This document shows positions 1-64,000 of a stretch of 64,000 nucleotides of DNA, in pieces. The DNA is taken from the IMG/VR virus record IMGVR_UViG_3300025576_000001, positions 1 through 64,000 of that record. One strand, 5' to 3'. Source of the stretch: a virus. The notes under the pieces are model-generated. The model saw nothing but the letters and a program-made list of their open reading frames with translations, did no database searches and had not been told where the DNA came from. Each line of letters starts with the position of its first letter. Positions within the stretch are counted from its first letter, which is position 1. The position numbers and the translations under genes were made by a program.

Positions 1-2
1 CC

Positions 3-131
3 CACATGGTCGCCGACATACCCAACAACCCATGGGCTCCTCTCGTCGAGATCATGGCGCTTGGGTGTATCCCGATTGGCGTGGTCGGTGACGAGTTCGT
101 CGTGTGGTCGCCGGAGACAAAGGCGCTGTGA
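3..131 (+). CDS. Uncharacterised protein, 5' end cut by window edge
   Basis: The frame is open from the first bases to the TGA at 129-131. An ATG at 6 is possible but no ribosome-binding site is visible before it, so the true start may lie outside the window. About 41 residues are seen, with a hydrophobic stretch (IMALGCIPIGVV) and no recognised domain. The stop overlaps the GTG of the next frame by four bases. Confidence 0.45.
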   Translation, partial: HMVADIPNNPWAPLVEIMALGCIPIGVVGDEFVVWSPETKAL

Positions 132-277
132 AAAAGAAACAGGGTAAAGTCCGTCTCGCGTTCTGGTTGCCTGCCGACGCGGGCGAGTGGGTGCAAGGCG
201 AACGGAAGAAGGCGGGCCAGTTATTGTCCGAATGGATGCGGCGCCTCGTCGAAGCCGCCAGAAAGGCAAAGCCATGA
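128..277 (+). CDS. Small basic protein, possible DNA-binding
   Basis: GTG-started 49-residue frame between two overlapping neighbours (GTGA at 128, ATGA at 274). The sequence is rich in Lys and Arg and has a helical central part (ERKKAGQLLSEWMRRLVEAA) that resembles the helix of a ribbon-helix-helix protein, though too little is present to assign the family. Function unknown. Confidence 0.55.
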   Translation: MKKKQGKVRLAFWLPADAGEWVQGERKKAGQLLSEWMRRLVEAARKAKP

Positions 278-486
278 GCGCGCCCATCAAGCCGCCGCCT
301 TCGTTCGAGGTCTTCTCGGTCGGGCGGTATGCAGACAAGCAGACCGTCTGGGCGAGCCGTGCGCTTGCCGAAAAACACTGCGCGGACTTGAACGGCCGAT
401 TGTCTCCTGCGGAAATGGACGAGTGGACGGTGGTGCCAGTGACCGTCTGGCGCGACGCCGATGCATTTGAGAAAGGCGAGACATGA
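274..486 (+). CDS. Hypothetical protein, 70 aa
   Basis: ATG at 274 overlaps the preceding stop and TGA at 484-486 overlaps the next ATG at 483. The protein has a Pro-rich start, a mixed alpha/beta body with the segment VWASRALAEKHCADLN, and an acidic C-terminus. The pattern resembles small phage accessory proteins that place a residue-numbered helix after a short sheet. No domain recognised. Confidence 0.65.
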   Translation: MSAPIKPPPSFEVFSVGRYADKQTVWASRALAEKHCADLNGRLSPAEMDEWTVVPVTVWRDADAFEKGET

Positions 487-798
487 GCAAGACCACCGAC
501 GAAGCGAAACTGCGCGAGAAGATCAAGCGGCTGTCCGCCGAGCGGGACTACTGGCGCAGCGAAGCGCAGAAACGACTCGTTTTACGATCCGCCCGAGTAC
601 AAGTACCCATCATGGCGGGCGCTTCGATTCGTCCTGGAGACCAGCCTTTCGACGCCGCCCAAGGCGGATTGGGAAATCAAAATCTCCGACATCGTAGAGG
701 GGAGAGTCGCGGTCCACGAAGATCCGCCGTACCCGAATGGTCCGATGAGCGACGAGGCGGCAAGGGCCGTGATGCAAGCCAAAGGAAGAAAGCCATGA
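483..798 (+). CDS. Small coiled-coil-start protein, frameshifted
   Basis: The gene starts in one frame (MSKTTDEAKLREKIKRLSAE...) and continues convincingly in the +1 frame from about 574 (DSFYDPPEYKYPSWRALRF...) to the TGA at 796-798. The second half has no ATG, GTG or TTG of its own after the in-frame TGA at 484. Removing one A from the AAA at 570-572 would join the halves as ...EAQNDSFYD.... Read without the shift, the first frame runs on to 1706 through an Arg/Gly-rich stretch that does not look like protein. This is either a one-base sequencing or assembly error, or a real inactivating frameshift. Function unknown; intact length would be about 104 residues. Confidence 0.6.
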
Positions 799-1706
799 CC
801 GACCATTCGCGAAACTGTCTCGACCCGCTTTGCCTTGGACGAATAGTTGAGCGACGAGGGTACGTCAATGCCGATGATGTCCCAGTCGATGAGCGCATCA
901 ACCGGGTCATATTCGATTCTGGCCACGACACCTGCGCGAACGCGCCCGCGCAACAGGCGGCACCTAGGCAGCCCAAGGTCGGCGATAGGGTGAAGCTGTG
1001 GCCAAGCGAGAAGCGGAAACGGATACCGGAATTACTCGTTGGAGAAAGCACGGTGGATCGTCTGGAGGATGACGGATTCTGGCCGCAATTCGGCTGGGGA
1101 AGGCGCTACTTCGCCGACCGTGGCATGACTTGGGACTTCGCCGAGCCGGCCAGCGAGCCTCACCGCGCGGCGGGCAACGATGGGCACGGCCACCGCTGGA
1201 AACACCCAATGGAGACGGCCGTCGAGCCCGCGAAGGAGCCCAGTTATGGCCATCACTGCGAAGCGTGCCCGATGGAGTTGTCCCGCACTTCCAATGCCGA
1301 GTGGAAATGCACCGTCTGCGGGAAGAGCTGGAAAGGTGGCGTTCGGTCGGACGGCATGACGGAGCAGGCCAGCGAGCCCGCGAAGCCCGAGCCAGCCGCC
1401 GACGGCTTGACGGAGAGGGAGCGCGAGGCGTGGCAGTTGTACCTAGCCGATTCTAGCCTTTCGCCGTGGCAGAAGAAAGACAAGTGGTCAGAATTGCAGG
1501 CAACGACACAGGGCGCATATCTGGATGTCCGCGACCGCGCCGAGGACATCTTCAAGGAGCGGGCCGAGAAGCAAGCCGACGAGCGGTGTCTGAGAGCGGA
1601 ACGGATATGCAAGGAGGCAACGAAGGCGCGGGAAACTCAGGCAGAGGATCGGGTCAAGCGCGCAGAGGGATCCGGAGCGCAGGCGCGTGATGGCCGGATC
1701 GCATAG
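795..1706 (+). CDS. Hypothetical protein with zinc-ribbon-like segment
   Basis: The start chosen is ATG at 795, which overlaps the TGA of the frameshifted gene before it and follows a purine-rich AAGGAAGAAAG. The 303-residue protein has a Cys/His pair HCEAC followed about 18 residues later by CTVCG, a zinc-ribbon-like arrangement. It has low-complexity linkers (EPAKPEPAADG) and a highly charged helical C-terminus rich in Arg, Lys and Glu. It reads like several short modules joined together. Function unknown. Confidence 0.6.
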   Translation: MTDHSRNCLDPLCLGRIVERRGYVNADDVPVDERINRVIFDSGHDTCANAPAQQAAPRQPKVGDRVKLWPSEKRKRIPELLVGESTVDRLEDDGFWPQFGWGRRYFADRGMTWDFAEPASEPHRAAGNDGHGHRWKHPMETAVEPAKEPSYGHHCEACPMELSRTSNAEWKCTVCGKSWKGGVRSDGMTEQASEPAKPEPAADGLTEREREAWQLYLADSSLSPWQKKDKWSELQATTQGAYLDVRDRAEDIFKERAEKQADERCLRAERICKEATKARETQAEDRVKRAEGSGAQARDGRIA

Positions 1707-1807
1707 TTTTTCAGTGCTGTCAATACGCTGCGCGAACGTCGTGAGATGACGGCGGAAACGTCGCGCGGCAAGACTCCAATACGTGAGCGCGTGCAACTTC
1801 GGCGCTC

Positions 1808-1837
1808 TTGACAGTTGTGACGGGTTGTGTAGTTAAT
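1808..1837 (+). promoter_or_regulatory. Putative sigma70-type promoter
   Basis: TTGACA at 1808-1813 and GTTAAT at 1832-1837 are separated by 18 bases. It lies in the 144-base gap after the gene ending at 1706 and just ahead of the small HTH frame and the ParB-like gene. The -35 box is a perfect consensus match; the -10 box matches 4 of 6. Confidence 0.45.
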
Positions 1838-1850
1838 AAACGGAGCCACC

Positions 1851-2008
1851 TTGAAATGCTTTCGACTGCTGCGACTCATTCTCGGCATCAGCCAGGAGAC
1901 GGCCGCCAAGGAGCTTGGCATCACGACCGGCTGATCGACCTTCGCGTGATGGCGGCCGTCGAGGAGCTGCGCAAAGAAGAGAGCCGACGACAGGACTCTG
2001 CGCAATGA
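1851..2008 (+). CDS. Cro/CI-like helix-turn-helix protein, frameshifted
   Basis: From a TTG at 1851, preceded by CGGAGCC, the frame encodes FRLLRLILGISQETAAKELG. This is a typical first half of a lambda-repressor-type helix-turn-helix. It meets a TGA at 1932. The -1 frame takes over at about 1928 (LIDLRVMAAVEELRKEES...) and runs to the TGA at 2006-2008, which overlaps the ATG of the ParB-like gene. One missing base near 1928-1931 would restore a 52-residue regulator. Its position after a good -35 box suggests a small regulator of the following genes. Decay or sequence error cannot be told apart here. Confidence 0.45.
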
Positions 2009-2667
2009 AATCAAAACGACGTGAGAGCGGCGCGACAAAACCAGTTGCTACTTCTGACGCGACTGAGATTCGCGTACCGTTAACCGCGCTGGCGCCGGAC
2101 CCCGACAACCCGCGCGAGATGAGCGAAGAGGCGCGGACCGGTCTGGGCGTGTCGATGGAGACGTTCGGCGAGCTGGGCATGGTCTTTAACGACCGAACCG
2201 GGCAGTGGGTGAGCGGCCATCAGCGGCTTGAGCGCCTACGCGCGGCCGGCGCGGTCGAGTGTGTTCGCAACGGGGCCGACGGCTACATCGAGCACCCCAA
2301 AACAGGGGAGCGGTTCCGCGTGCGGTTCGTGGATTGGGACGAGACGAAGCAGCGCATGGCCAACCTGACGGCCAACAACCCGCGTATCTCTGGGAGCTAC
2401 ACCGACGCCGCGCTGGCGCAGCTCAAGGAGTTGGAGGGCGAGGACGGGTTTGGGGACATGGGGCTGGAGACGCTGGAGAAGGACCTCGCAGAGGCGGAGA
2501 CGGCGGAGCATGGCCCGCCATCCTTGGAAGATTTCGACGTCACTCCACTGAGCGCCAGGACCTGGATTCTGATCGCGACAACGGCCGACCGCGCGCCCGA
2601 GATTGAGAACGCACTGGCGCAGTTCGCGGACGACGAAACCCGTATTGAGGTCAGCGGTGTCCGGTAG
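2005..2667 (+). CDS. ParB/sulfiredoxin-fold nuclease-like protein
   Basis: 220 residues. The N-terminal half shows the ParB-like N-domain pattern: VPLTALAPDPDNPR, then GVSMETFGELGMVFNDRTG and the phosphate-binding-like WVSGHQRLERLRAAG. Family members in phages act as ParB-like DNA-binding proteins or nucleases, often as small methylase or terminase partners. The C-terminal half (acidic, then IEVSGVR) has no partition HTH, so plasmid-style partition is unlikely. Its last 11 bases overlap the next gene, which encodes a methyltransferase-like fold, so the two may act together on DNA. Confidence 0.7.
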   Translation: MKSKRRESGATKPVATSDATEIRVPLTALAPDPDNPREMSEEARTGLGVSMETFGELGMVFNDRTGQWVSGHQRLERLRAAGAVECVRNGADGYIEHPKTGERFRVRFVDWDETKQRMANLTANNPRISGSYTDAALAQLKELEGEDGFGDMGLETLEKDLAEAETAEHGPPSLEDFDVTPLSARTWILIATTADRAPEIENALAQFADDETRIEVSGVR

Positions 2668-3280
2668 CCAGACCGACAACGGAGACCCCGAGGCGAAGAT
2701 TGCTCTGCGGCTCCATGCTTTCACGTGGGCGCCAGAACGTCCCGCTGTGCTGGACCTGTTCGCCGGCGAAGGGCACATGTACCGCGAAGCCTGGAAGCCA
2801 GCGTGCGGGCGGTATCTCGGGATCGAGAAGCGGTTTCGACGTCCAGCCGGAGACCCGGCGGGTGAGTGCTGGCGCGGAGACAATGCGCAGCTCCTGAAGC
2901 GCGCAATGGCCGCCGGGCCATGGGACGTCATCGACTTGGACGCCTACGCGAACCCGTGGATCTTGTTGCGCCAAGTGTTGCGCCTGCAGCCGGCGCGTGA
3001 CTTGGTCGTGACGGCGACAGAAGGCTTAGCCAGATCGCTACACGTCAACAACAGCGATTTCGCCTTCGCCATCGCCGGCGTCGGAAAGCTTGCCACGTCG
3101 ATGTTTCAAACAGGCGCCCCGTTCTTCCGCTGGCATGATGACATCGTCCGGTGGGCGCTGGCATGGAGCGAGACAGGGGCGCGGGTGAAGGCCGTGGAAT
3201 GCAAGAGAAGTCATCCACGGCGAGATATCGTCGGTCCCGGTGACCACGCCACGTATTACGCAATCCGTTACCGCGCCTAG
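2657..3280 (+). CDS. Putative SAM-dependent methyltransferase-fold protein
   Basis: A GTG at 2657, six bases after a GAGG, gives 207 residues; a longer in-frame upstream start is possible but reads poorly. The segment PAVLDLFAGEGHMYREAW fits the glycine-rich motif I of a class I methyltransferase. WDVIDLDAYANPW sits where the motif IV region would be. No NPPY-type catalytic motif is seen, so the substrate is not predictable. It is translated together with the ParB-like gene upstream. Confidence 0.6.
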   Translation: MSGSQTDNGDPEAKIALRLHAFTWAPERPAVLDLFAGEGHMYREAWKPACGRYLGIEKRFRRPAGDPAGECWRGDNAQLLKRAMAAGPWDVIDLDAYANPWILLRQVLRLQPARDLVVTATEGLARSLHVNNSDFAFAIAGVGKLATSMFQTGAPFFRWHDDIVRWALAWSETGARVKAVECKRSHPRRDIVGPGDHATYYAIRYRA

Positions 3281-3323
3281 TTGACGCACTAAACGGACAG
3301 CGACACGGGAGGTTGTTCTCCCC

Positions 3324-3352
3324 TTGCGCGGGTCCTACGCTCGTCCTACACT
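3324..3352 (+). promoter_or_regulatory. Putative promoter TTGCGC-N17-TACACT
   Basis: TTGCGC at 3324-3329 and TACACT at 3347-3352 with a 17-base spacer, in the 122-base gap after 3280. The identical pair of hexamers with the same spacing recurs at 4033-4061. Here a 50-base leader follows, ending in AAGGAGAAATCAG before the ATG at 3403. Confidence 0.5.
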
Positions 3353-3402
3353 AAAGACAGATAGAGAGAGCGACGGCGGACCCCACCACAAGGAGAAATC
3401 AG

Positions 3403-3522
3403 ATGGCACACGAAGTCGAATCAACGCGGGCGCGACTGGCCGCGCACTACCGGCCGCCGTCGACCAGTTCCTCTCTAACTAGCCCCTCTCGTGGCGCCCA
3501 GGATGCCACCTGGGAGGAATGA
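3403..3522 (+). CDS. Small Ser/Arg-rich protein, 39 aa
   Basis: A strong Shine-Dalgarno sequence (AAGGAG) lies seven bases before the ATG. The frame of 39 codons ends in a TGA within the next gene's SD region. The peptide is mostly polar with a Ser/Thr-rich middle and no domain. It is supported by the RBS, the promoter upstream and tight spacing. Confidence 0.55.
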   Translation: MAHEVESTRARLAAHYRPPSTSSSLTSPSRGAQDATWEE

Positions 3523-3536
3523 GGAGGACCAGACGG

Positions 3537-4028
3537 ATGCTGAACTACACCAAGAAGATCAAGGCTGAGCCAAAGACCTGGGATCTGGAGAATGTGCGCT
3601 GTGTCCGGTGCTTCACCGAGCACGGCGAGTTCACCATCATGCGAACCGCCAATTTTCGCCCTGCCTGCCGGGTCGTGCGGGCCTGGGCGTCTCCGCTGTT
3701 CCGTCGTGCTGGTGCGACCTTCGAGATCGAAGGGACCAACGGCGGCAAACGCGGTGCCTATATTCAAGAAGTCGCGAAGCTGTTCGAGGTCGAGCTGAAG
3801 GCGTCTCAGTGCAAGGTCCAGCCTGTCACCCAAGCCGCCCAGATTGCGCCCCTTGCGACGATTCCCCCGCCAGCCCCTGCCGCTATCGCCGTCCCATGCC
3901 TGCCTGTCACCAGCGAACCCACTGCGCCCCGCAGTGACGGGCGCGTGGCCATCCGCAAGACCATCCTGCACCGAGGCCGAAGCTTCGCCGTCACCTACTG
4001 GGTCAAGCAAGCCAGCATCGCCGCCTAG
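3537..4028 (+). CDS. Hypothetical protein with CxxC near N-terminus
   Basis: ATG at 3537 is preferred because GAGGAGG lies nine bases upstream; an ATG at 3519 overlapping the previous stop is the alternative. The protein (163 aa) has RCVRC near residue 21, a mixed fold with FEIEGTNGGKRGAYIQEVAKLFEVEL, an Ala/Pro-rich linker and a basic C-terminal segment ending VTYWVKQAS. Function not recognised. Confidence 0.6.
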   Translation: MLNYTKKIKAEPKTWDLENVRCVRCFTEHGEFTIMRTANFRPACRVVRAWASPLFRRAGATFEIEGTNGGKRGAYIQEVAKLFEVELKASQCKVQPVTQAAQIAPLATIPPPAPAAIAVPCLPVTSEPTAPRSDGRVAIRKTILHRGRSFAVTYWVKQASIAA

Positions 4029-4032
4029 CCCC

Positions 4033-4061
4033 TTGCGCGCGTAGGTCACGCGTGGTACACT
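4033..4061 (+). promoter_or_regulatory. Putative promoter TTGCGC-N17-TACACT, leaderless type
   Basis: TTGCGC at 4033-4038, 17-base spacer, TACACT at 4056-4061. Only six bases separate the -10 box from the ATG at 4068, and no ribosome-binding site is present, so the transcript probably starts at or next to the start codon. Confidence 0.5.
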
Positions 4062-4067
4062 TTGCCA

Positions 4068-4235
4068 ATGCCAAACCAACACACCAAGCAACCCCGACGA
4101 ACCCGAGTCATCCGTGTGCGCCTGACCGACGGCGAGTACGCCGGACTGGTCAGCGAGGCGGAGCGACGCGGACTCACCGTATCCGATGAGATTCGGACGC
4201 GGCTGAAGTTTCCGAAAGAAAGCGAGACACCATGA
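4068..4235 (+). CDS. Ribbon-helix-helix-like protein, 55 aa
   Basis: A basic N-terminus (KQPRRTRVIRVRL) leads into TDGEYAGLVSEAERRGL and TVSDEIRTRLKF, the strand-helix-helix order of Arc/CopG-type DNA-binding proteins. It probably acts as a dimeric regulator. It has no Shine-Dalgarno and sits directly behind a promoter. Its TGA overlaps the ATG of the DUF5131 gene. Confidence 0.65.
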   Translation: MPNQHTKQPRRTRVIRVRLTDGEYAGLVSEAERRGLTVSDEIRTRLKFPKESETP

Positions 4236-5083
4236 ACGACACACCTATCAGATGGACGAGTAACAGCTGGAACCCTTGCTCGGGCTGTGTGCCGGCGAGT
4301 GAGGGGTGCCATTTTTGCTATGCCCGCCAGCTCGCGGAGAACAAGCGCGGAACGCCAGCATTTCCAAACGGCTTCGACTTGACCCTGCGCCCGCACAAGC
4401 TCGACGAACCCCGCCGGCTCAAGACGCCGTCGCTGATTTTCGTCAACTCGATGTCTGACCTGTTCTGGGACCGCATCCCCGACAGCTACCGCGACCGCGT
4501 ACTTGACGTCATCGACTCGACACCACAGCACCAATACCAGGTGCTGACCAAGCGGCACGAGAACCTGTTGCGCTACTCGCGCCGGCGGAAGCTGCCCGCG
4601 AACTTCTGGGCGGGTGTGACGGTCGAGGACCAGAAGCGAGCCGACGAGCGAATCCCTGCGCTTGTCCAGGTCGACGTGCCAGTGCGGTTCATCTCGGTCG
4701 AGCCGGCGCTGTCGCTCGTGGACATCAGCCCCTGGACACGGGGCAAGAACAACGCCTTCGGCGGCGACGGCATCCAATGGGCCATCTGGGGCGGCGAGTC
4801 TGGCTGCCACCTCATGGACGCGAAGATTCGCGATGTCCGCGGGATGGCGACACGCGACGAGCGTGGCAAGTGGGTGCCACGCATGGACCGCGCAGACTGG
4901 CCGCGAGCCCTGCGAGATACCTGCATCCGCGACGGTGTGGCGTTCTTTTTCAAGCAGTGGGGTGGAGTGAGGCCGACCAGCGCCGGGCACGATCTGGATG
5001 GAAGACGCTGGGAGCAGTTCCCAGACGTGCGCGCGCAGGCCGTGACCGGCCACCGCTTGCAGCAGACCAGCCTGGCGGTGTAG
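4232..5083 (+). CDS. Phage Gp37/Gp68 family protein (DUF5131)
   Basis: 283 residues matching the Gp37/Gp68 (DUF5131) family of phage and bacterial proteins. It carries the family start IRWTSNSWNPCSGC followed by SEGCHFCYAR, giving a cluster of four conserved cysteines. Later family blocks are PSLIFVNSMSDLF, YQVLTKRHENL, GVTVEDQ and RFISVEPAL, then WAIWGGESG. The family is related in sequence to radical-SAM proteins, but its reaction is not established. The C-terminal FFFKQWGG is also typical. Confidence 0.9.
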   Translation: MNDTPIRWTSNSWNPCSGCVPASEGCHFCYARQLAENKRGTPAFPNGFDLTLRPHKLDEPRRLKTPSLIFVNSMSDLFWDRIPDSYRDRVLDVIDSTPQHQYQVLTKRHENLLRYSRRRKLPANFWAGVTVEDQKRADERIPALVQVDVPVRFISVEPALSLVDISPWTRGKNNAFGGDGIQWAIWGGESGCHLMDAKIRDVRGMATRDERGKWVPRMDRADWPRALRDTCIRDGVAFFFKQWGGVRPTSAGHDLDGRRWEQFPDVRAQAVTGHRLQQTSLAV

Positions 5084-5086
5084 ACT
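5057..5086 (+). promoter_or_regulatory. Possible leaderless-type promoter before the small terminase
   Basis: TAGACT at 5081-5086 (its TAG is the stop of the gene before) lies seven bases before the GTG at 5094. A weak TTGCAG at 5057-5062 lies 18 bases upstream. The GTG has no properly spaced ribosome-binding site. The fit to the other TANNNT-start pairs in the window is the main support. Confidence 0.3.
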
Positions 5087-5093
5087 ACGGGGA

Positions 5094-5657
5094 GTGTCTG
5101 ACGACTCCCCTTTCCCCCCGAGCAAGCGCGGTAAGAACCCGCGCAGCCTGGGCAACCTGAGACCACGCCGCAAAGGAGATCCACCGCTCAACCCCACCGG
5201 CAGCAATGGACGCCAGCGCTCCGAGGTGATTGCCGCGTTTCTTGAAGAGAAGGACGACACGCCCATAGGCAAAGCGCTGATGGCGAAAGTCGGTTGTCCC
5301 GATGGGACGCGCATTCGCGGGCTGCTTTACCGAGAGTGGCTGGCAGGCATGGGCAAGAGCGACATGGCCCGCAAGACGCTGCTCGAACAGTACGGCGGGA
5401 AACCACGGGTGCAGATGGAGGTGTCCGGGCCGAACGGCGGTCCCATCAGCACCGATAACGTCTCAGCCATACTGTCACTCGAGGAGATGGCGGCGCGGTT
5501 TCTTCGGGCTACCCGCATCGCCCAGGAGGTGCTGGCGGCCGAGGCGGCTCCCCCGAAGGCCATCGACGCCATCGAGGTCGGGGCGCAGCCCGCAGCGCCG
5601 GCCGCTCCGCTGGCGCCCGGGCAGGTGCCGCTCGAGGCGATTCCGTGCCCCAGCTAG
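5094..5657 (+). CDS. Putative small terminase subunit (DUF5681-like)
   Basis: 187 residues directly upstream of, and overlapping, the large terminase. The basic N-terminus (PRRKGDPPLNPTGSNGRQRS) resembles the DUF5681 domain that often precedes phage packaging genes. A helical middle (GKSDMARKTLLEQYGGKP) and an Ala/Pro-rich tail follow. The small subunit recognises the packaging site and regulates the motor. Assignment rests mainly on position and the N-terminal motif. Confidence 0.6.
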   Translation: MSDDSPFPPSKRGKNPRSLGNLRPRRKGDPPLNPTGSNGRQRSEVIAAFLEEKDDTPIGKALMAKVGCPDGTRIRGLLYREWLAGMGKSDMARKTLLEQYGGKPRVQMEVSGPNGGPISTDNVSAILSLEEMAARFLRATRIAQEVLAAEAAPPKAIDAIEVGAQPAAPAAPLAPGQVPLEAIPCPS

Positions 5658-7126
5658 CCTCCGCCGAACTCCGCGACCTCGAAACGGGCTACCGCAGTTC
5701 AGACGACACCCTGATGCGGCTGGCCCGGCGGTCCATGAAGGCGTTTTTCAGCTTCACGATGCGGGACGAGCAGACCGGCGCCCCCGTCGAGTTCGCGCCG
5801 ATCCATGAAACCTGGCACCGACTCGCCGACCAGTATGACCGTCTCATGCTGTGGGCCGCCATGGAAAGTGGCAAGACACAAAGCCTGAGCGTGGCTCGTA
5901 CGCTCTGGGAGCTGGGCCGCGACCCGACGTTGCGTTTCGCCATCATCAGCAACACGAGCGGCATGGCGGTCAAGATCGCGAACCAGATCGGGAAGTACAT
6001 CACGCAGTCGGAGGAACTGCACCGGGTGTTCCCGCACCTGGAGCCGGACCCCACGATGCCGTGGAACTCCGAGCAGCTCACGGTCAAGCGGCCCACGCTG
6101 TCGAAAGACCCCTCGGTCAACACGCTCGGCATCGGCAGCAACACGCAGGGCGCCCGCATCGACCGCGCCGTCCTGGACGACGTGCTGAATCGCGAGAACA
6201 CCCGGACCCAGTACATGCGGGACGAGTCGCAGGACTGGTATCTGAAGACCATCCCGGGCCGTATGACGGAGCGCGGGCGCATCCTCGGCGTCGGCAACGC
6301 CTGGAACCCGGACGACCTCTACCACCGGCTCGTCAAGAACCCGCGCTGGAAGGGCTACAAGTTCCCGATCTTGAAGGCCGACGGCACGAGCGCCTGGCCG
6401 ACTGTCTGGCCGCTCGACCGCATCGAACGCCGCCGGCAAGAACTCGGGCCGATGGAATCCATGAGCCAGTTGATGTGCCAGCCCATCGACGACGCCATGT
6501 CGCGGTTCAAGCGCGAGTGGATCGAGACGTGCTTGCGGCGCGGCGAAGGCAAGGACGTCGTCTACGCGCTTCGCGGAATCCCGTTCGGCTGCAAGCTCTA
6601 CTGCGGGGTCGACCTGGCGGTGGGCAGGAAAGAACACCACGACCGAACGGCGTTCTTCGTGCTGCTCATCCACCCCAACGGAGACCGGCAGGTGCTGTGG
6701 GTCGAGAGTGGCCGCATGCTCGCGACCGACATCATGGAGAAGGTCAAGGACCTGTCGCTGCGATTCGGCGGCATCTTCGTGATCGAGAACGTGGCGGCCC
6801 AGGACTACTTGGTGCAAATCCTCCAGGGCAGCACCGCGATCCCGATCGTCCCGTTCGCGACCGGCAAGAACAAGGCGGACCCCACGTTCGGTCTCGAAGC
6901 GATGGCGGCTGAGTTCGCGGCCGGCAAGTGGATAATCCCGAACCGCGGCGGCGTCTGCCACCCGGAAGTCCAGGAGTGGGTCAACGAAATGCTCGGTTAC
7001 AACCCAGCGGCGCACTCGGGCGATAGATTGATGGCTGCGTGGTTCGCCAAGGAAGGCGAGCGTCTCAGCGTCCCGGTTGCGAAGCCATACTGCGGAACCG
7101 TTCGCCTCAAACTCAACCCCTTGTGA
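5645..7126 (+). CDS. terL: Terminase large subunit
   Basis: 493-residue packaging motor with ATPase and nuclease domains. The ATPase has a Walker A-like AAMESGKTQ at residues 71-79 and a Walker B-like AVLDD at 175-179. The RNase H-fold nuclease has acidic residues in GVDLAVG (D323), FVIENVAAQD (E381) and HSGDRLMAAW (D460). It cuts concatemers and drives DNA into the prohead through the portal. The start is a GTG at 5645 overlapping the small-subunit gene, with GAGG seven bases upstream. All key residues are present. Confidence 0.92.
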   Translation: MPQLASAELRDLETGYRSSDDTLMRLARRSMKAFFSFTMRDEQTGAPVEFAPIHETWHRLADQYDRLMLWAAMESGKTQSLSVARTLWELGRDPTLRFAIISNTSGMAVKIANQIGKYITQSEELHRVFPHLEPDPTMPWNSEQLTVKRPTLSKDPSVNTLGIGSNTQGARIDRAVLDDVLNRENTRTQYMRDESQDWYLKTIPGRMTERGRILGVGNAWNPDDLYHRLVKNPRWKGYKFPILKADGTSAWPTVWPLDRIERRRQELGPMESMSQLMCQPIDDAMSRFKREWIETCLRRGEGKDVVYALRGIPFGCKLYCGVDLAVGRKEHHDRTAFFVLLIHPNGDRQVLWVESGRMLATDIMEKVKDLSLRFGGIFVIENVAAQDYLVQILQGSTAIPIVPFATGKNKADPTFGLEAMAAEFAAGKWIIPNRGGVCHPEVQEWVNEMLGYNPAAHSGDRLMAAWFAKEGERLSVPVAKPYCGTVRLKLNPL

Positions 7127-7132
7127 TAGGAT
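7127..7132 (+). promoter_or_regulatory. TANNNT -10 box before portal gene
   Basis: TAGGAT at 7127-7132 lies six bases before the ATG at 7139, immediately after the terminase stop. No good -35 hexamer is seen. AGGA inside the box could also serve as a weak ribosome-binding site, so the reading is ambiguous. Confidence 0.25.
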
Positions 7133-7138
7133 GCGCCC

Positions 7139-8827
7139 ATGGCGTCAGGCATAACTCGCGATATTGGAGCCGCCGGGCAAGTCGCCGGCGCGGTAGCGGA
7201 CCAGCAACTCGTCAACGAACGCATGAAGCGGTTGGGCTTGTCGCCGACGCAGGTGGAGTTGAACCGCCTCTACGCCTACTACCGAACCGCCCAGCACGAC
7301 GCCTGCGCGGTCGGCTGGGACGGCGATCCCCACGTGGACGCGGTCTCACGCGAGGGCATCTGCAGTTCGCCACTTCTGCCGGCCGGCTACGAGGACGTAG
7401 GCAAGAATCTCAGCAATCTGCCGCTGAAGTACCGCCGACCCGCGGTGCCATGCCACCTGTGCCACGTAATCGTGAGCCGCTTCACCGAGTTGCTGTTCAC
7501 GGAGTCGCAGTCGCCGGCGTGGAAGATGGCGGGCGATCCCGACAGCGAGTCGTGGGTCCAGGCCGTCACAAAGGACGGCGCCCTGTGGTCGACCATGACC
7601 CAGACGCGCGATCTGGGTGGCGCCATGGGGACCGGCATCCCGGGCTTCAAGATCATCGACAGCGTCGTGATGTTCGAGACCTTCGATCGGCGCTGGTGCT
7701 TCCCGACCTTCGATCCCGCGAAGCCTGGCCAGCTCTCGAAGCTGGAGATCCGCTACATGTACCCCAAGGAGAAGCGGAACCCCGAGACGGGCCAGTGGGA
7801 GGAGAAGAAATATTGGTATCGGCGGACCATCGACACCGAGGCGGATGTCCTGTGGAAACCGCAGGACGTGGGCGACGGTTCGACGGAGCCCAAGTGGGAC
7901 GACCCCACGACGGTCCAGCAGATGGTGAAGCACGGCTATGGCTTCGTGCCCATCGAGTGGATCCCGAATCTGCCGGTCAGCGACGACATCGACGGCGATC
8001 CGGACTGCCTGGGCTGCTACGACTACTTCGACCGTATCGGCGAACTGGACTCACAGTGCTACACGGGTGCGGCCCGCAACGCCGACCCGACACCCGTGCT
8101 GAGCAGTGACGGCATGTTCGAGCAGGTGAAGCTCGGCAGCGCCACGGCGGTCAAGACCGAGAAGGGCGGCAGCCTCGGGTACGCCGAGAGCACTGGCAGC
8201 AGCATCACGATCGCCTCCACGGAATCCGATCGTTTCCAGAAGAAGGCGCTGCAACTCGCCCGCTGCGTCCTGCCCGACGAAGAGGGCGCGGAGGTCCGAG
8301 GCGCCGTGACGGCCACAGAGATCAACAAGCGCACCGCCAGCATGCACGCCAAGGCGTCGCTGCTGCGCCAGCAGTACGGCCGCGGTGCCACGCTGCTGAT
8401 GCAGAAGTTGCTGGAGGTGGCGCGCAAGATGGGCAAAGGTCAGCAGGCCGCCGAGCCCATCAAGACCACGACCGGCCAGGAGATTCCGGCCGGCACGCTG
8501 GTGCGCTCCGAGATCAAGCTGCCGCCAAAGGTCGACAAGGAAGGCCATGCGCAACCCGAGCGGTTGGGCGACGTCCAGGGCGTGACGCTCGAACTGGTGT
8601 GGCCGCCATTCTCGCAGCCGACCGCCAGCGACACCCTCACGAAGACGCAGGCGACCGTCCAGGCCCGCGTCGGGCGGCTCATCTCGATCGACACGGCCGT
8701 GCGGCACCTGGCGCCTGACTTCAATATCGACGACACCAGCGCCGAGGTCGAAGCGCTCAAGAAGGAGCCGGCGCCCGGGGGAGACTTGGCGGCGCAATCG
8801 CTGAAGGAATTGCAAGAGGGTCGGTGA
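7139..8827 (+). CDS. Portal protein
   Basis: 562 residues in the canonical place between terminase and head-assembly genes. Supporting segments are the helical VPCHLCHVIVSRFTELLF, a wing/stem region with PDCLGCYDYFDRIGELDSQ, the TGSSITIASTESDRFQKKALQLARCVLPDE block, and TATEINKRTASMHAKASLLRQQYG. The last is like the C-terminal helical part of many portals. The portal ring is the channel for DNA and the head-tail joint. Family assignment is by context, length and helix pattern rather than a catalytic motif. Confidence 0.8.
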   Translation: MASGITRDIGAAGQVAGAVADQQLVNERMKRLGLSPTQVELNRLYAYYRTAQHDACAVGWDGDPHVDAVSREGICSSPLLPAGYEDVGKNLSNLPLKYRRPAVPCHLCHVIVSRFTELLFTESQSPAWKMAGDPDSESWVQAVTKDGALWSTMTQTRDLGGAMGTGIPGFKIIDSVVMFETFDRRWCFPTFDPAKPGQLSKLEIRYMYPKEKRNPETGQWEEKKYWYRRTIDTEADVLWKPQDVGDGSTEPKWDDPTTVQQMVKHGYGFVPIEWIPNLPVSDDIDGDPDCLGCYDYFDRIGELDSQCYTGAARNADPTPVLSSDGMFEQVKLGSATAVKTEKGGSLGYAESTGSSITIASTESDRFQKKALQLARCVLPDEEGAEVRGAVTATEINKRTASMHAKASLLRQQYGRGATLLMQKLLEVARKMGKGQQAAEPIKTTTGQEIPAGTLVRSEIKLPPKVDKEGHAQPERLGDVQGVTLELVWPPFSQPTASDTLTKTQATVQARVGRLISIDTAVRHLAPDFNIDDTSAEVEALKKEPAPGGDLAAQSLKELQEGR

Positions 8828-8828
8828 G

Positions 8829-9971
8829 GTGAAAATCGCCGTAGACTTTGACGGCACGGTCGTCAAGCAGGACCGGCCCTACGCCGACGTCGTGACCCCG
8901 CTGGAGTTCGTCGACGGCGCCAAGGATGGCCTCCTGGCGCTCAAACGCGCGAACCATCTTCTTCTGCTCTGGAGTGGCCGCGCTTCCCGGGCGCTGCTCC
9001 TGGACCCCCTACTAGACCCCTTCGTCCGTGCCGGCGTCGTGGACTGCGACCGTCGTCACTGGCTCGAATCCAGGGCCATCCACCGGGCGCGCTACGACCA
9101 GATGATCGAGTTCGTCGAGAGAGAACTCCCTGGGGTCTTCGACGCGATCGACGACGGGCTTGCGGGAAAGTTCAGCTTCGATCTAGTCATCGACGATAAG
9201 GCCATGGCGATGCGAGGTCCCGCCACCTGGGCGCGAATCGCCCGCGTGTACGGCGAAACCGAACCCCTGTATGACGCCGCGGTGGCGAGCGGCCTACTGG
9301 ACCGCCCGGTCGAAAGCCTCAATCTTGTGCCACGTGGAACACTCCGGGCCGTCCTGGACCAGATCCACGGCGAGATGGTGGCGGCCGGCGTCGCGCACTA
9401 CTGGCCGACCTTCGAGCTGGGGCAGGCGGGTTTCTGGGCGGCCGACCGCGCCACGACCATCAACGTCCCGTGGTTTCTCGCCAACGACGAACTGCGGGCA
9501 CTGGCGCAGGAGCGCTACCCGTGGACCTGGGAGAACGTCACCAAGAGCATCCGGCACGAGGTCGGGCACTCGGTCGGGTATGCGTTCGAATTGTGGAAGC
9601 GCCCGGACTGGACGGCGGTGTTCGGCGACTTCCTGGCGCCATACCCGAAGTCACAGCCGGCGCCAGTGGATCCCGCCAGCACCGAGTGGGTCGACTACGT
9701 GCCCGGGGTCGAGGTAGGTTACTCGGCGCGGCACCCCGACGAGGCGTGGGCCGAGGCTTTCGGCTGCTGGCTAGATCCGTCCACCGACTGGCGGGAACGC
9801 TACCAGGCGGGCACGGGCGCGCGCCAGAAGCTCGATTACGTGGACGGCATCGCCAAGGACGTGCTGCGGGGCCTGCCGAGCAACTGGGACACTGGCAGTC
9901 CACGAAAACCACGTGCTGCTTATTCTGGACAAACGGTTAGGCAAGCACTAGGATTACCGTCCAGTGCATGA
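8829..9971 (+). CDS. HAD-like phosphatase fused to a zincin-type metallopeptidase domain
   Basis: 380 residues with two recognisable modules. Residues 1-130 carry HAD motifs: IAVDFDGTVV (D6, D8), LLLWSGR near 45-51 and LVIDDKAM near 119-126. Residues 170-320 carry HEVGH at 243-247, with DEAWAEAFGCWL at 304-315 as a likely third-ligand region, the layout of a zinc metallopeptidase. The fusion lies between portal and MuF-like genes, where proteins of head maturation are common. Whether the peptidase cuts head proteins is inference. The gene overlaps the HNH gene that follows. Confidence 0.75.
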   Translation: MKIAVDFDGTVVKQDRPYADVVTPLEFVDGAKDGLLALKRANHLLLLWSGRASRALLLDPLLDPFVRAGVVDCDRRHWLESRAIHRARYDQMIEFVERELPGVFDAIDDGLAGKFSFDLVIDDKAMAMRGPATWARIARVYGETEPLYDAAVASGLLDRPVESLNLVPRGTLRAVLDQIHGEMVAAGVAHYWPTFELGQAGFWAADRATTINVPWFLANDELRALAQERYPWTWENVTKSIRHEVGHSVGYAFELWKRPDWTAVFGDFLAPYPKSQPAPVDPASTEWVDYVPGVEVGYSARHPDEAWAEAFGCWLDPSTDWRERYQAGTGARQKLDYVDGIAKDVLRGLPSNWDTGSPRKPRAAYSGQTVRQALGLPSSA

Positions 9972-10720
9972 AAAACCAAGAGTCACTTAAGACGCGCTTC
10001 TGGTCGAAGGTTAACAAAGAAGGCCCAGTTCCTATTCACGTTCCTGAACTTGGTCCGTGCTGGCTCTGGACAGGACACGTTACCGAAGATGGATATGGGC
10101 AGTTGCAAGTTGGGAGCAGGACGGATGGATCCCGACGGAAAGAACTAGCCCATCGGGTAGCGTGGTATTTTGCGCACGGACGGTGGCCGACCCCGTGTGG
10201 ATTGCACAAGTGCGACACCCGGGCCTGTGTGCGGTTGGAGCATATTTTTGAGGGGACGAACGCTGACAATGTGCGCGACCGCAATATCAAGCAGAGACAA
10301 TCGCGGGGAGAGGGCCGCCCAACGGCTAAACTGACCGAAGACAAAGCTCGCGAAATCATGCGCAGAAAGGCAGAGGGATGTACGACACGTGATCTGGCAA
10401 AAGAGTTCGGAGTCAGCAAAACCGTAGCCGCAAACGTCGGCCGTACCAGTTGGCTTCACGCTGCGGATCCCCAACTACTGCAGGGGATGGATAGATATAA
10501 GCGCCGTCGTGGCGCAGATCATAGTAATGCCAAGATCACAGAAGCGCAGGCCATGGAAATCCTCAGACGCAAAAAAGAAGGAGAGCGGAAGGCCACGCTA
10601 GCGCGCGAATTTGGCATCAGCGCCACCACGGTTGATCGCATCGGCAGAACGCAGTGGATTCATCTCCTTTCGAGACGAGACCACGCCGTTCCAACCGAAA
10701 CAAACACCTTGACACCATGA
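9968..10720 (+). CDS. HNH homing-type endonuclease with HTH repeats
   Basis: 250 residues. The N-terminal half has the HNH pattern of phage free-standing homing enzymes: PCWLWTGHVTEDGYGQL, then LAHRVAWYFAHG, and GLHKCDTRACVRLEHIFEGT with the catalytic His/Asn region. The C-terminal half has two similar HTH-like units, AKLTEDKAREIMRRKAEG...DLAKEFGVSKTVAANV and AKITEAQAMEILRRKKEG...LAREFGISATTVDRI. Its base composition is visibly more AT-rich than the flanking head genes, which fits a selfish insertion. Confidence 0.85.
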   Translation: MKNQESLKTRFWSKVNKEGPVPIHVPELGPCWLWTGHVTEDGYGQLQVGSRTDGSRRKELAHRVAWYFAHGRWPTPCGLHKCDTRACVRLEHIFEGTNADNVRDRNIKQRQSRGEGRPTAKLTEDKAREIMRRKAEGCTTRDLAKEFGVSKTVAANVGRTSWLHAADPQLLQGMDRYKRRRGADHSNAKITEAQAMEILRRKKEGERKATLAREFGISATTVDRIGRTQWIHLLSRRDHAVPTETNTLTP

Positions 10721-10737
10721 CAACTATGGTCTACCCT
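10709..10737 (+). promoter_or_regulatory. Putative promoter TTGACA-N17-TACCCT, leaderless type
   Basis: TTGACA at 10709-10714, exactly 17 bases, then TACCCT at 10732-10737. The ATG of the next gene is at 10745, seven bases after the -10 box, with no ribosome-binding site between. It overlaps the end of the HNH gene. Confidence 0.55.
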
Positions 10738-10744
10738 GGATTGT

Positions 10745-10954
10745 ATGAGCAAACGAAAGGGCCAAGCCGTTCGGCTGACCGACGAAGCGTACCGGAGGCT
10801 CCGCGCATTGCATAAGGCGATAGTGGCTCGGGGTTGGCAGGTGGTCGGCGTGACGAGCGACGAGACCCCCACGATGGCCAGCGTGAACGCCATGGCGATC
10901 GCACAGGTGAGCGACCTGGTGCCCGAGCTGGCAGCGGCCAAGAGGGAGGGCTGA
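10745..10954 (+). CDS. Small basic protein, ribbon-helix-helix-like
   Basis: 69 residues beginning MSKRKGQAVRLTDEAYRRL, the strand-then-helix start typical of small Arc/CopG-like proteins, followed by a helical C-terminus (MASVNAMAIAQVSDLVPELA). Probably DNA-binding. Starts directly behind a promoter and leads a run of small genes to 11882. Confidence 0.65.
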   Translation: MSKRKGQAVRLTDEAYRRLRALHKAIVARGWQVVGVTSDETPTMASVNAMAIAQVSDLVPELAAAKREG

Positions 10955-10956
10955 GC

Positions 10957-11448
10957 ATGGGAACGATCACCTACGAAACTTCGGGGCAGCCATGGGCTTG
11001 TCCATGCCGGTCGGTAACGCGGACCTTCTACCCCACGGAGTTCGCATTCTGTCCCAACTGCGGCAAGAAGCAGCCTGAGCGGTTGCCCGAGGCCGGCGAC
11101 TGGGTGTGGGTCAAGGCTCAGGTGAAGGAAGTCGACCAGGTATTATCCCACGCACCCGGAGCCAGGTGGATCTCTGACACGGGTTCTGCGCCGACCCTCG
11201 ATCGCGAGGAGTACGAACGGCGCATCGCCAATCAGGCCAAGTTGCTCACCGAGCGGACGAATGAGCGCGATGACCTGAGAAAGACGCATGCACGGGCCAT
11301 GGCCCGCAACGCCGAGATTGTGACCGACTACCACAAGTTCGACGCCTACCTGAGCCGCATCTCCGACATCATCGACGAACGCTGCGACCTTTCCGTCATG
11401 ATGATGGCGATTCGCGAAGTGCTGAAAGAGTGGAAGGAGGCCCCCTAA
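10957..11448 (+). CDS. Hypothetical protein with N-terminal zinc ribbon and coiled coil
   Basis: ATG at 10957 is preceded six bases upstream by GGGAGGG. The N-terminus contains WACPC and then FCPNCGKKQ, a plausible zinc ribbon. Residues about 85-125 (ERRIANQAKLLTERTNERDD...) form a charged heptad-like helix. Length 163 aa. Function unknown; it is coupled to the next gene by TAATG. Confidence 0.7.
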   Translation: MGTITYETSGQPWACPCRSVTRTFYPTEFAFCPNCGKKQPERLPEAGDWVWVKAQVKEVDQVLSHAPGARWISDTGSAPTLDREEYERRIANQAKLLTERTNERDDLRKTHARAMARNAEIVTDYHKFDAYLSRISDIIDERCDLSVMMMAIREVLKEWKEAP

Positions 11449-11882
11449 TGGGCCACGACGCCAAGATCAAGCGCGCCCGCAACGAAGCCGGCTTCCTCCG
11501 CAAGCTGTTCGGTGGCCGCACGGACGCGCAGTCGCTCTGGCGGCGCACGGTCCTGCACGGAGCCACCTGCAATCACTGCCAGACCGCAAAGGCCATCGGA
11601 ACCATCAACATGTTTTGGCCCGCGGCCGACTTCCAGAAGGACCAGCCGAAGCTCGCCATCAAGTACGCGACCGAGTGCGGGGGTAGCATCCCGATCGTGA
11701 AGTTCCGCGTCTGCGGCGAGGAGCGCGCGTTCGTCGCCATGCCGGTGCTGTACTTCTGTGGGGCGTGCCAGTCCGAGATGGAGAAGTTCGCCGCGCACGC
11801 GCCCAGCTACGTGGTCAGCGAGGTCCGCACCGGGCCGGCGCCCGACAAGGTAATCATGCAGGTGAAGGGAGGATCGTCGTGA
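11448..11882 (+). CDS. Cys-rich hypothetical protein
   Basis: 144 residues starting at the ATG in TAATG at 11446-11450, with AAGGAGG seven bases upstream. CNHC near residue 42 and YFCGACQSEM near 103 form two CxxC pairs, so metal binding is likely. Basic N-terminus (DAKIKRARNEAGFLRKLFGG). The GTG of the lipoprotein gene overlaps its stop. Confidence 0.65.
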   Translation: MGHDAKIKRARNEAGFLRKLFGGRTDAQSLWRRTVLHGATCNHCQTAKAIGTINMFWPAADFQKDQPKLAIKYATECGGSIPIVKFRVCGEERAFVAMPVLYFCGACQSEMEKFAAHAPSYVVSEVRTGPAPDKVIMQVKGGSS

Positions 11883-12475
11883 AGAATCTACTCGTCCTTG
11901 GTTTCCTCTTGGCGTCCTGCGTGGGGGCCATCAACGACCCGCCGCTCTTGCCCGATGCCGGCGCGACGAAGGCACAGACCCCCGACGTTCAACCGACGGC
12001 GCCTCAATGCGTGCCTGGCACCAGCGCGGCCTGCTCGTGCTCGACCGGCAGGACCGGAGCCCAGGTCTGCGGCGCGGCTGGGACGTTCGGCGTCTGCGCA
12101 TGTGAGGTCTCGACGACGGCCGCGACCACCAGCGTGACGACCAGCACGGTCACGACGCCAGATGCAGGGGCGCGGCCAGACTTGCGACCAGCTTCACCCG
12201 ACTCGCTCGTTGATCCGCTCCCGATCTGCCAGGGCGGCGGAATGCGGATCACCTGTGAGGACCCGTCTCAGATGGGCGGCTGGAACGACGCCGGGATCAT
12301 GCTTCCGCCCACGGACGCGAGCCCATCGCCGATGATGCCAGCACTCTGGTATTGCCTGTACGGGTTGCGATGCCCGGCGTGTTGGAACGCAGGGACGGGG
12401 GCTTACTCCATCCCAGCGGCCATCATCTGCGACGCCTCGACGGGTGGCGTTCCGGCGTGCGCGCCGTGCGACTGA
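11879..12475 (+). CDS. Lipoprotein with Cys/Gly repeat typical of Myxococcota secreted proteins
   Basis: 198 residues. The N-terminus VKNLLVLGFLLASCVG is a lipoprotein signal peptide with lipobox LLASC. A Pro/Thr-rich spacer is followed by CVPGTSAACSCSTG, then GAQVC and GTFGVCAC. This C-x-C...G-x-Q-x-C...G-x-C-x-C pattern is one I associate with secreted proteins of Myxococcota. Two more Cys clusters follow at the C-terminus (CLYGLRCPAC, ACAPC). Phage lipoproteins can alter the host surface or block superinfection. The role here is inferred only from location at the envelope. Confidence 0.75.
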   Translation: MKNLLVLGFLLASCVGAINDPPLLPDAGATKAQTPDVQPTAPQCVPGTSAACSCSTGRTGAQVCGAAGTFGVCACEVSTTAATTSVTTSTVTTPDAGARPDLRPASPDSLVDPLPICQGGGMRITCEDPSQMGGWNDAGIMLPPTDASPSPMMPALWYCLYGLRCPACWNAGTGAYSIPAAIICDASTGGVPACAPCD

Positions 12476-12492
12476 GGACGCCATGACGAAAG

Positions 12493-12657
12493 GTGCGAGC
12501 GGAATGCTTGGCGCGGAAGCCTGCCGGCGTCGAGCTTGTCGTGTTGTGGAAAGACGACGGCTTACGCGGTCGTGCCCTAGCCGCCCACCGCGCGCACGTG
12601 CATCCTGACGGGACGGTTGTTCTCCCTGACTGCGCCGTGATGACGAAGCTCTACTGA
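12493..12657 (+). CDS. Small protein, 54 aa
   Basis: A GTG at 12493 opens a frame with protein-like content (GVELVVLWKDDGLRGRALAA, then VHPDGTVVLPDCAVM) to the TGA at 12655-12657. The frame beginning at the ATG at 12483 reads as Arg-rich and is rejected. No clear ribosome-binding site, so the exact start is uncertain. Confidence 0.5.
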   Translation: MRAECLARKPAGVELVVLWKDDGLRGRALAAHRAHVHPDGTVVLPDCAVMTKLY

Positions 12658-12669
12658 TTGGTGTACACT
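12640..12669 (+). promoter_or_regulatory. Possible leaderless-type promoter ATGACG-N18-TACACT
   Basis: TACACT at 12664-12669 lies seven bases before the ATG at 12677, repeating the layout seen at 4056 and 10732. The -35 match (ATGACG, 12640-12645) is 4 of 6. Confidence 0.35.
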
Positions 12670-12676
12670 AGCCGCC

Positions 12677-13144
12677 ATGGGAAACGCCTCCGTCCAGTTC
12701 GCCAAGAGCCAGCAGCAGAAGAAGCAAGACCAGCACGACGACAAGCCCCGCTGGAACGCGCAAGAGAAACTCGCGCTGAAGAAGATGCGCCGGGAAGCCA
12801 AGGCCGCAGGCGCGACGCTGGAGAACAACGGAGAGGGTGGATTGCGCCCCAGCCTCGTTCTTGGAGTGTTCAGGCGCGACAAGTGGAGCTGCCGAAACGA
12901 AGACTGTCCCGCGCCGAAGAAGAACATCACGATCGATCACATCAGTGGGCACCCAGATGAGATCGCCGCCAACCCGAAGGCGCGACGACGGAAGGACTTG
13001 AAGCGCGGGATCGCCTTGGGGCACGTGAACGAGATGGACGCGCTTCACACGCTATGCGCTCGATGCCACGACGCGGTCCATGGGCGGGAGCGAGAAATCG
13101 ACTCAGGCAAGAAGCCCGAACCGATGCCGGGCGAAAAGCGATGA
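12677..13144 (+). CDS. HNH endonuclease
   Basis: 155 residues. A charged, Lys/Gln-rich N-terminus is followed by a compact HNH core: VFRRDKWSCRNEDCPAPK, ITIDHISGH and LHTLCARCHDAVHGRE, with two CxxC-like metal pairs. HNH enzymes near terminase genes can take part in DNA packaging or act as free-standing homing enzymes; position among head genes fits the former as well. Its TGA overlaps the next ATG. Confidence 0.85.
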   Translation: MGNASVQFAKSQQQKKQDQHDDKPRWNAQEKLALKKMRREAKAAGATLENNGEGGLRPSLVLGVFRRDKWSCRNEDCPAPKKNITIDHISGHPDEIAANPKARRRKDLKRGIALGHVNEMDALHTLCARCHDAVHGREREIDSGKKPEPMPGEKR

Positions 13145-13284
13145 TCCGCGAGGTCAGCAAGGGCCGCTTCCAACTCTGGACCTCCGATGGCAAGCGTCCA
13201 CTCGGCAAGGTCGGAAGCAAGAAGAACGCCGAGGCCCAGGAGCGAGCCATCAAGGCGCGGCAGGCGGCCAGCAAGGGGCGGTAG
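13141..13284 (+). CDS. Small protein, 47 aa
   Basis: ATG at 13141 overlaps the HNH stop. The peptide starts IREVSKGRFQLWTSDGKRPLG and ends in a basic helix (KNAEAQERAIKARQAA). This is a short beta-hairpin plus helix pattern seen in small phage head-region proteins that end with a residue-index helix. Function unknown. Confidence 0.55.
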   Translation: MIREVSKGRFQLWTSDGKRPLGKVGSKKNAEAQERAIKARQAASKGR

Positions 13285-13287
13285 CCC

Positions 13288-14226
13288 GTGGCCGAGTCGC
13301 TGTATCAGGAAGTAGTCAGCGCGCACCGCCGCACGCTCGACCGCCTCATCGACCGCGGCTCAGTCGAGCGCCTGCGAGCTGTCTACATGAAAGCCACCGC
13401 AGAAGTCCTGGCGAAGCTCGAACGATTGGGGAAAGGTTCAACCAGTTTTTCTCACCATCACCTTCAGATGGCGCTGGCCCAATTGAAAGCCGGGCAACTC
13501 TATGTGGACGACCAGATGATCGGCGAACTGAACTCAGCCACCCGCGAGGCCCAAGTTGAATCGCTCCATATGCTCGTCAGAGATTATAAACGCCTTGAAA
13601 AGCACTTCACGGGTCACGCGCCCGTCCTGCCAATTGAGGAGGCGGCGCGGTTCGCCGGCGTGATCGACAAGAGCCGCAGTTCGCTCCTGCGCCAGCACGC
13701 GACCAGTATCAAGCGGTACGGCGCGGCCGTCATTGACCAGACCCAGGAGGCGATGTCGGTGTCGCTGGCATCAGGCGAGACGCTGGACGGAACGATCGCC
13801 AGCGTACACAAGGTCATCGGCGGGAACTTCTGGCGAGCCGAGATGGTGGCGCGTACGGAGTGCGCGTTCGGAGCCAACGTGGCTCACAGTGACGGCATCA
13901 AAGAGATCGCACAAGAAGACCCCGCAATCCTCCAGCAGTGGGTGGAGTTCTGTGGGCCAGACGGAAAGCCCCTCGACGCTCGCGTGGCAGTGGACAGCAT
14001 CGCGATTCACGGCCAGGTGACGGACCCCGGCGGAGAGTTCACGATGCCGGAGACCGCTCCCTTTCCAGACGCCAAAGGACGAACGAAGGTTGACGACTCC
14101 TTGGTGGGCAAATCGTGGGCGGTGCCACCGTGCCGGCCCAATGGACGAGAGACCGTACTGCCATGGAAGAAGGAATGGAAGACGCCGGGCTGGCGCTACA
14201 AGAACGGCCGGCGTGTTCCCGCCTAG
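13288..14226 (+). CDS. MuF-like minor head protein
   Basis: 312 residues, GTG start with AAGGGG ten bases upstream. The N-terminal two thirds are helical. The C-terminal part has the Mu-F-like features ARTECAFGANVAHSDGI, then DGKPLDARVAVDSIAIHGQV, FPDAKGRTKVDDSLVGKSW and VPPCRPNGRETVLPW. MuF-type proteins sit on the portal inside the head and take part in prohead assembly or DNA ejection. The last four bases overlap the convergent glycosyltransferase gene. Confidence 0.8.
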   Translation: MAESLYQEVVSAHRRTLDRLIDRGSVERLRAVYMKATAEVLAKLERLGKGSTSFSHHHLQMALAQLKAGQLYVDDQMIGELNSATREAQVESLHMLVRDYKRLEKHFTGHAPVLPIEEAARFAGVIDKSRSSLLRQHATSIKRYGAAVIDQTQEAMSVSLASGETLDGTIASVHKVIGGNFWRAEMVARTECAFGANVAHSDGIKEIAQEDPAILQQWVEFCGPDGKPLDARVAVDSIAIHGQVTDPGGEFTMPETAPFPDAKGRTKVDDSLVGKSWAVPPCRPNGRETVLPWKKEWKTPGWRYKNGRRVPA

Positions 14227-15494
14227 CCGCGCAAGTGGTGGTAGATCCCAGCCTCCGGGTTCTCCCCGGGCTTGATGTCCTGGCGAATCTCGACCGGCGG
14301 CTCGTGAGGTCCGTCGTAGAACATCGAGTAATCCCTGAACGCTCGCCCCAGCATCTTGCGTTCGGTGGCCGGGCCGGCGTCGAGCCAGTCGGCGCCCGCC
14401 TTGAGCTTACCGGCCCGCAGCCGCAGCAGTGACTCGAAGTACTCCTCGTAGGCGGCACCCACGCGCTCGAAGTTGTTGTTGCGCTCGACCCAGGCGCGGC
14501 ACGTGAACGGGTCGATTCTGTCGGCATTGCGGGCCGCCCACACGTACTCGTCGAAGGTGTTACAGCGCCAGCCGGTGTACCCGTGAACGACCGTCTCGGT
14601 GAAGCCGCCGAAGTCACTAGAGATCACGGGGCACCCAGACGCCATCGCTTCGAGCGCGACTGCGCCGAGCGGTTCCACGTAGCGAGTAGGCGACAGCAAC
14701 GCCTTCGCGGATCGCATGAGTTCGCGACGCACCTTCAGCGACGAGATGCCGGCGTACTTGGCGCCCTGGGGCCACTCGGCCACGAACGGGGAAGCATCGC
14801 CGCGGCCCGTGAGGATGATGGGCGTCTGGAGTTCCCGCGCGACCTGCACGGCGATGCGGACCCCCTTGGGCTCCAGCATGCGCGTCTGCACCAGGAAGAA
14901 GTCTTGCTTGTCCCTTGTCGGCACGACCGGGCCGAACAGGTCCAGGTTGAGCCCCAGCGGAATGACCTGCCTGTACCACTTGTCGCCGCCCCAGTTGCCC
15001 TCGAGGCCCTCGTGGAAGTGCCGCCAAGCGTTCGACAGATACACGCGGAACGGTGAGACGGCCTTCGGGTAGCCGATCCCGACCTCCACCACGATCTGCG
15101 GCAGGTCCTTGATGGCGGGCTCGTAGGGGCAGAGCGTCGCCACGATAGAGCTGTAGGGCTCGCCCCCGCGGGCCAGGACGATCTGGCGGACCTTCGCCGC
15201 GAAGTCGTTCCAGTGCTTCCCGTAGGCGTGGTCGATCGACAGGATGAACGGCTCCAGCGGCCCACGCGACCCGTACAGTACGCGCCAGACCTCCTCGCTG
15301 GCGCCGTCGACGTGCTCGACCCCGGCGGGCACCACGCTCCCAGGCATTCCGATGTGGATGACCTCGTGGCCGCGGTCCACCATCATCTTGGCGAAGTACC
15401 AGAGTTGCTCGGTGAACGGGCAGACGTTGACCAGGTCCTCGTCGCGAGGATCGATGGTCTGTGTATGGGCGAAACCTGTTACAAAAATTCGCAT
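14223..15494 (-). CDS. GT4-type glycosyltransferase
   Basis: 423 residues with a GT-B fold layout. The N-terminal domain is of the form MRIFVTGFAHT...FAKMMVDRGHEVIHIG. The C-terminal donor-binding domain has VQTRMLEPKGV, IILTGRG and the E-x7-E motif in EPLGAVALEAMASGCPVI (E274, E282), followed by SSDFGGFTE. It should transfer a sugar from a nucleotide donor to an unknown acceptor. First in position of an opposite-strand island with an FkbM methyltransferase, so virion or surface glycan modification is a reasonable inference. Confidence 0.9.
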   Translation of the reverse strand: MRIFVTGFAHTQTIDPRDEDLVNVCPFTEQLWYFAKMMVDRGHEVIHIGMPGSVVPAGVEHVDGASEEVWRVLYGSRGPLEPFILSIDHAYGKHWNDFAAKVRQIVLARGGEPYSSIVATLCPYEPAIKDLPQIVVEVGIGYPKAVSPFRVYLSNAWRHFHEGLEGNWGGDKWYRQVIPLGLNLDLFGPVVPTRDKQDFFLVQTRMLEPKGVRIAVQVARELQTPIILTGRGDASPFVAEWPQGAKYAGISSLKVRRELMRSAKALLSPTRYVEPLGAVALEAMASGCPVISSDFGGFTETVVHGYTGWRCNTFDEYVWAARNADRIDPFTCRAWVERNNNFERVGAAYEEYFESLLRLRAGKLKAGADWLDAGPATERKMLGRAFRDYSMFYDGPHEPPVEIRQDIKPGENPEAGIYHHLRG

Positions 15495-15497
15495 GAG

Positions 15498-15689
15498 TTA
15501 CCCCTTGAATCCCGGTGGCCTGCCCTGCCACGCCGGCTCGGGTGCCGGTGGCAGCGTGTCGCCGTCGTCCGGCATCGGGCAGGGCAAGACGATCATGCTG
15601 ACCTTCTTCGCCCGGGCGTCGGCCTTGTCCCGATCCGACCAGACCGAATCGACGGCGTTGCAGCAGTGGACGACATAGACGGTCTTCAA
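15498..15689 (-). CDS. Small hypothetical protein, 63 aa
   Basis: Lies between the glycosyltransferase and the XRE/sigma gene, overlapping the latter by four bases. It begins KTVYVVHCCNAVDSVWSDRD, a strand-then-Asp pattern, and ends in a Pro-rich tail (PPAPEPAWQGRPPG). No domain recognised. Confidence 0.6.
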   Translation of the reverse strand: MKTVYVVHCCNAVDSVWSDRDKADARAKKVSMIVLPCPMPDDGDTLPPAPEPAWQGRPPGFKG

Positions 15690-16315
15690 TGCTCGGTGTC
15701 TTTCTTATAAGGATTTTCGCATCCGGCTTCCGACGCAAACGCGAAAAACTTCTTGCTGCGCGAGGGATGACGTAGCTTGCGCAGGGCCATCTCTTGGATC
15801 TGGCGAATCCTCTCCGGGCTCTTACCTAGTGATACGCCTATTTCGTCCAATGTTTTGTCTGCATCTCCGCCAAGCCCAAACCGTTCCGTAAGGACTTCGC
15901 TCTCAATCGGACTCAAGCTCATCAGAGCCTCGCCCATTAGACCCTCTAGCTGCTTGCGTTCCATTTCAAACTGCGGACCAAGTGCATCTCGCCTGAGCGA
16001 GTCTGGAATCAGCGCTCTTATTTCCTCAGCGTCGAATGAGCGCTCTGCCATTGGCTTGTCCACGGCCAGCACCACTTCTGGAAACAGATCCTCGGGCAGA
16101 ACTCGGTAGAACTTCGCCAGCAACTGCGCACTCGGGCACCATCCGCTTTTGTCTTTCTTACTGGTGGGGGTACACCTGAGATTCTCCAGACTGACGTATA
16201 CGCCATACGACATCCCAACTTTCTCGGACAGTTCGATCGTGCTGAGCCCGAGCGCTTCCCGCCTTGCCTTCAGCAAGTTGTTCTGAAGCTTCACGACCAT
16301 ACGAATCGCTTTCAT
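15686..16315 (-). CDS. XRE-type HTH fused to sigma-70 region 4
   Basis: 209 residues. Residues about 11-75 form a Cro/CI-type HTH domain (LLKARREALGLSTIELSEKV, SYGVYVSLENLR...). Residues about 130-190 match sigma-70 region 4, including LSPIESEVLTERFGLGG, TLDEIGVSLGKSPERIRQIQ and ALRKLRH. Region 2, which contacts the -10 box and core polymerase, is absent, so it is not a complete sigma factor. It may work as a regulator that contacts the -35 element or recruits polymerase. Its sequence is more AT-rich than its neighbours, which suggests acquisition. Confidence 0.85.
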   Translation of the reverse strand: MKAIRMVVKLQNNLLKARREALGLSTIELSEKVGMSYGVYVSLENLRCTPTSKKDKSGWCPSAQLLAKFYRVLPEDLFPEVVLAVDKPMAERSFDAEEIRALIPDSLRRDALGPQFEMERKQLEGLMGEALMSLSPIESEVLTERFGLGGDADKTLDEIGVSLGKSPERIRQIQEMALRKLRHPSRSKKFFAFASEAGCENPYKKDTEH

Positions 16316-16323
16316 CGGGTTTT

Positions 16324-16363
16324 CGGGGCGGAAACCCCGTCCTTTAGGGCGGGGAGGAAGTCA
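16324..16363 (+). repeat. Solitary IS200/IS605 (TnpB-type) right-end-like hairpin
   Basis: CCCCGTCC at 16335-16342 pairs with GGGCGGGG at 16347-16354 around a TTTA loop, followed by AGGAAGTCAAGG. This is the layout of the right end of TnpB elements. It aligns with the end of the TnpB gene at 53019-54230, whose right end reads CTCCTTTAGGGGGCGG followed by AGGATGTCAAGG. No tnpB or tnpA lies next to it. A competing hairpin CGGGG (16324-16328) / CCCCG (16335-16339) is possible. Read on the minus strand it could end FkbM transcripts. Confidence 0.6.
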
Positions 16364-17065
16364 AGGTAGGCACACGATGTCGTATTCCCGCTTGCCGTCG
16401 TAGGGGTTGAACGGAACCCCCGTGCGGATGTCATGGCAGCGCGGGTACTCCAGCCAGCACAGTTCCCGGTGTAGCCCCGCGATGGATGAGCCCGCGGCCT
16501 CCAGGGCGGCGCCGTTGACCTCGATGACCATGATGGGCCGGAACCGCAGGATCGTCATGCGGGCGCCCCGCAGTGCCCGAACCTCGTGCCCCTCGACGTC
16601 CCACTTGATGAGCGCGGGCGAAATCCCCAGGCGATCCAGCGGCAGCACCATGATCGGGACGTTGCCACCGGCCTTGATGCGGCTCGCTCCCACGTTGGGG
16701 TCTCGGGCGATTTCCGCAGTGCCTATGTGGTCGGAGAGTCCGGTCTGGTAGAGCTTCACGCTGGGCAGCTCCCCGCAATTGTGCTGGAGGCACGCGAACG
16801 ACTCGGGCTGCGGCTCGAACGCATGGACAACGCCGGCCTTGGTGGCGTAGGCGGCCGTGTGGTCGCCGAGACTCGCGCCCGCATCGACCACCACGCCGCC
16901 CTCGGGCATCAGGTCCATCACGAGCGGGATGAGACCGCACATGTCGGCGTCGAGTCGGTGTTCCTGCTCGATCCACCGGCTCAGGTGCGTGTCTTCCTTC
17001 AGGACGGCGATCTGTTGCTCGCCTTCGAGGCCGGGGATTGTGCCGGTGGTGTGGATGATGGTCAC
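16361..17065 (-). CDS. FkbM-family methyltransferase
   Basis: 234 residues with the FkbM layout: SAM motif VVVDAGASLGDHTAAYA near residues 58-74, HAFEPQPESFACLQHN, LYQTGLSD and the family motif LIKWDVEGHEVRALRGA near 152-168. These enzymes O-methylate sugars or small molecules. The neighbouring glycosyltransferase suggests methylation of a glycan made by the same island. The stop codon lies inside the right-end-like hairpin region. The start overlaps the stop of the small gene upstream. Confidence 0.9.
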   Translation of the reverse strand: MTIIHTTGTIPGLEGEQQIAVLKEDTHLSRWIEQEHRLDADMCGLIPLVMDLMPEGGVVVDAGASLGDHTAAYATKAGVVHAFEPQPESFACLQHNCGELPSVKLYQTGLSDHIGTAEIARDPNVGASRIKAGGNVPIMVLPLDRLGISPALIKWDVEGHEVRALRGARMTILRFRPIMVIEVNGAALEAAGSSIAGLHRELCWLEYPRCHDIRTGVPFNPYDGKREYDIVCLP

Positions 17066-17280
17066 GGAGACTTCCCCGCCGCGTCCCGCTCGGTCAGCAT
17101 CTTCTCCAGCAGCAGCGCGGTCCCCGCGTGAATCAGCGATCCCTGGGCGGCACGCTCTATCGAGTGCCGGCAGAGAGGCTTCAGGTGCCGGGCCGCTTGG
17201 CAGATGCCCTGATCGTCGATGATGGCCTTGAGCCTCGCCTGGTGCTCGGGCTTGAGCGCGACCGTGTTTTTCTGCTTCAT
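17062..17280 (-). CDS. Small helical protein, 72 aa
   Basis: First gene of the minus-strand island. The start chosen is ATG at 17280 (MKQKNTVALKPEHQARLKAI); a longer frame from 17334 reads as a poorer N-terminus and lacks a ribosome-binding site. The middle has AARHLKPLCRHSIERAAQGS, which resembles a small HTH. No family assigned. Confidence 0.55.
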   Translation of the reverse strand: MKQKNTVALKPEHQARLKAIIDDQGICQAARHLKPLCRHSIERAAQGSLIHAGTALLLEKMLTERDAAGKSP

Positions 17281-17422
17281 GCCCGCCACGGTATCACAAT
17301 CCGCAGCCAATAGACAACATGCAACAAACACCATGTTTGTTGGTGGCTGAAATCGTGAGGTAGCTTACTCGTGATACGCTGCCAGTCTGACCAAGTTGTG
17401 TTACCCGTAAAGGTACACGACC
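17281..17422. promoter_or_regulatory. Divergent intergenic region between island and head genes
   Basis: 142 bases between the divergent starts at 17280 (minus) and 17423 (plus). It must hold promoters for both directions. TACGCT at 17375-17380 and TACACG at 17414-17419 are possible plus-strand -10 boxes, but no convincing -35 partner is visible. Confidence 0.35.
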
Positions 17423-17971
17423 ATGGCCAGCCAAGTAGATCCGAAGAAACTCCAGGACCTATTGAAAAACTCCCAGACGTCGGTGCCCGAGCCCGACGAC
17501 GAGGAGGACGAGCCGGGAGGCACGACGGACGAAGCGGCTGGCGGCGACGAGGAAGAGACCGACGACGAGGAGCCCGAAAAGGAAGAGGCCACCGTCGAGT
17601 CGATCGCCGAGGACCTGAAGCCCGCCGTCGCGACCATCAACGAGATCATCGACGAGTTCCGCACCGGCACCGACGCGCAGCCCAAGGCGGGTGTCGAGCA
17701 GCTCGAAGAGGAACTGGACGCCGAGACGATTCACGACTTCTGCGCCTGGACCGACGAGGCCGGCAAGAAGGACTTCCGGGCGTTGGGCGAGCAGCTCGAC
17801 CTCGAAGACGTCGACGGTTTCGTGGGCTGGTGCCGCGCAGTTCGCAAGATGGAAGAGGAAGGCACCGGCGAAGGTGGAGGCGACGAGGAAGAGGTCGAGA
17901 CGGAGCCCGGGGGTGACGAAGGTGGTGGCGGAGACGAGAACGAAGCCGTCGAGACACCCGAGGACGAGTGA
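17423..17971 (+). CDS. Highly acidic protein, possible scaffold or head assembly factor
   Basis: 182 residues with long Asp/Glu/Gly runs at both ends and a helical middle (VESIAEDLKPAVATINEIID, then AETIHDFCAWTDEAGKKDFR). Very acidic, low-complexity proteins upstream of the capsid gene are often scaffolds or chaperones, but that is inference. The stop overlaps the next start. Confidence 0.6.
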   Translation: MASQVDPKKLQDLLKNSQTSVPEPDDEEDEPGGTTDEAAGGDEEETDDEEPEKEEATVESIAEDLKPAVATINEIIDEFRTGTDAQPKAGVEQLEEELDAETIHDFCAWTDEAGKKDFRALGEQLDLEDVDGFVGWCRAVRKMEEEGTGEGGGDEEEVETEPGGDEGGGGDENEAVETPEDE

Positions 17972-18222
17972 TGCCAGGCAACCTCAAGCGCCCCCAGGCC
18001 GAGCCCGCCATCGGGACCGTCAACACGGATTTGTCGCGGACCCAGGCGCCCGCCGATCCGCGATTCGTTCGCGACGACGAAGCGCTGCCGCCACCGGACG
18101 CCACGGGGCTCTCGGCCAGCGGTGGCAAGGTCGTGGCCAAGACGCCATCGCTCCCGAGCGACCTCGCGGGATACCCGAGAAACAAGCCGGCGTTCGTCGC
18201 GACGCCGAGAAAGCGCACCTGA
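17971..18222 (+). CDS. Hypothetical protein, 83 aa
   Basis: Starts at the ATG that overlaps the preceding TGA; GTG at 17968 is an alternative. Pro/Ala-rich and apparently disordered (PQAEPAIGTVNTDLSRTQAP), with a basic C-terminus. Lies in the head gene run; function unknown. Confidence 0.55.
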   Translation: MPGNLKRPQAEPAIGTVNTDLSRTQAPADPRFVRDDEALPPPDATGLSASGGKVVAKTPSLPSDLAGYPRNKPAFVATPRKRT

Positions 18223-18223
18223 G

Positions 18224-18442
18224 ATGAGCACGCAAGCCATGTCCCCGGGCCGGCGCAAGGCGCTCGCGCTTTCGGGATCGAAGATTCGCCCGGACGTTCA
18301 GTACGCGGCACCCGACGGCCATCCGATGGGACCGGGCGTGCCGGTGCAACTGGCCACCAAAGTCGAAAAACCTTTGCTCGAAACCGGGAGCACCAAAGCC
18401 CCCGCGGCCGAGCGTCGTTTGCCGTTCGCGGCGCGAAAGTAA
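18224..18442 (+). CDS. Hypothetical protein, 72 aa
   Basis: ATG at 18224, two bases after the preceding stop. Basic and Pro-rich (SPGRRKALALSGSKIRPDVQ) with a Lys/Arg C-terminus. Its composition resembles that of the previous gene. No domain recognised. Confidence 0.5.
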   Translation: MSTQAMSPGRRKALALSGSKIRPDVQYAAPDGHPMGPGVPVQLATKVEKPLLETGSTKAPAAERRLPFAARK

Positions 18443-18459
18443 CCACCGAGGAGAACCCC

Positions 18460-18612
18460 ATGTCCGAGATCAAAGACCCCGTGAAAGAGTACGACGCCCA
18501 GCACGGCACCCCCAAGGGCGAGACGCCGTTGGAGCCCGACACGGCTTCGACCGCGATGCCGACCAACGAAAAACCGTTCCCGTTCAAGTCCACGTCCGGC
18601 GGCGCTTCGTAG
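18460..18612 (+). CDS. Small protein, 50 aa
   Basis: ATG at 18460 with GAGGAG nine bases upstream. 50 residues, polar (MSEIKDPVKEYDAQHGTPKG...). Support comes from the strong ribosome-binding site and its place between two head genes. Confidence 0.55.
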   Translation: MSEIKDPVKEYDAQHGTPKGETPLEPDTASTAMPTNEKPFPFKSTSGGAS

Positions 18613-18652
18613 TCGCGGGCTGGAACCATCACACCCTTCAGGAGAAGAACCA

Positions 18653-19354
18653 ATGTCCAGCACCGTCACGAAAGTCAACACCGTCCGCGACAACCTGAAC
18701 AGCAATAAGCTCGGCGTCCAGGCCGATGGGATCGCCAAGGCCCCGCTGGGTGACATCCTGTCGATCCTGCTCAACACCCGCAACCCCAGCGTGACGGTGT
18801 CGGGCACGACCGTCGGCAGCGCCGTCGCGCCGTCGTCCGTCGCGGTCTCGGCCGCCACGGCAGTCTCGCCCGCGTCCGCCGCATATGCGTCGCCCGACCA
18901 GACGACCCTGGCGAACCTGGCGAACGCCCTGCGGACAGATCTGAACCTGGCCGTGACCGACATCGCCAATATCGGCACGCTGCTGAATCAGGCGCGAGCC
19001 GACATCCTGAATCTGCGGTCGGCCCTCGCGGCTGTCACGACCGGCGGGGTCATCGGCGGCGCGACCGAGACCGGCAAGTCCGTCACGTCCAGTACGGGCG
19101 TCTGCGCGGCACTCAGCCAGGCCCCGACGACCAACGGCCTCATCACCGTCAACGCCACCGCGGGCACCAGCACGGGCGTCAAGACGATCATGACCGACCC
19201 GACCCGTCTGCCGAACCCCGGCGAAGTCTACTGGGACGGCGGCGTGAACCTGACGTTCAACATCGCCGATGCCGTCACGTCCTGCGACGTGATCTACAGC
19301 AAGAGCGACCTGTCCCAGTCGGCCTCTTGCCTGATGCGCTCGATGCCCGAGTAG
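18653..19354 (+). CDS. Putative structural protein (head)
   Basis: 233 residues after AGGAGAAGAACCA. The N-terminal part has helical segments (TLANLANALRTDLNLAVTDI, then LLNQARADILNLRSALAAVT). The C-terminal part is beta-rich (GLITVNATAGTSTGVKTIM, EVYWDGGVNLTFNIADAVTS). Length, composition and position ahead of the capsid gene suggest a virion component. Confidence 0.6.
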   Translation: MSSTVTKVNTVRDNLNSNKLGVQADGIAKAPLGDILSILLNTRNPSVTVSGTTVGSAVAPSSVAVSAATAVSPASAAYASPDQTTLANLANALRTDLNLAVTDIANIGTLLNQARADILNLRSALAAVTTGGVIGGATETGKSVTSSTGVCAALSQAPTTNGLITVNATAGTSTGVKTIMTDPTRLPNPGEVYWDGGVNLTFNIADAVTSCDVIYSKSDLSQSASCLMRSMPE

Positions 19355-19374
19355 TCCCCGAACCACCTTCAACA

Positions 19375-19533
19375 ATGAGTTTTCTTCGCGCGACATACGC
19401 CATCCCCGGATCCACCGGGGGCGTCTCTGCCGCGCACAACGTGACTCGATACCCCGCGAGCAGCCGCCCGTTGAAGTCGTCACTCGTGACGACGGCGACG
19501 ATACAGCCGGATGACCGCGACGTAGACGAGTAG
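19375..19533 (+). CDS. Small protein, 52 aa
   Basis: ATG at 19375, frame to 19533. The sequence MSFLRATYAIPGSTGGVSAA is protein-like. The ribosome-binding site is weak (ACCTTCAACA), so the call is moderate. Confidence 0.4.
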   Translation: MSFLRATYAIPGSTGGVSAAHNVTRYPASSRPLKSSLVTTATIQPDDRDVDE

Positions 19534-19552
19534 CCCCGACGAGGAGCGAGTC

Positions 19553-20401
19553 ATGGCAACCGAACCAGTAGCAGCAAACCAACCAGCGAACCCACCCGAC
19601 CCAGCAGCAGCCCCGCCCGGGGCACCAGCGGCAGCGGCCCCAGCGCCCGCGCAGCCGGCCCAGCAAGGCAAGAACGTCATCCTCCCGAGCCGCGCCTTCA
19701 CCGAGCGATTGAAGAAGGCGGAGGAAAAGGGCAGGACGGCGTATCAGGCCGAGCTGGACAAGCAGGCGCAGGAGCGAGGCTTCGCCAACCATGCGGCCAT
19801 GCTCCAGCACCTGGACGCACAGCGAACGACCCGAACGGCACCACGTCCGGCGGCCCCGGCCGCACCGGCGGCAGGTGATCCACCGGCCCCGCCCAAGAAT
19901 CGCAATGACCGTCAGGCCATGGCGAAGTACGAGCAGGACAAGGCCAAGTGGAAGCGCGAGCAAGACCGGAAGGACGCCGAGATCCGCGAACAGAAGCGGC
20001 TGCGGCGCAAGGCAGAGAACCGGGCCAACGCCATTGAGGTGAAGGCCACCCTGGAACGCATCGCCCACGGCGTCGGGATCAAGGACACGGATTACGCCGT
20101 GACCTTGTTCACGCGCGCCCACGAAGGCAAGACCGAAGACGAACTGAAGGGGCTCGACGAAGAGGCATTCTTCAAGGGTCTGCGGACACAGCATCCGTAT
20201 CTGTTCGGCGAAGTCACTGTACCGGCCACCACGGGAACGACCGGACCCGTGCCAGGATCGCATGCGGCACCACGACCAGGCGCCACGGCGGCAGCGGCAG
20301 GAGCAGCGGGCAAAGTCGACGTCAGGGAGATGACGAAGCCGGAGTTCGAGGCGTACAAGCGCGCCAGGGGGATCCGAACCGCATCGACCGGGCTGGGGTA
20401 A
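19553..20401 (+). CDS. Putative scaffolding protein
   Basis: 282 residues immediately before the capsid gene. An Ala/Pro-rich N-terminus leads to charged coiled-coil segments (FTERLKKAEEKGRTAYQAEL, KYEQDKAKWKREQDRKDAEI). A short folded part follows with GVGIKDTDYAVTLFTRAHEG, and the C-terminal helix MTKPEFEAYKRARGI is typical of the part of scaffolds that binds the capsid protein. Its role would be to guide capsid assembly and then leave or be degraded. Confidence 0.7.
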   Translation: MATEPVAANQPANPPDPAAAPPGAPAAAAPAPAQPAQQGKNVILPSRAFTERLKKAEEKGRTAYQAELDKQAQERGFANHAAMLQHLDAQRTTRTAPRPAAPAAPAAGDPPAPPKNRNDRQAMAKYEQDKAKWKREQDRKDAEIREQKRLRRKAENRANAIEVKATLERIAHGVGIKDTDYAVTLFTRAHEGKTEDELKGLDEEAFFKGLRTQHPYLFGEVTVPATTGTTGPVPGSHAAPRPGATAAAAGAAGKVDVREMTKPEFEAYKRARGIRTASTGLG

Positions 20402-20456
20402 CGAGGGGCACGGGGGCTGACAGGCATCACCACAACCGAGAGAGAAAGAGGAAACC

Positions 20457-21875
20457 ATGGACTTCTCAGTCATTCAGCTAGATCCGACGATCCGAGCCCT
20501 CGTGCAAGACAACGCGCTCATCCGCGAGTTCAAGGACGCGCTGTACCCGCGCAACCTGTTCCGCAGTGAGGCCGCCCCGGTGTTGCAGCCGGGACAAGCC
20601 GGTGATCAGTTCATCTTCACCGGGAACGGCCTGATGGCGCCCTCCACCAATCCGCTGCCTCCAGGGAAGGAGCCCGAGCCGGTTTCGTTCGACAAGGAAC
20701 AGTGGAACATGCAGCTCCACCAGTACGCGAACCGCTGCCCCGACACCAGCATGCCGACCAGCATCGTGGCGATCGCGAATCTGTTCACCAACAACGTCCA
20801 CCAGCTCGGCCTGAACGCCGCGCAGTCGCTCAACCGCGTCGTGCGCGATCGGCTCTACAACGCCGGCATGAGCGGATGGACGGTCGCGAACGGCGCCACC
20901 GCCTCCGGGACCAGCCTCCCGGTCATGCGGCTCAACGGCTTCACGACCGCGCGGCGCCCAGACCTGACGGCCGGAAGCCCCGTGCAGTATTCGGCGGTGT
21001 CGTCCTCGAATCCGCTGCCGATCAGCTACATCGGCACCGATGGGAACGTTCACACGGTCAACGTCGTCAACTTCACGTCGCCATTCTCGGGCGACGTGGT
21101 CGGCCCCGGCACCCTCACGACCGACGTGAGTTTGCCGGCCGCGATCTCGAACCGTGGCGTGATCTGGAGCAACGACGCCACCTACATGGTGCGGAGCGGT
21201 GGCGGCAACGGCATCGACTCTCTGACGAGCACGACCAGCAACGGGTTTACGTTCGACCTGTTCCGCGCGGCCATCGGTCGCCTGGAAGACAGCAACGTGC
21301 CGAAGATGCCGGACGGCTTCTACCACAGCCACTTCAACAGCTACTCGAAGAACCAGCTTTTCAGCAGTGACGAGAGCCAGAAGCTCCTGACCTCGCTGCC
21401 TGACTACTACTGGTTCAAGGAGTTCGCGCTGGGCGACATCCTCGGAACCCTCGTGTTCCAGGACACCGAGACCCCGCGGTCCAGCACCGTGGCGGGCGGC
21501 ATCCAGAACGTCTACAACGGCGACGCCCGCAAGGGCGAGCAGTTCGGCGGCGAGATGTGGAACGCCAGCAAGCTGGAAGTCCAGCGCCCGATCTTCATCG
21601 GCGCCGAGGCGGTGTACGAGTACTACGCCGACCTGCGCGGCCTCATCACCGAGGCCGGGCTCAACGGCGAGGTGGGCGACTTCAGCCAGCTCACCAACAA
21701 CGGCGTGGAAGTCAACGCCGACCGCGTGCAGGTCTACCTGCGCGCCCCCGTGAACGTGATGGGCGACCTCGTGACCGGCATCTGGAAGACCATCATGGAC
21801 TGGCCCTGCAGGACCGACGGTGCGACCGGGGATACCGCTCGCTACAAGAGGATCTGCGTCGTCGAGCACGTCTAG
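20457..21875 (+). CDS. Major capsid protein
   Basis: 472 residues directly after the scaffold candidate. N-terminal helices (IRALVQDNALIREFKDALYP) are followed by a long beta-rich body. Blocks include FDLFRAAIGRLEDSNVPKMP, GFYHSHFNSYSKNQLFSSDE and FIGAEAVYEYYADLRGLIT, then VYLRAPVNVMGDLVTGIWK at the end. Size, position and lack of signal or catalytic motifs fit the capsid shell subunit. The HK97 fold is inferred from context. Confidence 0.8.
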   Translation: MDFSVIQLDPTIRALVQDNALIREFKDALYPRNLFRSEAAPVLQPGQAGDQFIFTGNGLMAPSTNPLPPGKEPEPVSFDKEQWNMQLHQYANRCPDTSMPTSIVAIANLFTNNVHQLGLNAAQSLNRVVRDRLYNAGMSGWTVANGATASGTSLPVMRLNGFTTARRPDLTAGSPVQYSAVSSSNPLPISYIGTDGNVHTVNVVNFTSPFSGDVVGPGTLTTDVSLPAAISNRGVIWSNDATYMVRSGGGNGIDSLTSTTSNGFTFDLFRAAIGRLEDSNVPKMPDGFYHSHFNSYSKNQLFSSDESQKLLTSLPDYYWFKEFALGDILGTLVFQDTETPRSSTVAGGIQNVYNGDARKGEQFGGEMWNASKLEVQRPIFIGAEAVYEYYADLRGLITEAGLNGEVGDFSQLTNNGVEVNADRVQVYLRAPVNVMGDLVTGIWKTIMDWPCRTDGATGDTARYKRICVVEHV

Positions 21876-22422
21876 TCACGTGCGCGACCTCGGGACCAAT
21901 CATGTTCGGACCAGGGACATGCTCGACACGAACGGCGACGGCGCCGTCGGGCATGTTCCTGTCGAGTTTGCCCTTCGGGGCAATTAAAGGGCCTGGGCTC
22001 TTTTTGAGCCGTAACCACTCGCGGTCGTGTCGCAGTGGTCTGGCCCGCCAGCGTGGTGGCGGCGCTTCGGCGCCTGCCCATACGAACGCGCTGGATAGCC
22101 GCACTTGTCGCCGGATGGTCGCGGATACGCGCTCGCTTGGTCTGGTCACTCAGCGAGAGCGCCCGCCTTTGATGGCGAACTCCAACGGGCCTCGTGCCTT
22201 GCTGGAGATGTTGTGCGGCGCTCGGGGAGCACGGAACCCTGCCTGTGGCATCGGAACCGCGATCCCCTCTGGCGGCCCCACTGCTAGTCGGTGGTCGGTG
22301 GCTTCGGCCATGACGTCGGACTCTCGCATGAGCAGAACCCATCGTCGTGGGACAAACGACGTATCTGCACGCGCCGGAGTTCAACGCCCCGCCTCTTTTC
22401 GACCAGCAGCAGGAGAGACCCC
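21876..22422 (+). ncRNA. Structured non-coding region after the capsid gene
   Basis: About 547 bases with no convincing coding frame but many exact stems. These include CTCGACA (21922-21928) / TGTCGAG (21960-21966), the palindrome CGACGGCGCCGTCG (21936-21949), TTGCCC-TTCG-GGGCAA (21968-21983), ACCACT (22014-22019) / AGTGGT (22034-22039), CCGCCA / TGGCGG (22045-22062) and GGCGC-TTCG-GCGCC (22061-22074). GCGCTCGCT (22129-22137) also pairs with AGCGAGAGCGC (22152-22162). UUCG loops are typical of stable RNA. A small frame from an ATG at 22328 overlaps the next start as ATGA but reads poorly. Confidence 0.45.
21986..22005 (+). terminator. Putative intrinsic terminator
   Basis: AAAGGGCC and GGCTCTTT form an eight-pair stem with one G-T pair and a short loop, followed by T residues. 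It sits just after the UUCG hairpin downstream of the capsid gene, where a stop or attenuation of the capsid transcript would be expected. Confidence 0.4.
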
Positions 22423-22806
22423 ATGAGCCTACTGAGCGACAAGGCAGCGCAGCGAGTCGCGGCGACCCGCAAGCCCGCCGAACCATCGAAGACGAGTGAG
22501 CCTGCGGCCCCAGCGGACCCGCTGGCCGACGTCGTGGTGTCGGCTGAGGAGTTCACGCGGTCCAAGACCGAGGGGCTGGACGTGGTCGTGGACCCGCCAC
22601 CCACGCCACCCCCTGCCGCCGAAGAACCGAAGGCCAAGGAGCAACCCAAGCCCACGCGCGTGCGGGTCCTGGAGCCCGGCAAGATCATGCTGGGCGGCTG
22701 CATGCAGCGATTCAAGCGCGGCGCCATTCTGGACCAGCGCCACTACGATCCCGAGCACTTCCGTCAGCTTCTGACGGTTCTCACGACGGAGCCGGTCACG
22801 GGGTAG
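22423..22806 (+). CDS. Hypothetical protein, 127 aa
   Basis: ATG at 22423 with AGGAGAG seven bases upstream. Pro/Ala/Glu-rich N-terminal two thirds, then a folded end (VRVLEPGKIMLGGCMQRFKR...HFRQLLTVLTTE) in which GKIMLGG-like sequence is seen in head-tail joining proteins. Function unknown. Confidence 0.6.
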   Translation: MSLLSDKAAQRVAATRKPAEPSKTSEPAAPADPLADVVVSAEEFTRSKTEGLDVVVDPPPTPPPAAEEPKAKEQPKPTRVRVLEPGKIMLGGCMQRFKRGAILDQRHYDPEHFRQLLTVLTTEPVTG

Positions 22807-22807
22807 C

Positions 22808-23227
22808 ATGCTGAGCCCCGCCGAAAGAGTCCGGGTCAAGTACCACCTGGGGTATCCCTTGCTGTCTGCTGTCCCGGCGCTGAACGCCGGCATCCCGGTC
22901 TCGACCCCCATGTTGAGCATCGTGGATCTGGCGATGAACAGCCTTCTGCCCGACGGCGAGCCGATGGTGCGGGAGCAAATCGCCCGCTGCGACCAACTCG
23001 ACCAGGCCATCATCGACGCTCAGATCCGCATGCAGGTCAGCAAGGTCGACGGCGTGGAGATGCGGGAACACGAGACTGACCTCCTCGACGTGGAGTATGC
23101 GCGGCAAGCGGCGCGCCTATCGGACATCCTGCACGCCCCGTTCTATCCGTTCTCGACCCGCTACAGGTCGATGCAGCAGTTGGGGCTTGGTGGACGAGTT
23201 CAGACCGGCATGATCGGAGTCGCCTGA
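22808..23227 (+). CDS. Putative head-tail connector protein
   Basis: 139 residues, helical (SPAERVRVKYHLGYPLLSAV; LDQAIIDAQIRMQVSKVDG; VEYARQAARLSDILHAPF). Small helical proteins in this place between capsid and tail genes are commonly connector or neck components. Its stop overlaps the next ATG. Assignment by context. Confidence 0.5.
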   Translation: MLSPAERVRVKYHLGYPLLSAVPALNAGIPVSTPMLSIVDLAMNSLLPDGEPMVREQIARCDQLDQAIIDAQIRMQVSKVDGVEMREHETDLLDVEYARQAARLSDILHAPFYPFSTRYRSMQQLGLGGRVQTGMIGVA

Positions 23228-23622
23228 TGTCGATCCCATCGTTCGTCAAGCACTCGGGGGTCGCGGTCAGCCAGGACTGCTCGGGCGGCAACTTCGGCAT
23301 CGGCCCAATCGACACCAGCTTCGGCATCACGTGCGCGGCGCAAAAGAGCGGGCAGGACGACGTCGTGAACGCCACCAGCGGGTCGCCCCTGGTGCTCCCA
23401 CTGGAGAATGTCGCGAAGGTGCGGGTCCTCATCATCGCCGTCTCGGGCAACAGCGTGACGCTGCAACTGACGAGCGCCGCGGGCAACAACCAGGCGATCC
23501 CACTGAGCAGCGGCGGTATGCAGATTCACTTCGCGCCGACGGTGGGTGACGAGTTCACCGCCATTTCGATTGTCGGCAATGGCGCGACCGTCAATTACTT
23601 CATCGCGGGGGACCTGTCCTGA
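23227..23622 (+). CDS. Beta-rich structural protein, 131 aa
   Basis: 131 residues with alternating strands (VRVLIIAVSGNSVTLQLTSA, MQIHFAPTVGDEFTAISIVG) and no charged helices, as in small head-decoration or neck proteins. Coupled at both ends by overlapping start and stop codons. Exact role unknown. Confidence 0.5.
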   Translation: MSIPSFVKHSGVAVSQDCSGGNFGIGPIDTSFGITCAAQKSGQDDVVNATSGSPLVLPLENVAKVRVLIIAVSGNSVTLQLTSAAGNNQAIPLSSGGMQIHFAPTVGDEFTAISIVGNGATVNYFIAGDLS

Positions 23623-24215
23623 TGCTGGCCGACCGCACGACCCCGAGCGACCCGCTGGCCGAAGCGCCGGCTCTGTCGGGGCAAGTGCATCCGGTGCCGG
23701 CCGGTCGGCGGACCCTCATGGAGTCGCTGGTGCCGGCAGTCGATCGCGCCCGTCAGACTCGCAACGACTTGGGGCTCGCGCCGTATCGCGTGTTCCTGGT
23801 TCACTGGCGCTGGCCCGGCAAGCGCGGCGTCGGACGGCCCGTCGAGACTTCGCGAGTCGAGATCCTGCCGACTCCCAGGGTCCAGGACATGCTCAGCACG
23901 TCCATGGGGCTGTCGGCATTCGGCATCACGGAAGCCGGCGGTCTGTTCGTCGATCGCATCAGCCCGCGATTCAGCGAAGCGGACCTGCGCGGCTTGACGC
24001 CAGACCTTCTGGACCCGGTGCGCCCGCAGACGATGAGCGGTCACGCCGAGTTCTTCTGGGAGGTGCGGGAGAGTCGCCGGACCAATCCGCCGACGAAGCC
24101 ACGGCGCTACACCGTGAGCGGCGTCCCGATGCTGGCCAAGGGCGGTCTTCAGTGGCGCGTGAATCTGGCGAAACAGGACACGTCGTTTGAAGTCGAGCCC
24201 GAGGTGGCGTCGTGA
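23622..24215 (+). CDS. Neck-region structural protein
   Basis: 197 residues between two neck genes. Contains YRVFLVHWRWPGKRGVGRPV and EVRESRRTNPPTKPRRYTV, followed by a beta-rich end (MLAKGGLQWRVNLAKQDTS). No recognised family. Overlaps the next gene by four bases. Confidence 0.5.
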   Translation: MLADRTTPSDPLAEAPALSGQVHPVPAGRRTLMESLVPAVDRARQTRNDLGLAPYRVFLVHWRWPGKRGVGRPVETSRVEILPTPRVQDMLSTSMGLSAFGITEAGGLFVDRISPRFSEADLRGLTPDLLDPVRPQTMSGHAEFFWEVRESRRTNPPTKPRRYTVSGVPMLAKGGLQWRVNLAKQDTSFEVEPEVAS

Positions 24216-24826
24216 TTCGCACGGTCCACCTCCGGGATCTGGGCGGCTACGTGTCGCGCATCCCCAAGGAGCGCCACGCGGCGGCCGTGCGGGGAGTCCG
24301 CCGGTGTATGCGGCAGCGCGGGCGAGTCATCGTCAACGAGGAGATCAACGCCACGAAGCCCCGGCCGCCCGTCGACCGTCGCACCTACGCGAACTCCTGG
24401 GAGACGCTGGCGATCGAGAACGGTTGCCGCATCTACTCGACGGACCCCAAGGCGTCGATCGTGGACCGCGGCCGGCGCCCTGGCGCGGGCGTGAGCCGCG
24501 CCGGCATCGAGGCCCTGATGGGCTGGGTTCACCGGCATGGCATGGATACCGTGTCGGCTCCTGCCGCTCAGCGGGTCGCGCGCCAGCAGATGATGCAGCG
24601 GGCGCTGGGGATTCGCGCCATCACCAAGGCGGTCGCCAAACGTGAGCAAGTCGGCGCAGCGGCCCGTTCCATCGCCTACGCGATCGCGGGCGCCATCAAG
24701 AAGCGCGGTCTGTGGATGCCGAAGGGCCTACGGGTGTTCGAGCGCGCCAGCCGGAGGATCGTCGAAGAGTGCCGCGCGGCCGTCCACATGGCGATCGCGG
24801 GCGCCGAGTTCCAGGAGCGGCACTAA
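24212..24826 (+). CDS. HK97 gp10-like tail completion protein
   Basis: 204 residues. The layout resembles phage tail-component proteins: an N-terminal basic helix (RRCMRQRGRVIVNEEINATK), then RTYANSWETLAIENGCRIYS with TDPKASIVDRGRRPGAG, and a C-terminal helical part (GLRVFERASRRIVEECRAAV). The pattern Y-x-N-S-W...Y-S-x-D-P...VE/DRG is typical. It would cap or complete the tail for joining to the head. Confidence 0.65.
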   Translation: MIRTVHLRDLGGYVSRIPKERHAAAVRGVRRCMRQRGRVIVNEEINATKPRPPVDRRTYANSWETLAIENGCRIYSTDPKASIVDRGRRPGAGVSRAGIEALMGWVHRHGMDTVSAPAAQRVARQQMMQRALGIRAITKAVAKREQVGAAARSIAYAIAGAIKKRGLWMPKGLRVFERASRRIVEECRAAVHMAIAGAEFQERH

Positions 24827-25527
24827 TGTACGCCTCCCAATACTCGACCTCGGCCACGATGGACGTGCGGGACGCCTGCGCGCTGGCGCTCTCTCGGGTC
24901 ATCGAGCGCATCGACACTATGATCGGCGGCCAGCGCATCAAGTTCAACCACGTGTTCGACGAGTGGCCGACCACACAGGATCAGTACGACCCACCGGCCG
25001 CGTGCATCGTGGCGCCTCCCGAGTGGGAATACTCCGACAGTGGCGAGCCGAAACTGCTGGAGGACACGGTTCAAAGCGTCGTGACCGCCACGACGGATCC
25101 ACCCTCCTATGGCCTCTACAAGACCGCCGAGATGCTCGACCAGTTCGGTCTGCAGATCCGGGCGGGCTCATCGGCCATGCGGTCCATGCTGAAGTTGGCC
25201 GTCGAGGATGCCTTCCAGCTTCGCGAAGCCGCCATGTACCCCGCGGGGCAGCGGTACGGCCTGCAGTTGCCGCTCCCCGAGTATTGGGGGATGACGGCTC
25301 GGGCCTCACTGCAGAAGGGCAGCAACACCGACTCGGAAGACGCGGCCATGCGAAACCAGCGTGAGGCCAGCTTCGTGATTTCCATGCAGGCCCCCAAGGT
25401 ACAGCTCATGGCCGTCTGGCCCATGAGCATCACTGTGACCGAAAAGACCCTCACCGGCGACGGGCGACTCATCAACAGCGCCAGCATCACGCCGACCTCC
25501 ACGCCTCCCACCATGACCAGGAGCTAG
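24826..25527 (+). CDS. Tail terminator-like protein
   Basis: 233 residues starting at the ATG in TAATG. The N-terminal part has ACALALSRVIERIDTMIGGQ and a strand-rich body (LEDTVQSVVTATTDPPSYGL, ASFVISMQAPKVQLMAVWPM). Placement just before the sheath gene fits a tail terminator or completion protein. Inferred from order. Confidence 0.55.
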   Translation: MYASQYSTSATMDVRDACALALSRVIERIDTMIGGQRIKFNHVFDEWPTTQDQYDPPAACIVAPPEWEYSDSGEPKLLEDTVQSVVTATTDPPSYGLYKTAEMLDQFGLQIRAGSSAMRSMLKLAVEDAFQLREAAMYPAGQRYGLQLPLPEYWGMTARASLQKGSNTDSEDAAMRNQREASFVISMQAPKVQLMAVWPMSITVTEKTLTGDGRLINSASITPTSTPPTMTRS

Positions 25528-25531
25528 TCCC

Positions 25532-27382
25532 ATGTTCATTTACCGCACGACCACGATGCCGACCCTCGCGAAGCTCATGGAATTGGAGCGGATCGTCGCC
25601 ATCGACGGCGCGGGTCCCAACCAGCCCGTCAGTGGCGGAACCGTTCGGGCCGTCGTGGTGGGGGAGTGTCTTCAGGGTCCGTTCGTCCCCACGGTCGTGA
25701 ACGCCCCGAGCGACATCACCAACTACTTCGTCGGCAACCCCGACAACTTCGACATCATCAGCCAGAGCGGGTTCGACCCGACGACGGCCGTGCAGGACGG
25801 TTCCGGCGTGGCGTTCGACGGGAACCTCTGGGCAGAACTGAAGGGCAAGACGTTCAGTGGACTGGTGATCCAGCGCGTCGACTGCGACATGGTCCAGGGC
25901 GATTCGTCGACCACCAAGGCGTACATGGCGTTCACCGTCACGGTGGCATCTGCTGACCAGGTGGCGACGGGCGGGACATACGGTTCGACCAACAAGGAGA
26001 TCGTGATTCCGTCGGGCACGCGGTTCGGCAACGCCGCCCTCGGGAGCGCGGCCGAAATCGTCGCGCTGTCGCAACAGATCACGATTCCAGCCGGGACCCC
26101 CCTCACGGCCGCGAACGTCATCGCCTGCGCCATCAGTTTCACGCAAGACCCGGCGAGTGCCCAGCTCACCTACGTGACCAGCGGAGCCACGACGGGCGCC
26201 ACGGCGTTCTACGTGAAGGGCACGGCGGCGGCATCGGCCGTCATCACGACCGCCATCGACACCACGATCCCGGGTGTCCAGTCGACCATTTCGGCCAGTG
26301 GGGTCAGCACCATCGGACTCGCCGGAACCGGCGTTGCGGCCCACGCGCCCGCGGGCGGCGGCGCGGCCCCGAGTCCCGACACGCTCGCGAACCGCATCAC
26401 CCTCAACTACGCGGCGGCCATCACCAAGACGTTGCCGGGTGTTCTCGCGACCAACGACATCGTGGCGATCTGGTCGGCGCGCAACTACCAGACCAACGGC
26501 TTGACTCCCGACGGCGCCAAGACGATGCGGTTGAACCTCTGGAACAATGCGATTCAGTCCAGCACGGTCGGACGCGGGCGCGTCGCCTGCGTGACCTCGG
26601 CCCCGGCGACCAGCAGCACCAGCACCGAGCAGACGACCGTGAAGGGCGTCTACGAGGGCCTGGTGGCGAACGACGTCATCACGGGCGCCGACGCCGACCG
26701 CTACTGGCTCAGTGGTCCCTACGTCCAGGTCTTCAGCACCGAACTGAACGCCGACATCGTCATCAGTGTCTGCGGCAGCCGGGCCTGCATGAAGGTCAAT
26801 CTGGCGAACAACGGTCAGTCCGAATACCAGACCAGCGTGGGCAGCCCCGAGAACGCCAGCATCCAAGCCGTCGACGCTCAGGAGCCTTGCTTCGCCGCCA
26901 ACCCCATGCAGGACGCGGACTTCGTCGCCATGAAGGCGGCTGGGGTCGCGTGGTTCGGGCAGGATCGCGTTGCCGGCTGGTGGTTCTACAGCGGCGTCAC
27001 CGCGGCGAACCCGATCACCTACGAGAACCGCGTCTCCGACAACCGCCGCAGCTTCGCGGACGAGATCCAGGACATGATCTTCGGGCTGGGCACGCCCTAC
27101 TCGAAGAAGCCCGGTACTCCGCAGCGGGCCGACTCCTACATGCAGGACATCACGACCTACGTGGACAACCTCGTGAATCCACCGGTCGGCGACAGCCGCG
27201 CGATGGCGGCGCAGGTGCTCGACGGCGCAGCAGCGGGCAACAGCCAGGATCTCAACTCCCACGGCGTCTATCTGTTCGAGGCCGACGTGACGATGTACGG
27301 CGATATGAACGCCATCGTCATCAAGACCATGATCGGCCCGAACGTCATCATCAGCCAGGCCACCTCGACGGCCGGCACGTAA
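25532..27382 (+). CDS. Tail sheath protein
   Basis: 616 residues, the largest protein before the tube. The N-terminal block GTVRAVVVGECLQGPFVPTV followed by NAPSDITNYFVGNPDNF is the usual start of contractile sheath proteins. The C-terminal part has SRAMAAQVLDGAAAGNSQDL and a long strand-helix end, as in sheath core domains. The tube gene follows directly. It marks the phage as having a contractile tail. A Thr/Ala/Gly-rich middle insertion (residues about 200-300) is present. Confidence 0.8.
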   Translation: MFIYRTTTMPTLAKLMELERIVAIDGAGPNQPVSGGTVRAVVVGECLQGPFVPTVVNAPSDITNYFVGNPDNFDIISQSGFDPTTAVQDGSGVAFDGNLWAELKGKTFSGLVIQRVDCDMVQGDSSTTKAYMAFTVTVASADQVATGGTYGSTNKEIVIPSGTRFGNAALGSAAEIVALSQQITIPAGTPLTAANVIACAISFTQDPASAQLTYVTSGATTGATAFYVKGTAAASAVITTAIDTTIPGVQSTISASGVSTIGLAGTGVAAHAPAGGGAAPSPDTLANRITLNYAAAITKTLPGVLATNDIVAIWSARNYQTNGLTPDGAKTMRLNLWNNAIQSSTVGRGRVACVTSAPATSSTSTEQTTVKGVYEGLVANDVITGADADRYWLSGPYVQVFSTELNADIVISVCGSRACMKVNLANNGQSEYQTSVGSPENASIQAVDAQEPCFAANPMQDADFVAMKAAGVAWFGQDRVAGWWFYSGVTAANPITYENRVSDNRRSFADEIQDMIFGLGTPYSKKPGTPQRADSYMQDITTYVDNLVNPPVGDSRAMAAQVLDGAAAGNSQDLNSHGVYLFEADVTMYGDMNAIVIKTMIGPNVIISQATSTAGT

Positions 27383-27391
27383 GGAGCGACC

Positions 27392-27838
27392 ATGTCGTCT
27401 GACTACCGAGTTCTAGGCCGAGACACCAACATCCGGGTCACTCAGAGCGGGATCCTCCTGACTGAGATCACCGCCATCAAGAACCTGGACGTCGGCCCCG
27501 AGTTGACGTTGCTGTCCGAGGGCTTCCTGGGCGAGCAGGCCGAGCGCCACCGGGAAGTCTTCAAGGCGGTGGATGTCAGCTTCGTCGTCGAGCCCGAGGG
27601 TGAGTCTATCTTCCAGCTTCAAAACGCCATCTACCAGCGGGCGCGAAGCGGGCAGGCCAACGCCCTCCAGATCAACCTAGGGTACAGGATCCAGTTCCCA
27701 TCGGGCGTCATCTTCCGCATGACCCTGCCGGACCTGAAGTTCTCCGACCCCGGCAAGCTCGCGAACGCGGGCCGCGAGTCGTTCCTCGCCATGAGCTTCG
27801 CGGGCAAGACCGACCGCTACATCCCGAATTTTACGTAA
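27392..27838 (+). CDS. Tail tube protein
   Basis: 148 residues directly after the sheath gene. Strand-rich with IRVTQSGILLTEITAIKNLD and VSFVVEPEGESIFQLQNAIY; the end (SFLAMSFAGKTDRYIPNFT) is typical for tube proteins of contractile tails. It forms the inner tube through which DNA passes. Confidence 0.75.
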   Translation: MSSDYRVLGRDTNIRVTQSGILLTEITAIKNLDVGPELTLLSEGFLGEQAERHREVFKAVDVSFVVEPEGESIFQLQNAIYQRARSGQANALQINLGYRIQFPSGVIFRMTLPDLKFSDPGKLANAGRESFLAMSFAGKTDRYIPNFT

Positions 27839-27865
27839 CCGACCCAACGACAGAGGAGGCCACCG

Positions 27866-28270
27866 ATGTCAGACAATCCGATGACCCTTGGGGCGCAGGC
27901 GGCTGCCGCCATCTCGTCCCTTCCCCGCAAGACCTGGACGATCCCGGAGTCGGCCCGCAATGGCACGACCGACCCCGGCACCATCACGCTTCGCCACTTG
28001 ACGTTTGCCGAAGAGAAGGCGGCGCTGGAAGCGCACGAGCACGGCGGTGGCAGCTATCTCCCCGAAGGAGCGATGCGCGCCCTCTGTGCCGCCGACGGCA
28101 AGCCCCTGACGTGGACCGACAATCAGATCGAGAGCTTCTTCAAATCTCTGTCACCCAAGACCCGCGACCTCGTCGAGCGTGCCTTCGGTAACTTCTGCAT
28201 CCCGAACAAGAAGGAACAGGACGATTTTTTAGCCAGCGGGACAACCGAACCGTCAGCGCAAAACTCCTAG
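27866..28270 (+). CDS. Tail assembly chaperone, short (G-like) product
   Basis: 134 residues between tube and tape measure, the fixed place for the phage tail assembly chaperone. The sequence includes LRHLTFAEEKAALEAHEHGG and KPLTWTDNQIESFFKSLSPK. Ribosomes that do not shift end at the TAG at 28268-28270. The chaperone keeps the tape measure soluble during tail assembly. Confidence 0.8.
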   Translation: MSDNPMTLGAQAAAAISSLPRKTWTIPESARNGTTDPGTITLRHLTFAEEKAALEAHEHGGGSYLPEGAMRALCAADGKPLTWTDNQIESFFKSLSPKTRDLVERAFGNFCIPNKKEQDDFLASGTTEPSAQNS

Positions 28271-28419
28271 ACTCACTGTGGGACGACGTCGTCTACATAG
28301 CTCGATACGGACACCAACCCTTCAGCGAAATAGTCAGCCGACCGCGTTCTGAAATCACCAAGATCAAAGAAGCCCTCGGGCGGCTGGTGGACCAAGAGAA
28401 CAGCAAGCGAACCACCTAA
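27866..28419 (+). CDS. Tail assembly chaperone, frameshifted (GT-like) product
   Basis: A -1 shift at T-TTT-TTA (28225-28231) moves ribosomes into a frame that runs past the short stop to the TAA at 28417-28419. The added part has protein-like content: SAKLLDSLWDDVVYIARYGH, EITKIKEALGRLVDQENSKR. It ends seven bases before the tape measure ATG. There is no start codon of its own in the right place. This matches the G/GT scheme known from lambda and many other tailed phages, in which the minor fused product brings the tape measure and the tube subunits together. Confidence 0.85.
28225..28231 (+). promoter_or_regulatory. Slippery heptamer TTTTTTA (-1 frameshift site)
   Basis: In frame it reads (GA)T TTT TTA, the canonical X XXY YYZ form with X=T, Y=T, Z=A. 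It lies 37 bases before the zero-frame stop of the chaperone gene. Confidence 0.8.
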
Positions 28420-28425
28420 GCCAGC

Positions 28426-30288
28426 ATGTCCGACAACACGACACACGTTGAGGGTCTGGACTTCACGGTCCAGGACCACGCGACGGCGCCCGCCGAGCAC
28501 ATGGCGAAGGCGTTCGAGCGCGTTCACCACGCGGCCGAGGCGACGACCCGCAAGCTCGGCGAGATGACCCATCACGCCGCCATGTCGGGGCTGGCGATGG
28601 TGGGACTCGGGTTCGGGTTCCGCGAAGTCGCGAAGTTCGCGGGCGACGCCAATCTCGAACTCGAACACGCGGCCAAGAAGATCGCGGGTGTCCAGTTCGC
28701 GTTCAGCAATTGGAAGGCGGGGACCACCGGACAGGAGAAGTGGAACGAGTCCATGGTGGACGCCTCCCGCATCCTGGCGAAGCTGGAGCCCGCCGAGTCC
28801 AGACTGAAGATGACCAGAGCCGATCTGGCCGAGATCTACAAGTCTCAGGCGATGATGTCGGAGCGGTATCGCCAGAGCGAGGCCCAGCAGCTCGACCTGA
28901 CGGAGAAGCTGGGCGCCACGCAGAAGGTGCTGGGCATCAACGCCGAGGCGGCCGGCGACATGATCGGCCGTGCGGCCATGACGGGCGCCATCCCACTGCG
29001 CAGTCAACTCGGTCGCTATCTGGCGGCCAGTGTCGGCGATCTCAAGAAGTTCAGGCACGAGTCGGAGGCGCTACGGTTCGAGAAGCTCAAGAAGGCGCTG
29101 GGCGACATGCTGCCGGCGGCGGCCGGGATGGGGAAGGGGATCGAGGGCAGCATGTTCGACGCCAAGAAGGCCCTGAACGACTTGACCCGCGACCTGACGG
29201 GGCCGGTATTCCAGCAGGTCACGAAGGACGTGGCCGAGTGGGCGCACAAACTGGCAGAGGTGCGGGAGAACGGCCAGAGCGCGGCGGCCGAATGGGGCGG
29301 GAAGCTCGTGACGGCGTTTGGCTACCTGAAGGACGCGACGGTGTTCATCGCCGACCACTGGAAGACCATCGCGGGCATCTGGGTCGCGACGAAGCTCACT
29401 GGGGGGCTACAGGGGCTCTCGACGAAATTCGGCGCGGCGGGAGCAGCGGCGGGCGGCGCAAGCGCGACCGGCACAATGAACGTCTCGGCCGGCGTCGTGA
29501 ACGTGTCGGGTGGCGCCGCCGCGGCCCTGGGCGGGACGACGGCCGCGGCCATCGGCGACAAGCTGAAGCCAGGACTCGCCAGCACGGTGGGGAAGCTGGC
29601 GGGCTTTGCCGCGAAGGCCGGCATGGTCACGGAAGCGCTTGGCGGGCTCTATCTGGGGCTCCAAGCCGCCGCCACCGAGCTGGACGAGTGGCACACCAAG
29701 AGCATCAACAGGGACGCGCAGTTCGGAGAGGGCAGCGCGATCCGAGGCGGACTAGGCGCCAACGCGGCCGAGGCCATCCAGGCGTTCCGCGAGGCCGCCG
29801 ACAAGGACCTGCAGGCGGGAAGCGAAAGCCTCGCGACCGCCAAGGCCGCCAAAGCCGCCTACACGAAACTACGCGGCGTCTACGGCGCCGGGGTCATCGG
29901 CGAGGGAGGGAAGGTCAACATCGAGGCCGCCAAGGACGCCTACGGCGCGATGGACCTGGAGACGCGAAAGAAGCAACTCTCTGGCCTCGGGCTTGACATC
30001 GATAAAGCCTGGTACAACACCGACCAAGTGCAGACGGCGTTCGCCGACCGACTCGCGCAGGTGTTGGCGACACTGCTGGGGGCTGGCGCAAACGCGCCCG
30101 GCGCGACCGCCGATAGCAAGAAGAAGCTCACGGCCGCGCCCGTCACTCAGATCAACGTCGCCCACATGGAGATCACGCAAGAGTTCAAGCAGTCCGATCC
30201 CGACCGCGTCTTCCACAATGTCCCGCGTGACATCGCCGACATGCTGCGGAACCCACGCGGTAGCAACATTCCGCCGGTGCCAGGATGA
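28426..30288 (+). CDS. Tape measure protein
   Basis: 620 residues after the chaperone pair. Long helical segments (AAEATTRKLGEMTHHAAMSG...), a Gly/Ala-rich hydrophobic stretch at about 320-430 (GLQGLSTKFGAAGAAAGGAS, GGAAAALGGTTAAAIGDKL) and a soluble end. It sets tail length and is ejected ahead of DNA. At 620 residues it predicts a tail of modest length, assuming the usual rough proportionality. Confidence 0.8.
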   Translation: MSDNTTHVEGLDFTVQDHATAPAEHMAKAFERVHHAAEATTRKLGEMTHHAAMSGLAMVGLGFGFREVAKFAGDANLELEHAAKKIAGVQFAFSNWKAGTTGQEKWNESMVDASRILAKLEPAESRLKMTRADLAEIYKSQAMMSERYRQSEAQQLDLTEKLGATQKVLGINAEAAGDMIGRAAMTGAIPLRSQLGRYLAASVGDLKKFRHESEALRFEKLKKALGDMLPAAAGMGKGIEGSMFDAKKALNDLTRDLTGPVFQQVTKDVAEWAHKLAEVRENGQSAAAEWGGKLVTAFGYLKDATVFIADHWKTIAGIWVATKLTGGLQGLSTKFGAAGAAAGGASATGTMNVSAGVVNVSGGAAAALGGTTAAAIGDKLKPGLASTVGKLAGFAAKAGMVTEALGGLYLGLQAAATELDEWHTKSINRDAQFGEGSAIRGGLGANAAEAIQAFREAADKDLQAGSESLATAKAAKAAYTKLRGVYGAGVIGEGGKVNIEAAKDAYGAMDLETRKKQLSGLGLDIDKAWYNTDQVQTAFADRLAQVLATLLGAGANAPGATADSKKKLTAAPVTQINVAHMEITQEFKQSDPDRVFHNVPRDIADMLRNPRGSNIPPVPG

Positions 30289-31610
30289 CGACCTTCGCCG
30301 AACAAAACGCGCAGGGCAACGCCTCCGACCAGGACTCGACCTCGCAGGGCCACGTCCAGATCATCCCGCTCGAAGGCACGCTGCCCACCATCGACCTGTG
30401 GGCCAGCGCGTTGCCGCTCAAGGGGATGGAGTTCCCAGGCGAGCAACGAATCTCGACGGGATACTACGTCGGCAACCCGGTGGCGACGCAGCAGCTCGGC
30501 GGCCCCACGAAACCGCCCAGCACGTGGATGGGGCATTGGATGGACGTCGACCTGGGCGAAGGTGGCGCCCGCGCACTGGTGCTCCAGTTCGAGAACCTGC
30601 GGGATCTCGGGATCCCGGTCGAGGTCCGCTGGGGTGGGCGGAACCTCGCGGCCGGCGAAGACCCGGCGGTGGTTCGCCGCGGTCTCATCAAGAAGTTCAC
30701 GCCGAAGTACAATCGGCTCCAGGACGTCGAGTGGACGTGCGAGTGGGCGTGGCGAGGCGAGACCCAGCAGACGAAGCCGCCCACGTTCGCGTCCGATTCG
30801 TTCGCGACCAGCAACGACTTCTCGGCTCTCCAGGACCAACTGGTCACTACTCAGGCCGACACTGAATCGTGGATGGACGTCGCATGGGGCATCCTCGGGA
30901 CTGGTGCCAACGCGATGCTGACCGTCTCGGACGCGCTCGACGACGTGCAAAGTTCCATCGCGAGCGGCATCAACTTGATCGACGGTGCCAGCGACATGCT
31001 GTCACAGATGGCCAGCCTGCCGAGCAACATCGCCGATCGCGTGCGCGGCATCTGTGCCCGCATCATCATCGCGTGCGCGAACGGCCGCGCAGCCCTGGGG
31101 GAGTTCTGCGGGCTCTGGCCTGGCGTCGAGGGCATCGCGACTGGCCAGGACATCACGGCGACGGGTGCGTTCATCAACCAGCAGGCCGGGCAGGCGAAGC
31201 TGGCGATGTTTCCGCACGACGATCCGCTGGAGCACCTCGACGGGCAGACGGCACAGTACGACCTGATCCGGTCCTGGGATCTGCTGGCCCAGCAGGCTGC
31301 CACGGCCTCGGCGACCATCGCGAGCCAGCAGGTCCCGGACATTATCGCGATCGTGAGACCGGCGGCCGGGACGGACCTGCGGGATCTCGCCGTCACCTAC
31401 TACGGCAACGCGGACGACTGGATAGCGATCGCCGACTACAATGACCTCGACAGCTCGGAGGTGCCCGCGACCGCGTCCGGTCCTAGCGACGACGGAGCGC
31501 CGCCAATCTACATTCCTCGCCTGACGAGCGACGTGGCGCTGCTCAATGATCTGTGGGGCGACAGCGGCACCACGACTTCTACATCCGGCTCGGGGGTGCC
31601 GTCGTCGTGA
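30285..31610 (+). CDS. Baseplate/tail hub protein with LysM-like domain
   Basis: 441 residues. The C-terminal block IAIVRPAAGTDLRDLAVTYY followed by GNADDWIAIADYNDL is a LysM-like peptidoglycan-binding unit, as found in phage baseplate proteins that follow the tape measure. The N-terminal part is strand-rich (HVQIIPLEGTLPTIDLWASA). It probably anchors the hub and may contact the cell wall. It shares overlapping codons with both neighbours. Confidence 0.7.
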   Translation: MTTFAEQNAQGNASDQDSTSQGHVQIIPLEGTLPTIDLWASALPLKGMEFPGEQRISTGYYVGNPVATQQLGGPTKPPSTWMGHWMDVDLGEGGARALVLQFENLRDLGIPVEVRWGGRNLAAGEDPAVVRRGLIKKFTPKYNRLQDVEWTCEWAWRGETQQTKPPTFASDSFATSNDFSALQDQLVTTQADTESWMDVAWGILGTGANAMLTVSDALDDVQSSIASGINLIDGASDMLSQMASLPSNIADRVRGICARIIIACANGRAALGEFCGLWPGVEGIATGQDITATGAFINQQAGQAKLAMFPHDDPLEHLDGQTAQYDLIRSWDLLAQQAATASATIASQQVPDIIAIVRPAAGTDLRDLAVTYYGNADDWIAIADYNDLDSSEVPATASGPSDDGAPPIYIPRLTSDVALLNDLWGDSGTTTSTSGSGVPSS

Positions 31611-33796
31611 GCGAGCCTCGCCTTTATCGCCCAGCGTGGTTTATGCGTCTCTACGTCCGTCTGGAGGACTTCGGACAGACCGACGACTCCAGCGCGCAGG
31701 ACGGATCGAAACCCTACGGCGACGCCTCGACGACGCAACTCACGCAGTCGGCCGCCACCGAAAGCCAGCTCGCACAGGAGTCGGCTGGCGGTGGGTACTG
31801 TACGGCGACCCGCGCGAGTCTGATGTCGCTGTCGAGCCAACTTCAGCGCAGCGTCGCCAAGGGCAGCACGAAGTCGTCGGCGGGCGACAACGGCAAGGCC
31901 GACGAGTTCTCGGTAAATTTCGTCACAGCCCCCATGGAGTTGTCGATCGAAGACAAGGGTTTCCGCGAGGCGGACGTCCTGGAGGCGTCGTTCCCGTTCG
32001 TCGACATGCCGCTGAATCCGTTGATCGTGCGCGAGATTCGCGTCGAGGGCTGGGTCGGGACCGTGAAGGCTGTCGACTTCGCGAGCCCGCAGAACTGGCA
32101 CCTCGAACCCCGCATGTCGAAGACCAGTGTGCTGCGGTTCAACGGCTACGTGGACCTGCCCGAGATGGAAGCCGACGAGAACGCCAACACGGTCCACGTC
32201 AAGGCGCGCAGCTATATCGCGGTTCTCATCGACGGCAAGATCAACCCGCACGCCAAGGCGTACCGAATCCAGGGCACTGAGGAGAAGCTGACCGCCTATA
32301 TCAACCGCATCCTGTCGCTGTACCCGCCGACCTCGGGCGACACCGGCGGCGACCCTTTCCGTGCCTACTGGTACGCGAGCCCGGCCGAGAAGGAGCCGAC
32401 GCTTGGCGCGAAGACGCTCTACCGCTCGCTCCAGACGGCCAAGAGCCGAAACCAGAACGCGGGCCAGCCGCAGACCCAGCAGGCCAACTCGCAAGCCGAT
32501 CCGGCCAATGAAGGGGCTGACCCCCAGGGCCAGGGCGGAACCGCCGGCACCGCCACGATGCCCCCCAAGGCGGTGAGCGACGACGGCATGAGCATCTGGG
32601 ATCTCATCACACAGGCGTGCGAGTTGTGCGGTGTCCTGCCGATGTACAAGCCCAGCCTGCCGCCGTTCCCGGACCCAACCGCTGGCCAGGTATTCGGCGC
32701 TCTAGCGGCCACGGGAGGACCCAGCCTGACCAGCGCGGTCCCGATGATCGACCCGGCGAATTGTCTGCTCATCACACCCCCCGAGGCGTTCGCCGACGAC
32801 GTGTCGAGCGCGACTCAGATCGCCGGAGGCGCACGGGATGGGTTTTCCCGCCAGTTCACGAAGGACGGCGGCGGCATCATCAAGTCAGACGTCCGCTTCA
32901 TGGTCTGGGGCCACAACTTGAGCAAGATGAAGCTGGCCCGCCAGATGGGGAAGTTGCGACCCGCTGGTGTCGAGGTACGCGGCTACAACATCGACGCCGA
33001 CACGCCCGCGTTGGTGGCACGATTCCCCAAGCACAACCCGAAGAAGCCCAAGGGCAAGGGACGCTCCGCCCACAAGATGACCGAGAAGGGGGGCGGCAAG
33101 ATCGACGTGATCCGCACATTCGTCATGAAGGGCGTGCGGAATCAGCAGATGCTCGACGATGCCGCCAAGTCGATCTACCAGCAGCTCTGCCGGCCCGAGC
33201 TGACGATGAGCCTGGAGACCGACGAACTGGCCAGCTACATCGACCCCGCGGCGTCCATGCAGGCCGGCAGCCTCGTCGAGAATCACAACGACAACCCCGA
33301 CATCTTGCGGCTCTGCGCCGGCACGCCCGTGCATGTCGTGGTGGCGAAGAAGTCGACGAATCCGAACGACCTCACGATCTGTAGCCTCTCGGAGTTCTAC
33401 GACCTTGGGGGCGATCAGATCACGGAACTGCTGACCAAGCAAAACGACCGCTGGGGCGCGTTTCGCGTCGACGGGACGATGGGCCAGCAGAGTATCGAGG
33501 CCACGGCGCGAAAGATTCAGGCGGCGTACCGGGCGGCACGGCTCCCGAGCGTCTACTACTGCAAGGCCATCCGGCTGCAATTCAAAGCCGAGGACGAGTT
33601 CTTCCACTGTTCGATGGAGCTGGCGAACTACATGCCGGTCAACGACCCGTCCAATATGGACGCCGACACGCAGGCCGCGAACGACGAGCGCAAGAAGAAG
33701 CCGACCTCACTGGCCGATAAGCAGGCGGCGGCACAGGCCCAGACGACGGCCGCCATCACCGACCGGGTCGGTCGCCAATCCACGGGGGGCATCTGA
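31607..33796 (+). CDS. Baseplate hub protein (gpD/gp27-like)
   Basis: 729 residues from a GTG overlapping the previous stop. Strand-rich hub features: ADEFSVNFVTAPMELSIEDK, LEASFPFVDMPLNPLIVREI, RFNGYVDLPEMEADENANTV and VHVKARSYIAVLIDG. A Gln/Ala/Gly-rich insertion lies near residues 280-320. VRTFVMKGVRNQQMLDDAAKSIY-like content (written in part) resembles the late-control D domain. It forms the ring that connects the tube to the spike. Placement before the spike gene supports this. Confidence 0.65.
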   Translation: MSEPRLYRPAWFMRLYVRLEDFGQTDDSSAQDGSKPYGDASTTQLTQSAATESQLAQESAGGGYCTATRASLMSLSSQLQRSVAKGSTKSSAGDNGKADEFSVNFVTAPMELSIEDKGFREADVLEASFPFVDMPLNPLIVREIRVEGWVGTVKAVDFASPQNWHLEPRMSKTSVLRFNGYVDLPEMEADENANTVHVKARSYIAVLIDGKINPHAKAYRIQGTEEKLTAYINRILSLYPPTSGDTGGDPFRAYWYASPAEKEPTLGAKTLYRSLQTAKSRNQNAGQPQTQQANSQADPANEGADPQGQGGTAGTATMPPKAVSDDGMSIWDLITQACELCGVLPMYKPSLPPFPDPTAGQVFGALAATGGPSLTSAVPMIDPANCLLITPPEAFADDVSSATQIAGGARDGFSRQFTKDGGGIIKSDVRFMVWGHNLSKMKLARQMGKLRPAGVEVRGYNIDADTPALVARFPKHNPKKPKGKGRSAHKMTEKGGGKIDVIRTFVMKGVRNQQMLDDAAKSIYQQLCRPELTMSLETDELASYIDPAASMQAGSLVENHNDNPDILRLCAGTPVHVVVAKKSTNPNDLTICSLSEFYDLGGDQITELLTKQNDRWGAFRVDGTMGQQSIEATARKIQAAYRAARLPSVYYCKAIRLQFKAEDEFFHCSMELANYMPVNDPSNMDADTQAANDERKKKPTSLADKQAAAQAQTTAAITDRVGRQSTGGI

Positions 33797-34527
33797 TGCC
33801 GCACGCATTCGGCACCGCGATTCGGCGGAACATCGATCCCCACGCGCTCGGCAAGGCGATCGCGCAGCCGGGGCTTGACCAGCGCTACTGGTGCAGCCAG
33901 GCGATCGTCGCCACCGTCGACACCGAGACGGGCGAGATAGACCCGACGGACAACCACGCGATCTACTGTGACAGTGCGGGCGTCGACGTGGACGTGGAGT
34001 TGCAGCCGCTCGGCCAGCCCTGTACCTGCAAATACGCCGGCATTTCGGCGGGCGACGTGACGATCTACGCGCCGATCCGACCCGGCGATCTCGTGCTGGC
34101 GGAGTGCCCCGACGGCGACCTGACGACGCCCGTCATCACCCACATCTTTCACAGCCGCTCGCGCCGTCAGCCCGTCAGCGGCGGGAAGCCCATCTTCGAC
34201 AACAACCGCTTGCTCGTCTACGCCAAGAATGTCCCGATCGACATCCGCAACGCGGGCGGCGTCCAGGTGTTGATCGAGCAGGATGGAACCGTCACGACGA
34301 CCGCCAAGGCGATCAAGCAGGGCGACTCATCGGCGAGCCAGCACGTCATGCACGGGGAGGCGTTCACGAGCGACCTGAACCAAGCAGTGCAGGACATCCT
34401 TGCGGACCTCACGACGGCGTTTACGACGCTGGGGCTCGGCGCTCCGACGTCGACGGCATCCATCGGAACGCTGGTGGCCGGTATCGCGGCCGGCACGTAC
34501 CTCTCGACGAAAGTGACCGCCTCATGA
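33796..34527 (+). CDS. Baseplate spike protein (gpV/gp5-like)
   Basis: 243 residues. The central part GDVTIYAPIRPGDLVLAECP followed by GDLTTPVITHIFHSRS has the look of an OB-fold as in spike proteins. Next comes a repetitive strand region (VQVLIEQDGTVTTTAKAIKQ) and a hydrophobic end. It would pierce the outer membrane at the tail tip. Confidence 0.6.
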   Translation: MPHAFGTAIRRNIDPHALGKAIAQPGLDQRYWCSQAIVATVDTETGEIDPTDNHAIYCDSAGVDVDVELQPLGQPCTCKYAGISAGDVTIYAPIRPGDLVLAECPDGDLTTPVITHIFHSRSRRQPVSGGKPIFDNNRLLVYAKNVPIDIRNAGGVQVLIEQDGTVTTTAKAIKQGDSSASQHVMHGEAFTSDLNQAVQDILADLTTAFTTLGLGAPTSTASIGTLVAGIAAGTYLSTKVTAS

Positions 34528-35081
34528 GTGCCACCGGCGTCGCAATGGGGAACGCGATCCTGGCGTACAACCAGGCGGCGAGTGCTGCCTTTTTCGCTGC
34601 CCCCGGGAAGAAGAAACCGACCCCGGCGGACTACGCGCAGTTGAACGTCTTGCTGACGCAGGCGCAGGGCAATGCCATCGTCGACAATCTGCCGGCACCG
34701 GGAACGACTGGCGGCGTGTCGGCCGTGGCGGCGGTGAATCTTCTGCCGGGCCAGCCGGTCTATGTCAACGGCACCACGGGGCAACTCGGGCTCGCGAGTG
34801 CATCCGTCTACGTGACCAGCTTTGTCGCTGGCCTGGTAGTCGCCGCGACTGCCGCCGGTTTCATTGCGGATCTAGCGACCGACGTTCTCACGTTGCAGGA
34901 CTGGACGGCCATTACAGGCAGCGCGTCTCTGCAGCCTGGTCAGGACTATTTTCTAGGCACGACCCCCGGCACGCTCTCGCTTATCGCTCCGACCGTGCAA
35001 GGACAGACGGCCACGCCGGTCGGGAAATCCGTTTCGACGACTCAACTTCTCATTCAACCCGGTCAACCAATTTTGCTCTGA
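34524..35081 (+). CDS. Beta-rich virion protein, 185 aa
   Basis: ATG at 34524 overlaps the previous TGA. The end (LQPGQDYFLGTTPGTLSLIA, VGKSVSTTQLLIQPGQPILL) and the middle (LLPGQPVYVNGTTGQLGLAS) match small phage surface proteins that carry a repeated PGQ...Y/V...G motif. Probably a small baseplate or fibre-associated structural protein. Confidence 0.55.
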   Translation: MSATGVAMGNAILAYNQAASAAFFAAPGKKKPTPADYAQLNVLLTQAQGNAIVDNLPAPGTTGGVSAVAAVNLLPGQPVYVNGTTGQLGLASASVYVTSFVAGLVVAATAAGFIADLATDVLTLQDWTAITGSASLQPGQDYFLGTTPGTLSLIAPTVQGQTATPVGKSVSTTQLLIQPGQPILL

Positions 35082-35091
35082 AAGGATCATC

Positions 35092-35586
35092 ATGGCAACT
35101 CGCACTCCTCTCGTCATCGGGGCCAATGGGCTCATCCAGCAATTGCAGGCCGGCGATACGCTCGGCAGTATCGCAGCCGCCAAGTACAACAACGAGGTCT
35201 TTACGAACGGGGAAAGTTCGGCCGCCCTCGTGATCGGCGCGCCCGTCTACGATTCGGCCGCCGGTTCCGTGAAGCGCGCCGAGGCCAATGCTGCCGCCAC
35301 GGCGAGCGTAACGGGGCTGTGGGTCGATGCCAGCACGTCCGCCAGCACTTCCGGCAATTGTGCTGTCGGCGGCATCCTGACCGCAACCACGACCCAGTGG
35401 GACGCGGTGGTGACGGGCGAAAGCGGCGGCCTGACGTTCCAGTCGTATTATTTCCTTGACCCCGCAAACGTGGGGAAGTTGACGACGACGGTTCCCTCGA
35501 CCGTCGGGCAGCTCTTAGTTCTGGTCGGGCAGGCCATGAGCGCCACGGACATGCGGCTGATTCTCGCAGCGCCAATCCAACTCTAG
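35092..35586 (+). CDS. Virion surface protein with PLVIG-N-GL start
   Basis: 164 residues. The start MATRTPLVIGANGLIQQLQA is closely repeated at the start of the next gene. The rest is strand-rich (VTGLWVDASTSASTSGNCAV, YYFLDPANVGKLTTTV) and ends VGQAMSATDMRLILAAPIQL, similar in form to the gene before. Probably part of the fibre or baseplate decoration set. Confidence 0.55.
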   Translation: MATRTPLVIGANGLIQQLQAGDTLGSIAAAKYNNEVFTNGESSAALVIGAPVYDSAAGSVKRAEANAAATASVTGLWVDASTSASTSGNCAVGGILTATTTQWDAVVTGESGGLTFQSYYFLDPANVGKLTTTVPSTVGQLLVLVGQAMSATDMRLILAAPIQL

Positions 35587-35589
35587 GCC

Positions 35590-36141
35590 ATGGCCAACCG
35601 AGCCCCACTCGTCATCGGAAGCAACGGACTGCCCCAGCAGGCGCAGTCAGGCGACGGCGTTGCATTTCCGGGCACCGTCGCGCCCTCGACCACCAAGGGC
35701 ATCGTCGGCACGACCGGGGCCGACAACGCCCAGGCCGGCAGCGTGGGGGAGGCCATCACGGCAACGGTCGCCACCGGGTCATCCATCTCGCTCACGTCGG
35801 TCACGAGCGCCAACGTGACCAACATCGCGTTGACGGCTGGCGATTGGGACGTGTGGGGATGCGTCTGCTTTACCTTGGCCAGCACGACCACCATGGGCTA
35901 CCTGAGCGGCGGCATCAACTCGACATCGGCCGCGCTGCCCGCCAACAATGCAGGCGTCGGGACGCTGGTCGGAGCGGGAACGAACGCCGTGGTGGATGTG
36001 ACCGTTGACCCGGTTGTGTCCATCGCGCCCATTCGGGTCAACATCTCGGCAAGCACAACCTACTACCTCGTCGCCCGGGCGAAATTTGGCACCTCGACCT
36101 GCAAGGCATACGGGACCATTTACGCGAGGCGCCGCCGATGA
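35590..36141 (+). CDS. Virion surface protein, paralogous N-terminus
   Basis: 183 residues. Starts MANRAPLVIGSNGLPQQAQS like the previous protein but has a different body (DWDVWGCVCFTLASTTTMGY, IRVNISASTTYYLVARAKFG), a jelly-roll-like strand pattern. The shared start may be a common attachment module for different heads. Confidence 0.55.
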   Translation: MANRAPLVIGSNGLPQQAQSGDGVAFPGTVAPSTTKGIVGTTGADNAQAGSVGEAITATVATGSSISLTSVTSANVTNIALTAGDWDVWGCVCFTLASTTTMGYLSGGINSTSAALPANNAGVGTLVGAGTNAVVDVTVDPVVSIAPIRVNISASTTYYLVARAKFGTSTCKAYGTIYARRRR

Positions 36142-36983
36142 TCTCCAACCCATTCGCTCGCGCGGGCTTCGAGCAAGGCGGCCAGCAGACCGGCAGCGGC
36201 GGGTCTTTCCACGTCGCCCGGGCCATCAGCGTGGGCGGCCAGATCATCCGCGTGGTATTCAGCAGCCCCCCAAAGGCCAAGAGTTCGGGCGCGCCAGACG
36301 ATGCCCTGAATGCCGCCAACTACCAAGTCTCGGTCACGACCGGAACCGGCGATACTCCGCAGTCCATCGCGACCTTCGCGACCGTGACGCTCTGGCCAGC
36401 CTTCGGGCTGCGTGCGGCTGGCGAGGCGTCAATTGACCTCCAGGTAGACCGTCCCCTCATCGTCGGCATGAGCTACACAGTGACGGCCTCGCACGCCTTG
36501 GTGGCGGCCGACGGGACGCCGATCGGCTCGCCCTACGGTTGGACGTTCAGCGGCTCCGCCAGGCCCATCCGCAAGCGGCAACAGCGCCGCGTGATCGGGC
36601 TGGTGGACTTCGCCAGCGACCCCTTCACGGGCGGGATTGCGGTCGACAAGTCGGGCGACTGGGCCAGCCAGGAGGGCGCGTCGGGAACCCGCAAGCGTAT
36701 CTGGCGGATCGCCCTCACGCCGTTCGGCGCGTTCTCGTTCCTGTCGAACTTCGGTCTCAAATACGACATCAAGAAGCCCGGAACCCTCAGCATCCTGGGC
36801 AGCCTGCGCACCGAGCTGAAACAGCAACTCCTGCAACAGCCCGACGTGAAGGACGCCAGTTCGTCAGTCACGATGGACCAGCGCGGGTTTCTTACCCTCA
36901 CGATCAATGCGCAGACCACGACGGGTCAGAAGCTCTCTGAGACCGTGCAGGCAACCCCCAGCGGAATGGTAACGACCCAATGA
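36138..36983 (+). CDS. Baseplate protein with gp25-like C-terminal domain
   Basis: 281 residues. The N-terminal half is Ig-like (ISVGGQIIRVVFSSPPKAKS, MSYTVTASHALVAADGTPIG). The C-terminal half (KRIWRIALTPFGAFSFLSNF, LGSLRTELKQQLLQQPDVKD) resembles gp25/gpW baseplate wedge proteins, including the end LTINAQTTTGQKLSETVQ. It lies just before the J-like gene, as expected. Confidence 0.6.
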   Translation: MISNPFARAGFEQGGQQTGSGGSFHVARAISVGGQIIRVVFSSPPKAKSSGAPDDALNAANYQVSVTTGTGDTPQSIATFATVTLWPAFGLRAAGEASIDLQVDRPLIVGMSYTVTASHALVAADGTPIGSPYGWTFSGSARPIRKRQQRRVIGLVDFASDPFTGGIAVDKSGDWASQEGASGTRKRIWRIALTPFGAFSFLSNFGLKYDIKKPGTLSILGSLRTELKQQLLQQPDVKDASSSVTMDQRGFLTLTINAQTTTGQKLSETVQATPSGMVTTQ

Positions 36984-38089
36984 GCGCCATGTTCGTTTCA
37001 CGCGCCGATTTGTTCTCCGTTGGTCGCGCCGCCATCGCGGGCACGCCTGGCATCCGCATCAACCCAGCCGTCATCGACATTCCTGGCAGCGATCTCAACC
37101 TCGCGGTCGGCGTCGATGCCGTCCTGGGCGAAGAGGTGTCGATGCGGTCCGCCTATGCGATGCGGGGCGCGTTCGCGGAGCTGGCGCGCGGCAATCAGCT
37201 CGACCGGGTCATCTACGACCGCTCGGGACTCCTGCGGTTCGGTGCCACACCGTCCAGCGTGGACCCGGTGTTGAGCCGACCGACCTCCACGAATGGCGCG
37301 GGAACCTACAAGGCCGGGTCGGTCGTCCAGACGGCAGATGGCACGCAGTTTGGCCTTGACAACGACGCCGTGTTCGGAGTTGCAGACCTGAGCGTGACGG
37401 TCTCGGCGACGGCCGTGACCTCGGGCGCCGATACCAATGTTGCGCCGGGCACCGTGACCGGCTTCTCGACTGCGCCCTTCGACTCGACCCTGACGGTCAC
37501 GAACCCAGCGAGCGCGGCCGGCGGGACCGACGCCGAGAGCGACATCGCGTTCCTGGGGCGATACCGCGGCTACTTCCCGACGTTGTCGAGAGGCACGATG
37601 GGTGCCATCGAGTACGCGGCCACGCAGGTGCCGGGCGTCGCGGTCGCGACCGCAACCGAGATCGTGAACCCCAACAGCGGCTACCCCGCATCCATCGTGC
37701 AGTTGGTGATCGGGGACGCAAGCGGCAACTCCACCAGCGACATGGTGACGGCCGTGGCCAACATGCTGCTCACCTACCGCGCGGGGGGAATTTTCGTTCA
37801 AGTTTTGACCGGCTCGGTATTCCAGCAGACCGTCACGTGGTCGCTGGCGTTCGAGACTGGAGTCAACGAAGCCCTCGCCCAGTCGCGCGTTCGAGCGGTG
37901 TCCGTGGCGGCCAGCCAGTTCCTCGCGCCGGGCGCCACGCTCTACAAGTCGACCCTCATCAGCGCGGCCAAGAAAGTGCCGGGCGTCATCATCAGCGACA
38001 GCTCGCTCGTCTATCCCTTGGGCGACGTCGAAACCACCAGCCCGGGCCAGATGATCCGAGTGGCATCAACGGCGGTGACTTTTCAATGA
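36980..38089 (+). CDS. Baseplate J-like protein
   Basis: 369 residues. The J-like features are TNPASAAGGTDAESDIAFLG followed by RYRGYFPTLSRGTMGAIEYA, then the end with ISAAKKVPGVIISDSSLVYP. It is one of the wedge proteins that form the outer baseplate. Its stop overlaps the next ATG. Confidence 0.75.
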   Translation: MSAMFVSRADLFSVGRAAIAGTPGIRINPAVIDIPGSDLNLAVGVDAVLGEEVSMRSAYAMRGAFAELARGNQLDRVIYDRSGLLRFGATPSSVDPVLSRPTSTNGAGTYKAGSVVQTADGTQFGLDNDAVFGVADLSVTVSATAVTSGADTNVAPGTVTGFSTAPFDSTLTVTNPASAAGGTDAESDIAFLGRYRGYFPTLSRGTMGAIEYAATQVPGVAVATATEIVNPNSGYPASIVQLVIGDASGNSTSDMVTAVANMLLTYRAGGIFVQVLTGSVFQQTVTWSLAFETGVNEALAQSRVRAVSVAASQFLAPGATLYKSTLISAAKKVPGVIISDSSLVYPLGDVETTSPGQMIRVASTAVTFQ

Positions 38090-40512
38090 GCGATTCCGGG
38101 CCACTTACGCAGGCGCAAGCGTTGGATGTATTACGCCGCACCTGCGACCGTGCGTGGCTCGACGCCATGCTCGCCCAGCCCGACGGCGCCGCCATCATCG
38201 CCAGCAAGCTCGCGGCGTTCGAGGCCGCCAGTCTCGCGGTGACGGCGCAGGCAAACGCCACCATGATCTCGACGGCGCCGACTGGTCGTCCGGGCGTCTG
38301 CACTCTCGCGCTTCAGCGCTCGGACACCTCGGCGAGCGCCACGATCCCAAAGGGCTATACGTTCATCACCAACCTGGGCGTCGAGCTGACGGTCGCGTGC
38401 GATGTGCAGGTTGCAGTCGGGCAAGCGACGGTGGCGCTGCCACTGGTCACGACTCGCCAGATCGATCTGGTCAACACGGCCGCGAATGCGTTCGACGACA
38501 TCCTGGACCCCGGCAACTACCCGGACGCGGTGCTGGGAACGGCGAACCCTCCGGTGTTCGTCAGCCGCTCTCCCCGCGCCCTCGTCGCGAACCGCAGCAG
38601 CAACGACGTGAGCTGGCTCGACCTCACGAACCCACTGCTGCCCGTCGTGCTCGCGACCGTCACCGTGGGCGTAGGCCCACCCGGCGTCGCTTTCTCGCCG
38701 GACGGCACCCGCGCCCTCGTCGCGAATTTCGGCAGCAACGACGTTAGTTGGCTCGACCTCACGAACCCACTGCTGCCCGTCGTGCTCGCGACCGTCACCG
38801 TGGGCTCAGGCCCGATCGGCGTCGCTATCTCGCCGGACGGCACCCGCGCCCTCGTCGCGAACCGCAGCAGCAACGACGTGAGCTGGCTCGACCTCACGAA
38901 CCCACTGCTGCCCGTCGTGCTCGCGACCGTCACCGTGGGCGTAAACCCATTCGGCGTCGCTATCTCGCCGGACAGCACCCGCGCCCTCGTCGCGAATTAC
39001 GGCAGCAACGACGTGAGCTGGCTCGACCTCACGAACCCACTGCTGCCCGTCGTGCTCGCGACCGTCACCGTGGGCTCAGGCCCGGTCGGAGTCGCTATCT
39101 CGCCGGACGGCACCCGCGCCCTCGTCCCGAATTACGGCAGCGCCAACGTGAGCTGGCTCGACCTCACGAACCCACTGCTGCCCGTCGTGCTCGCGACCGT
39201 CACCGTGGGCGTAGGCCCATACGGCGTCGCTATCTCGCCGGACGGCACCCGCGCCCTCGTCCCGAATTACGGCAGCGCCAACGTGAGCTGGCTCGACCTC
39301 ACGAACCCACTGCTGCCCGTCGTGCTCGCGACCGTCACCGTGGGCGTAAACCCGATCGGCGTCGCTATCTCGCCGGACGGCGAGCGCGCCCTCGTCGCGA
39401 ATTACAGCAGCAACGACGTGAGCTGGCTCGACCTCACGAACCCACTGCTGCCCGTCGTGCTCGCGACCGTCACCGTGGGCACAGGCCCATACGGCGTCGC
39501 TATCTCGCCGACGGCGAGCGCGGATGTGTTCGGCGATTTCGTCCGTTGCCTCACCTACGTCTCCTCAACTCCCATCACAGGCGCGTCGAGCGACTGGCTG
39601 AGCGCCCTTGGCAATGAGCGCGGCTGCATTCGCCAGGACGGCGAAGACGGCGAAGCGTACCGAGCCCGTGTCCGCATGATACCCGACGCCGTGAGTCCGC
39701 TCGCCATCGCGCGGGCCGTGGACGCGACCGCAACGGCACTGCCTGAGCGCTGGCTGGCCGAGCCTTTCAACGACGGCGCGGATCCCAATGTGAAGCTCGC
39801 AGCGAATCTCGGGTTCTTCGACGGCTTCTTCTGCGATAGCGACTTCTGCGACGACCCACTCGGCGTGTCGCTGGCCGACAAGCAACCGGTGGCGAACCTC
39901 GAATGCTCGGGCATTCGCGAGAGTCGCGCCTACGTGCGGGTCGACCTCGTGGGGCAATTGCAAGAGCCCGACGGTCTTGTCCTGTACTGTGACGATGGTT
40001 TCTGCGACGACCCGCAGTGGGGCTACCCGGATGTCCACACCCACCCGGTCATCCAGGGAGCCGAGCAGGCGCTGCTGCAACAGATGCAACTCAAGGTGGC
40101 GGGCGGCGTGAACTTCGATGTCTACCTGGAGAACTCGGAGACGCTCGTACAGCAGGGCACCTTGAGCGGCACCACGAGCGCAGGGGGTACGCCGGTCATC
40201 ACGCTTACGCCAGTGGCCGGAACTGCCTGGTATTTGCGCGAGGGTCTGCTGACCGCCGACATGGGCAACCGCCACTGGGCAGTCACGGGACAGGGCATCG
40301 CGGTACGGCTCACGCTCGACGATGGGTCCACGCTGCAAACCCCCTGGGCGCAGGGCGTGGTGTCGCTGCGCTCCTATGAGCTGGAGGCGCTCGGCTACCG
40401 AGGCCAGCGCGTGACCAGCATCGAGTGCTTGGGGCTCACGCTCTACGACCTCGAACCGCCCTACAGCATGAATTTGATCGGTAGTTTCACCGTGAATACG
40501 GCTACACTCTAG
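38086..40512 (+). CDS. Baseplate protein with inserted seven-repeat beta-propeller
   Basis: 808 residues from ATG 38086. The N-terminal part is a baseplate module. Residues about 164-478 are seven repeats of 45 residues, each with RALVAN, NDVSWLDLTNPLLPVVLATV and GVAISPDGT, the YVTN/NHL-like pattern of a seven-bladed propeller. The C-terminal part returns to baseplate-like sequence, with two Cys/Asp motifs (FCDSDFCDDPLG, YCDDGFCDDPQWG) and a strand-rich end. The propeller probably acts as a binding domain on the baseplate. Confidence 0.75.
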   Translation: MSDSGPLTQAQALDVLRRTCDRAWLDAMLAQPDGAAIIASKLAAFEAASLAVTAQANATMISTAPTGRPGVCTLALQRSDTSASATIPKGYTFITNLGVELTVACDVQVAVGQATVALPLVTTRQIDLVNTAANAFDDILDPGNYPDAVLGTANPPVFVSRSPRALVANRSSNDVSWLDLTNPLLPVVLATVTVGVGPPGVAFSPDGTRALVANFGSNDVSWLDLTNPLLPVVLATVTVGSGPIGVAISPDGTRALVANRSSNDVSWLDLTNPLLPVVLATVTVGVNPFGVAISPDSTRALVANYGSNDVSWLDLTNPLLPVVLATVTVGSGPVGVAISPDGTRALVPNYGSANVSWLDLTNPLLPVVLATVTVGVGPYGVAISPDGTRALVPNYGSANVSWLDLTNPLLPVVLATVTVGVNPIGVAISPDGERALVANYSSNDVSWLDLTNPLLPVVLATVTVGTGPYGVAISPTASADVFGDFVRCLTYVSSTPITGASSDWLSALGNERGCIRQDGEDGEAYRARVRMIPDAVSPLAIARAVDATATALPERWLAEPFNDGADPNVKLAANLGFFDGFFCDSDFCDDPLGVSLADKQPVANLECSGIRESRAYVRVDLVGQLQEPDGLVLYCDDGFCDDPQWGYPDVHTHPVIQGAEQALLQQMQLKVAGGVNFDVYLENSETLVQQGTLSGTTSAGGTPVITLTPVAGTAWYLREGLLTADMGNRHWAVTGQGIAVRLTLDDGSTLQTPWAQGVVSLRSYELEALGYRGQRVTSIECLGLTLYDLEPPYSMNLIGSFTVNTATL
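38575..39519 (+). repeat. 7 x 135-bp in-frame tandem repeat
   Basis: Units start at 38575, 38710, 38845, 38980, 39115, 39250 and 39385. The 60-odd bases encoding WLDLTNPLLPVVLATVTVG are nearly identical between units, while codons for the residue pairs after VANx and VGxxP vary. The near-identity at DNA level suggests recent expansion or gene conversion. Confidence 0.9.
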
Positions 40513-40525
40513 CAAGGAAAACAAC

Positions 40526-42079
40526 ATGGCCGGCTCCAAGACCCACATGATTCAGAACCCCCGCGAGGAAGTGATCTCGCCGGACCTCACGCGCATCGGT
40601 CAGCTCGCAGCGCGTGAGCAGCAGAACGCCGACATGGCGAGAGCCGTGCGGGCGGACTTCTACCAGCCACACCTCACGGCGCCAGTAATCGACGACTTCG
40701 GGTCAAGCGACCGCAGCGCTGCGGCTGGCCCCATCGCTGCCGCGCTTTCGCCGCCTTCGCTCGATGCCATCGCGGGCAGCTTAAACATGCAGCTCGGGGC
40801 GGGAGAAGTCGAAGTGCTCGACCCGACGAACCCAGGCGGGACCGACGTGTCGCCCTGGAGCGTCGCTCGGTGGGTCGCTCAGACGATCACGTGGCCGCTG
40901 CTGGCGAACCCGGACGCGACCAACCCCAAGATCGCGACCATCATCGCGACGCCTGCAGACGTGCAGAACGATCAGCAGAGCCGCAACATCCTCCTGAATC
41001 CGGCGACGCGACAGATGCAGCCGCAGAACGTCTACAAGACCAGCGACCCAGCGGCCACCGTTTCGGTCATCGCCGGTTCCGCCACCAACCCAGTGTTCCC
41101 CGCTACACTACCGGCGGGTGCGGTCGCGCTGTTCGACCTCCTGATGCCTCCCGGCGCCACTCAGTCGTCGCAGTTTCTCATCACACGGCGCTGCTGGCGC
41201 AATATCGAGTTCCCCGGCACCTCCCAGCACGGCATCCTGAAGGGCTGTGTCCCGACGTGGGCCTATGCCAACGAATCGACCGGCGCAACGGCTTCCCTCA
41301 TAACGGGCGCAACGGTTCACCGGCCCATCATCGACGGTGAGTTGCTGACGTTCACGGCGTTCGGCTACCTCACCGCAGTCGCCGACACCGCCAACCCGCC
41401 GGGCACCGCGCCGGCCGGGAACGACCTGCCGACCTACCTGTACCTCTGCGGCGGGCGCAACTGGCCATGTTGCACGTTCGCATTCGGCGGCGCGGCTGCG
41501 TCGCCCGTACTGCTGATTGAGAGTACGACGCCGCCCGACTGCATGGGCTACCCGTCAGCACCGCTCGGTTACGGCGGCCAGACCATCGGCCAGAACGCAG
41601 CGCTGTTCATCGGCAACGGCTTCAGGATTGCGGGCACGACTCTCAGCAAGTCTTTGTTCTACGATGGCGACTTCGTTCGACCGCAGGCCAGCACGGTTAC
41701 GCTGTGCGGTTTCCACGTCGGCGCTGGCGATCACTTCACGACAGGCAGCACGACGCCGGTATCGTTGGCGATGGCCGGGATCCCCGCCAACACGACGGTG
41801 CTCGAACTGCAGGCCATGATCTCGGGGACCGCCACGACCTATCCGCAGATCCTGAGTGTGCTGAACGGCATCGGAGGCGGTCCGGCCATCTACGCGACCA
41901 TACCGGCCGCCAACGGAGCGGCCACCGTTGCGAGCGTGCAGAGCGCAGCGGCGCGGATCGCGCGCCCGGGGTCCGACACCATCCAGTACACGGCATACGA
42001 CAACACGGCGCCGTCGAGTGCGACCATCGACATCAGACCCGCGGCCTACAACATGAACATCCCCCGCATCGCGAGGTAA
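40526..42079 (+). CDS. Putative tail fibre/structural protein
   Basis: 517 residues with AAGGAAAACAAC before the ATG. The N-terminal part is polar; the rest is strand-rich with many Gly/Ala/Thr (FAFGGAAASPVLLIESTTPP, LALAMAGIPANTTVLELQAM-like content). CGGRNWPCC is an unusual Cys cluster. It sits at the start of the fibre region and likely contributes to host contact. Confidence 0.55.
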   Translation: MAGSKTHMIQNPREEVISPDLTRIGQLAAREQQNADMARAVRADFYQPHLTAPVIDDFGSSDRSAAAGPIAAALSPPSLDAIAGSLNMQLGAGEVEVLDPTNPGGTDVSPWSVARWVAQTITWPLLANPDATNPKIATIIATPADVQNDQQSRNILLNPATRQMQPQNVYKTSDPAATVSVIAGSATNPVFPATLPAGAVALFDLLMPPGATQSSQFLITRRCWRNIEFPGTSQHGILKGCVPTWAYANESTGATASLITGATVHRPIIDGELLTFTAFGYLTAVADTANPPGTAPAGNDLPTYLYLCGGRNWPCCTFAFGGAAASPVLLIESTTPPDCMGYPSAPLGYGGQTIGQNAALFIGNGFRIAGTTLSKSLFYDGDFVRPQASTVTLCGFHVGAGDHFTTGSTTPVSLAMAGIPANTTVLELQAMISGTATTYPQILSVLNGIGGGPAIYATIPAANGAATVASVQSAAARIARPGSDTIQYTAYDNTAPSSATIDIRPAAYNMNIPRIAR

Positions 42080-42081
42080 CG

Positions 42082-45045
42082 ATGTCCTTCGACTCGACGA
42101 CAATCGGACTCAGCATCAACGGCAACACGCCGCAGGCGACTTGGCGGCAGGACGCGGCGGCGGGTAACTCGATCGTCGCCAGTCTGTCGAGCGCCATCGG
42201 CGTCAACACCTATTCCTGGCAGCTCGTCGGACGCCCCGAGGGGTCGACGGCGGGCGGCACCGGCCCCGAACCGTGCTCACTCGGCACCGCTACGACGTGT
42301 TCATTCACGGTCGATATTCCCGGCACCTACATCGTTTCGTGTCTGCTGAACGGCGGCGCGACCGACGCCACCATCCTCACGGCCGGGATCGCGATCCTCG
42401 AAACCATCACGACCGCCGACGGGCGCAGCCTGCGGCTCATCGGACCCGGTGAGACCAACCAGGACATCCACGACCCACTGGTGGCGCAGGGCTGGATCAA
42501 GGAGTTGAACCGCTGGCTGCGCTACCTGAGTGCCGTCAGCGGTGGAGGCGGAGGCAGCGACCACTTGGTGCTGGTGAATACTGGCGGCATCTACGGCACG
42601 CTTTCGGCCGTCATCATGTCGGCAGACGGTTCGGTGGTGGCGGCCGTGGACCCATCGAGCGGAAAGCTCAATTTGAGCGCCGTCGGCTCTCTTAGCCCAG
42701 CGACTCTGTACTATCTTGCCGGGACGATGCACGCCTCACCAACGCAGTTGACTCGCGTGGCGACACTGAACGCCAACTACTACGCGGCTTCGCTGACTTC
42801 TTCCTACGCAGCCATCCTCGTGGCGTCCGCTCCCGCCAGCGATCCGGGCCTGATTGCCTTGCCGGCGGGCACCTACAAGCTCAAGCTATGGTGCTTTGCC
42901 GGTCAGGCCAGTACCGTGTACTTCACGGTTTCGATGGGCGGAGGCGTCGGTGTGGTGGCGACTAGCGCACCCGTGAATCTTGCCACGGGGAGCACACTGA
43001 CCGAAATCACACTGATCGCGACTAGCACCATCGATCAGCCAGTGCCCGACACGACTCAGCCGATCGTGCTGACCATCTGGGCGAAGCAGAATACTGGCAG
43101 CGGCGGGACCCTCACGGTGGGCGATGGCGTCTCGACGTTGACCAGCCTTACGGTGCCATTCGCGAGCAATCACGCTTATACACATCTGATAGCTGGTAAC
43201 GATGCTCTGCCGGCCGCAAGCACCAGCGTGGCGGGCCTCATCGCTCTTGACCGAGCGACGCTACCTCAACCAAACGGCATCGCCGCGCCGGGTAGTAGCA
43301 CCAAGACGCTGCCACAGGATCATGTCCACGCCGCCGACGACACGGTCAACGGCGACCTGTGGATCTATCAGGACGAAACGTCGGCTGCACTGTTTCGCTC
43401 GCCATCTCCCGACACGGGCGACAGTCTCAGTGTCGCGATCACCTCCTCAAGCCCAGGATACCTATTCCAGAATGCCATCACGCCACTCGGAGATCCGAAC
43501 CTTGTGACGTGGAAGGCCGGCGTCGCGCGATTCCGCCTGTCGGTAGGCGTGACTGCTATTTCGGGCACGCCGTCGGCTGAATTGCTCGCGACGCTTAGCC
43601 GCATCCCTGCGGGCGGTGGCGCCGGCACGGCGCTCATCTCGGGCGTGTCGCTCGGTACGATCACCAACACCAGCCTCGCGCTGCTATCCTGCGATCTCGC
43701 ACTTCCGGCCAGCACCGGAGCGAGCACTGATGTCATCGCGCTGACGATTCAGGCGACGACCACCAACCCAGCGTCCACGACGGTGACGATCGGTTGCTCG
43801 GCGCCGAACCCCAGCAGCATCAATCTGCCGATCGCGATCCCGGCAGGCGCCGGAACCTTCAGCGGGACCGCGACGGGGCTGCAGACCGCAACGACCGTCG
43901 TGGCGATCTCGGCCTCGGCGGCACCGACCAACGGCGATGTCTTGGTGGCGAGCGGTAGCAGCACAGCCGCCTGGGTGGCCATGCCGGATACTACGGCGAC
44001 GGGACTGCGGGCCGAAGATGGAAGCATCGTCCATACGGAACCGGCCTCTCCTCCGTCTGCTGGTCAAGTTTTGACCGCCGTGTCTCCCACAGCGGCGACC
44101 TGGCAGACGCCAACAGCCGCCGCGCTCGCAAGCGCCAGCACGACAGTGAACGTCAGTGCCGCCACTGCTCCCACCGAGGGTCAGGTCTTGACCGCCACGT
44201 CCGGGACGACGGCAGACTGGCAGACGCCCGACACGGGCGCCACGACCGCGCAGGCACTCGCGACCACAGGATCGCACGTCGTCGTCAACACCGCCGCGCC
44301 CCCCATCGCCGGGCAGGCCCTCATCGCGACCAGTCCCACCGCCGCCGCCTGGGCGATGCCATTCCCGCCGGATCTACAGTCCTACGCCATCAGCGAGGAC
44401 TTCATGGGCGGCGCCCTACTGCTCGCACAGACAGCCAATGGCGCGGCCGTCGGAGCGGCCACATGCGTCGATCTCTCGGGCACCTATAGCGCCACCAGTC
44501 GCATCGTCGACACGACCACCGGACGCGCCGGAGTGATCGAGGCCAACGCCAGTATCACCAACGGATATTGTTGGGTCAACACCACTGAGAACTTCTACAA
44601 ACTGCAAACGGGACAGTTCGTGTTCGAGACCTTCGTTCGGGTGCCTGCTCTCGGAGGATTGAGCGAGTTTCAGGTGTATGCCGGATGGAACGTCGCTAAC
44701 ATCGGAACCGGCAGTCCGCACTTCGCGCTGGTTTACAACGAGTTGGTGAGCACGCACTGGATATTCGAGTGTGACGTGTCGGGCGCAAAGTATTCATTCG
44801 ACACAAGCGTAACCGTCACCGCCGGACAGTGGTACAGACTCACCTTCGTGCTCGACGGATCCAACGTCAATGTTTTGATTGACGAGGTGGCGATCCGCAC
44901 AGAAGCGTGGTCACTGGCGAGCGGGACGGGTGGACAGTTCACGGCCGTTGGAGTGACGAACCTGAACGGTCATGCCGCTGCGGTGGCAGATTGCGACAAG
45001 TATAATCTCTGGAGCACGGCCCTGGGGCCGTCCAATACGCGATAG
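42082..45045 (+). CDS. Large tail fibre protein with lectin-like C-terminal domain
   Basis: 987 residues from ATG 42082. The N-terminal part links to the virion (WIKELNRWLRYLSAVSGGGG). The middle is strand-rich with HVHAADDTVNG and four degenerate copies of P-x-x-GQVLTATS-x-TAAxW near residues 630-760. The last 200 residues (FVFETFVRVPALGGLSEFQV, AGQWYRLTFVLDGSNVNVLI) look like a concanavalin-type jelly roll that binds sugars. It probably recognises the host surface. Confidence 0.7.
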   Translation: MSFDSTTIGLSINGNTPQATWRQDAAAGNSIVASLSSAIGVNTYSWQLVGRPEGSTAGGTGPEPCSLGTATTCSFTVDIPGTYIVSCLLNGGATDATILTAGIAILETITTADGRSLRLIGPGETNQDIHDPLVAQGWIKELNRWLRYLSAVSGGGGGSDHLVLVNTGGIYGTLSAVIMSADGSVVAAVDPSSGKLNLSAVGSLSPATLYYLAGTMHASPTQLTRVATLNANYYAASLTSSYAAILVASAPASDPGLIALPAGTYKLKLWCFAGQASTVYFTVSMGGGVGVVATSAPVNLATGSTLTEITLIATSTIDQPVPDTTQPIVLTIWAKQNTGSGGTLTVGDGVSTLTSLTVPFASNHAYTHLIAGNDALPAASTSVAGLIALDRATLPQPNGIAAPGSSTKTLPQDHVHAADDTVNGDLWIYQDETSAALFRSPSPDTGDSLSVAITSSSPGYLFQNAITPLGDPNLVTWKAGVARFRLSVGVTAISGTPSAELLATLSRIPAGGGAGTALISGVSLGTITNTSLALLSCDLALPASTGASTDVIALTIQATTTNPASTTVTIGCSAPNPSSINLPIAIPAGAGTFSGTATGLQTATTVVAISASAAPTNGDVLVASGSSTAAWVAMPDTTATGLRAEDGSIVHTEPASPPSAGQVLTAVSPTAATWQTPTAAALASASTTVNVSAATAPTEGQVLTATSGTTADWQTPDTGATTAQALATTGSHVVVNTAAPPIAGQALIATSPTAAAWAMPFPPDLQSYAISEDFMGGALLLAQTANGAAVGAATCVDLSGTYSATSRIVDTTTGRAGVIEANASITNGYCWVNTTENFYKLQTGQFVFETFVRVPALGGLSEFQVYAGWNVANIGTGSPHFALVYNELVSTHWIFECDVSGAKYSFDTSVTVTAGQWYRLTFVLDGSNVNVLIDEVAIRTEAWSLASGTGGQFTAVGVTNLNGHAAAVADCDKYNLWSTALGPSNTR

Positions 45046-45060
45046 AGAAAGAAGGGAACC

Positions 45061-45447
45061 ATGAACGTCTTCGATCCGAAACGCAATCCGAACATCAGCA
45101 TCCCGATCCCGGGCGATATGTCGACAAGCTGGCAGTCCGTTCCGATCTGGATTGCCAAGCTCCAGAAGCCGCTTTCGCTTGAGGTGTCGTGGCCCGCGAC
45201 CGGCAGTCCCGTCGGAGTGTTTTCGCTCGTGGCGATGAACAACCCGAACGATGCTAGCGGGGCGCCGCTCCCGGCGTTCGCGCTTTCGGGGTGGACCGCA
45301 GTGCAGCCAAACGGCAGCGCCGGGAACGCATTCGTCGACAACATCCCGACCGCCGCGAGCTACGTGGCGCTCGTCTACACCGCCGGTAGTGGCGGAGTCG
45401 GAGCGGTTCCGACGGCGACCCTCGGGCTGACGGCCATCGGCTTCTAG
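45061..45447 (+). CDS. Small fibre-associated protein, 128 aa
   Basis: 128 residues after AAAGAAGGGAACC. Strand-rich (LSLEVSWPATGSPVGVFSLV; SYVALVYTAGSGGVGAVPTA), ending ATLGLTAIGF. No charged helices. A small virion or fibre accessory protein is likely. Confidence 0.5.
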   Translation: MNVFDPKRNPNISIPIPGDMSTSWQSVPIWIAKLQKPLSLEVSWPATGSPVGVFSLVAMNNPNDASGAPLPAFALSGWTAVQPNGSAGNAFVDNIPTAASYVALVYTAGSGGVGAVPTATLGLTAIGF

Positions 45448-45450
45448 GAG

Positions 45451-46086
45451 ATGACCATGAAACTCCATCTTCTCACACTCTGCGCGCTCCTGGCTCTCGG
45501 CTGCCACTCGGGGAGCCATCGTCTCGGGGCGATGCCATACATCAACGGCGGCGGCAGCACGACCGGCGGCAACGGCTGCACGGCTACGCCTTTCACGGTC
45601 AGTTACAGCGATTCGATGTTTCAGGTAGCGAGCGCGACGGCGACCAAGACGCTAGGCACGCTGACCTCGGTTCGGCAGTTGCTTTGCGACCCGACAACGA
45701 TGGACCCGCAGGTTGCGTTCACGGGCTCGACCATCACGACCGGCACTATGACCGCTACCACGACCACAACCGGGACAGCAACCGCCACCAGCACGGCGAC
45801 CGCCACCGGAACGTCCGCGTTTGGCGCGGGTTATCCGACGTGCTCGCTCGGCAGCGCCAACAATCCAACGCTCTATTTACCTGCTCTCTACGTCGGCCAG
45901 ACGGCGCAGGGGGTGCTGACAGGGGGGATCTTCAATTCGCATTACACGGCGAGCGATAGCAGCCTTGCGGTGGTCCTCTACTGCAATACGGGCGGGGGCA
46001 ATTGGGGCACCGGCGCGGCGACCAATTTGACCGCAGGCAAGCTCTGGATCACGGTCGGGACGATCACTCTCCCGGCGGGGTCGTGA
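45451..46086 (+). CDS. Second putative lipoprotein, Thr-rich
   Basis: 211 residues. The N-terminus MKLHLLTLCALLALGCHSGS gives a lipoprotein signal with lipobox ALGC. A Thr/Ala-rich linker (ITTGTMTATTTTTGTATATS) separates it from a folded end with Cys pairs. A lipoprotein inside a fibre cluster is unusual, since fibre proteins do not need export. It may act in the host envelope, for example in superinfection exclusion. Role is inferred. Confidence 0.6.
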   Translation: MTMKLHLLTLCALLALGCHSGSHRLGAMPYINGGGSTTGGNGCTATPFTVSYSDSMFQVASATATKTLGTLTSVRQLLCDPTTMDPQVAFTGSTITTGTMTATTTTTGTATATSTATATGTSAFGAGYPTCSLGSANNPTLYLPALYVGQTAQGVLTGGIFNSHYTASDSSLAVVLYCNTGGGNWGTGAATNLTAGKLWITVGTITLPAGS

Positions 46087-46087
46087 C

Positions 46088-48451
46088 ATGCGGCGCGCCC
46101 TCCTGGTCCTGGTGCTGTTGGCCGGCCTCGTGGGGACGGCCCGCGCGGGCAATCTGTACGTCGCGACGACTGGCAGCGATTCGGCGGCCTGCTCGCTCGC
46201 AGCTCCCTGTCAGACAATCGCGCATGTGCAGACGGTCGCGCAGGGACTAATCGCCTCGGGCCTGACTCAGCCGCTGTACATCTGGGTCCACGCGGGCACG
46301 TACCAGCAGAGCACGGGCCTGACATTCGGCGCGGCCGACTCGGGCACTAGCAGCTTTCCAGTGTACTGGCTGGGATTCCCCGGTGAGCCTGCACCCGTCA
46401 TCTCGGGCGGCGCACCCGTGACCGGATGGACCCACGACACCGGCTCAATCTACAAGGCCAATGTCGGCACTTCATGGAATTTCCGACAACTCTACGTCAA
46501 CCCAGGCTTGCCACATGGGGTACATGCGCAGCGAGCACGGGGCACTTACCAGCCGGCCGGGTGGGTCCGCACGTCTACCGGGTACACGCCCCCGGACGAT
46601 TCCATGGAGGCATGGGGCAATCCCACGGACGTCGAGATCGTGAGCCTCGGACCGTGGTCCATGGATCGCCTCAAGGCAGCGTCTCTGTCTGGAGGTCTCA
46701 GCGTCACGATCAACATGTTATCAGGTCCCGTCACCACCTGGAATTATCAAGGACCTTATGCCTCCACGGAAGTGGGCATGCCATTTACCTCGGACGTGGC
46801 AGGTCAGGTGACCGGACTGCGTTTCTGGCGTTCACAGCTTAATGGAGCCGACACCGGGACGCATATCGGGCACCTGTGGGACGCCGTAGGGAACCTCCTC
46901 GCCACGGCCACTTTTGCGGCATCCAGCATAACTGGCTGGGATGATGTGCAGTTGATCCCACCCGTCAGCATCTTGGCATCCACGACCTATGTTGTCTCCT
47001 ACGAGACTGGCCCAATCATAACTGCCACTTATGGCATATGGCCGGTCGACAATGCCCCGTTGCACGCGACAGGAGGATCGCTCTCGACCACCCCTGGATT
47101 GTTCCCGAGTACCCCTACCGCTCACACCTATTGGGTAGATCTGGATTTTACTTACACTGGACCTCCGAGCAATGCCATCGTGATGGCAAATCCTGGCTGG
47201 ACGAACCAACAAGGCATCCTGGCATCGTATGATGTAAATCCCACGCCAACGTGGGTGGAAAATGCCTATGAACTGATGTCCTCGGGATACTGGTATCTCG
47301 ACAGGACGTCAGGGTACCTGTACTATTGGCCTCCCTCGGGCTCGATGGCCGGCACCACCGTCGTGGCTCCCGTGGTGGATCCCTTGTTGACCGTCTCGGG
47401 GGGAAGCTATATCCAGTTCGGCTCGCCCACCAATCCCCTCGTCTTCGCGTACTCGAACTGGGTCGGGCCGGACTCCACGACAGGGTATGTAGGAGAGCAG
47501 AATGGCTATACATGGGTGACGGTCTCCACAGCCATACAGACCCTCGATGCAGCCCTGGTGATTAATGGCAGCACGAATATCTCTTTCAATGGGGATCAGC
47601 TCTCCCATCTCGGTTCGCGGGTATTCCTGATCGAGGACGGCAGCTCCAACGTCAGCATCATCAACAACAGGTTCGACGACAATGCGGCCGGGGCCGTCCA
47701 GATTGGCACCATCGGAACCTGTCCCGCCGGCTGTCCTTCTTTCGTGCGAGAGAATGATGTCCTGTTCGCAAACAACATCATAGCGACCGGCAACGATTTT
47801 GATTATCTGGACACTGGCGCCATCTTCGCGCCTGCCATGTCCAATTCCACAATCGCCAATAATGAGATTGACAGCATACCGTGGGGACCCGTCACGCTTG
47901 GCTGGGGATGGGGAGCGACACCCTATTGCTCGAACAACACTGTCAACAACAACAGCATAAACAATCCCTGCATCGGGCCTCCACGGCTTGGCTGGGATTG
48001 TGGAAGCATATATTCAGTGGGAGCCCAGTCCTCAGCGAGTACCTATGCGACAGGCTTGTTCGTCACGGGAAATTATTCACAGGGATCCGTGGGCGCTCTG
48101 CCAGTTTCCGGGGGTTTGTATCTCGACACGGGTACTGCCTGGAGCACCTGGGAAAACAACAACATGCTTGGCTCTTACAATTACTGGGCCGAGATCGGTT
48201 CGCAGGCCAACAACGACAAATTGCTCAACAACTACACGGACAATAATGTCCTCATCAACAATGGGGTGAACATCACCATCGTCGGTCCCATCGTCATCCC
48301 GGGCAGTGCCCAGGCATTCGGCACGGGAGCGCGATCCATAGTCTGCGGTGCCGGCGTGCCTGGCTCGACGGCCTGCACGACGCCAACGCTCTGGCCGACC
48401 TGGCAGAGCGGCGTGGGCGCGACGTGGAGTCACCCGCAGATTGGACCATGA
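46088..48451 (+). CDS. Secreted right-handed beta-helix protein with DUF4082
   Basis: 787 residues. A signal peptide (MRRALLVLVLLAGLVGTARA, cut after ARA) is followed by a pectate-lyase-like start, NLYVATTGSDSAACSLAAPC. Residues about 215-355 match DUF4082: VGMPFTSDVAGQVTGLRFWR, then TGTHIGHLWDAVGNLLATAT and GWDDVQLIPPVSILASTTYV. A beta-helix rich in Asn follows (INNRFDDNAAGAVQIG; NNTVNNNSINNP). It could degrade or bind a polysaccharide. Base and codon use shift toward A/T in the Asn-rich part, consistent with transfer. Confidence 0.7.
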   Translation: MRRALLVLVLLAGLVGTARAGNLYVATTGSDSAACSLAAPCQTIAHVQTVAQGLIASGLTQPLYIWVHAGTYQQSTGLTFGAADSGTSSFPVYWLGFPGEPAPVISGGAPVTGWTHDTGSIYKANVGTSWNFRQLYVNPGLPHGVHAQRARGTYQPAGWVRTSTGYTPPDDSMEAWGNPTDVEIVSLGPWSMDRLKAASLSGGLSVTINMLSGPVTTWNYQGPYASTEVGMPFTSDVAGQVTGLRFWRSQLNGADTGTHIGHLWDAVGNLLATATFAASSITGWDDVQLIPPVSILASTTYVVSYETGPIITATYGIWPVDNAPLHATGGSLSTTPGLFPSTPTAHTYWVDLDFTYTGPPSNAIVMANPGWTNQQGILASYDVNPTPTWVENAYELMSSGYWYLDRTSGYLYYWPPSGSMAGTTVVAPVVDPLLTVSGGSYIQFGSPTNPLVFAYSNWVGPDSTTGYVGEQNGYTWVTVSTAIQTLDAALVINGSTNISFNGDQLSHLGSRVFLIEDGSSNVSIINNRFDDNAAGAVQIGTIGTCPAGCPSFVRENDVLFANNIIATGNDFDYLDTGAIFAPAMSNSTIANNEIDSIPWGPVTLGWGWGATPYCSNNTVNNNSINNPCIGPPRLGWDCGSIYSVGAQSSASTYATGLFVTGNYSQGSVGALPVSGGLYLDTGTAWSTWENNNMLGSYNYWAEIGSQANNDKLLNNYTDNNVLINNGVNITIVGPIVIPGSAQAFGTGARSIVCGAGVPGSTACTTPTLWPTWQSGVGATWSHPQIGP

Positions 48452-48468
48452 CCGAGGAGTAGCACCCC

Positions 48469-48996
48469 ATGACCCCGCCCCTCGTACAACTCGCATCCTA
48501 CGGCCCCGGTTGGGCTATGCTGGCAGTGTTTGCGGGCGTGTTGCTGGCGCTTGGCCTGGGCATCTGTGGCTTGCTCAAGTGGATCCTTGAGAAGCAGTAC
48601 GCGACGTTTCGCGAAGACCATCGGGACACGCGCACGTTCACCGCAACGGCCATCGAAGCATTACGGGACATTCGCAATGCCTGCGACCACTGTCACGCCG
48701 ATGTGGTGGCGACGGTCAAACAGGAGTTGGGGCAGGCGGCGGACAAAATCATTGACTCCGTGTGGGCATCGAACGAGCGCATGGTGGCGCTGTCCAGAGA
48801 GAGCAGCAAGGACATCGTCTCGGCAATTGGGCGCGAAGAAGACAGGACCATCGAGACGATACGGAACGGGCTAGCGGCCATCCAGCGCGACAACGACCTG
48901 AGCCAACGAATTCAGACCCCGCCGCCCGTGCTCGGCGTGGGCAGCCAGGTCAGAGACAGCGCGGCCCCGTCGCCATCTCGGAGGTCTGCGCGGTGA
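48469..48996 (+). CDS. Single-membrane-span protein, possible lysis factor
   Basis: 175 residues. A membrane segment at about 12-38 (WAMLAVFAGVLLALGLGICG) is followed by a long charged helix (EKQYATFREDHRDTRTFTAT...) and a Pro/Ser/Arg-rich tail. The layout fits an inner-membrane spanin or a holin-associated protein at the start of the lysis region. Assignment is tentative. Confidence 0.5.
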   Translation: MTPPLVQLASYGPGWAMLAVFAGVLLALGLGICGLLKWILEKQYATFREDHRDTRTFTATAIEALRDIRNACDHCHADVVATVKQELGQAADKIIDSVWASNERMVALSRESSKDIVSAIGREEDRTIETIRNGLAAIQRDNDLSQRIQTPPPVLGVGSQVRDSAAPSPSRRSAR

Positions 48997-49322
48997 TCCA
49001 CCCATGGTTCTGGCTCGACATGGGCGTGCTGATGGTGGGCTCGTTCGTGCTCGGCTGGAATGCACACCTGTGGCTCTGCATGCGCCGCAAGGGCTGTCCT
49101 GTGTGGTTAGAGGAAGACGCGCGGGTCTGGAATCCCAAGGCTGAATTGAACGGCTGGCACCGACGGAGGAAGCGGCCTGCGCTGGTGCCAGACGAAGCGT
49201 GGCAGGGCTGGCGGCCAGCACCGCCAGTTGACAGCGAGAACGAAACGGGCATACCATCCCAACGCAGAGACACGCCCACGGCAGAAACGGACGTGGCGAA
49301 CAAAGATAGGAGAACTCCATGA
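48993..49322 (+). CDS. Membrane protein with cytoplasmic tail, 109 aa
   Basis: GTG at 48993 overlaps the previous stop and follows GGAGG by eight bases. A membrane segment (FWLDMGVLMVGSFVLGWNAH) is followed by a basic, Trp-rich tail. It lies within the lysis region; role unknown. Confidence 0.5.
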   Translation: MIHPWFWLDMGVLMVGSFVLGWNAHLWLCMRRKGCPVWLEEDARVWNPKAELNGWHRRRKRPALVPDEAWQGWRPAPPVDSENETGIPSQRRDTPTAETDVANKDRRTP

Positions 49323-50245
49323 CGAAAGCGATTTCCCTCATCCTCTCGATTTTCGGCGTCCTGGTGACGGCCGGGCTGGCATTCGCCGGGACGGTGCCCC
49401 CGAAGTGGGGCCTGGTCATCGGCGCGGCTGTCACCGTCGCGTATGGCGTCGAGCGCACCTTGCAGAAGATTCTGGCGGGCGCCACCCTCAAGAGTCTGCT
49501 GTCCACCACGGAAGCATGGGGCGCGGCGCTCACCATTTTAGCCGCTCTCGCGACCGCAATCACTGGCGTTGTGCCTGTCCACTACGCGACCGCCATCGCG
49601 GCCATCGCTGTGATCATGCTGCGATTCGGGCGAGCCCTCCAGGGAGGAGCGGCCGTCGTGGCGCCACCCACTGCTGGGCAGCTATCCGACAAGCCCGGCC
49701 CGCGTCTTTCCAGCGCTGGCCCGATGGGTCGCTCTGGTAGCGGCTACGACAAGGGCAGCAGCCTCGTCAGCGTCATGATCGTGCTGGTCGGCGCGGCCCT
49801 GGCAATTCTGGCGACCACGCGCATCTGCAAGGCGCAGACCCCGAGCCCGCAGGCCATCGGCTGCTTTGACTTGGCGAACAAGTGGTGTGTGGTCCCCGCA
49901 GGCGCGGCTGGGTGGCAGGTCAATCTGAAGACCGGCTCCGTTGCGAACGGCGTCGCTCTCGCTGGTCTCGTCCTGCAACACGAACTCGGCTCCATCCCCG
50001 TGGGCGTGGGGCTCTATGGCGGTCTCGGCGCCAGTACCAACAACCAGAGCAGCTATCAGGGCTGTGCGGGAATCTCCGTGACGAACTTCGGCCTGCTGTG
50101 CATCGGTGCCCAGCACGCGACGTTCAGCGACGGTTCGACCGCGTGGCAGGGCATGCTGACGTTCGCGGGGCAGTTGACCTTCGGCGGCACGCCCGCGTAC
50201 ATGCGCGAGGCGGCGGCCAAGGCGGAACGGGGAGCGTCCAAGTGA
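49319..50245 (+). CDS. Multi-span membrane protein, possible holin
   Basis: 308 residues. An N-terminal hydrophobic segment (ISLILSIFGVLVTAGLAFAG) is followed by two or more membrane spans (TILAALATAITGVVPVHYAT, IAAIAVIMLRFGRAL), then a further span near 148-170. The C-terminal third is a Gly/Ser/Thr-rich folded domain. The first part looks like a holin; the length with an added domain is unusual. Confidence 0.45.
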   Translation: MTKAISLILSIFGVLVTAGLAFAGTVPPKWGLVIGAAVTVAYGVERTLQKILAGATLKSLLSTTEAWGAALTILAALATAITGVVPVHYATAIAAIAVIMLRFGRALQGGAAVVAPPTAGQLSDKPGPRLSSAGPMGRSGSGYDKGSSLVSVMIVLVGAALAILATTRICKAQTPSPQAIGCFDLANKWCVVPAGAAGWQVNLKTGSVANGVALAGLVLQHELGSIPVGVGLYGGLGASTNNQSSYQGCAGISVTNFGLLCIGAQHATFSDGSTAWQGMLTFAGQLTFGGTPAYMREAAAKAERGASK

Positions 50246-50331
50246 CCCGCCTTCGTGACTTCTTCGGCTGCCTGGTCTGCATCGCGCTCGTGACGGCGGC
50301 GTTCTTCGCGACCGACGGGAGGACAGCATGA
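50242..50331 (+). CDS. Tiny membrane protein, 29 aa
   Basis: GTG at 50242 overlaps the previous stop, TGA at 50329-50331 overlaps the next ATG. The peptide is one membrane span with a basic start (TRLRDFFGCLVCIALVTAAF). Overlaps at both ends support it. Confidence 0.45.
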   Translation: MTRLRDFFGCLVCIALVTAAFFATDGRTA

Positions 50332-50489
50332 TCCTGTTTCTCGTAGGCTTCCTGTTCGGCGCAGTGGTGATGTACGGTGGTCTTGCGTTGTCGGATTTAC
50401 CGTTTTTGCAGGAGTGCAGCCGCCTTATCGCAGACGCAAGGAAGTTGAACGACGATACCGCTTCCTACTTCAAGGGGAGGTCAGCGTGA
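50328..50489 (+). CDS. Small membrane protein, 53 aa
   Basis: ATG at 50328, TGA at 50487-50489. The N-terminal 20 residues (MILFLVGFLFGAVVMYGGLA) form a membrane span; a polar tail follows. Possibly part of the lysis cassette. Confidence 0.5.
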   Translation: MILFLVGFLFGAVVMYGGLALSDLPFLQECSRLIADARKLNDDTASYFKGRSA

Positions 50490-50695
50490 CCACCGGCAAG
50501 GCGGCAGTTTTTGCGGCTGAGTTCAACCGCAAGCGCATGGACTTCGGCGGTGTCGCGAATTGCCAGCCATCGCCCGTCGAGTGTGTGCGTGCGGGCTGCG
50601 AGGCCATGCGCTACCTGATGCTGTCCGAGGAGGACGAATCGCAGCTTTCCGTGGCTGACCAGGACATCTACACCAACATCGTGGGAGAGCACTAA
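50486..50695 (+). CDS. Hypothetical protein, 69 aa
   Basis: GTG at 50486 has GGGGAGG five bases upstream. The sequence VTTGKAAVFAAEFNRKRMDF... is followed by CVRAGCEAMRYLML and an acidic end. It resembles small phage proteins of unknown role. Coupled to the previous gene by GTGA. Confidence 0.55.
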   Translation: MTTGKAAVFAAEFNRKRMDFGGVANCQPSPVECVRAGCEAMRYLMLSEEDESQLSVADQDIYTNIVGEH

Positions 50696-50696
50696 C

Positions 50697-50891
50697 ATGA
50701 CCCAATCCCTCGAATTTCGTCGGGCCATCTTCGCCGCTGCCTTCATTGCCGAGGGCAACAAGTTTCAGGGCCGCACGAAGGAAGACTGCATCCGTGAGGG
50801 GCTGCACCAGGTGCGCAGTCTCCAGTCCGTTGACCTGACCAAACTCACCCTCGACGAGCAAGGCGAACTTGCGGAATTGGTGACACCATGA
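50697..50891 (+). CDS. Hypothetical helical protein, 64 aa
   Basis: ATG at 50697, one base after the previous stop. Helical throughout (SLEFRRAIFAAAFIAEGNKF, EDCIREGLHQVRSLQSVDL) with an acidic end. No family seen. Confidence 0.5.
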   Translation: MTQSLEFRRAIFAAAFIAEGNKFQGRTKEDCIREGLHQVRSLQSVDLTKLTLDEQGELAELVTP

Positions 50892-51748
50892 TCCACTACC
50901 AACGTCTCAACTGTGCCCCCAAGCAGGACTACCGCCCGCCGCGTCCCGGTCGTCTCAAGCTGTCGTGGAACCTGCACCCGAAGGCGGCGCAGTCGTCGGT
51001 GCTCCAAGCCAGCGACCTGACGCCGTGGATGCCGCCTGTGGGCAACCAGGACCAGATCGGCGCTTGCAACTCCTACGGCACCAAGGACGGCGCCTCCACG
51101 TCGCTCGTGAAGGCTGGTCATCCTGTGCCGGGCTACTTCGCGGCACTGCCTCTCTACCGCGCAACCCGCTGTATGGAGCGCGCGGCGGCCGGGCTTGACC
51201 CGGCGACGAATCCACTCACCGATTCGGGCGCGAATCCTGACGACGTACTGGCCGTCATCCACAACTGGGGGATGCAGACCAGCGCGGCCGAGTGCGGCGA
51301 GATCGGCCCGAGTGCGGCGCTTTCGGCCTACGAGGACCAGCACTGCAACGATGAGCCAACGGCGCGCGAGTTCGAGCAAGACAGCTCGTTCAAGGTCGTG
51401 GGCGGTTTCGACATCACCAGCACGGGCGACCAGCGTTTGCTCGACGTGAGCAACGCGCTTGCGGCCGGATATGCCGTGGGCATCTCGGTCTATGCGGCTG
51501 ATGCGCGATTCCAGGGCTACTCGAGCGGCGTACTGCCAGACCCGCCGGCTGGCGCGGGCTGCGACCACTGGAATTACCTCGTCGGGCTTGACCTGACGAC
51601 GGGACCGCTATTCGTCGGCGTGAACTCGTGGACAGCCACCAACTGGGGCCGCGCATGGGGCTCGGCCCCTGGCGGTCTCTGGCTCGGCGGCCCCGGCATC
51701 ATTCAGGCGGCCGACGCACTCATCGTTTACGCAGTCTCGGAGGTGTGA
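50888..51748 (+). CDS. Papain-like (C1-type) cysteine peptidase
   Basis: 286 residues. The active-site block PPVGNQDQIGACNSYGTKDG gives Gln54 and Cys60. GAGCDHWNYLVGL gives His227, and FVGVNSWTATNWGRAWG gives Asn246. The order Gln-Cys-His-Asn and the Trp after Asn fit family C1. It has no signal peptide or propeptide. It might cut cell-wall cross-links or host proteins during lysis, or work in particle entry. Located among lysis genes. Confidence 0.8.
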   Translation: MIHYQRLNCAPKQDYRPPRPGRLKLSWNLHPKAAQSSVLQASDLTPWMPPVGNQDQIGACNSYGTKDGASTSLVKAGHPVPGYFAALPLYRATRCMERAAAGLDPATNPLTDSGANPDDVLAVIHNWGMQTSAAECGEIGPSAALSAYEDQHCNDEPTAREFEQDSSFKVVGGFDITSTGDQRLLDVSNALAAGYAVGISVYAADARFQGYSSGVLPDPPAGAGCDHWNYLVGLDLTTGPLFVGVNSWTATNWGRAWGSAPGGLWLGGPGIIQAADALIVYAVSEV

Positions 51749-51750
51749 CC

Positions 51751-52071
51751 ATGGATACCAAAGACAAGAACCGCTTGAAGCGAGTGACGGCATTTGTGCT
51801 CTGGGCGTGGCTGCTTCCCATCTACACCACCGCCTCGAACTGTGCCGGAACGCAGCCCATCCCGACGCCGACCGTGGACGCGGGCTCGCCCTACGCGGCA
51901 GCGTGCGCGAATCTCGCCTCTCTAGGGTGCGCCGACGGGACCGCGCCGAACTGTGCCGCCATCCTCGGCCAGATGGTTTCGGGCCGAATGACGACGGTCA
52001 ACCTGCCCTACCTCACCGCCGCGAAAGACATCCCATCGGCCGTCGCGTGCGGCGCCGTGCTGTGCAAATGA
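51751..52071 (+). CDS. Membrane-anchored small Cys-rich protein
   Basis: 106 residues. A basic start (MDTKDKNRLKRV) and a hydrophobic segment (TAFVLWAWLLPIYTTASNCA) lead to a Cys-rich part (ACANLASLGCADGTAPNC). The latter pattern occurs in small phage envelope-linked proteins. May act as a spanin partner. Stop overlaps the next start. Confidence 0.5.
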   Translation: MDTKDKNRLKRVTAFVLWAWLLPIYTTASNCAGTQPIPTPTVDAGSPYAAACANLASLGCADGTAPNCAAILGQMVSGRMTTVNLPYLTAAKDIPSAVACGAVLCK

Positions 52072-52337
52072 CCATGACCTACCGATACGGCGGCATCTTT
52101 CCTCCAGGCAAGAAACCAACGCAGGATACAACTGCGCCAGTCCTGAACGCCCATGAAGCCGGTCTGCGCGAAGGCCGACAGCAGGCCCTCAAGTGGGTCG
52201 CCGATGGCTTGGAAAAACTCGGGCCGATCTTCGTTAAGGGCGGCTGGCCGGCGAAGACCTTGCTCGAAGGCTTCGCGGCGCAGGTGCAGAAGTATCTGCG
52301 CACGGGCGACCTGCCGGGAACGGGAGACGACGAGTGA
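52068..52337 (+). CDS. Small helical protein, 89 aa
   Basis: ATG at 52068 overlaps the previous stop. The N-terminus is Pro-rich (YGGIFPPGKKPTQDTTAP); the rest is amphipathic helix (LREGRQQALKWVADGLEKLG). The next GTG overlaps its stop. No family seen. Confidence 0.5.
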   Translation: MTMTYRYGGIFPPGKKPTQDTTAPVLNAHEAGLREGRQQALKWVADGLEKLGPIFVKGGWPAKTLLEGFAAQVQKYLRTGDLPGTGDDE

Positions 52338-52534
52338 CCGAAAAAGAAATCCGCAAGCGCCTCGCAACCGCGAAGCCGGCGGAAGTGCCCATCGTGTGCC
52401 TGTATCTCGTCGCTGCGGTGTTCGAGGGACCACCGCTGGAACTTCCCGACCCCGCCGAATGCCGCCGTGCCGAACGCGCAGCCTACTGGCGACGAGTCCA
52501 CAAGCGAGTCCGCGAGATGGAGCAACGCCAGTGA
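52334..52534 (+). CDS. Small hypothetical protein, 66 aa
   Basis: GTG start overlapping the previous TGA. A charged helix at the start (EKEIRKRLATAKPAEVPIVC), a hydrophobic patch (LYLVAAVFEG) and an Arg-rich end (AYWRRVHKRVREMEQRQ). Function unknown. Confidence 0.5.
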   Translation: MTEKEIRKRLATAKPAEVPIVCLYLVAAVFEGPPLELPDPAECRRAERAAYWRRVHKRVREMEQRQ

Positions 52535-52998
52535 GCCGCGCCTCTCACCGTGACGCCATCCACGCGCTTCTGGACGCGGGGCTTGATCTCAAGTCCATTT
52601 CAGAGCGCTTGGGGCTGAAAGAATCAACGGTCTTTGTCCATCGCACTTATTGGCGCAAGGTGCGCAAGTTAGGACCACTCAGGTACGGGCCGCGGAAACG
52701 CAAGCTCGTGGTCGAGCTGGACAAACAGGGACTCTCAATCCCGGAGATAGCGGCTCGCATGGGAATCAGCCGGGAAGCGGTAGCGTCGCACAGAAGGCTG
52801 GCTGGCTTACCCCGAAAGGAAGTCAAATCGCCGGGTGCGACCGGCAAGACGTGGAAGAAGGAAGCCGTCCAGGTGCCGGACCTCGGGCGGTGCCGATGGT
52901 GCGGGCTCAGTAATCCCTGCACATGCACGGGTCCGCGCCACGCGACTGACCATATGGGCCGGCGCGAGGAACCGAACTTTGCGCTGGGGAACGGCTGA
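52531..52998 (+). CDS. Protein with two helix-turn-helix units and a zinc knuckle
   Basis: 155 residues. Residues about 8-36 (AIHALLDAGLDLKSISERLG) and 65-90 (LVVELDKQGLSIPEIAARMG) are two HTH units of the kind seen in recombinases and sigma-like factors. The end has CRWCGLSNPCTC, a metal site. A regulator or recombination accessory protein is possible. The TnpB element begins right after its stop. Confidence 0.6.
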   Translation: MSRASHRDAIHALLDAGLDLKSISERLGLKESTVFVHRTYWRKVRKLGPLRYGPRKRKLVVELDKQGLSIPEIAARMGISREAVASHRRLAGLPRKEVKSPGATGKTWKKEAVQVPDLGRCRWCGLSNPCTCTGPRHATDHMGRREEPNFALGNG

Positions 52999-53120
52999 AC
53001 CTTGACATCCTCCGCCCCCTAAAGGAGGCGGATTCCCGGCTTCACAACCGAGCTTTTCTGCTTCAACTCTGACTGCACCGCATCCCGAAGAACACGATGG
53101 CTAACACCAGATCCGCAGAC
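52982..53120 (-). ncRNA. Candidate omega RNA from the TnpB element right end
   Basis: In TnpB elements the 3' end of tnpB plus the right end encodes a guide RNA. Here the hairpin TCCGCC (53011-53016) / GGCGGA (53027-53032) with inner CCT/AGG contains the tnpB stop at 53019-53021. The end motif AGGATGTCAA follows at about 53002-53011 (minus strand). The 20 bases beyond it would be the guide, derived from the 3' end of the HTH gene. Extent toward tnpB is estimated. Confidence 0.4.
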
Positions 53121-54230
53121 TTCACCCTTTCGGGCTACGTCGAGTCCCGACGCAAGGATATTCTTTGCTGCATTCTCGTCTCGGTCGTGCTGTACCTGGC
53201 AGCTTGGGCAAGTCCAGTTGCGCACGTCGAGAGGCAGGAGCTCGACGACGTGGCCACAAGCAGAGCATGTCTTGCTGCTGGGATAGAAGCGGTCGACCTT
53301 GATCAACTCCCGGCCGTACCAGGCGCACTTGTACGCGAGGACGGTCAGGAGCATGCGCCAAGCAGCGTCCGAGATTACTCGGGCGAGGCAGTGGTTGCGG
53401 ACCATTCCAGCGACGTTCAAATCCTCGACTACGATCACTTGGTTCTCGCGAACGATTCTTGTCGAGAGCTTTTGCATTTGGTCGCGGCGACGGTCTGCCA
53501 CCTTGGCATGGAGACGAGCGAGCTTGATTCGAGCTTTGTACCTGTTGCGGCTTCCTTTCTGTTTGCGGGCGAGCGCACGGGAGAGGCGCCGCTTGCGCTT
53601 CAACTCTCGGGCGTCGTGCTTGAGGTTGGGAATCTTCTCCCCCGTGGAGAGCGTGGCCAGGGCGTTGATGCCCAGGTCGATGCCAACGGCGGTCTTGAGC
53701 TTGGGCAGGTGCTTGACGGCCTTGTCCTCGCAGAGCAGGGACACGTGCCAGCGCTGGGCGGCGTCCAGCGATACCGAAGCACTGGACGGCTCCGCCCCCT
53801 CTGGCAACGGGCGGCTCCAGCGGATGTCGAGGGGCGCCTCCATCTTGGCCAAGGTGAGCTTGCCAGCGGCGAAGCGGAACCCGCTGCGGGTGAACTCGGC
53901 CGAGCCGCCCGCGCGCTTCTTCTTGAAGCTGGGGTACTTCGCACGCTTGGCGAAGAAATTGGAGTAGGCGGTTTGCAGATGCCGCAAGGTCTGCTGGACG
54001 GGGACGCTCGACACTTCGTTCAGGAAGGCAAGCTCGGGCTCCTTCTTCCAGCCCGTGAGCGCGGTGCTCTGGGCCGCGTACCCGATGGACTTTTTGCCCG
54101 AGGTCCACGCTTCACTGCGCTCGTGCAGGGCGCGGTTGTAGACGAGACGGCAACACCCGATGGTCCGACGAAGCAAGACCTCTTGCTCGGCGGTCGGGTA
54201 GAACCGGTACTTGAATCCTCTCAACGGCAC
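53019..54230 (-). CDS. tnpB: TnpB RNA-guided nuclease
   Basis: 403 residues. The N-terminal part has FKYRFYPTAEQEVLL, CCRLVYNRAL and the TnpB-type NFFAKRAKYPSFKKK. The RuvC residues are present: GIDLGINALAT (D185), VVEDLNVAGM (E269) and HDRDENAAKN (D351). The zinc ribbon CSACG...CPSC (Cys 322, 325, 341, 344) is intact. TnpB cuts DNA next to a TAM using a guide RNA from its own right end, which keeps the element in place. All catalytic residues are intact, so the protein should be active. GTG start at 54230. Confidence 0.92.
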   Translation of the reverse strand: MPLRGFKYRFYPTAEQEVLLRRTIGCCRLVYNRALHERSEAWTSGKKSIGYAAQSTALTGWKKEPELAFLNEVSSVPVQQTLRHLQTAYSNFFAKRAKYPSFKKKRAGGSAEFTRSGFRFAAGKLTLAKMEAPLDIRWSRPLPEGAEPSSASVSLDAAQRWHVSLLCEDKAVKHLPKLKTAVGIDLGINALATLSTGEKIPNLKHDARELKRKRRLSRALARKQKGSRNRYKARIKLARLHAKVADRRRDQMQKLSTRIVRENQVIVVEDLNVAGMVRNHCLARVISDAAWRMLLTVLAYKCAWYGRELIKVDRFYPSSKTCSACGHVVELLPLDVRNWTCPSCQVQHDRDENAAKNILASGLDVARKGEVCGSGVSHRVLRDAVQSELKQKSSVVKPGIRLL

Positions 54231-54236
54231 ACTTGC

Positions 54237-54264
54237 AGAATACGCTGTGCGCGTGTAAAGTCAA
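54237..54264 (-). promoter_or_regulatory. Putative tnpB promoter TTGACT-N16-TATTCT
   Basis: On the minus strand TTGACT (54264-54259), 16 bases, TATTCT (54242-54237). The GTG of tnpB starts six bases after the -10 box, so the mRNA is likely leaderless. Confidence 0.45.
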
Positions 54265-54334
54265 CCATCGTAGCAACCGGACGGCGTTTCCTCTGCCAGC
54301 TAAAGCAGGCAGTATCCACGCCGGGGAGTATTTG

Positions 54335-54919
54335 ATGACCCTCAACATCTCCGACTACTTTGCCGACCTGCAAGCCCACGAGTACGCGACCACGTGGCTC
54401 TACTGCGACCGGCTCGGGTACGTCACCATTGGGATCGGCTGTCGCGTCTTCAACGCCGATGCAGCGGCGGCGCTGCCCTGGGCGACTGGCAAGGATGACC
54501 CACGCGCAGCCTGGTTGCGCGTTCACAATGCGTTTGGGCCCGCGAAGCCATCGGCGCTGTACTACCAGAGCTTCAGCGACTTGCGGCTGACCATGGACGC
54601 CGTGACCGCCATGGTGGCGCAACGGCTCGAGACTGAGTTCATGCCGTGCCTGTATCGGCTGTGTCCCGGCTTCGATGACTTCCCGTTGCCCGCGCGCCGG
54701 GCACTCGTCGATATGGCGTGGCAGTACGGCGACGAAAGCAGCACCAGGGGCCTCGCGGGATTCCCGTCGATGCTCGCGGCGTGCAACTCTGACCCGCCCG
54801 ATTGGGCGACGGCTGCGATCGAGAGTCACGGGGAGTGCAGCGCCGAGAGGAATGCTTGGCGGGCGCAGATGTTTGAGGAGGCTGCCAGCGCGCCAGCCGG
54901 GCCGGTGCCGATGAGTTGA
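54335..54919 (+). CDS. GH24-type lysozyme (endolysin)
   Basis: 194 residues. The start chosen is ATG 54335 with GGGGAG eight bases upstream. The active site AHEYATTWLYCDRLGYVTIG places Glu16, Asp25 and Thr31 at spacings of 9 and 6, the same as Glu11-Asp20-Thr26 in T4 lysozyme. It cleaves the glycan strands of peptidoglycan. The gene was separated from the HTH gene by the TnpB insertion. No signal peptide, so it likely depends on a holin. Confidence 0.85.
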   Translation: MTLNISDYFADLQAHEYATTWLYCDRLGYVTIGIGCRVFNADAAAALPWATGKDDPRAAWLRVHNAFGPAKPSALYYQSFSDLRLTMDAVTAMVAQRLETEFMPCLYRLCPGFDDFPLPARRALVDMAWQYGDESSTRGLAGFPSMLAACNSDPPDWATAAIESHGECSAERNAWRAQMFEEAASAPAGPVPMS

Positions 54920-54952
54920 CCGCGCGCCGCAGTCGGTGGTAAAGCGCAAGCC

Positions 54953-55192
54953 ATGCCATCATCCGTTCAAGCCGTCGAAGCAATCCAATATCCCGCGCGT
55001 CTCCGAGGCGTCCACCTGGAGCAACTGCACTCAGCCGAGGCCACGGCCCTGAGCGGGCGCAACTATTACCGTCGGGCCATCGCGCGCCTGGAGGCTGAGC
55101 TTGCGGAAAAGCGCGAACTGCTGACCGCGGCTGAGGCGCGCTACGAGGAAATCCGCCGACGGGTCGAGCAGCAGGAAGAACCGGCCCTGTGA
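54953..55192 (+). CDS. Coiled-coil protein, 79 aa
   Basis: 79 residues. The second half is a heptad helix (RRAIARLEAELAEKRELLTA AEARYEEIRRRV). Overlaps the transglycosylase gene by four bases. It may help localise or regulate the lysis enzymes; not established. Confidence 0.55.
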   Translation: MPSSVQAVEAIQYPARLRGVHLEQLHSAEATALSGRNYYRRAIARLEAELAEKRELLTAAEARYEEIRRRVEQQEEPAL

Positions 55193-55593
55193 AGCTGGCC
55201 ATCGTGCTGTCCGCGTTCTGCCTGCACTGGCCATCGGCACTGCCAGGACAACTCACGCATGCAGCACGGGCAGCCCACGTCCCGGTGGCGCTGTTCGCGG
55301 CCAACATCGGAGCGGAGAGCACTTGCGACAACCGGCGCGTCTCGCGGCTTGGGGCCATCGGCTACGGGCAGATTCTTCCCGGTGGCAGCGCAGCCCAAGG
55401 TCACACCAGGCGGCAACTGCGCCGATCGCGCCTCAACCTGCGACTGGCAGCCGAGCATCTTCATCGCGGCTTGCGGCTCTGTCACGGGAATGCACGCGAA
55501 GCCGTCGCGTTTTACTCGGGCGTCTGGCCCTGCCAAGAGACGGCGTGGTCACGTCGAGTGGTCGCTGCGGTCGAACGAGCACGGCGTTCTTGA
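55189..55593 (+). CDS. Lytic transglycosylase-like (SLT) protein
   Basis: 134 residues from GTG 55189. A hydrophobic start (MKLAIVLSAFCLHWPSALPG) could be a signal or membrane segment. The SLT-type core has AHVPVALFAANIGAESTCDN with Glu43 as the catalytic residue, then SRLGAIGYGQILPGG. The C-terminal part (AAEHLHRGLRLCHGNAREAV) matches the helical end of this fold. It should cut the same glycan bonds as lysozyme but form anhydro ends. Confidence 0.75.
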   Translation: MKLAIVLSAFCLHWPSALPGQLTHAARAAHVPVALFAANIGAESTCDNRRVSRLGAIGYGQILPGGSAAQGHTRRQLRRSRLNLRLAAEHLHRGLRLCHGNAREAVAFYSGVWPCQETAWSRRVVAAVERARRS

Positions 55594-55618
55594 CAGGGCA
55601 AACGTCCCGGGCGACAAT
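55590..55618 (+). promoter_or_regulatory. Strong promoter TTGACA-N17-GACAAT
   Basis: TTGACA at 55590-55595, 17 bases, GACAAT at 55613-55618, matching 6 and 5 or 4 of 6 consensus bases depending on the first position. It overlaps the ATG of the 35-codon frame that follows, so it more likely serves genes beyond 55720 or a small RNA. Confidence 0.55.
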
Positions 55619-55724
55619 GCCGGCACGTCCCAGAGTTGGGCTCTGGCACGGGCCACCGGTCTACGTGTGGCGCACGCCAGAGGACGCGCGGGAGACGCTG
55701 GCCGGGCTGGGACTGCGGGTCTGA
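55617..55724 (+). CDS. Possible 35-aa peptide
   Basis: Frame MPARPRVGLWHGPPVYVWRT ending ARETLAGLGLRV. The sequence is protein-like, but the ATG lies inside the -10 box of the promoter at 55590-55618 and no ribosome-binding site is visible. Weak call. Confidence 0.3.
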   Translation: MPARPRVGLWHGPPVYVWRTPEDARETLAGLGLRV

Positions 55725-55840
55725 CCACCGGGCCGCTCCTCGACGAGTAGCTCGTAGTCCGCATCGTCGGCGCACGCCGGGAATCGCACGCGGAGTGCGC
55801 GCGTAGGCGGCTGAGACGGATTAGCGTTGACGGCGAGCAT
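55661..55840 (-). CDS. Possible small minus-strand protein
   Basis: From ATG at 55840 (a GTG at 55855 extends it) the frame reads MLAVNANPSQPPTRALRVRF, then CADDADYELLVEERPGGQTR. The first half looks like protein, the last 20 residues less so. It overlaps the end of the small plus-strand frame. No ribosome-binding site seen. Confidence 0.3.
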   Translation of the reverse strand: MLAVNANPSQPPTRALRVRFPACADDADYELLVEERPGGQTRSPSPASVSRASSGVRHT

Positions 55841-56077
55841 AGTATATTGATACACGATGCCGAGAGCGGAGTCAAGCAGGGCGTGGCCCGGGTACTGTCC
55901 TAACTAGGACACTCCAACGCGCCGTGATGCTCAAACTGGGACACTCGCGCACGCCGCGCAATACAGGCTGACATCATGGATGCATGATGTAGGCATCACG
56001 GGTGTTTTGCGCGTCATGCAATTCGTCACGGATGTACCCTAACGGACCTTGACAGACCCTAACGGGTATCGTAGGAA
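55827..56077 (+). promoter_or_regulatory. Control region with dyads and repeats
   Basis: Holds TTGACG (55827-55832) with TACACG (55851-55856), 18 bases apart. The dyad GTCCTA-AC-TAGGAC is at 55897-55910, and the dyad CATCATG-GATG-CATGATG at 55972-55989. GGGACACTC/AGGACACTC direct repeats lie near 55906 and 55938. ACCCTAACGG occurs twice (56036-56045, 56056-56065), 20 bases apart, on each side of TTGACA (56049-56054). TAGGAA follows at 56072. The layout resembles an operator array controlling the gene at 56091. Confidence 0.45.
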
Positions 56078-56090
56078 CAGCATCAACGCC

Positions 56091-56555
56091 ATGAGTACGC
56101 AAACCGCCGGAACCGATCACGTCATCGACGAAACCATTCGGGAAGCGCTTGCCCGTTTGGAAGCCGAACGAAAGCGCGTGACGTCTCGTCTTGATGCCAG
56201 AATTTCTCAGCTTCGCTCCATGCTGGACTCCGACGGAACGTTAGACATGTTCCCCGAGCCCATTGCGAAGCCGGAAACCGTTCCGACATCGGAAACCACT
56301 TCTACCAGGGATGGGGAGCCTGACGTTGCCCCGAGCGGGCAGTCACAAAAGAAGGTCTTTCTGTATTTGCAAAAGCATCCCCATGCCGGATATCAGGAAC
56401 TGGCTGATGGCATTTTTGGAGCGCGCGATCAACTGACGTTCAACAAGCTCCGCAGCACCATCTGGGCATTGAAGAAGGGAAAGTGGATCACGGGGGGTGA
56501 CGCCGGTGCATGGAAGATCGGAAGCGGGAAGGGAGGACATCCCGCCGGTAATTGA
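56091..56555 (+). CDS. Coiled coil plus winged-helix protein
   Basis: 154 residues. Residues 12-48 form a charged helix (IREALARLEAERKRVTSRLD). The C-terminal part (KKVFLYLQKHPHAGYQELAD, LRSTIWALKKGKWITGG) resembles a winged helix, suggesting a DNA-binding regulator. It follows the repeat-rich control region and may bind it. Function inferred. Confidence 0.6.
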   Translation: MSTQTAGTDHVIDETIREALARLEAERKRVTSRLDARISQLRSMLDSDGTLDMFPEPIAKPETVPTSETTSTRDGEPDVAPSGQSQKKVFLYLQKHPHAGYQELADGIFGARDQLTFNKLRSTIWALKKGKWITGGDAGAWKIGSGKGGHPAGN

Positions 56556-56838
56556 CCTACATACTCGAAGCGCCCACCGGGTGCTGAAGACATCCGATGA
56601 GCGCTGGCCGGGACAACCCGGCTTGTCGATCTCCCGGTCCTAGAAGGTATCCGTCGAAACCAACACCGACAGGATACCTTCTAGCGAACAAGATCGCAAG
56701 CCCCTTATGACGGCAAGTAGGGCCGCTGAGAGGGAGTTGTGCGTGCGAATGCGTGCGAAAAAAGTTGAAGGCATCCCTGGTCCGGCGTCTCAGCGTCGGA
56801 CCGGGGCTCTGCCCCGTCCGTCCCGTGCCACAGCGTCG
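56556..56838. other. Non-coding stretch with strong hairpins
   Basis: No convincing gene. TAGAAGGTATCC (56641-56652) and GGATACCTTCTA (56672-56683) form a perfect 12-bp inverted repeat, extended by GTCG/CGAC with one bulged base. GGTCCG (56779-56784) / CGGACC (56797-56802) and GGGGC-TCT-GCCCC (56803-56815) follow. A minus-strand run of T lies near 56758-56764, so these could end the minus-strand gene. Confidence 0.45.
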
Positions 56839-57172
56839 TTAGCGCTTGGGGCTGGCAGCCATTGCCATCGGCGCTCTCGGAGCGGGCGAACACCCATCAG
56901 ATCCAAGAGCATGAACTTCCGGCGGGGCGAGCAGCGTCGTGGCGATCGTGTTCACTTTTGTAGAGATGGCGTTGGCGGTGGCATCAAGATTACTGAGACG
57001 AGCTTCTATATTGGTCAGTCGCCCCTCGATACCGGCCAGCCTTGCTGAAAGCCTATCCTCGCAAGCCTGAAGTGAAGCCACCAGATGTTCTTTTTCCGTC
57101 TGCGGCATTAGGACATTTTGAAGACGCGCTGCGCGGGTGTCAAGAAAGAACTTCTGATTCCTAAGTTCTGTC
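56839..57172 (-). pseudogene. C-terminal part of an interrupted coiled-coil gene
   Basis: Reads on the minus strand from TELRNQKFFLDTRAARLQNV through EKEHLVASLQACEDRLSARL and IEGRLTNIEARLSNLDATAN to a stop at 56839. The N-terminal part lies at 61412-61456, beyond the transposon. Joined, with the shared ATAGG counted once, the two parts make one in-frame gene of 127 residues. An internal ATG at 57108 might still allow an 89-residue product. Confidence 0.7.
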
Positions 57173-57177
57173 CCTAT
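57173..57177 (+). repeat. Left target-site duplication (CCTAT)
   Basis: CCTAT here and at 61407-61411 flank the transposon. Taken as eight bases, the copies are GTCCCTAT (57170-57177) and GCACCTAT (61404-61411), identical at 6 of 8, the size usual for IS1595 elements. Confidence 0.5.
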
Positions 57178-57209
57178 TCGGCCCATCCCTTGCAATGGCG
57201 ATTATGCAC

Positions 57210-57238
57210 TTGACAACACCAGTTGCGAGGCGTAGTCT
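57210..57238 (+). promoter_or_regulatory. Putative transposase promoter TTGACA-N17-TAGTCT
   Basis: TTGACA at 57210-57215, 17 bases, TAGTCT at 57233-57238. The ATG of the transposase is six bases further on, so the transcript would be nearly leaderless. It probably also drives the R-M gene. Confidence 0.5.
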
Positions 57239-57244
57239 TGAGGC

Positions 57245-58222
57245 ATGACGACGAAGAACACAGACGGCAGCGACCTGACGCTGATGTCGGTGATGACGCG
57301 CTTTTCTACGGAAGAGGCAGCGCGTGACTACTTCGAGAGCATCCGCTGGCCCGAAGGCCCGACCTGCCCGCACTGTGGAAACGCTGACCAGGCACGCATC
57401 TACGCCCTCACTCCCGACGCTGGCTCCAAGGTCCGGCCGGGCCTCCGTAAGTGTGGCGACTGCCGCGACACCTTCACCGTGACCGTCGGAACCGTGATGG
57501 AGGATTCACACATCCCGTTGAACAAGTGGCTGATCGCCTTCTACATGATGTGTGCCAGCAAGACCCAAGTCTCGGCGTTGCAGCTCATGCGCCAGCTTGA
57601 GATCGGCTCCTACCACACCGCGCTTTTCCTCTGCCACCGCATCCGGTTCGCTCTCGCCGAGTTCTTCCCGACGCAGAAACTTGCTGGCACGGTTGAGGCT
57701 GATGAAACTTACCTGGGTGGTAAGATGCGCGGACGTGGACGAGGCTACGTGAAGAACAAGACCGCAGTCGTCTCGCTCGTCGAGCGTGATGGGAACGTGC
57801 GCTCGCGCGTGATCGGCTCCGACACCGTGACGGGCAAGGCGATCACGACCCTCCTGAAAGAGCACGTTGCCGAGACGGCCCATCTGAACACGGACGAGTC
57901 ACCCCTTTACACCCAGGTCGGAACTCACTTCGCATCCCACGACACCGTGAACCACAGCAAAGAAGAGTACGCCCGCAAGGACAAGGACACCGACCGCCTG
58001 GCGACCACCAACACGGTCGAGGGCTTCTTCGGAAACGCCAAGCGCAGCATCGATGGCACCCACCACAACATCAGCCGTCGGCGCACGGGCCTCTACATGG
58101 CCGAGATCGATCACAAGTACAACACGCGCAAGATGACCGATGGTGAGCGCACCGTGGTCGGCATCCGGCGCATGGAAGGGAAGCGGCTCTTTGCTCGCTC
58201 CCCGAAGCGGAAGGTCGGATAG
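57245..58222 (+). CDS. IS1595-family transposase
   Basis: 325 residues. An N-terminal zinc ribbon (CPHCG...CGDC at 41-73) precedes the catalytic domain. The acidic residues are in TVEADETYLGGKMRGRGRGY (D153), LNTDESPLY (D217) and NTVEGFFGNAKRSI (E259), followed by GTHHNISRRR. This is the ISXO2-like layout. The stop is directly followed by the ATG of the methylase gene, with no gap, so the two are likely one transcript. It catalyses cut or copy and insertion of the element. Confidence 0.9.
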   Translation: MTTKNTDGSDLTLMSVMTRFSTEEAARDYFESIRWPEGPTCPHCGNADQARIYALTPDAGSKVRPGLRKCGDCRDTFTVTVGTVMEDSHIPLNKWLIAFYMMCASKTQVSALQLMRQLEIGSYHTALFLCHRIRFALAEFFPTQKLAGTVEADETYLGGKMRGRGRGYVKNKTAVVSLVERDGNVRSRVIGSDTVTGKAITTLLKEHVAETAHLNTDESPLYTQVGTHFASHDTVNHSKEEYARKDKDTDRLATTNTVEGFFGNAKRSIDGTHHNISRRRTGLYMAEIDHKYNTRKMTDGERTVVGIRRMEGKRLFARSPKRKVG

Positions 58223-60634
58223 ATGGCAAAGCCAGCGCGCATAGCAGAGGTGCGAGCCGAGCACCTATTGACTGAGTTGCTCACGTCTCAGGGCTGGAAT
58301 GTAGAACATCCCCCGAAGGGTGAACTACTGCGCCAGGGGGAATACAGGGACCACCCTCACCTACTGGACATCTTCAAAGGCAAGAGCAAGTCGTCCGGCG
58401 GTGGCGACGGAATGCCCGAGGCTTTGCTTGTTGACGAGAATCTGCAACCACTGGCCGTGGTGGAGGCCAAGGGTTCCGCCAAGGATCTTCCCAAAGCCAT
58501 CGACGAGGTAACAAACAAGTACGGTACGTGGTGCGTGGAGGCCGGATACACTCCCATCGCAATCGCGCTTGCCGGAACCACCGAGACGTCATTTGTGTTG
58601 CAGGTGTTCAAGTGGTCCAAAAACAAATGGATCACCGTCACCTATGACGGCAACCCTATCAGTTGGATTCCCAACCGCACCGACCTGGAACACTTGCGGG
58701 CACCCAACACACTAGCCGAATTGCGCCCGTCCGTTCCTCCGGCAGCGGTACTCGCCACCCGTGCCGACGAGATCAACCGCCTGCTACGTGAGGCCAATAT
58801 CACCGATGCCCAGCGCCCGGCGATCGTTGGATCAATTATGCTGGCACTGTGGAAATCAAAAGGCCAAATTCGGCGCGATCCGGAGTACATCCTTGGGGAC
58901 ATCAACGAAGCGTCTTCCAGGGCATTTTGGACAGCCGAGAAAGCCAGCATCGCGGACAGCCTACGGGTGCCCATCGCGAACAAGGATCTGGCCAAGAGGG
59001 CGGTGCGCATCGTTTCCATCTTGGAGCGACTTGGCGTAACTGTCCTGAGCGCAGAAACGGACTACCTGGGCCAACTGTACGAGACTTTCTTCACTTACGT
59101 CGGAGGTAACACAATAGGACAGATTTTCACTCCAAGGCACATGACCGCTTTCATGGCGGAAATCGCGGACGTGCAGCGCGATGACGATGTGCTTGACCCG
59201 GCGTGTGGGACAGGGGGCTTTCTGATCGCTGCCATGAACCGCGTGCAGCGACGTGGCAAGTTGTCACGGGTGCAGATGATCGAAATTGTGAAGAAGCACT
59301 TGGTAGGCTTTGAAGTTGAGCCCACCACGGCGGCTCTCTGCATTGCCAATATGGTACTGCGTGGGGACGGCTCCACGCGGGTACATCCGGTTAGTTGTTT
59401 CACGTCGAAGAAGTTCGAGGTTGGTCAAGCCAATATCGTCTTGATGAACCCTCCATTTCCTCACGAGTCGACCGACAGACCTCCGGAGGAGTTCATTGCA
59501 AGGGCACTGGAAGGACTGCGAACCCGTGGCCTATTCGTGGCAATCGTTCCGCAGTCCCTCTTGGTCAAGCGTGAGAAGCAGCAGTGGCGCGACGAGATCC
59601 TGCAAAAGCATACACTTAGCGGAGTGATCACCTTGCCGGATGAACTCTTTCAACCGTTTGCGGCTGCCACCACGGCCATCCTAATCTTGGAAAAGGGCAT
59701 ACCGCACCCCAATGATCGACGTGTCTTTTTTGCCAGGGTGGAGAACGACGGATTCAAATTGAAGAAGGGTGTGCGCATTCCACGTGAGGGAGACGAATTG
59801 CCAACTATACTTGATGCCTATCGTAACAAAAAGACAATCCCTGGCATTAGCGGACTTTCAGTGCTTGATCGAGATCGGAGTTTCGCGCCGGGCGCCTATA
59901 TCCCTGCGCGGCCTTTGAGTGAAGCGGAAGTGACTGCGGGAGTTCTCGCACTCATCCGCAACCGCACCGCGTTCACGACCTTACACGCTGCCGAGATCGT
60001 TAATCTCAGACGTGAGGCCAGTTCGTACCGTGCGATGAAGAAGTCGCCCATCCCTAGCGCGCCCACTAGCAAAACGATCGGCGGCTACTTCGATATTTTC
60101 TACGGGCAGAAAAGCCTTCACAACAAGGAGAAGTTGCTATTGGGCACATCCCTCGTGATCTCGTCAAGCGGCGTGGACAATGGTTGCTACGGTTTCTTTG
60201 ATCTCGAAACCTTGATTGAGCCTCCGTTTGTCACCGTTCCTAGCACCGGAAGCATTGCGGTGGCTCATGTTCAAGAATTGCCGTGTGGGGTTACGGATGA
60301 CTGTTTGATCATGCTACCCAAAAAGGACGTGCCGCACGAGCTTCTCTATGTTGCAGCCGCAGTCATTCGGTCAGAGGCATGGAGGTTTAGCTACGGCAGG
60401 AAGGCGACTCCGGATCGCATATCTGGCTTCCCGTTACCTGTCGGCAAGGAGTTGATTGAGTGTGTGCGCGTTTACATGGAACGAGCGGCACAGGTGGAAC
60501 ACCTTGCACTAGAACATGCAGAGGATGCAATTGACGAACAGATAGCACGCAAACGACGGTTACAGGAGAAGGAGAATCCCGGAAGGCTCATTGGTGGAGA
60601 TATGTTAGAGAAAAGGCTGGCGGAGCTGGAATAG
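58223..60634 (+). CDS. Single-chain restriction-modification enzyme (nuclease-methylase-specificity)
   Basis: 803 residues. The N-terminal part has a PD-(D/E)xK-like site (MPEALLV...LAVVEAKG, E66, E81, K83) with HLLDIFKGKS before it. The methylase part has FTPRHMTAFMAEI, DPACGTGGFLIAAM (324-337) and VLMNPPFPHE (NPPF at 408-411), the N6-adenine type. The last 230 residues (TSKTIGGYFDIFYGQKSLHN, SLVISSSGVDNGCYGFF) resemble the target-recognition part of type I specificity subunits. It should both cut and methylate its site. More AT-rich than phage genes. Confidence 0.8.
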   Translation: MAKPARIAEVRAEHLLTELLTSQGWNVEHPPKGELLRQGEYRDHPHLLDIFKGKSKSSGGGDGMPEALLVDENLQPLAVVEAKGSAKDLPKAIDEVTNKYGTWCVEAGYTPIAIALAGTTETSFVLQVFKWSKNKWITVTYDGNPISWIPNRTDLEHLRAPNTLAELRPSVPPAAVLATRADEINRLLREANITDAQRPAIVGSIMLALWKSKGQIRRDPEYILGDINEASSRAFWTAEKASIADSLRVPIANKDLAKRAVRIVSILERLGVTVLSAETDYLGQLYETFFTYVGGNTIGQIFTPRHMTAFMAEIADVQRDDDVLDPACGTGGFLIAAMNRVQRRGKLSRVQMIEIVKKHLVGFEVEPTTAALCIANMVLRGDGSTRVHPVSCFTSKKFEVGQANIVLMNPPFPHESTDRPPEEFIARALEGLRTRGLFVAIVPQSLLVKREKQQWRDEILQKHTLSGVITLPDELFQPFAAATTAILILEKGIPHPNDRRVFFARVENDGFKLKKGVRIPREGDELPTILDAYRNKKTIPGISGLSVLDRDRSFAPGAYIPARPLSEAEVTAGVLALIRNRTAFTTLHAAEIVNLRREASSYRAMKKSPIPSAPTSKTIGGYFDIFYGQKSLHNKEKLLLGTSLVISSSGVDNGCYGFFDLETLIEPPFVTVPSTGSIAVAHVQELPCGVTDDCLIMLPKKDVPHELLYVAAAVIRSEAWRFSYGRKATPDRISGFPLPVGKELIECVRVYMERAAQVEHLALEHAEDAIDEQIARKRRLQEKENPGRLIGGDMLEKRLAELE

Positions 60635-60643
60635 GCTACGACG

Positions 60644-60922
60644 ATGCCTTTAGTCGGTTTTTTGTGGGATCCGGAAGCCCTGGAACGATTAGCCGAGATT
60701 CCCGGCAAACAGAGAGCGCAGATCATAAAGAAAGCGCGGGCCTTAATAATAGATTCTCATCCTCCTGGGACAAAGAAATTGTCTGGCATGGAAGGAGAAG
60801 ACGGAGTACCGCTTTACCGCCAGCGTTCAGGTGATTATCGCATTCTCTACGAAGTCAGAACAAAACCACATACGATCATTGTCATTCGAGACGTTGACGA
60901 CCGAAAGGATGTGTACAGGTGA
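60644..60922 (+). CDS. RelE/ParE-family toxin
   Basis: 92 residues with the RelE-type fold pattern: FLWDPEALERLAEIPGKQRA, then the core KKLSGMEGEDGVPLYRQRSG followed by DYRILYEVR, and the end TIIVIRDVDDRKDVYR. Toxins of this family cut mRNA at the ribosome or target gyrase. It follows the R-M gene by nine bases and overlaps the antitoxin gene. Confidence 0.85.
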   Translation: MPLVGFLWDPEALERLAEIPGKQRAQIIKKARALIIDSHPPGTKKLSGMEGEDGVPLYRQRSGDYRILYEVRTKPHTIIVIRDVDDRKDVYR

Positions 60923-61086
60923 AGCCAGGGAAGTCCAAGGGCAAGAAGGAACAGGACCAGGAGATGCGGATGCCGGCCAAGGAGTTTGACCGCATCATGG
61001 GGCGAGTCATGGGAGCACCGGAAACGCCGCGCAAACCGGAGGCCCTGGAGGACAAGCCGAAGGACCAGGAGGGTCAGAAGAAGTAA
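60919..61086 (+). CDS. Antitoxin for the RelE-like toxin
   Basis: GTG at 60919 overlaps the toxin stop; 55 residues. The core QEMRMPAKEFDRIMGRVMG is typical of small antitoxins paired with RelE-like toxins; the rest is Lys/Glu-rich and probably disordered. Toxin-first order as in HigBA-type pairs. It likely binds the toxin and may also repress the pair. Confidence 0.7.
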   Translation: MKPGKSKGKKEQDQEMRMPAKEFDRIMGRVMGAPETPRKPEALEDKPKDQEGQKK

Positions 61087-61131
61087 CGCTGACCGTCAGC
61101 TAGGTATGAGGGCTGATTTTCCCCCAGTGTT

Positions 61132-61365
61132 GTGAAGTGCATACTCGCCGAACGCTCCGACGTGCTCGCCGTAGAGCTGCGCAAGCGTGAACGCGAGGTG
61201 ATAGCCGAATACCTTGGAAAACACCGTGGCCACGTCGGTGAGACGGCTACGGCGCTTGGCCTGACCAGGCGTGCCCTGGAATACAAGATGGAAGCCCACG
61301 GCCTGCGGGAAGAAGCCGCCAAGGCCCGCGAGCAAGCCGGCATCGGCGGTCCCCGGACGGCATAA
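61132..61365 (+). CDS. Fis-type helix-turn-helix protein
   Basis: 77 residues from GTG 61132 (GTG 61162 possible). The segment REREVIAEYLGKHRGHVGET, then ATALGLTRRALEYKMEAHGL, is the Fis-type HTH at the end of sigma54 activators. Here it stands alone. It is the last gene of the transposon. It may regulate the passenger genes. Confidence 0.6.
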   Translation: MKCILAERSDVLAVELRKREREVIAEYLGKHRGHVGETATALGLTRRALEYKMEAHGLREEAAKAREQAGIGGPRTA

Positions 61366-61406
61366 CTGCGCAATTATCTTCGCATGATAGGGAAATGAGT
61401 TACGCA

Positions 61407-61411
61407 CCTAT
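61407..61411 (+). repeat. Right target-site duplication (CCTAT)
   Basis: Matches CCTAT at 57173-57177. The sequence beyond it belongs to the interrupted minus-strand gene. Confidence 0.5.
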
Positions 61412-61456
61412 ATTCGCAATGAAGTTGCGCTTCTGCCATTCGGTCCAGTCGGTCAT
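61412..61456 (-). pseudogene. N-terminal part of the interrupted coiled-coil gene
   Basis: ATG at 61456 (minus) with TGGAGG seven bases upstream. Encodes MTDWTEWQKRNFIAN, then joins in frame to the part at 56839-57172 after ATAGG. In its present state it ends in a TAA within the transposon end at 61400-61402. Confidence 0.65.
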
Positions 61457-61549
61457 CGGCTACCTCCAAAGGCATCGTGCGCGTGCGAGATGAAAGAGTC
61501 AAGTTGTTTTTTAGTTGCCTTTCGACTTTCGCTATGCTACCGATAGAAC

Positions 61550-61741
61550 ATGAGCAAGAAAACCGTTCCCACAAAAGAAGAGGGTTTCACGCGACTATGG
61601 GGCGTCCGTTTCCGACCGGAGGAAGCCACTCTCATCGAAGACGAAGCCCGCGCCAAGAACGTGAAGCCCGGTACGTATATCCGCATGGCGGCCATGGAAT
61701 CTGCACGAATCCATCAACGCACGAGAGGAGAAGCCAGGTGA
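61550..61741 (+). CDS. Ribbon-helix-helix-like protein, 63 aa
   Basis: 63 residues. TRLWGVRFRPEEATLIEDEA followed by KPGTYIRMAAMESARI matches the strand-helix-helix order of CopG/Arc proteins. TATGCT lies 11 bases before the start and could be a -10 box. Coupled to the HNH gene by GTGA. Confidence 0.65.
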   Translation: MSKKTVPTKEEGFTRLWGVRFRPEEATLIEDEARAKNVKPGTYIRMAAMESARIHQRTRGEAR

Positions 61742-62181
61742 AGGGCCGCTTTGTTTCCCAGAAAGAATTGGCACCATCCACGGCCGTCGCCAAAAATTGG
61801 GGGCCTCCGCGTGACGGTTGGCTGGTCATTGTGCATGCATTCCTAGCACACGTGCGCGTCGCCATCCTGCCTCATCCGTGTCTAGGAACTTCCTGTTGGT
61901 TGTGGCAAGGAGCGAGGGACGATGACTATGGGCTATTCCAGCTCGCTGGGACAAAGGCCTCGACGGCGTGCAGGGCGTCCTGGCTGATCCATCGCGGTCC
62001 TATCCCGCATCGACGATGGGTCTTGCACAAATGCGACGTCAAGCAGTGTGTCAACCCCGATCATCTATTTCTGGGAAACAACCGCGCGAATAGACAGGAT
62101 TTCGGGCAGAAGCATCGGAGCGGCCACCTTGTCCTAGCGGCCGAATACGCCGCCAGTGAGCAATCCAACGGGATAGGATAG
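61738..62181 (+). CDS. HNH homing-type endonuclease
   Basis: 147 residues from the GTG overlapping the previous stop. The core TSCWLWQGARDDDYGLFQLA, then ASWLIHRGPIP and VLHKCDVKQCVNPDHLFLGN, matches the HNH layout of the enzyme at 9968-10720 but without the HTH repeats. A second, separate homing-type gene in the window. Confidence 0.8.
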   Translation: MKGRFVSQKELAPSTAVAKNWGPPRDGWLVIVHAFLAHVRVAILPHPCLGTSCWLWQGARDDDYGLFQLAGTKASTACRASWLIHRGPIPHRRWVLHKCDVKQCVNPDHLFLGNNRANRQDFGQKHRSGHLVLAAEYAASEQSNGIG

Positions 62182-62353
62182 CCACTATTTGTCACCATTC
62201 GCAACTTTCTAGCGTCCTAATTTGTCATCACACAACGCGCAACGCCGCTATCTATTCAAAACTATTAGTGCCTTTGACGCGACAGTGCTTGGACGCGATT
62301 TTGCAATACCCTAGGTCAAGATGGCAACGACAAACGCAACGCAGGAGGCCCAG
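62182..62353 (+). promoter_or_regulatory. Intergenic region with possible promoter
   Basis: 172 bases, AT-rich, no gene seen. TTGACG at 62274-62279 and TACCCT at 62307-62312 are candidate boxes but not at a good spacing from each other. TACCCT lies eight bases before an ATG at 62321, like the leaderless starts elsewhere. Confidence 0.3.
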
Positions 62354-62605
62354 ATGACCATGACGCAGACCCGCACACTGACCCGAAGCGAACTCAGCAC
62401 TATCGCATATGACTACGCGCGTGCTGGCGGACGAGACACCTCGATCGAGACTGCGCTCGACCTGCTAGACGGAGCGCGTAGCAGCATGATCGGCCGCGAG
62501 GATGTCGCAGAAATCGAGATCGAGGATGGTGACGCGGAGATCGTGCAGACCGCTCTGACACAAGCAGTCGCGCAGATGATCGAGGATGAGGCAGCTACCG
62601 CGTAG
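62354..62605 (+). CDS. Hypothetical acidic helical protein
   Basis: The start at 62354 has GGAGG five bases upstream; the ATG at 62321 is an alternative giving 94 instead of 83 residues. Reads TLTRSELSTIAYDYARAGGR, then a charged end (EDVAEIEIEDGDAEIVQTAL). No family seen. Confidence 0.55.
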   Translation: MTMTQTRTLTRSELSTIAYDYARAGGRDTSIETALDLLDGARSSMIGREDVAEIEIEDGDAEIVQTALTQAVAQMIEDEAATA

Positions 62606-62658
62606 TCCCTCTCGCGGAGCCGGTCGACCGTGGCCGGCTGAGTGAGGAGGATCACACC

Positions 62659-63198
62659 ATGGATCACACCTGGATAGCCGACCGAATCCGCGCCACCGAA
62701 CGCGCCCCCCAGCCCGGCGATGCACTCGAGGCCTGCGTGGCAGACGCGCTCCAGGTCGGCTCGCGCGTCGTCCCGCAGCCGACCGGACTGTCCCGCGCTT
62801 TCGTCGAGGCGATGTGGCGCGCGAGAGGAGCAGAGTCGTCAACGACCCCTCCGGCCGTACAAGCAATGAGTTGGGAGAAACTGCCACCCGTCAATGCGGG
62901 CGCCGTCGCCTGCCGCAACTGTGGTTGTGGCGCGCATAGTGACCTGGAGATGGACCGCGTGATAGCCGTCGGCTTTGGCAGCGCTGGATACAGTCGCGAC
63001 GGTGAGACGCTGTGGTCGGAAGATCACGCGATGGACGAGAGCGAATACCCGACGGTCGCGCACGTCGAGGAGTTGGCCAAGGCTGACCCGGATCATGACT
63101 GGCGCATCTTCTTCTATGCGCCGCTGTACGAAGCCGAGTATCAGCGCCAGTGGGACAAGGTGTGGGTGCTCGTTCGCAAGGGAGAGGGCTTCGCGTAA
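62659..63198 (+). CDS. Hypothetical protein with CxxCxC site, 179 aa
   Basis: A strong GAGGAGG lies about eight bases before the ATG. AVACRNCGCGAHSD near residue 85 is a Cys-rich site. The C-terminal half is acidic then Trp/Tyr-rich (HDWRIFFYAPLYEAEYQRQW). Function unknown. Coupled to the next gene by TAATG. Confidence 0.6.
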   Translation: MDHTWIADRIRATERAPQPGDALEACVADALQVGSRVVPQPTGLSRAFVEAMWRARGAESSTTPPAVQAMSWEKLPPVNAGAVACRNCGCGAHSDLEMDRVIAVGFGSAGYSRDGETLWSEDHAMDESEYPTVAHVEELAKADPDHDWRIFFYAPLYEAEYQRQWDKVWVLVRKGEGFA

Positions 63199-63425
63199 TG
63201 CCTGCCAGGAGCGCCCCCTGTCGTGGCTGTTGTGGTAACTGCGGGAAGCACATCCCCATCCCGACATTCGAGGAAGCTATCAACGCCTTGAAGGGCAGCG
63301 AGGATCCGGTCTGGCACATGGGACACCTCATGCGGTGGTACAGCGGAACACCAGACGAGGGCGACGGCATCGAGGCAATCAAGGTTCGCTGCAAGGACTG
63401 CGGCGGGGAAGGCTTCGCGCCATGA
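63198..63425 (+). CDS. Small zinc-binding-like protein, 75 aa
   Basis: ATG in TAATG. The start has CRGCCGNCGKHIPIPTFEEA and the end VRCKDCGGEGF, two Cys pairs around a central helix (WHMGHLMRWYSG). A metal-bound fold is likely. The next ATG overlaps its stop. Confidence 0.55.
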   Translation: MPARSAPCRGCCGNCGKHIPIPTFEEAINALKGSEDPVWHMGHLMRWYSGTPDEGDGIEAIKVRCKDCGGEGFAP

Positions 63426-63619
63426 GCTTCGACATCCACGTCACCCTGAAGGCCAAGAGCGCGAAGGCGATTCTCGTCGAGGACGAAGACGGCGAGGAAG
63501 TTTGGATCCCCAACAGTCAGATCGACGACGACTCCGAAATCTGGGAGGACAGCGAGAAGGGCGAAGAGGGCAAACTCGTCATTTCCGAATGGCTCGCAAC
63601 ACAGAAGGGATGGCTATGA
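63422..63619 (+). CDS. Small acidic protein, 65 aa
   Basis: ATG overlapping the previous TGA. The sequence AKAILVEDEDGEEVWIPNSQ followed by IDDDSEIWED and the end LVISEWLATQKGWL is a pattern seen in many small phage proteins of unknown role. Confidence 0.55.
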   Translation: MSFDIHVTLKAKSAKAILVEDEDGEEVWIPNSQIDDDSEIWEDSEKGEEGKLVISEWLATQKGWL

Positions 63620-63822
63620 GCAAAGCATCGACCAAGGCCGCCCGCGAGGCCCGCGACAACTACGAGCGACGCGAGAGAATCGGCGCCGCCTGGTATTTGT
63701 TCGAGCTTGCGGTGCAGGGTATGGTGCCCAAGACGCCCTACTACTTGCTTTCCGAGGCAGAACGCGAAGACCTGCGAGCCCGCGGTGAGACCCTGGGCAA
63801 GACGCTGGTGAGGGCCACATGA
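63616..63822 (+). CDS. Small helical protein, 68 aa
   Basis: ATG overlaps the previous TGA. Basic helical start (STKAAREARDNYERRERIGA) and helical end (SEAEREDLRARGETLGKTLV). No family seen. Confidence 0.5.
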   Translation: MSKASTKAAREARDNYERRERIGAAWYLFELAVQGMVPKTPYYLLSEAEREDLRARGETLGKTLVRAT

Positions 63823-63911
63823 CCCGCCCCTGGGCCGACACTTTCCCGCGAACGCTTCTCGGCGCGCTGCTGCTCGCCGCGCTGCTGGCGGAAATGCTGG
63901 TGATGCTGTGA
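63819..63911 (+). CDS. Tiny membrane peptide, 30 aa
   Basis: ATG overlaps the previous TGA, and the TGA overlaps the next GTG. One hydrophobic segment (TLLGALLLAALLAEMLVML). Overlaps on both sides support it. Confidence 0.45.
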   Translation: MTRPWADTFPRTLLGALLLAALLAEMLVML

Positions 63912-64000
63912 CGTTCACCGACGAGGAACTTGCGGGAAGATTCGCGGCAGCATGGGCGAGTGGTGGCACGCGGGACAATCCGCATCCTGGAGAGGCTGAC
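63908..64000 (+). CDS. Uncharacterised protein, 3' end cut by window edge
   Basis: GTG at 63908; 31 codons visible to the edge (TFTDEELAGRFAAAWASGGT). No domain can be named from this fragment. Confidence 0.45.
   Translation, partial: MTFTDEELAGRFAAAWASGGTRDNPHPGEAD

Follow-up and report, generated by a model that had tools for sequence, protein, structure and literature searches.

The seven tandem repeats at positions 38575-39519 of the window (the whole 64,000-nucleotide stretch analysed, taken from IMG/VR record IMGVR_UViG_3300025576_000001) encode what appears to be a whole YVTN beta-propeller of seven blades, inserted as a domain into a probable tail-tip protein of the phage. Both the propeller and its insertion are well supported. 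The fuller explanation that we favour, and regard as somewhat probable, is that this propeller is an outward binding head, built by recent amplification of its blades, with recombination maintaining their similarity.

Tandem Repeats Finder (TRF) places a 135-bp unit, in 7.0 copies, at 38573-39515, with 91% matches, 0% indels and a score of 1553, at which a chance array is not an issue; it detects no second array of the same kind in the 64,000-nt window. The units read in frame from 38575 and make up residues 164-478 of an 808-aa protein. The seven near-identical 135-bp repeats of the original prediction are thus confirmed by both TRF and the reading frame. The features of the array are listed below.

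38575-39519, forward strand: seven tandem 135-bp units, read as a seven-bladed YVTN beta-propeller on repeat, profile and model evidence
38575-38709, forward strand: unit 1, codons 5-11 ANRSSND, codons 33-36 VGPP
38710-38844, forward strand: unit 2, codons 5-11 ANFGSND, codons 33-36 SGPI
38845-38979, forward strand: unit 3, codons 5-11 ANRSSND, codons 33-36 VNPF
38980-39114, forward strand: unit 4, codons 5-11 ANYGSND, codons 33-36 SGPV
39115-39249, forward strand: unit 5, codons 5-11 PNYGSAN, codons 33-36 VGPY
39250-39384, forward strand: unit 6, codons 5-11 PNYGSAN, codons 33-36 VNPI
39385-39519, forward strand: unit 7, codons 5-11 ANYSSND, codons 33-36 TGPY, final codons TAS
38614-38670, forward strand: 57-nt core of unit 1 (codons 14-32), the same in all seven units
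39510-39522, forward strand: 3' junction, where the repeat homology runs on but one G of the unit 6 sequence is missing and the frame enters the downstream part

The unit consensus is RALV(A/P)N...GVA(I/F)SPDGT. The unit ends first described hold in part: RALVAN is found in units 1-4 and 7, units 5 and 6 having RALVPN, and the other end, given as GVAISPDGT, reads GVAFSPDGT in unit 1, GVAISPDST in unit 3, GVAISPDGE in unit 6 and ISPTAS in unit 7. The ISPTAS ending follows from the one-base shortfall relative to unit 6, which brings the downstream frame in; the homology to unit 6 persists for about 12 bases past the missing G, and the arrangement resembles a frame-restoring junction. We claim no target-site duplication, as the sole 7-mer shared by the 60-bp flanks is GTGTTCG (at 38554 and 39526) and a shared 7-mer occurs in 24% of pairs of randomly drawn 60-bp stretches.

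Nucleotide identity between units averages 92.5% (pairwise range 88.9-96.0; over 126 nt), with 107 of the 126 columns invariant across all seven, and two-unit windows are 87-89% identical at the protein level. Recently amplified propellers are recognized by pairwise blade identities above 60% and by few synonymous differences between blades, and the array displays both properties: only five extra synonymous codon states occur in 42 codons, and none within the 57-nt core. The recent growth or homogenization that had been proposed for the repeats is supported.

The YVTN assignment rests on profile and structural comparisons. The YVTN beta-propeller repeat model TIGR02276 matches the whole protein in six stretches with E=1.7e-38 (130.3 bits, for a cut-off of 27.85), and matches the record in seven stretches, one per unit, of which four exceed the single-stretch cut-off. 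The best solved sequence relative is the archaeal surface-layer propeller 1L0Q_A (E=1e-45). An AlphaFold2 model of residues 159-483, based on an alignment of eight YVTN propellers from viral-collection contigs, displays four-stranded blades and a velcro closure, with a pLDDT of 94.5 and a pTM of 0.91; modelling had been proposed for residues 150-490, and the outcome is a propeller, as anticipated. With this predicted model as query, Foldseek ranks 1L0Q first (E=5.6e-27), as does VIA-align 2 (1L0Q_A; Z 47.4, rmsd 1.4 A, 40% identity over 296 residues). The model also resembles designed seven-bladed WRAP-T proteins (7bid, Z 41.5 in VIA-align 2). Together, TIGR02276 and the comparison of the model with 1L0Q bear out the YVTN-type repeats and the closed ring of seven blades expected from the letters of the sequence.

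In unit numbering, the model places strand B at codons 1-6, strand C at 11-16, strand D at 24-30 and strand A at 37-40. The array opens with strand B and closes with strand A, so that the last strand of unit 7 is predicted to complete the first blade, giving a velcro-closed ring with its termini side by side. Termini so placed in the model are what a plug-in domain needs.

The gene that carries the array lies directly downstream of a Baseplate_J-like gene, whose stop codon overlaps its start (ATGA).

36980-38089, forward strand: Baseplate_J-like gene, 369 aa (PF04865, E=2.6e-21; phrog_6 baseplate wedge subunit, E=1.6e-29)
38086-40512, forward strand: propeller carrier gene, an open frame of 808 aa, assigned to the baseplate module by position, with a syntenic 497-aa homologue that has no propeller
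38086-38571, forward strand: N-terminal shell domain, residues 1-162, 68% identical to its counterpart in the relative described below, no Pfam match
39523-40512, forward strand: C-terminal shell domain, 59-63% identical to its counterpart in the same relative (E 1e-117)

With tblastn, the Baseplate_J-like protein is matched in 97 of 50,697 phage records, with 24-26% identity among the 15 matches listed. Neither the shell parts of the 808-aa protein nor its 497-aa homologue gave a Pfam match, even at E=1; the C-terminal shell matches PHROG baseplate families at sub-threshold values only (E 0.03-0.17), and its comparison with the J alignment detected no profile similarity. For these reasons we call the carrier a baseplate-region protein by its position beside the Baseplate_J gene. 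As a candidate member of the Baseplate_J family it was rejected, PF04865 failing to match outside the propeller. The proposal of a propeller within a baseplate gene thus stands as regards one whole inserted domain, but its baseplate label derives from position and from the sub-threshold PHROG matches.

The insertion is best seen by comparison with the single relative in which we found the carrier gene, IMG/VR record IMGVR_UViG_3300031344_000005 (G001). The J proteins of the window and of G001 (locus L002) are 83% identical, and the G001 carrier homologue (L002:5500-6993, 497 aa) aligns with both flanks of the array, the N-terminal part at 68% and the C-terminal part at 62% identity, without a propeller between them. 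No YVTN match was detected in G001. From these sequences, the whole ring appears to have been gained or lost as one domain; with one relative carrying the gene, gain here and loss in G001 are equally compatible with the comparison. Scans with J, with the C-terminal alignment and with the single C-terminal protein each returned G001 as the sole record. Single-protein queries with the N-terminal part and with the propeller, and the C-terminal alignment searched in genome contigs, returned no relatives. A tblastn search of phage records gave no match for the whole 808-aa protein, and one record at E=1 for the propeller.

We may hypothesize that the seven-bladed YVTN ring is held as an inserted domain of a tail-tip protein in the following way. 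The two ends of the domain would meet where strands A and B of a single blade are separated, and the ring would be tethered by its bottom face. From the topology of a four-stranded meander, one face is formed by the BC and DA loops, and the opposite one by the AB and CD loops together with both termini. The top face, with its BC and DA loops, would then be directed away from the shell; this orientation is argued from topology, given that a fold prediction for the whole protein from a two-row alignment reached a pLDDT of 33.5 and was not used. As a putative binding surface, the top face would recognize a ligand on the host surface.

The variable codons are concentrated in the loops assigned to this face. 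Amino acid changes affect 3/4 codons of the BC loop, 3/6 of the DA loop, none of seven in the CD loop, 2/5 of the AB loop and 3/23 in the strands, the final three unit 7 codons being assigned to the flank and excluded. Taken together, BC and DA loops vary at six of ten codons, as against 5/35 elsewhere (Fisher P=0.007) and 2/12 in the AB and CD loops (P=0.048); loop limits were taken from the strands of the model, and the test was made with the variation already known. An earlier enrichment test (P=0.0002) was set aside, since its limits had been picked after the variable columns were seen. Most of the varied positions are thus at loop residues, as first noted. Codon 36 is the most variable and encodes P, I, F, V, Y, I and Y across units 1-7.

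Positive selection in the window array did not reach significance. Replacement and synonymous changes number 11 to 1 in the top loops (P=0.157) and 14 to 5 over all 42 codons (P=0.545), and the pN/pS of the array is 1.56. Relaxed constraint on the loops can therefore explain the pattern of variation.

Related arrays were sought in viral contigs, where the YVTN alignment retrieved 32 loci and the G001 repeat 78 loci; in 62 of these 110 loci there is a tandem array whose period is divisible by three and at least 90 bp long. Motif counts in 12 arrays give seven in nine cases and six in three (L096, L097, L107), where the motif may have missed divergent blades. Given these counts, and given that seven units running from strand B to strand A close the ring, copy-number change, which the original prediction had considered, is unlikely as a mode of variation.

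Column by column, the variety of the window array is correlated with that of four of four arrays compared, L094, L095, L098 and L099 (Spearman 0.39-0.49, permutation P 0.001-0.012), with the provisos that L094 and L095 are allelic, making the four correlations non-independent, and that a shared tolerance of loops would give the same result. The comparison leaves aside L101, as well as L096 and L097 with six motif hits each and five arrays with other types of blade repeat (L102, L107, L112, L121, L124). Taken singly, neither L094 (8/20 variable columns) nor L095 (5/12) is enriched for variation in the picked loops, which counts against the binding-head explanation, as does the larger synonymous divergence of the 126-bp G001 array described below.

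The allelic pair L094 and L095 (about 3.8-4.8 kb) is 99.7% identical upstream and 99.9% downstream of a seven-unit YVTN array that is itself only 86.9% identical. For three of the seven units in L094, identity to the closest unit of L095 does not exceed 88%, and the difference thus amounts to more than reordering. This 13% difference may reflect either a fast-changing propeller or an assembly effect. The product has a signal-peptide-like start and later domains that resemble a surface-layer protein, and the pair may be cellular. In a second pair, the phages L099 and L122, the sequences are 91-93% identical on both sides, yet the seven-unit propellers at their common fibre locus (L099:2346-3707, L122:3061-4667) are not the same: L099 encodes a seven-bladed YVTN ring within a fibre-like gene, whereas the fibre-like gene of L122 has another end and is followed by a frame that codes for a different propeller.

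These results bear on the principal alternative, in which the propeller is structural or decorative (a spacer, or a contact between proteins within the virion) and the loop variants are neutral drift after recent amplification. Propellers are generic contact scaffolds, the excess of replacement changes is not significant and the G001 relative does without the ring, all of which would suit such a role. Similar columns, however, vary in other YVTN arrays, although a shared loop tolerance would do likewise; fibre-like genes of other phages carry such rings; and the propeller of the phi11 baseplate receptor-binding protein (RBP) has been proposed to bind GlcNAc (PMC4901313). We consider a purely structural ring possible, if rather unlikely. 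That paper also reports that the phi11 RBP propeller is five-bladed and that phiKZ gp131C, at the periphery of the baseplate, has a seven-bladed one. A propeller at the baseplate is therefore less unusual than was first suggested. Both proteins would be like the window protein in having a propeller at the baseplate with a proposed role in receptor binding, but differ in protein architecture, and near-identical repeats are not mentioned in the sections of that paper dealing with them.

Returning to the binding-head explanation, the blades would derive from the recent amplification of a single blade, and recombination with crossovers in the invariant core would homogenize the framework and reassort the BC- and DA-loop variants. 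Among the 14 variable codons, 13 four-gamete conflicts are observed. Several of them involve codon 34, whose alleles GGC and AAC lie two bases apart, which makes recurrent mutation less likely at this codon. At the sequence level the 13 conflicts point to exchange between units, although recurrent mutation could also produce them; a possible exchange track is the invariant core, which separates the BC from the DA segment. The quick change of the binding face suggested earlier is not borne out for this phage, our search having found no second allele of it. Judged from sequence, ligand binding and rapid change are both plausible.

An assembly artefact, in which the unit number differs in nature or the array is a chimera of alleles, deserves attention in a record from a metagenome-based public virus collection: the longest exact repeat inside the array is 123 bp, and a short-read assembly error in copy number is thus possible. 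Yet the seven copies are in the correct strand phase to close a ring, all seven units differ from one another, and seven is also the number of motifs in 9/12 of the related arrays counted. We regard an artefact as quite improbable.

Targeted hypermutation by a diversity-generating retroelement might be suspected at codon 36, which has the form NNC in 7/7 units (CCC, ATC, TTC, GTC, TAC, ATC, TAC); an AAC template would yield such a pattern. Codons ending in C are, however, expected at about 65% GC. The reverse transcriptase domain RVT_1 has no match in this record or in G001 (0/2; the records may be incomplete), the same search having matched 3/14 control genomes. A template copy is likewise missing: among the matches listed, no unit or array match better than E=0.36 was obtained in the rest of the record (the array-masked window and locus L014). 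Lacking both RVT_1 and a second copy of the unit, the retroelement explanation is unsupported and very improbable. Equally hard to credit is a lactonase-like enzyme domain: the Pfam Lactonase match (PF10282, E=2.4e-10) is above the cut-off but reflects the common blade fold, and sequence and fold match 1L0Q best.

Among known systems, 1L0Q shares the repeat family and the seven-bladed fold, but it belongs to a cellular surface protein with a PKD domain, whereas the window array lies within a probable phage tail-module protein and has near-identical blades. All major propeller lineages show continuing amplification from single blades, among them lactonase-like families and some viral members (PMC9218822, Pereira and Lupas 2022), and these recently amplified propellers likewise have nearly identical blades derived from one blade. 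The main text of that paper contains neither 'phage' nor 'YVTN', and the passages compared here describe no phage baseplate insertion, no empty site and no concentration of variants in top loops. A further analogy is offered by the WD40 propellers of the fungal HET-D, HET-E and HNWD proteins, in which the repeats evolve in concert and positive selection acts on four codons of the d-a and b-c loops (PMC1805685, PMC2873952). There too, near-identical repeats have their variable residues in the top-of-ring d-a and b-c loops, the concentration seen in the window array. The fungal proteins are, however, NLR-like, use WD40 rather than YVTN repeats and have demonstrated positive selection, and we claim no shared descent. 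Searches of titles and abstracts for a propeller together with baseplate, phage tail, YVTN or hypervariability found no description of this combination. Recently amplified propellers and phage receptor-binding propellers are both known; their combination, with a natural empty site, looks new.

Phages must change their binding target, and fast routes to this end include retroelements and fibre-tip swapping. If the binding-head explanation is true, the seven-blade ring would be a further route, requiring homologous recombination only, and would tie together three separate bodies of work, on newly amplified propellers, on the receptor-binding propellers of phages and on the fungal receptors for self-recognition. 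More broadly, some uncultured phages might diversify a tail-tip binding face free of retroelements: in a closed ring whose near-identical blades share an invariant core, recombination would redistribute the loop variants of the blades in an HNWD-like manner, and phages would gain, lose or exchange whole rings as plug-ins; we put this forward very tentatively and think it doubtful as a general scheme.

Several other repeats and genes were observed in the two records. At 46088-48451 of the window, a 787-aa gene has a DUF4082 domain (E=6.9e-27), matches a right-handed beta-helix weakly and may encode a tail spike or depolymerase. A stretch of lower GC (0.55-0.59) at 57245-60634 contains an IS1595 transposase followed by a DNA-methyltransferase-like gene. 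Locus L014 of the same record contains a perfect 190-bp tandem duplication (L014:5966-6347, record positions 69966-70347), a 24-bp x 9.6 array (L014:5071-5300) and a 15-bp x 21.5 array resembling pentapeptide repeats (L014:556-877). In G001, a collagen-like GXX-repeat gene and then what appears by eye to be a glycosyltransferase gene lie between the spike-like and J genes (L002:1091-3561), and a distal tail-region gene (L015:2416-3357) has a repeat that is kelch-like by eye, with Pfam Kelch_3 at E=0.031 only. A distal G001 gene with a signal-like start has a 126-bp array of six 42-residue repeats (WTIRSSAADNSW...; L006:17739-18494). Its amino acid variation falls at codons 11, 13, 27 and 28, codon 13 being NNC in 6/6 repeats, and its synonymous divergence is the larger (pS 0.168, pN 0.048).

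What the first reader, a model, noticed from the sequence alone, without database searches (positions are those of the whole stretch)
56839..61456. IS1595-type transposon with R-M, toxin-antitoxin and HTH cargo splits a coiled-coil gene
Seen: a minus-strand N-terminal piece (61412-61456) and C-terminal piece (56839-57172) rejoin in frame into a 127-residue protein if 57178-61411 is taken out, with CCTAT on both sides. Between them lie a transposase, a nuclease-methylase fusion, a RelE-like toxin, its antitoxin and a Fis-type HTH gene, all in one direction with almost no gaps. Known: IS1595 elements can carry passenger genes and make 8-bp duplications. Inferred: the element moves a complete self-maintaining defence and addiction set, here caught inside a phage.
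Basis: partly seen in the sequence, partly recalled or inferred. Interest (0 to 1): 0.85.

Follow-up and report, generated by a model that had tools for sequence, protein, structure and literature searches.

The report
Phage transposon carrying antitoxin-tailed restriction enzyme
A small jumping element in an uncultured bacterial virus carries a DNA-cutting defence enzyme whose tail matches the antidote for the RNA-cutting toxin encoded next to it, so that losing or disabling the defence enzyme would probably unleash the toxin.

Summary
It is a 3,953-bp IS1595-family element at 57197-61149, bounded by 24-bp inverted repeats shared with sister copies in other viral contigs. Four sisters have perfect 8-bp target duplications; this copy has none. 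The Fis-type HTH gene lies outside. The "rejoined 127-aa protein" is unsupported: the 5-bp repeat is expected by chance, and neither flank has a detected relative.

Cargo: a single-chain restriction-methylation-specificity protein, a RelE toxin and a small ORF.

The new point is the enzyme's last ~45 residues. The same tail ends at least four other, distantly related R-M types, always on the protein directly upstream of RelE (14 loci). All five homologues without RelE lack it. It is homologous (E=1.3e-9) to a stand-alone 68-aa ORF preceding RelE in another phage. So the R-M enzyme most likely carries the antitoxin and RelE guards it, functionally like PrrC/EcoprrI or CreTA. A related phage keeps R-M and RelE (95-98% aa) after losing most of the transposase.

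IS1595 passenger genes and toxins guarding R-M are known separately; I found no report of this fusion. Neutralisation and guarding are inferred, not tested.

The parts
57197..57220 (+). left terminal inverted repeat GGCGATTATGCACTTGACAACACC
   Evidence: 0 mismatches to the family repeat; two hits in 64 kb against 0.01 expected
57245..58222 (+). IS1595-family transposase, 325 aa, zinc ribbon plus ISXO2-like DDE domain; D153, D217, E259 invariant in 8 copies
   Evidence: PF12762 4.9e-31, PF12760 3.7e-13, NF033547 2.1e-51; alignment A3
58223..60634 (+). single-chain R-M-S protein, 803 aa: N-terminal PD-(D/E)xK-like nuclease (P65...E81-x-K83), N6-adenine methylase (DPACGTGG 325-332, NPPF 409-412), C-terminal recognition region (about 615-740)
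   Evidence: PF02384 1.7e-34; invariant motif residues in 9 homologues; model similar to BsaXI, BpuSI and type I M subunits
60488..60631 (+). C-terminal antitoxin-like tail of the R-M protein (48 codons used in the profile)
   Evidence: shared by 14 R-M or S proteins upstream of RelE or a RelE remnant, absent in 5 homologues without RelE; profile hits the stand-alone ORF of L042 at 1.3e-9
60644..60922 (+). RelE-family mRNA interferase toxin, 92 aa, start 9 bp behind the R-M stop
   Evidence: phrog_1213 3e-10, PF05016; profile to M. tuberculosis RelE2 6.9e-7; RelE fold, top match 1wmi_A
60919..61086 (+). small ORF, 55 aa, overlapping the RelE stop; conserved ELRM..FDxIM motif, function unknown (accessory or second antitoxin)
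   Evidence: present in several sister copies, fused to RelE in L004-L006, absent in L036 and L040
61126..61149 (-). right terminal inverted repeat (GGCGAGTATGCACTTCACAACACT on the minus strand)
   Evidence: 3 mismatches to the left repeat
61132..61365 (+). Fis-type HTH ORF: NOT cargo; its first six codons lie in the right repeat, the rest is flanking DNA, probably truncated by the insertion
   Evidence: PF02954 2.7e-9; absent from sister copies

Best explanation
The feature is an IS1595-family transposon (57197-61149) that moves between phages. It carries a single-chain restriction-modification enzyme physically joined to an antitoxin segment, followed by a RelE mRNA-interferase gene that starts 9 bp after it. 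The R-M enzyme would methylate the carrier's DNA and cut unmodified incoming DNA, while its C-terminal tail holds RelE inactive. If the R-M enzyme is lost, degraded or inhibited, RelE is freed and stops translation. That both addicts the cell or phage to the element and punishes anti-restriction. Shown by sequence: the element, its ends, the cargo, the homology of the tail to a stand-alone antitoxin-like ORF, and the strict tail/RelE association. Inferred: toxin neutralisation, release and guarding.
For: Shared 24-bp ends and 8-bp duplications in sister copies. IS1595 transposase. R-M motifs and fold. RelE sequence and fold. The same tail on window-type R-M proteins and on four only distantly related ones (two single chains, two separate S proteins), always directly before RelE: 14 of 14 with RelE or its remnant against 0 of 5 without. 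Tail profile finds a stand-alone 68-aa ORF upstream of RelE in L042 at 1.3e-9, best decoy 0.48. RelE starts 3-9 bp after the R-M stop in the ten copies inspected, with no internal start for the tail. R-M (dN/dS 0.046) and RelE (98% aa) kept in L029 after loss of most of the transposase and the left repeat.
Against: No biochemical test. The tail matches no Pfam or PDB antitoxin. The small ORF behind RelE is conserved in most transposon copies and could be the antitoxin. In L072 and L076 RelE is decayed, so the unit is not always kept. The number of independent tail gains is small, and the association test ignores kinship.
Confidence: 0.72

Rival explanations
1. Ordinary independent cargo: a self-sufficient R-M enzyme plus a separate RelE toxin neutralised by the downstream small ORF. 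The R-M tail is a leftover from an ancestral antitoxin gene fused by stop-codon loss and does nothing now.
For: The small ORF is conserved in most transposon copies and overlaps the RelE stop. Toxin-first orders such as HigBA and BrnTA are known (own knowledge).
Against: The small ORF is absent in L036 and L040 and fused to RelE in L004-L006, while the tail is always present with RelE. The tail is conserved across strongly diverged R-M proteins.
Confidence: 0.15
2. The tail is the antitoxin, but only for co-production: fusion guarantees antitoxin supply and addiction to the element, with no sensing of anti-restriction or of R-M damage.
For: Operon order and tight spacing. Post-segregational killing by toxin-antitoxin modules is established (own knowledge).
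Against: Does not by itself explain why the antitoxin is fused to the R-M or S protein each time rather than kept as a separate small gene, as in L042.
Confidence: 0.35
3. One reading: a 4.2-kb element from 57178 to 61411, including the HTH gene, that split a coiled-coil gene.
For: The in-frame join gives an open 127-codon frame, and ATG 61456 follows GGAGG.
Against: Sister copies end at the inverted repeats and none carries the HTH gene. Shared 5-mers with in-frame joins are expected by chance. No intact relative of the coiled-coil gene was found.
Confidence: 0.05

Closest known systems
IS1595-family elements and other insertion sequences with passenger genes ('transporter ISs'; PMC3129680, citing Siguier et al. 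2009)
   Same: Transposase family, terminal inverted repeats, 8-bp duplications in sister copies, passenger genes between transposase and end
   Different: Passengers here are an R-M enzyme with an antitoxin-like tail and RelE; carriers found are phages; the original 2009 paper is not held, so its passenger list could not be compared
PrrC/EcoprrI (PMC2610378, PMC12707154)
   Same: An RNase toxin linked to, and by inference silenced by, an R-M enzyme
   Different: RelE mRNA interferase instead of the PrrC anticodon nuclease; silencing proposed through a covalent tail on the R-M or S protein
CreTA guards of CRISPR-Cas (PMC10097628, PMC9458426)
   Same: A toxin that makes loss of a defence system costly
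   Different: Protein toxin and protein tail here; CreTA uses RNA toxin and RNA antitoxin with the Cascade complex
Type IIB/IIG enzymes BsaXI (8w0p), BpuSI (3s1s), DrdV (7lo5)
   Same: Nuclease and adenine methylase in one chain (in BsaXI the recognition subunit is separate); predicted fold similar
   Different: Low identity (11-17% in the fold search); extra antitoxin-like tail; specificity and activity unknown
RelBE toxin-antitoxin systems (1wmi, 3g5o, E. coli RelBE)
   Same: Toxin family and fold; antitoxin position upstream of the toxin
   Different: No DNA-binding antitoxin; the toxin-binding segment is proposed to sit on an R-M protein

Membership tests
IS1595 family | ISXO2-like DDE transposase with N-terminal zinc ribbon | tested here: met
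   PF12762 and PF12760 above cut-off, NF033547 174.8 bits against cut-off 75
IS1595 family | terminal inverted repeats | tested here: met
   24-bp repeats at both ends, shared with sister copies
IS1595 family | 8-bp target duplication | tested here: inconclusive
   perfect in L003, L006, L013, L026; absent around the window copy
Type II toxin-antitoxin, RelE toxin | RelE fold and family sequence | tested here: met
Type II toxin-antitoxin, RelE toxin | cognate antitoxin that binds the toxin | not testable with these tools
   homology and association of the tail only
Type IIG-like R-M enzyme | nuclease, methylase and target recognition in one polypeptide | tested here: met
   motifs and model
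Type IIG-like R-M enzyme | cleavage and methylation activity | not testable with these tools
   bench assay needed
PrrC family | PrrC ABC-ATPase/anticodon nuclease protein | tested here: not met
   the toxin is RelE; no PrrC-like protein in the cargo
R-M guardian (functional class) | toxin released when the R-M enzyme is inhibited | not testable with these tools
   inferred only

The most novel reading that the evidence does not exclude
A transposon-borne, exchangeable guard module: a RelE toxin whose antitoxin is grafted onto the C-terminus of whatever restriction-modification protein precedes it, so that the R-M enzyme is itself the antitoxin and its inhibition by an invading phage triggers translation arrest. 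It is spread between phages, which use it against competitors.
Probability: 0.45. Interest if true: 0.85.

Novelty: new variant of a known kind. Interest (0 to 1): 0.68.

Why it matters
If true, it is a direct fusion between innate DNA defence and a type II antitoxin, turning R-M loss or inhibition into a cell-level alarm. The same tail and RelE sit behind several diverged R-M proteins, which suggests a portable 'guard' part that evolution attaches to different defences. It also gives a simple, testable reason why a transposon would carry R-M through phage genomes, and why a phage would keep the cargo after the transposase has decayed.

Tried and rejected
HTH gene as cargo: rejected; outside the right repeat and absent from sister copies. 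Empty site: sought with both flanking ORFs in viral contigs, nothing found. Copies in named phages or plasmids: none close. Phage-specificity of the element: the terminal repeat occurs in 0 of 398 and the tail in 0 of 349 sampled Pseudomonadota genomes (positive control 4 of 4), but by my rough estimate the density in viral contigs predicts less than one repeat hit in that sample, so no claim of phage-only is made. Tail against Pfam and PDB: no match. Separate translation of the tail from an internal start: no conserved Shine-Dalgarno site. Relatives of the L002 R-M protein in bacterial genomes: none at the strict cut-off. Papers on an R-M/antitoxin fusion: none found in the open library, which lacks most subscription journals.

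Full report
WHAT WAS CHECKED. The window is bases 1-64000 of a 76,216-bp viral record that holds one copy of the unit. The record is a tailed phage: terminase large subunit at 5645-7126 and baseplate wedge at 36980-38089.

ELEMENT AND ENDS. The transposase belongs to the IS1595 family (PF12762 4.9e-31; NF033547 2.1e-51). Five viral contigs encode 66-69% identical transposases followed by an R-M protein, RelE and, mostly, the small ORF. In all of them the unit is bounded by the 24-bp repeat GGCGATTATGCACTTGACRACACC or a close variant. In the window the repeats lie at 57197-57220 and 61126-61149 (0 and 3 mismatches), so the element is 57197-61149. An exact scan for the repeat core found 19 stretches of viral contigs. 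Perfect 8-bp duplications flank L003 (AGTTGATC), L006 (GATGTTTT), L013 (AATCCATT) and L026 (TAAGTTTT); the window copy, L002, L004 and L019 have none. Seven carrier records tested each hold one left and one right repeat, that is one copy. G+C of the element is 56.5% against 64.0% outside.

The HTH gene begins inside the right repeat and continues outside; no sister copy has it. The CCTAT join is one of 18 shared 5-mers, 3 of which join in frame. Neither flanking ORF has a relative in the viral collection. A split gene is therefore neither shown nor excluded. The missing 8-bp duplication suggests that one flank was rearranged after insertion (inference).

THE R-M PROTEIN. It has an N-terminal nuclease motif, N6-adenine methylase motifs and a C-terminal recognition region. 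The model (mean pLDDT 74) is closest to a Vibrio MTase (7eew), type IIB BsaXI, type I M subunits and type IIG BpuSI. Homologues of 40-68% identity were collected from viral contigs and two bacterial genomes. Other elements of the family carry only distantly related R-M proteins in the same slot: L002 and L026 as single chains, L038 and L051 as methylase plus separate S gene. Outside the tail they share only methylase-level similarity, about 25-29% to the window protein, plus a 31% match of the L038 S protein to its recognition region.

THE TAIL. Every R-M or S protein directly upstream of RelE ends in the same segment of about 45 residues, consensus AEDAxDxxIAxxRLxEIxxxPxxLVxGDxLxxRLAxL. Of 19 R-M loci, 14 with RelE or a RelE remnant (window, L002-L006, L026, L029, L036, L038, L040, L051, L072, L076) have the tail; L009 (same place as L068), L069, L077, L078 and L081, without RelE, lack it. 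A Fisher test, ignoring kinship, gives 8.6e-5 for all and 3.3e-4 for window-type enzymes alone. A profile built only from R-M tails finds, among 9,002 ORFs, a 68-aa ORF directly upstream of RelE in phage contig L042 at E=1.3e-9; the next non-R-M hit is 0.26 and the best reversed decoy 0.48. In L041 a more distant RelE is preceded by what looks like a ribbon-helix-helix antitoxin with a comparable C-terminus (by eye). So the tail sits where an antitoxin's toxin-binding part would be. It matches no Pfam or PDB entry, so its neutralising role is inferred.

THE TOXIN AND THE SMALL ORF. RelE is confirmed by sequence and fold. Its start lies 3-9 bp behind the R-M stop in the ten copies inspected, and no internal start with a conserved Shine-Dalgarno site could make the tail separately. 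The natural order is therefore antitoxin-bearing R-M first, toxin second. The small ORF behind RelE has a conserved ELRM..FDxIM motif, is fused to RelE in L004-L006 and is missing in L036 and L040. It may be an accessory or a second antitoxin.

RETENTION AFTER LOSS OF THE TRANSPOSASE. L029 comes from a related phage (terminase region 73% identical DNA). The first 271 transposase codons and the left repeat are gone, while R-M (95% aa, dN/dS 0.046) and RelE (98% aa) are kept. DNA identity jumps from about 0.83 to 0.96 at window position about 59663 and stays high through RelE, so this part has probably been exchanged recently. L072 and L076 show the opposite fate: RelE decayed, and in L072 R-M also has a stop codon.

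MECHANISM. Shown: element, cargo, shared ends, tail homology and association, purifying selection on R-M. Inferred: the tail binds and silences RelE; loss or inhibition of R-M frees it; the carrier gains exclusion of competing DNA and dependence on the element. This works like PrrC/EcoprrI, where a linked type I enzyme silences an RNase that anti-restriction releases (PMC2610378; PMC12707154 calls PrrC and PARIS 'RM guardian systems'), and like CreTA for CRISPR (PMC10097628). It is not a member of the PrrC family. IS elements with passenger genes were described before ('transporter ISs', PMC3129680); the combination found here was not met in the papers searched.

LIMITS. All viral relatives are metagenomic contigs predicted to be viral. 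The number of independent tail-gain events is small. The set without RelE is two bacterial genomes plus three viral contigs. Nothing was tested at the bench.

Noticed in passing
53019-54230 (minus strand): A TnpB/IS605 OrfB protein (403 aa) with intact-looking domains lies 3 kb from the element; a possible second transposon in the same phage.
   Followed up: no
L013:1204-5866: Same transposase family and ends with a perfect 8-bp duplication (AATCCATT) but entirely different cargo of unknown function.
   Followed up: partly
L019:2128-5335: A 3.2-kb element of the same family whose cargo is an Xre-like HTH gene and a 345-aa protein of unknown function.
   Followed up: no
L077:28-3460: A more distant IS1595 transposase (44%) directly before a window-type R-M gene without tail and without RelE: IS1595 and R-M seem to have joined more than once.
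   Followed up: partly
L065:6001-9607: Another IS1595 transposase followed by a PIN-like ORF and a DNA-methylase-like ORF (by eye), possibly a further defence-carrying element.
   Followed up: no
L036:982-6276: R-M plus RelE with no transposase or repeats found, behind a zonula-occludens-toxin-like gene typical of filamentous phages and a serine resolvase (by eye).
   Followed up: no
L017:6371-6432: Two right-end repeats 38 bp apart, perhaps a nested or solo-end remnant.
   Followed up: no
L005:5474-7964: The element sits at the 5' side of a tape-measure gene, and the contig stops 1 bp after its right end, suggesting an insertion polymorphic in the population.
   Followed up: no
59663-60922 against L029: Sharp rise of DNA identity within the R-M gene between two phages, a sign of recent exchange of the 3' part of R-M plus RelE.
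   Followed up: partly
37837-40512: An 891-aa ORF with many near-identical repeats (SNDVSWLDLTNPLLPVVLATVTVG...), beta-propeller-like, within the phage tail region.
   Followed up: no
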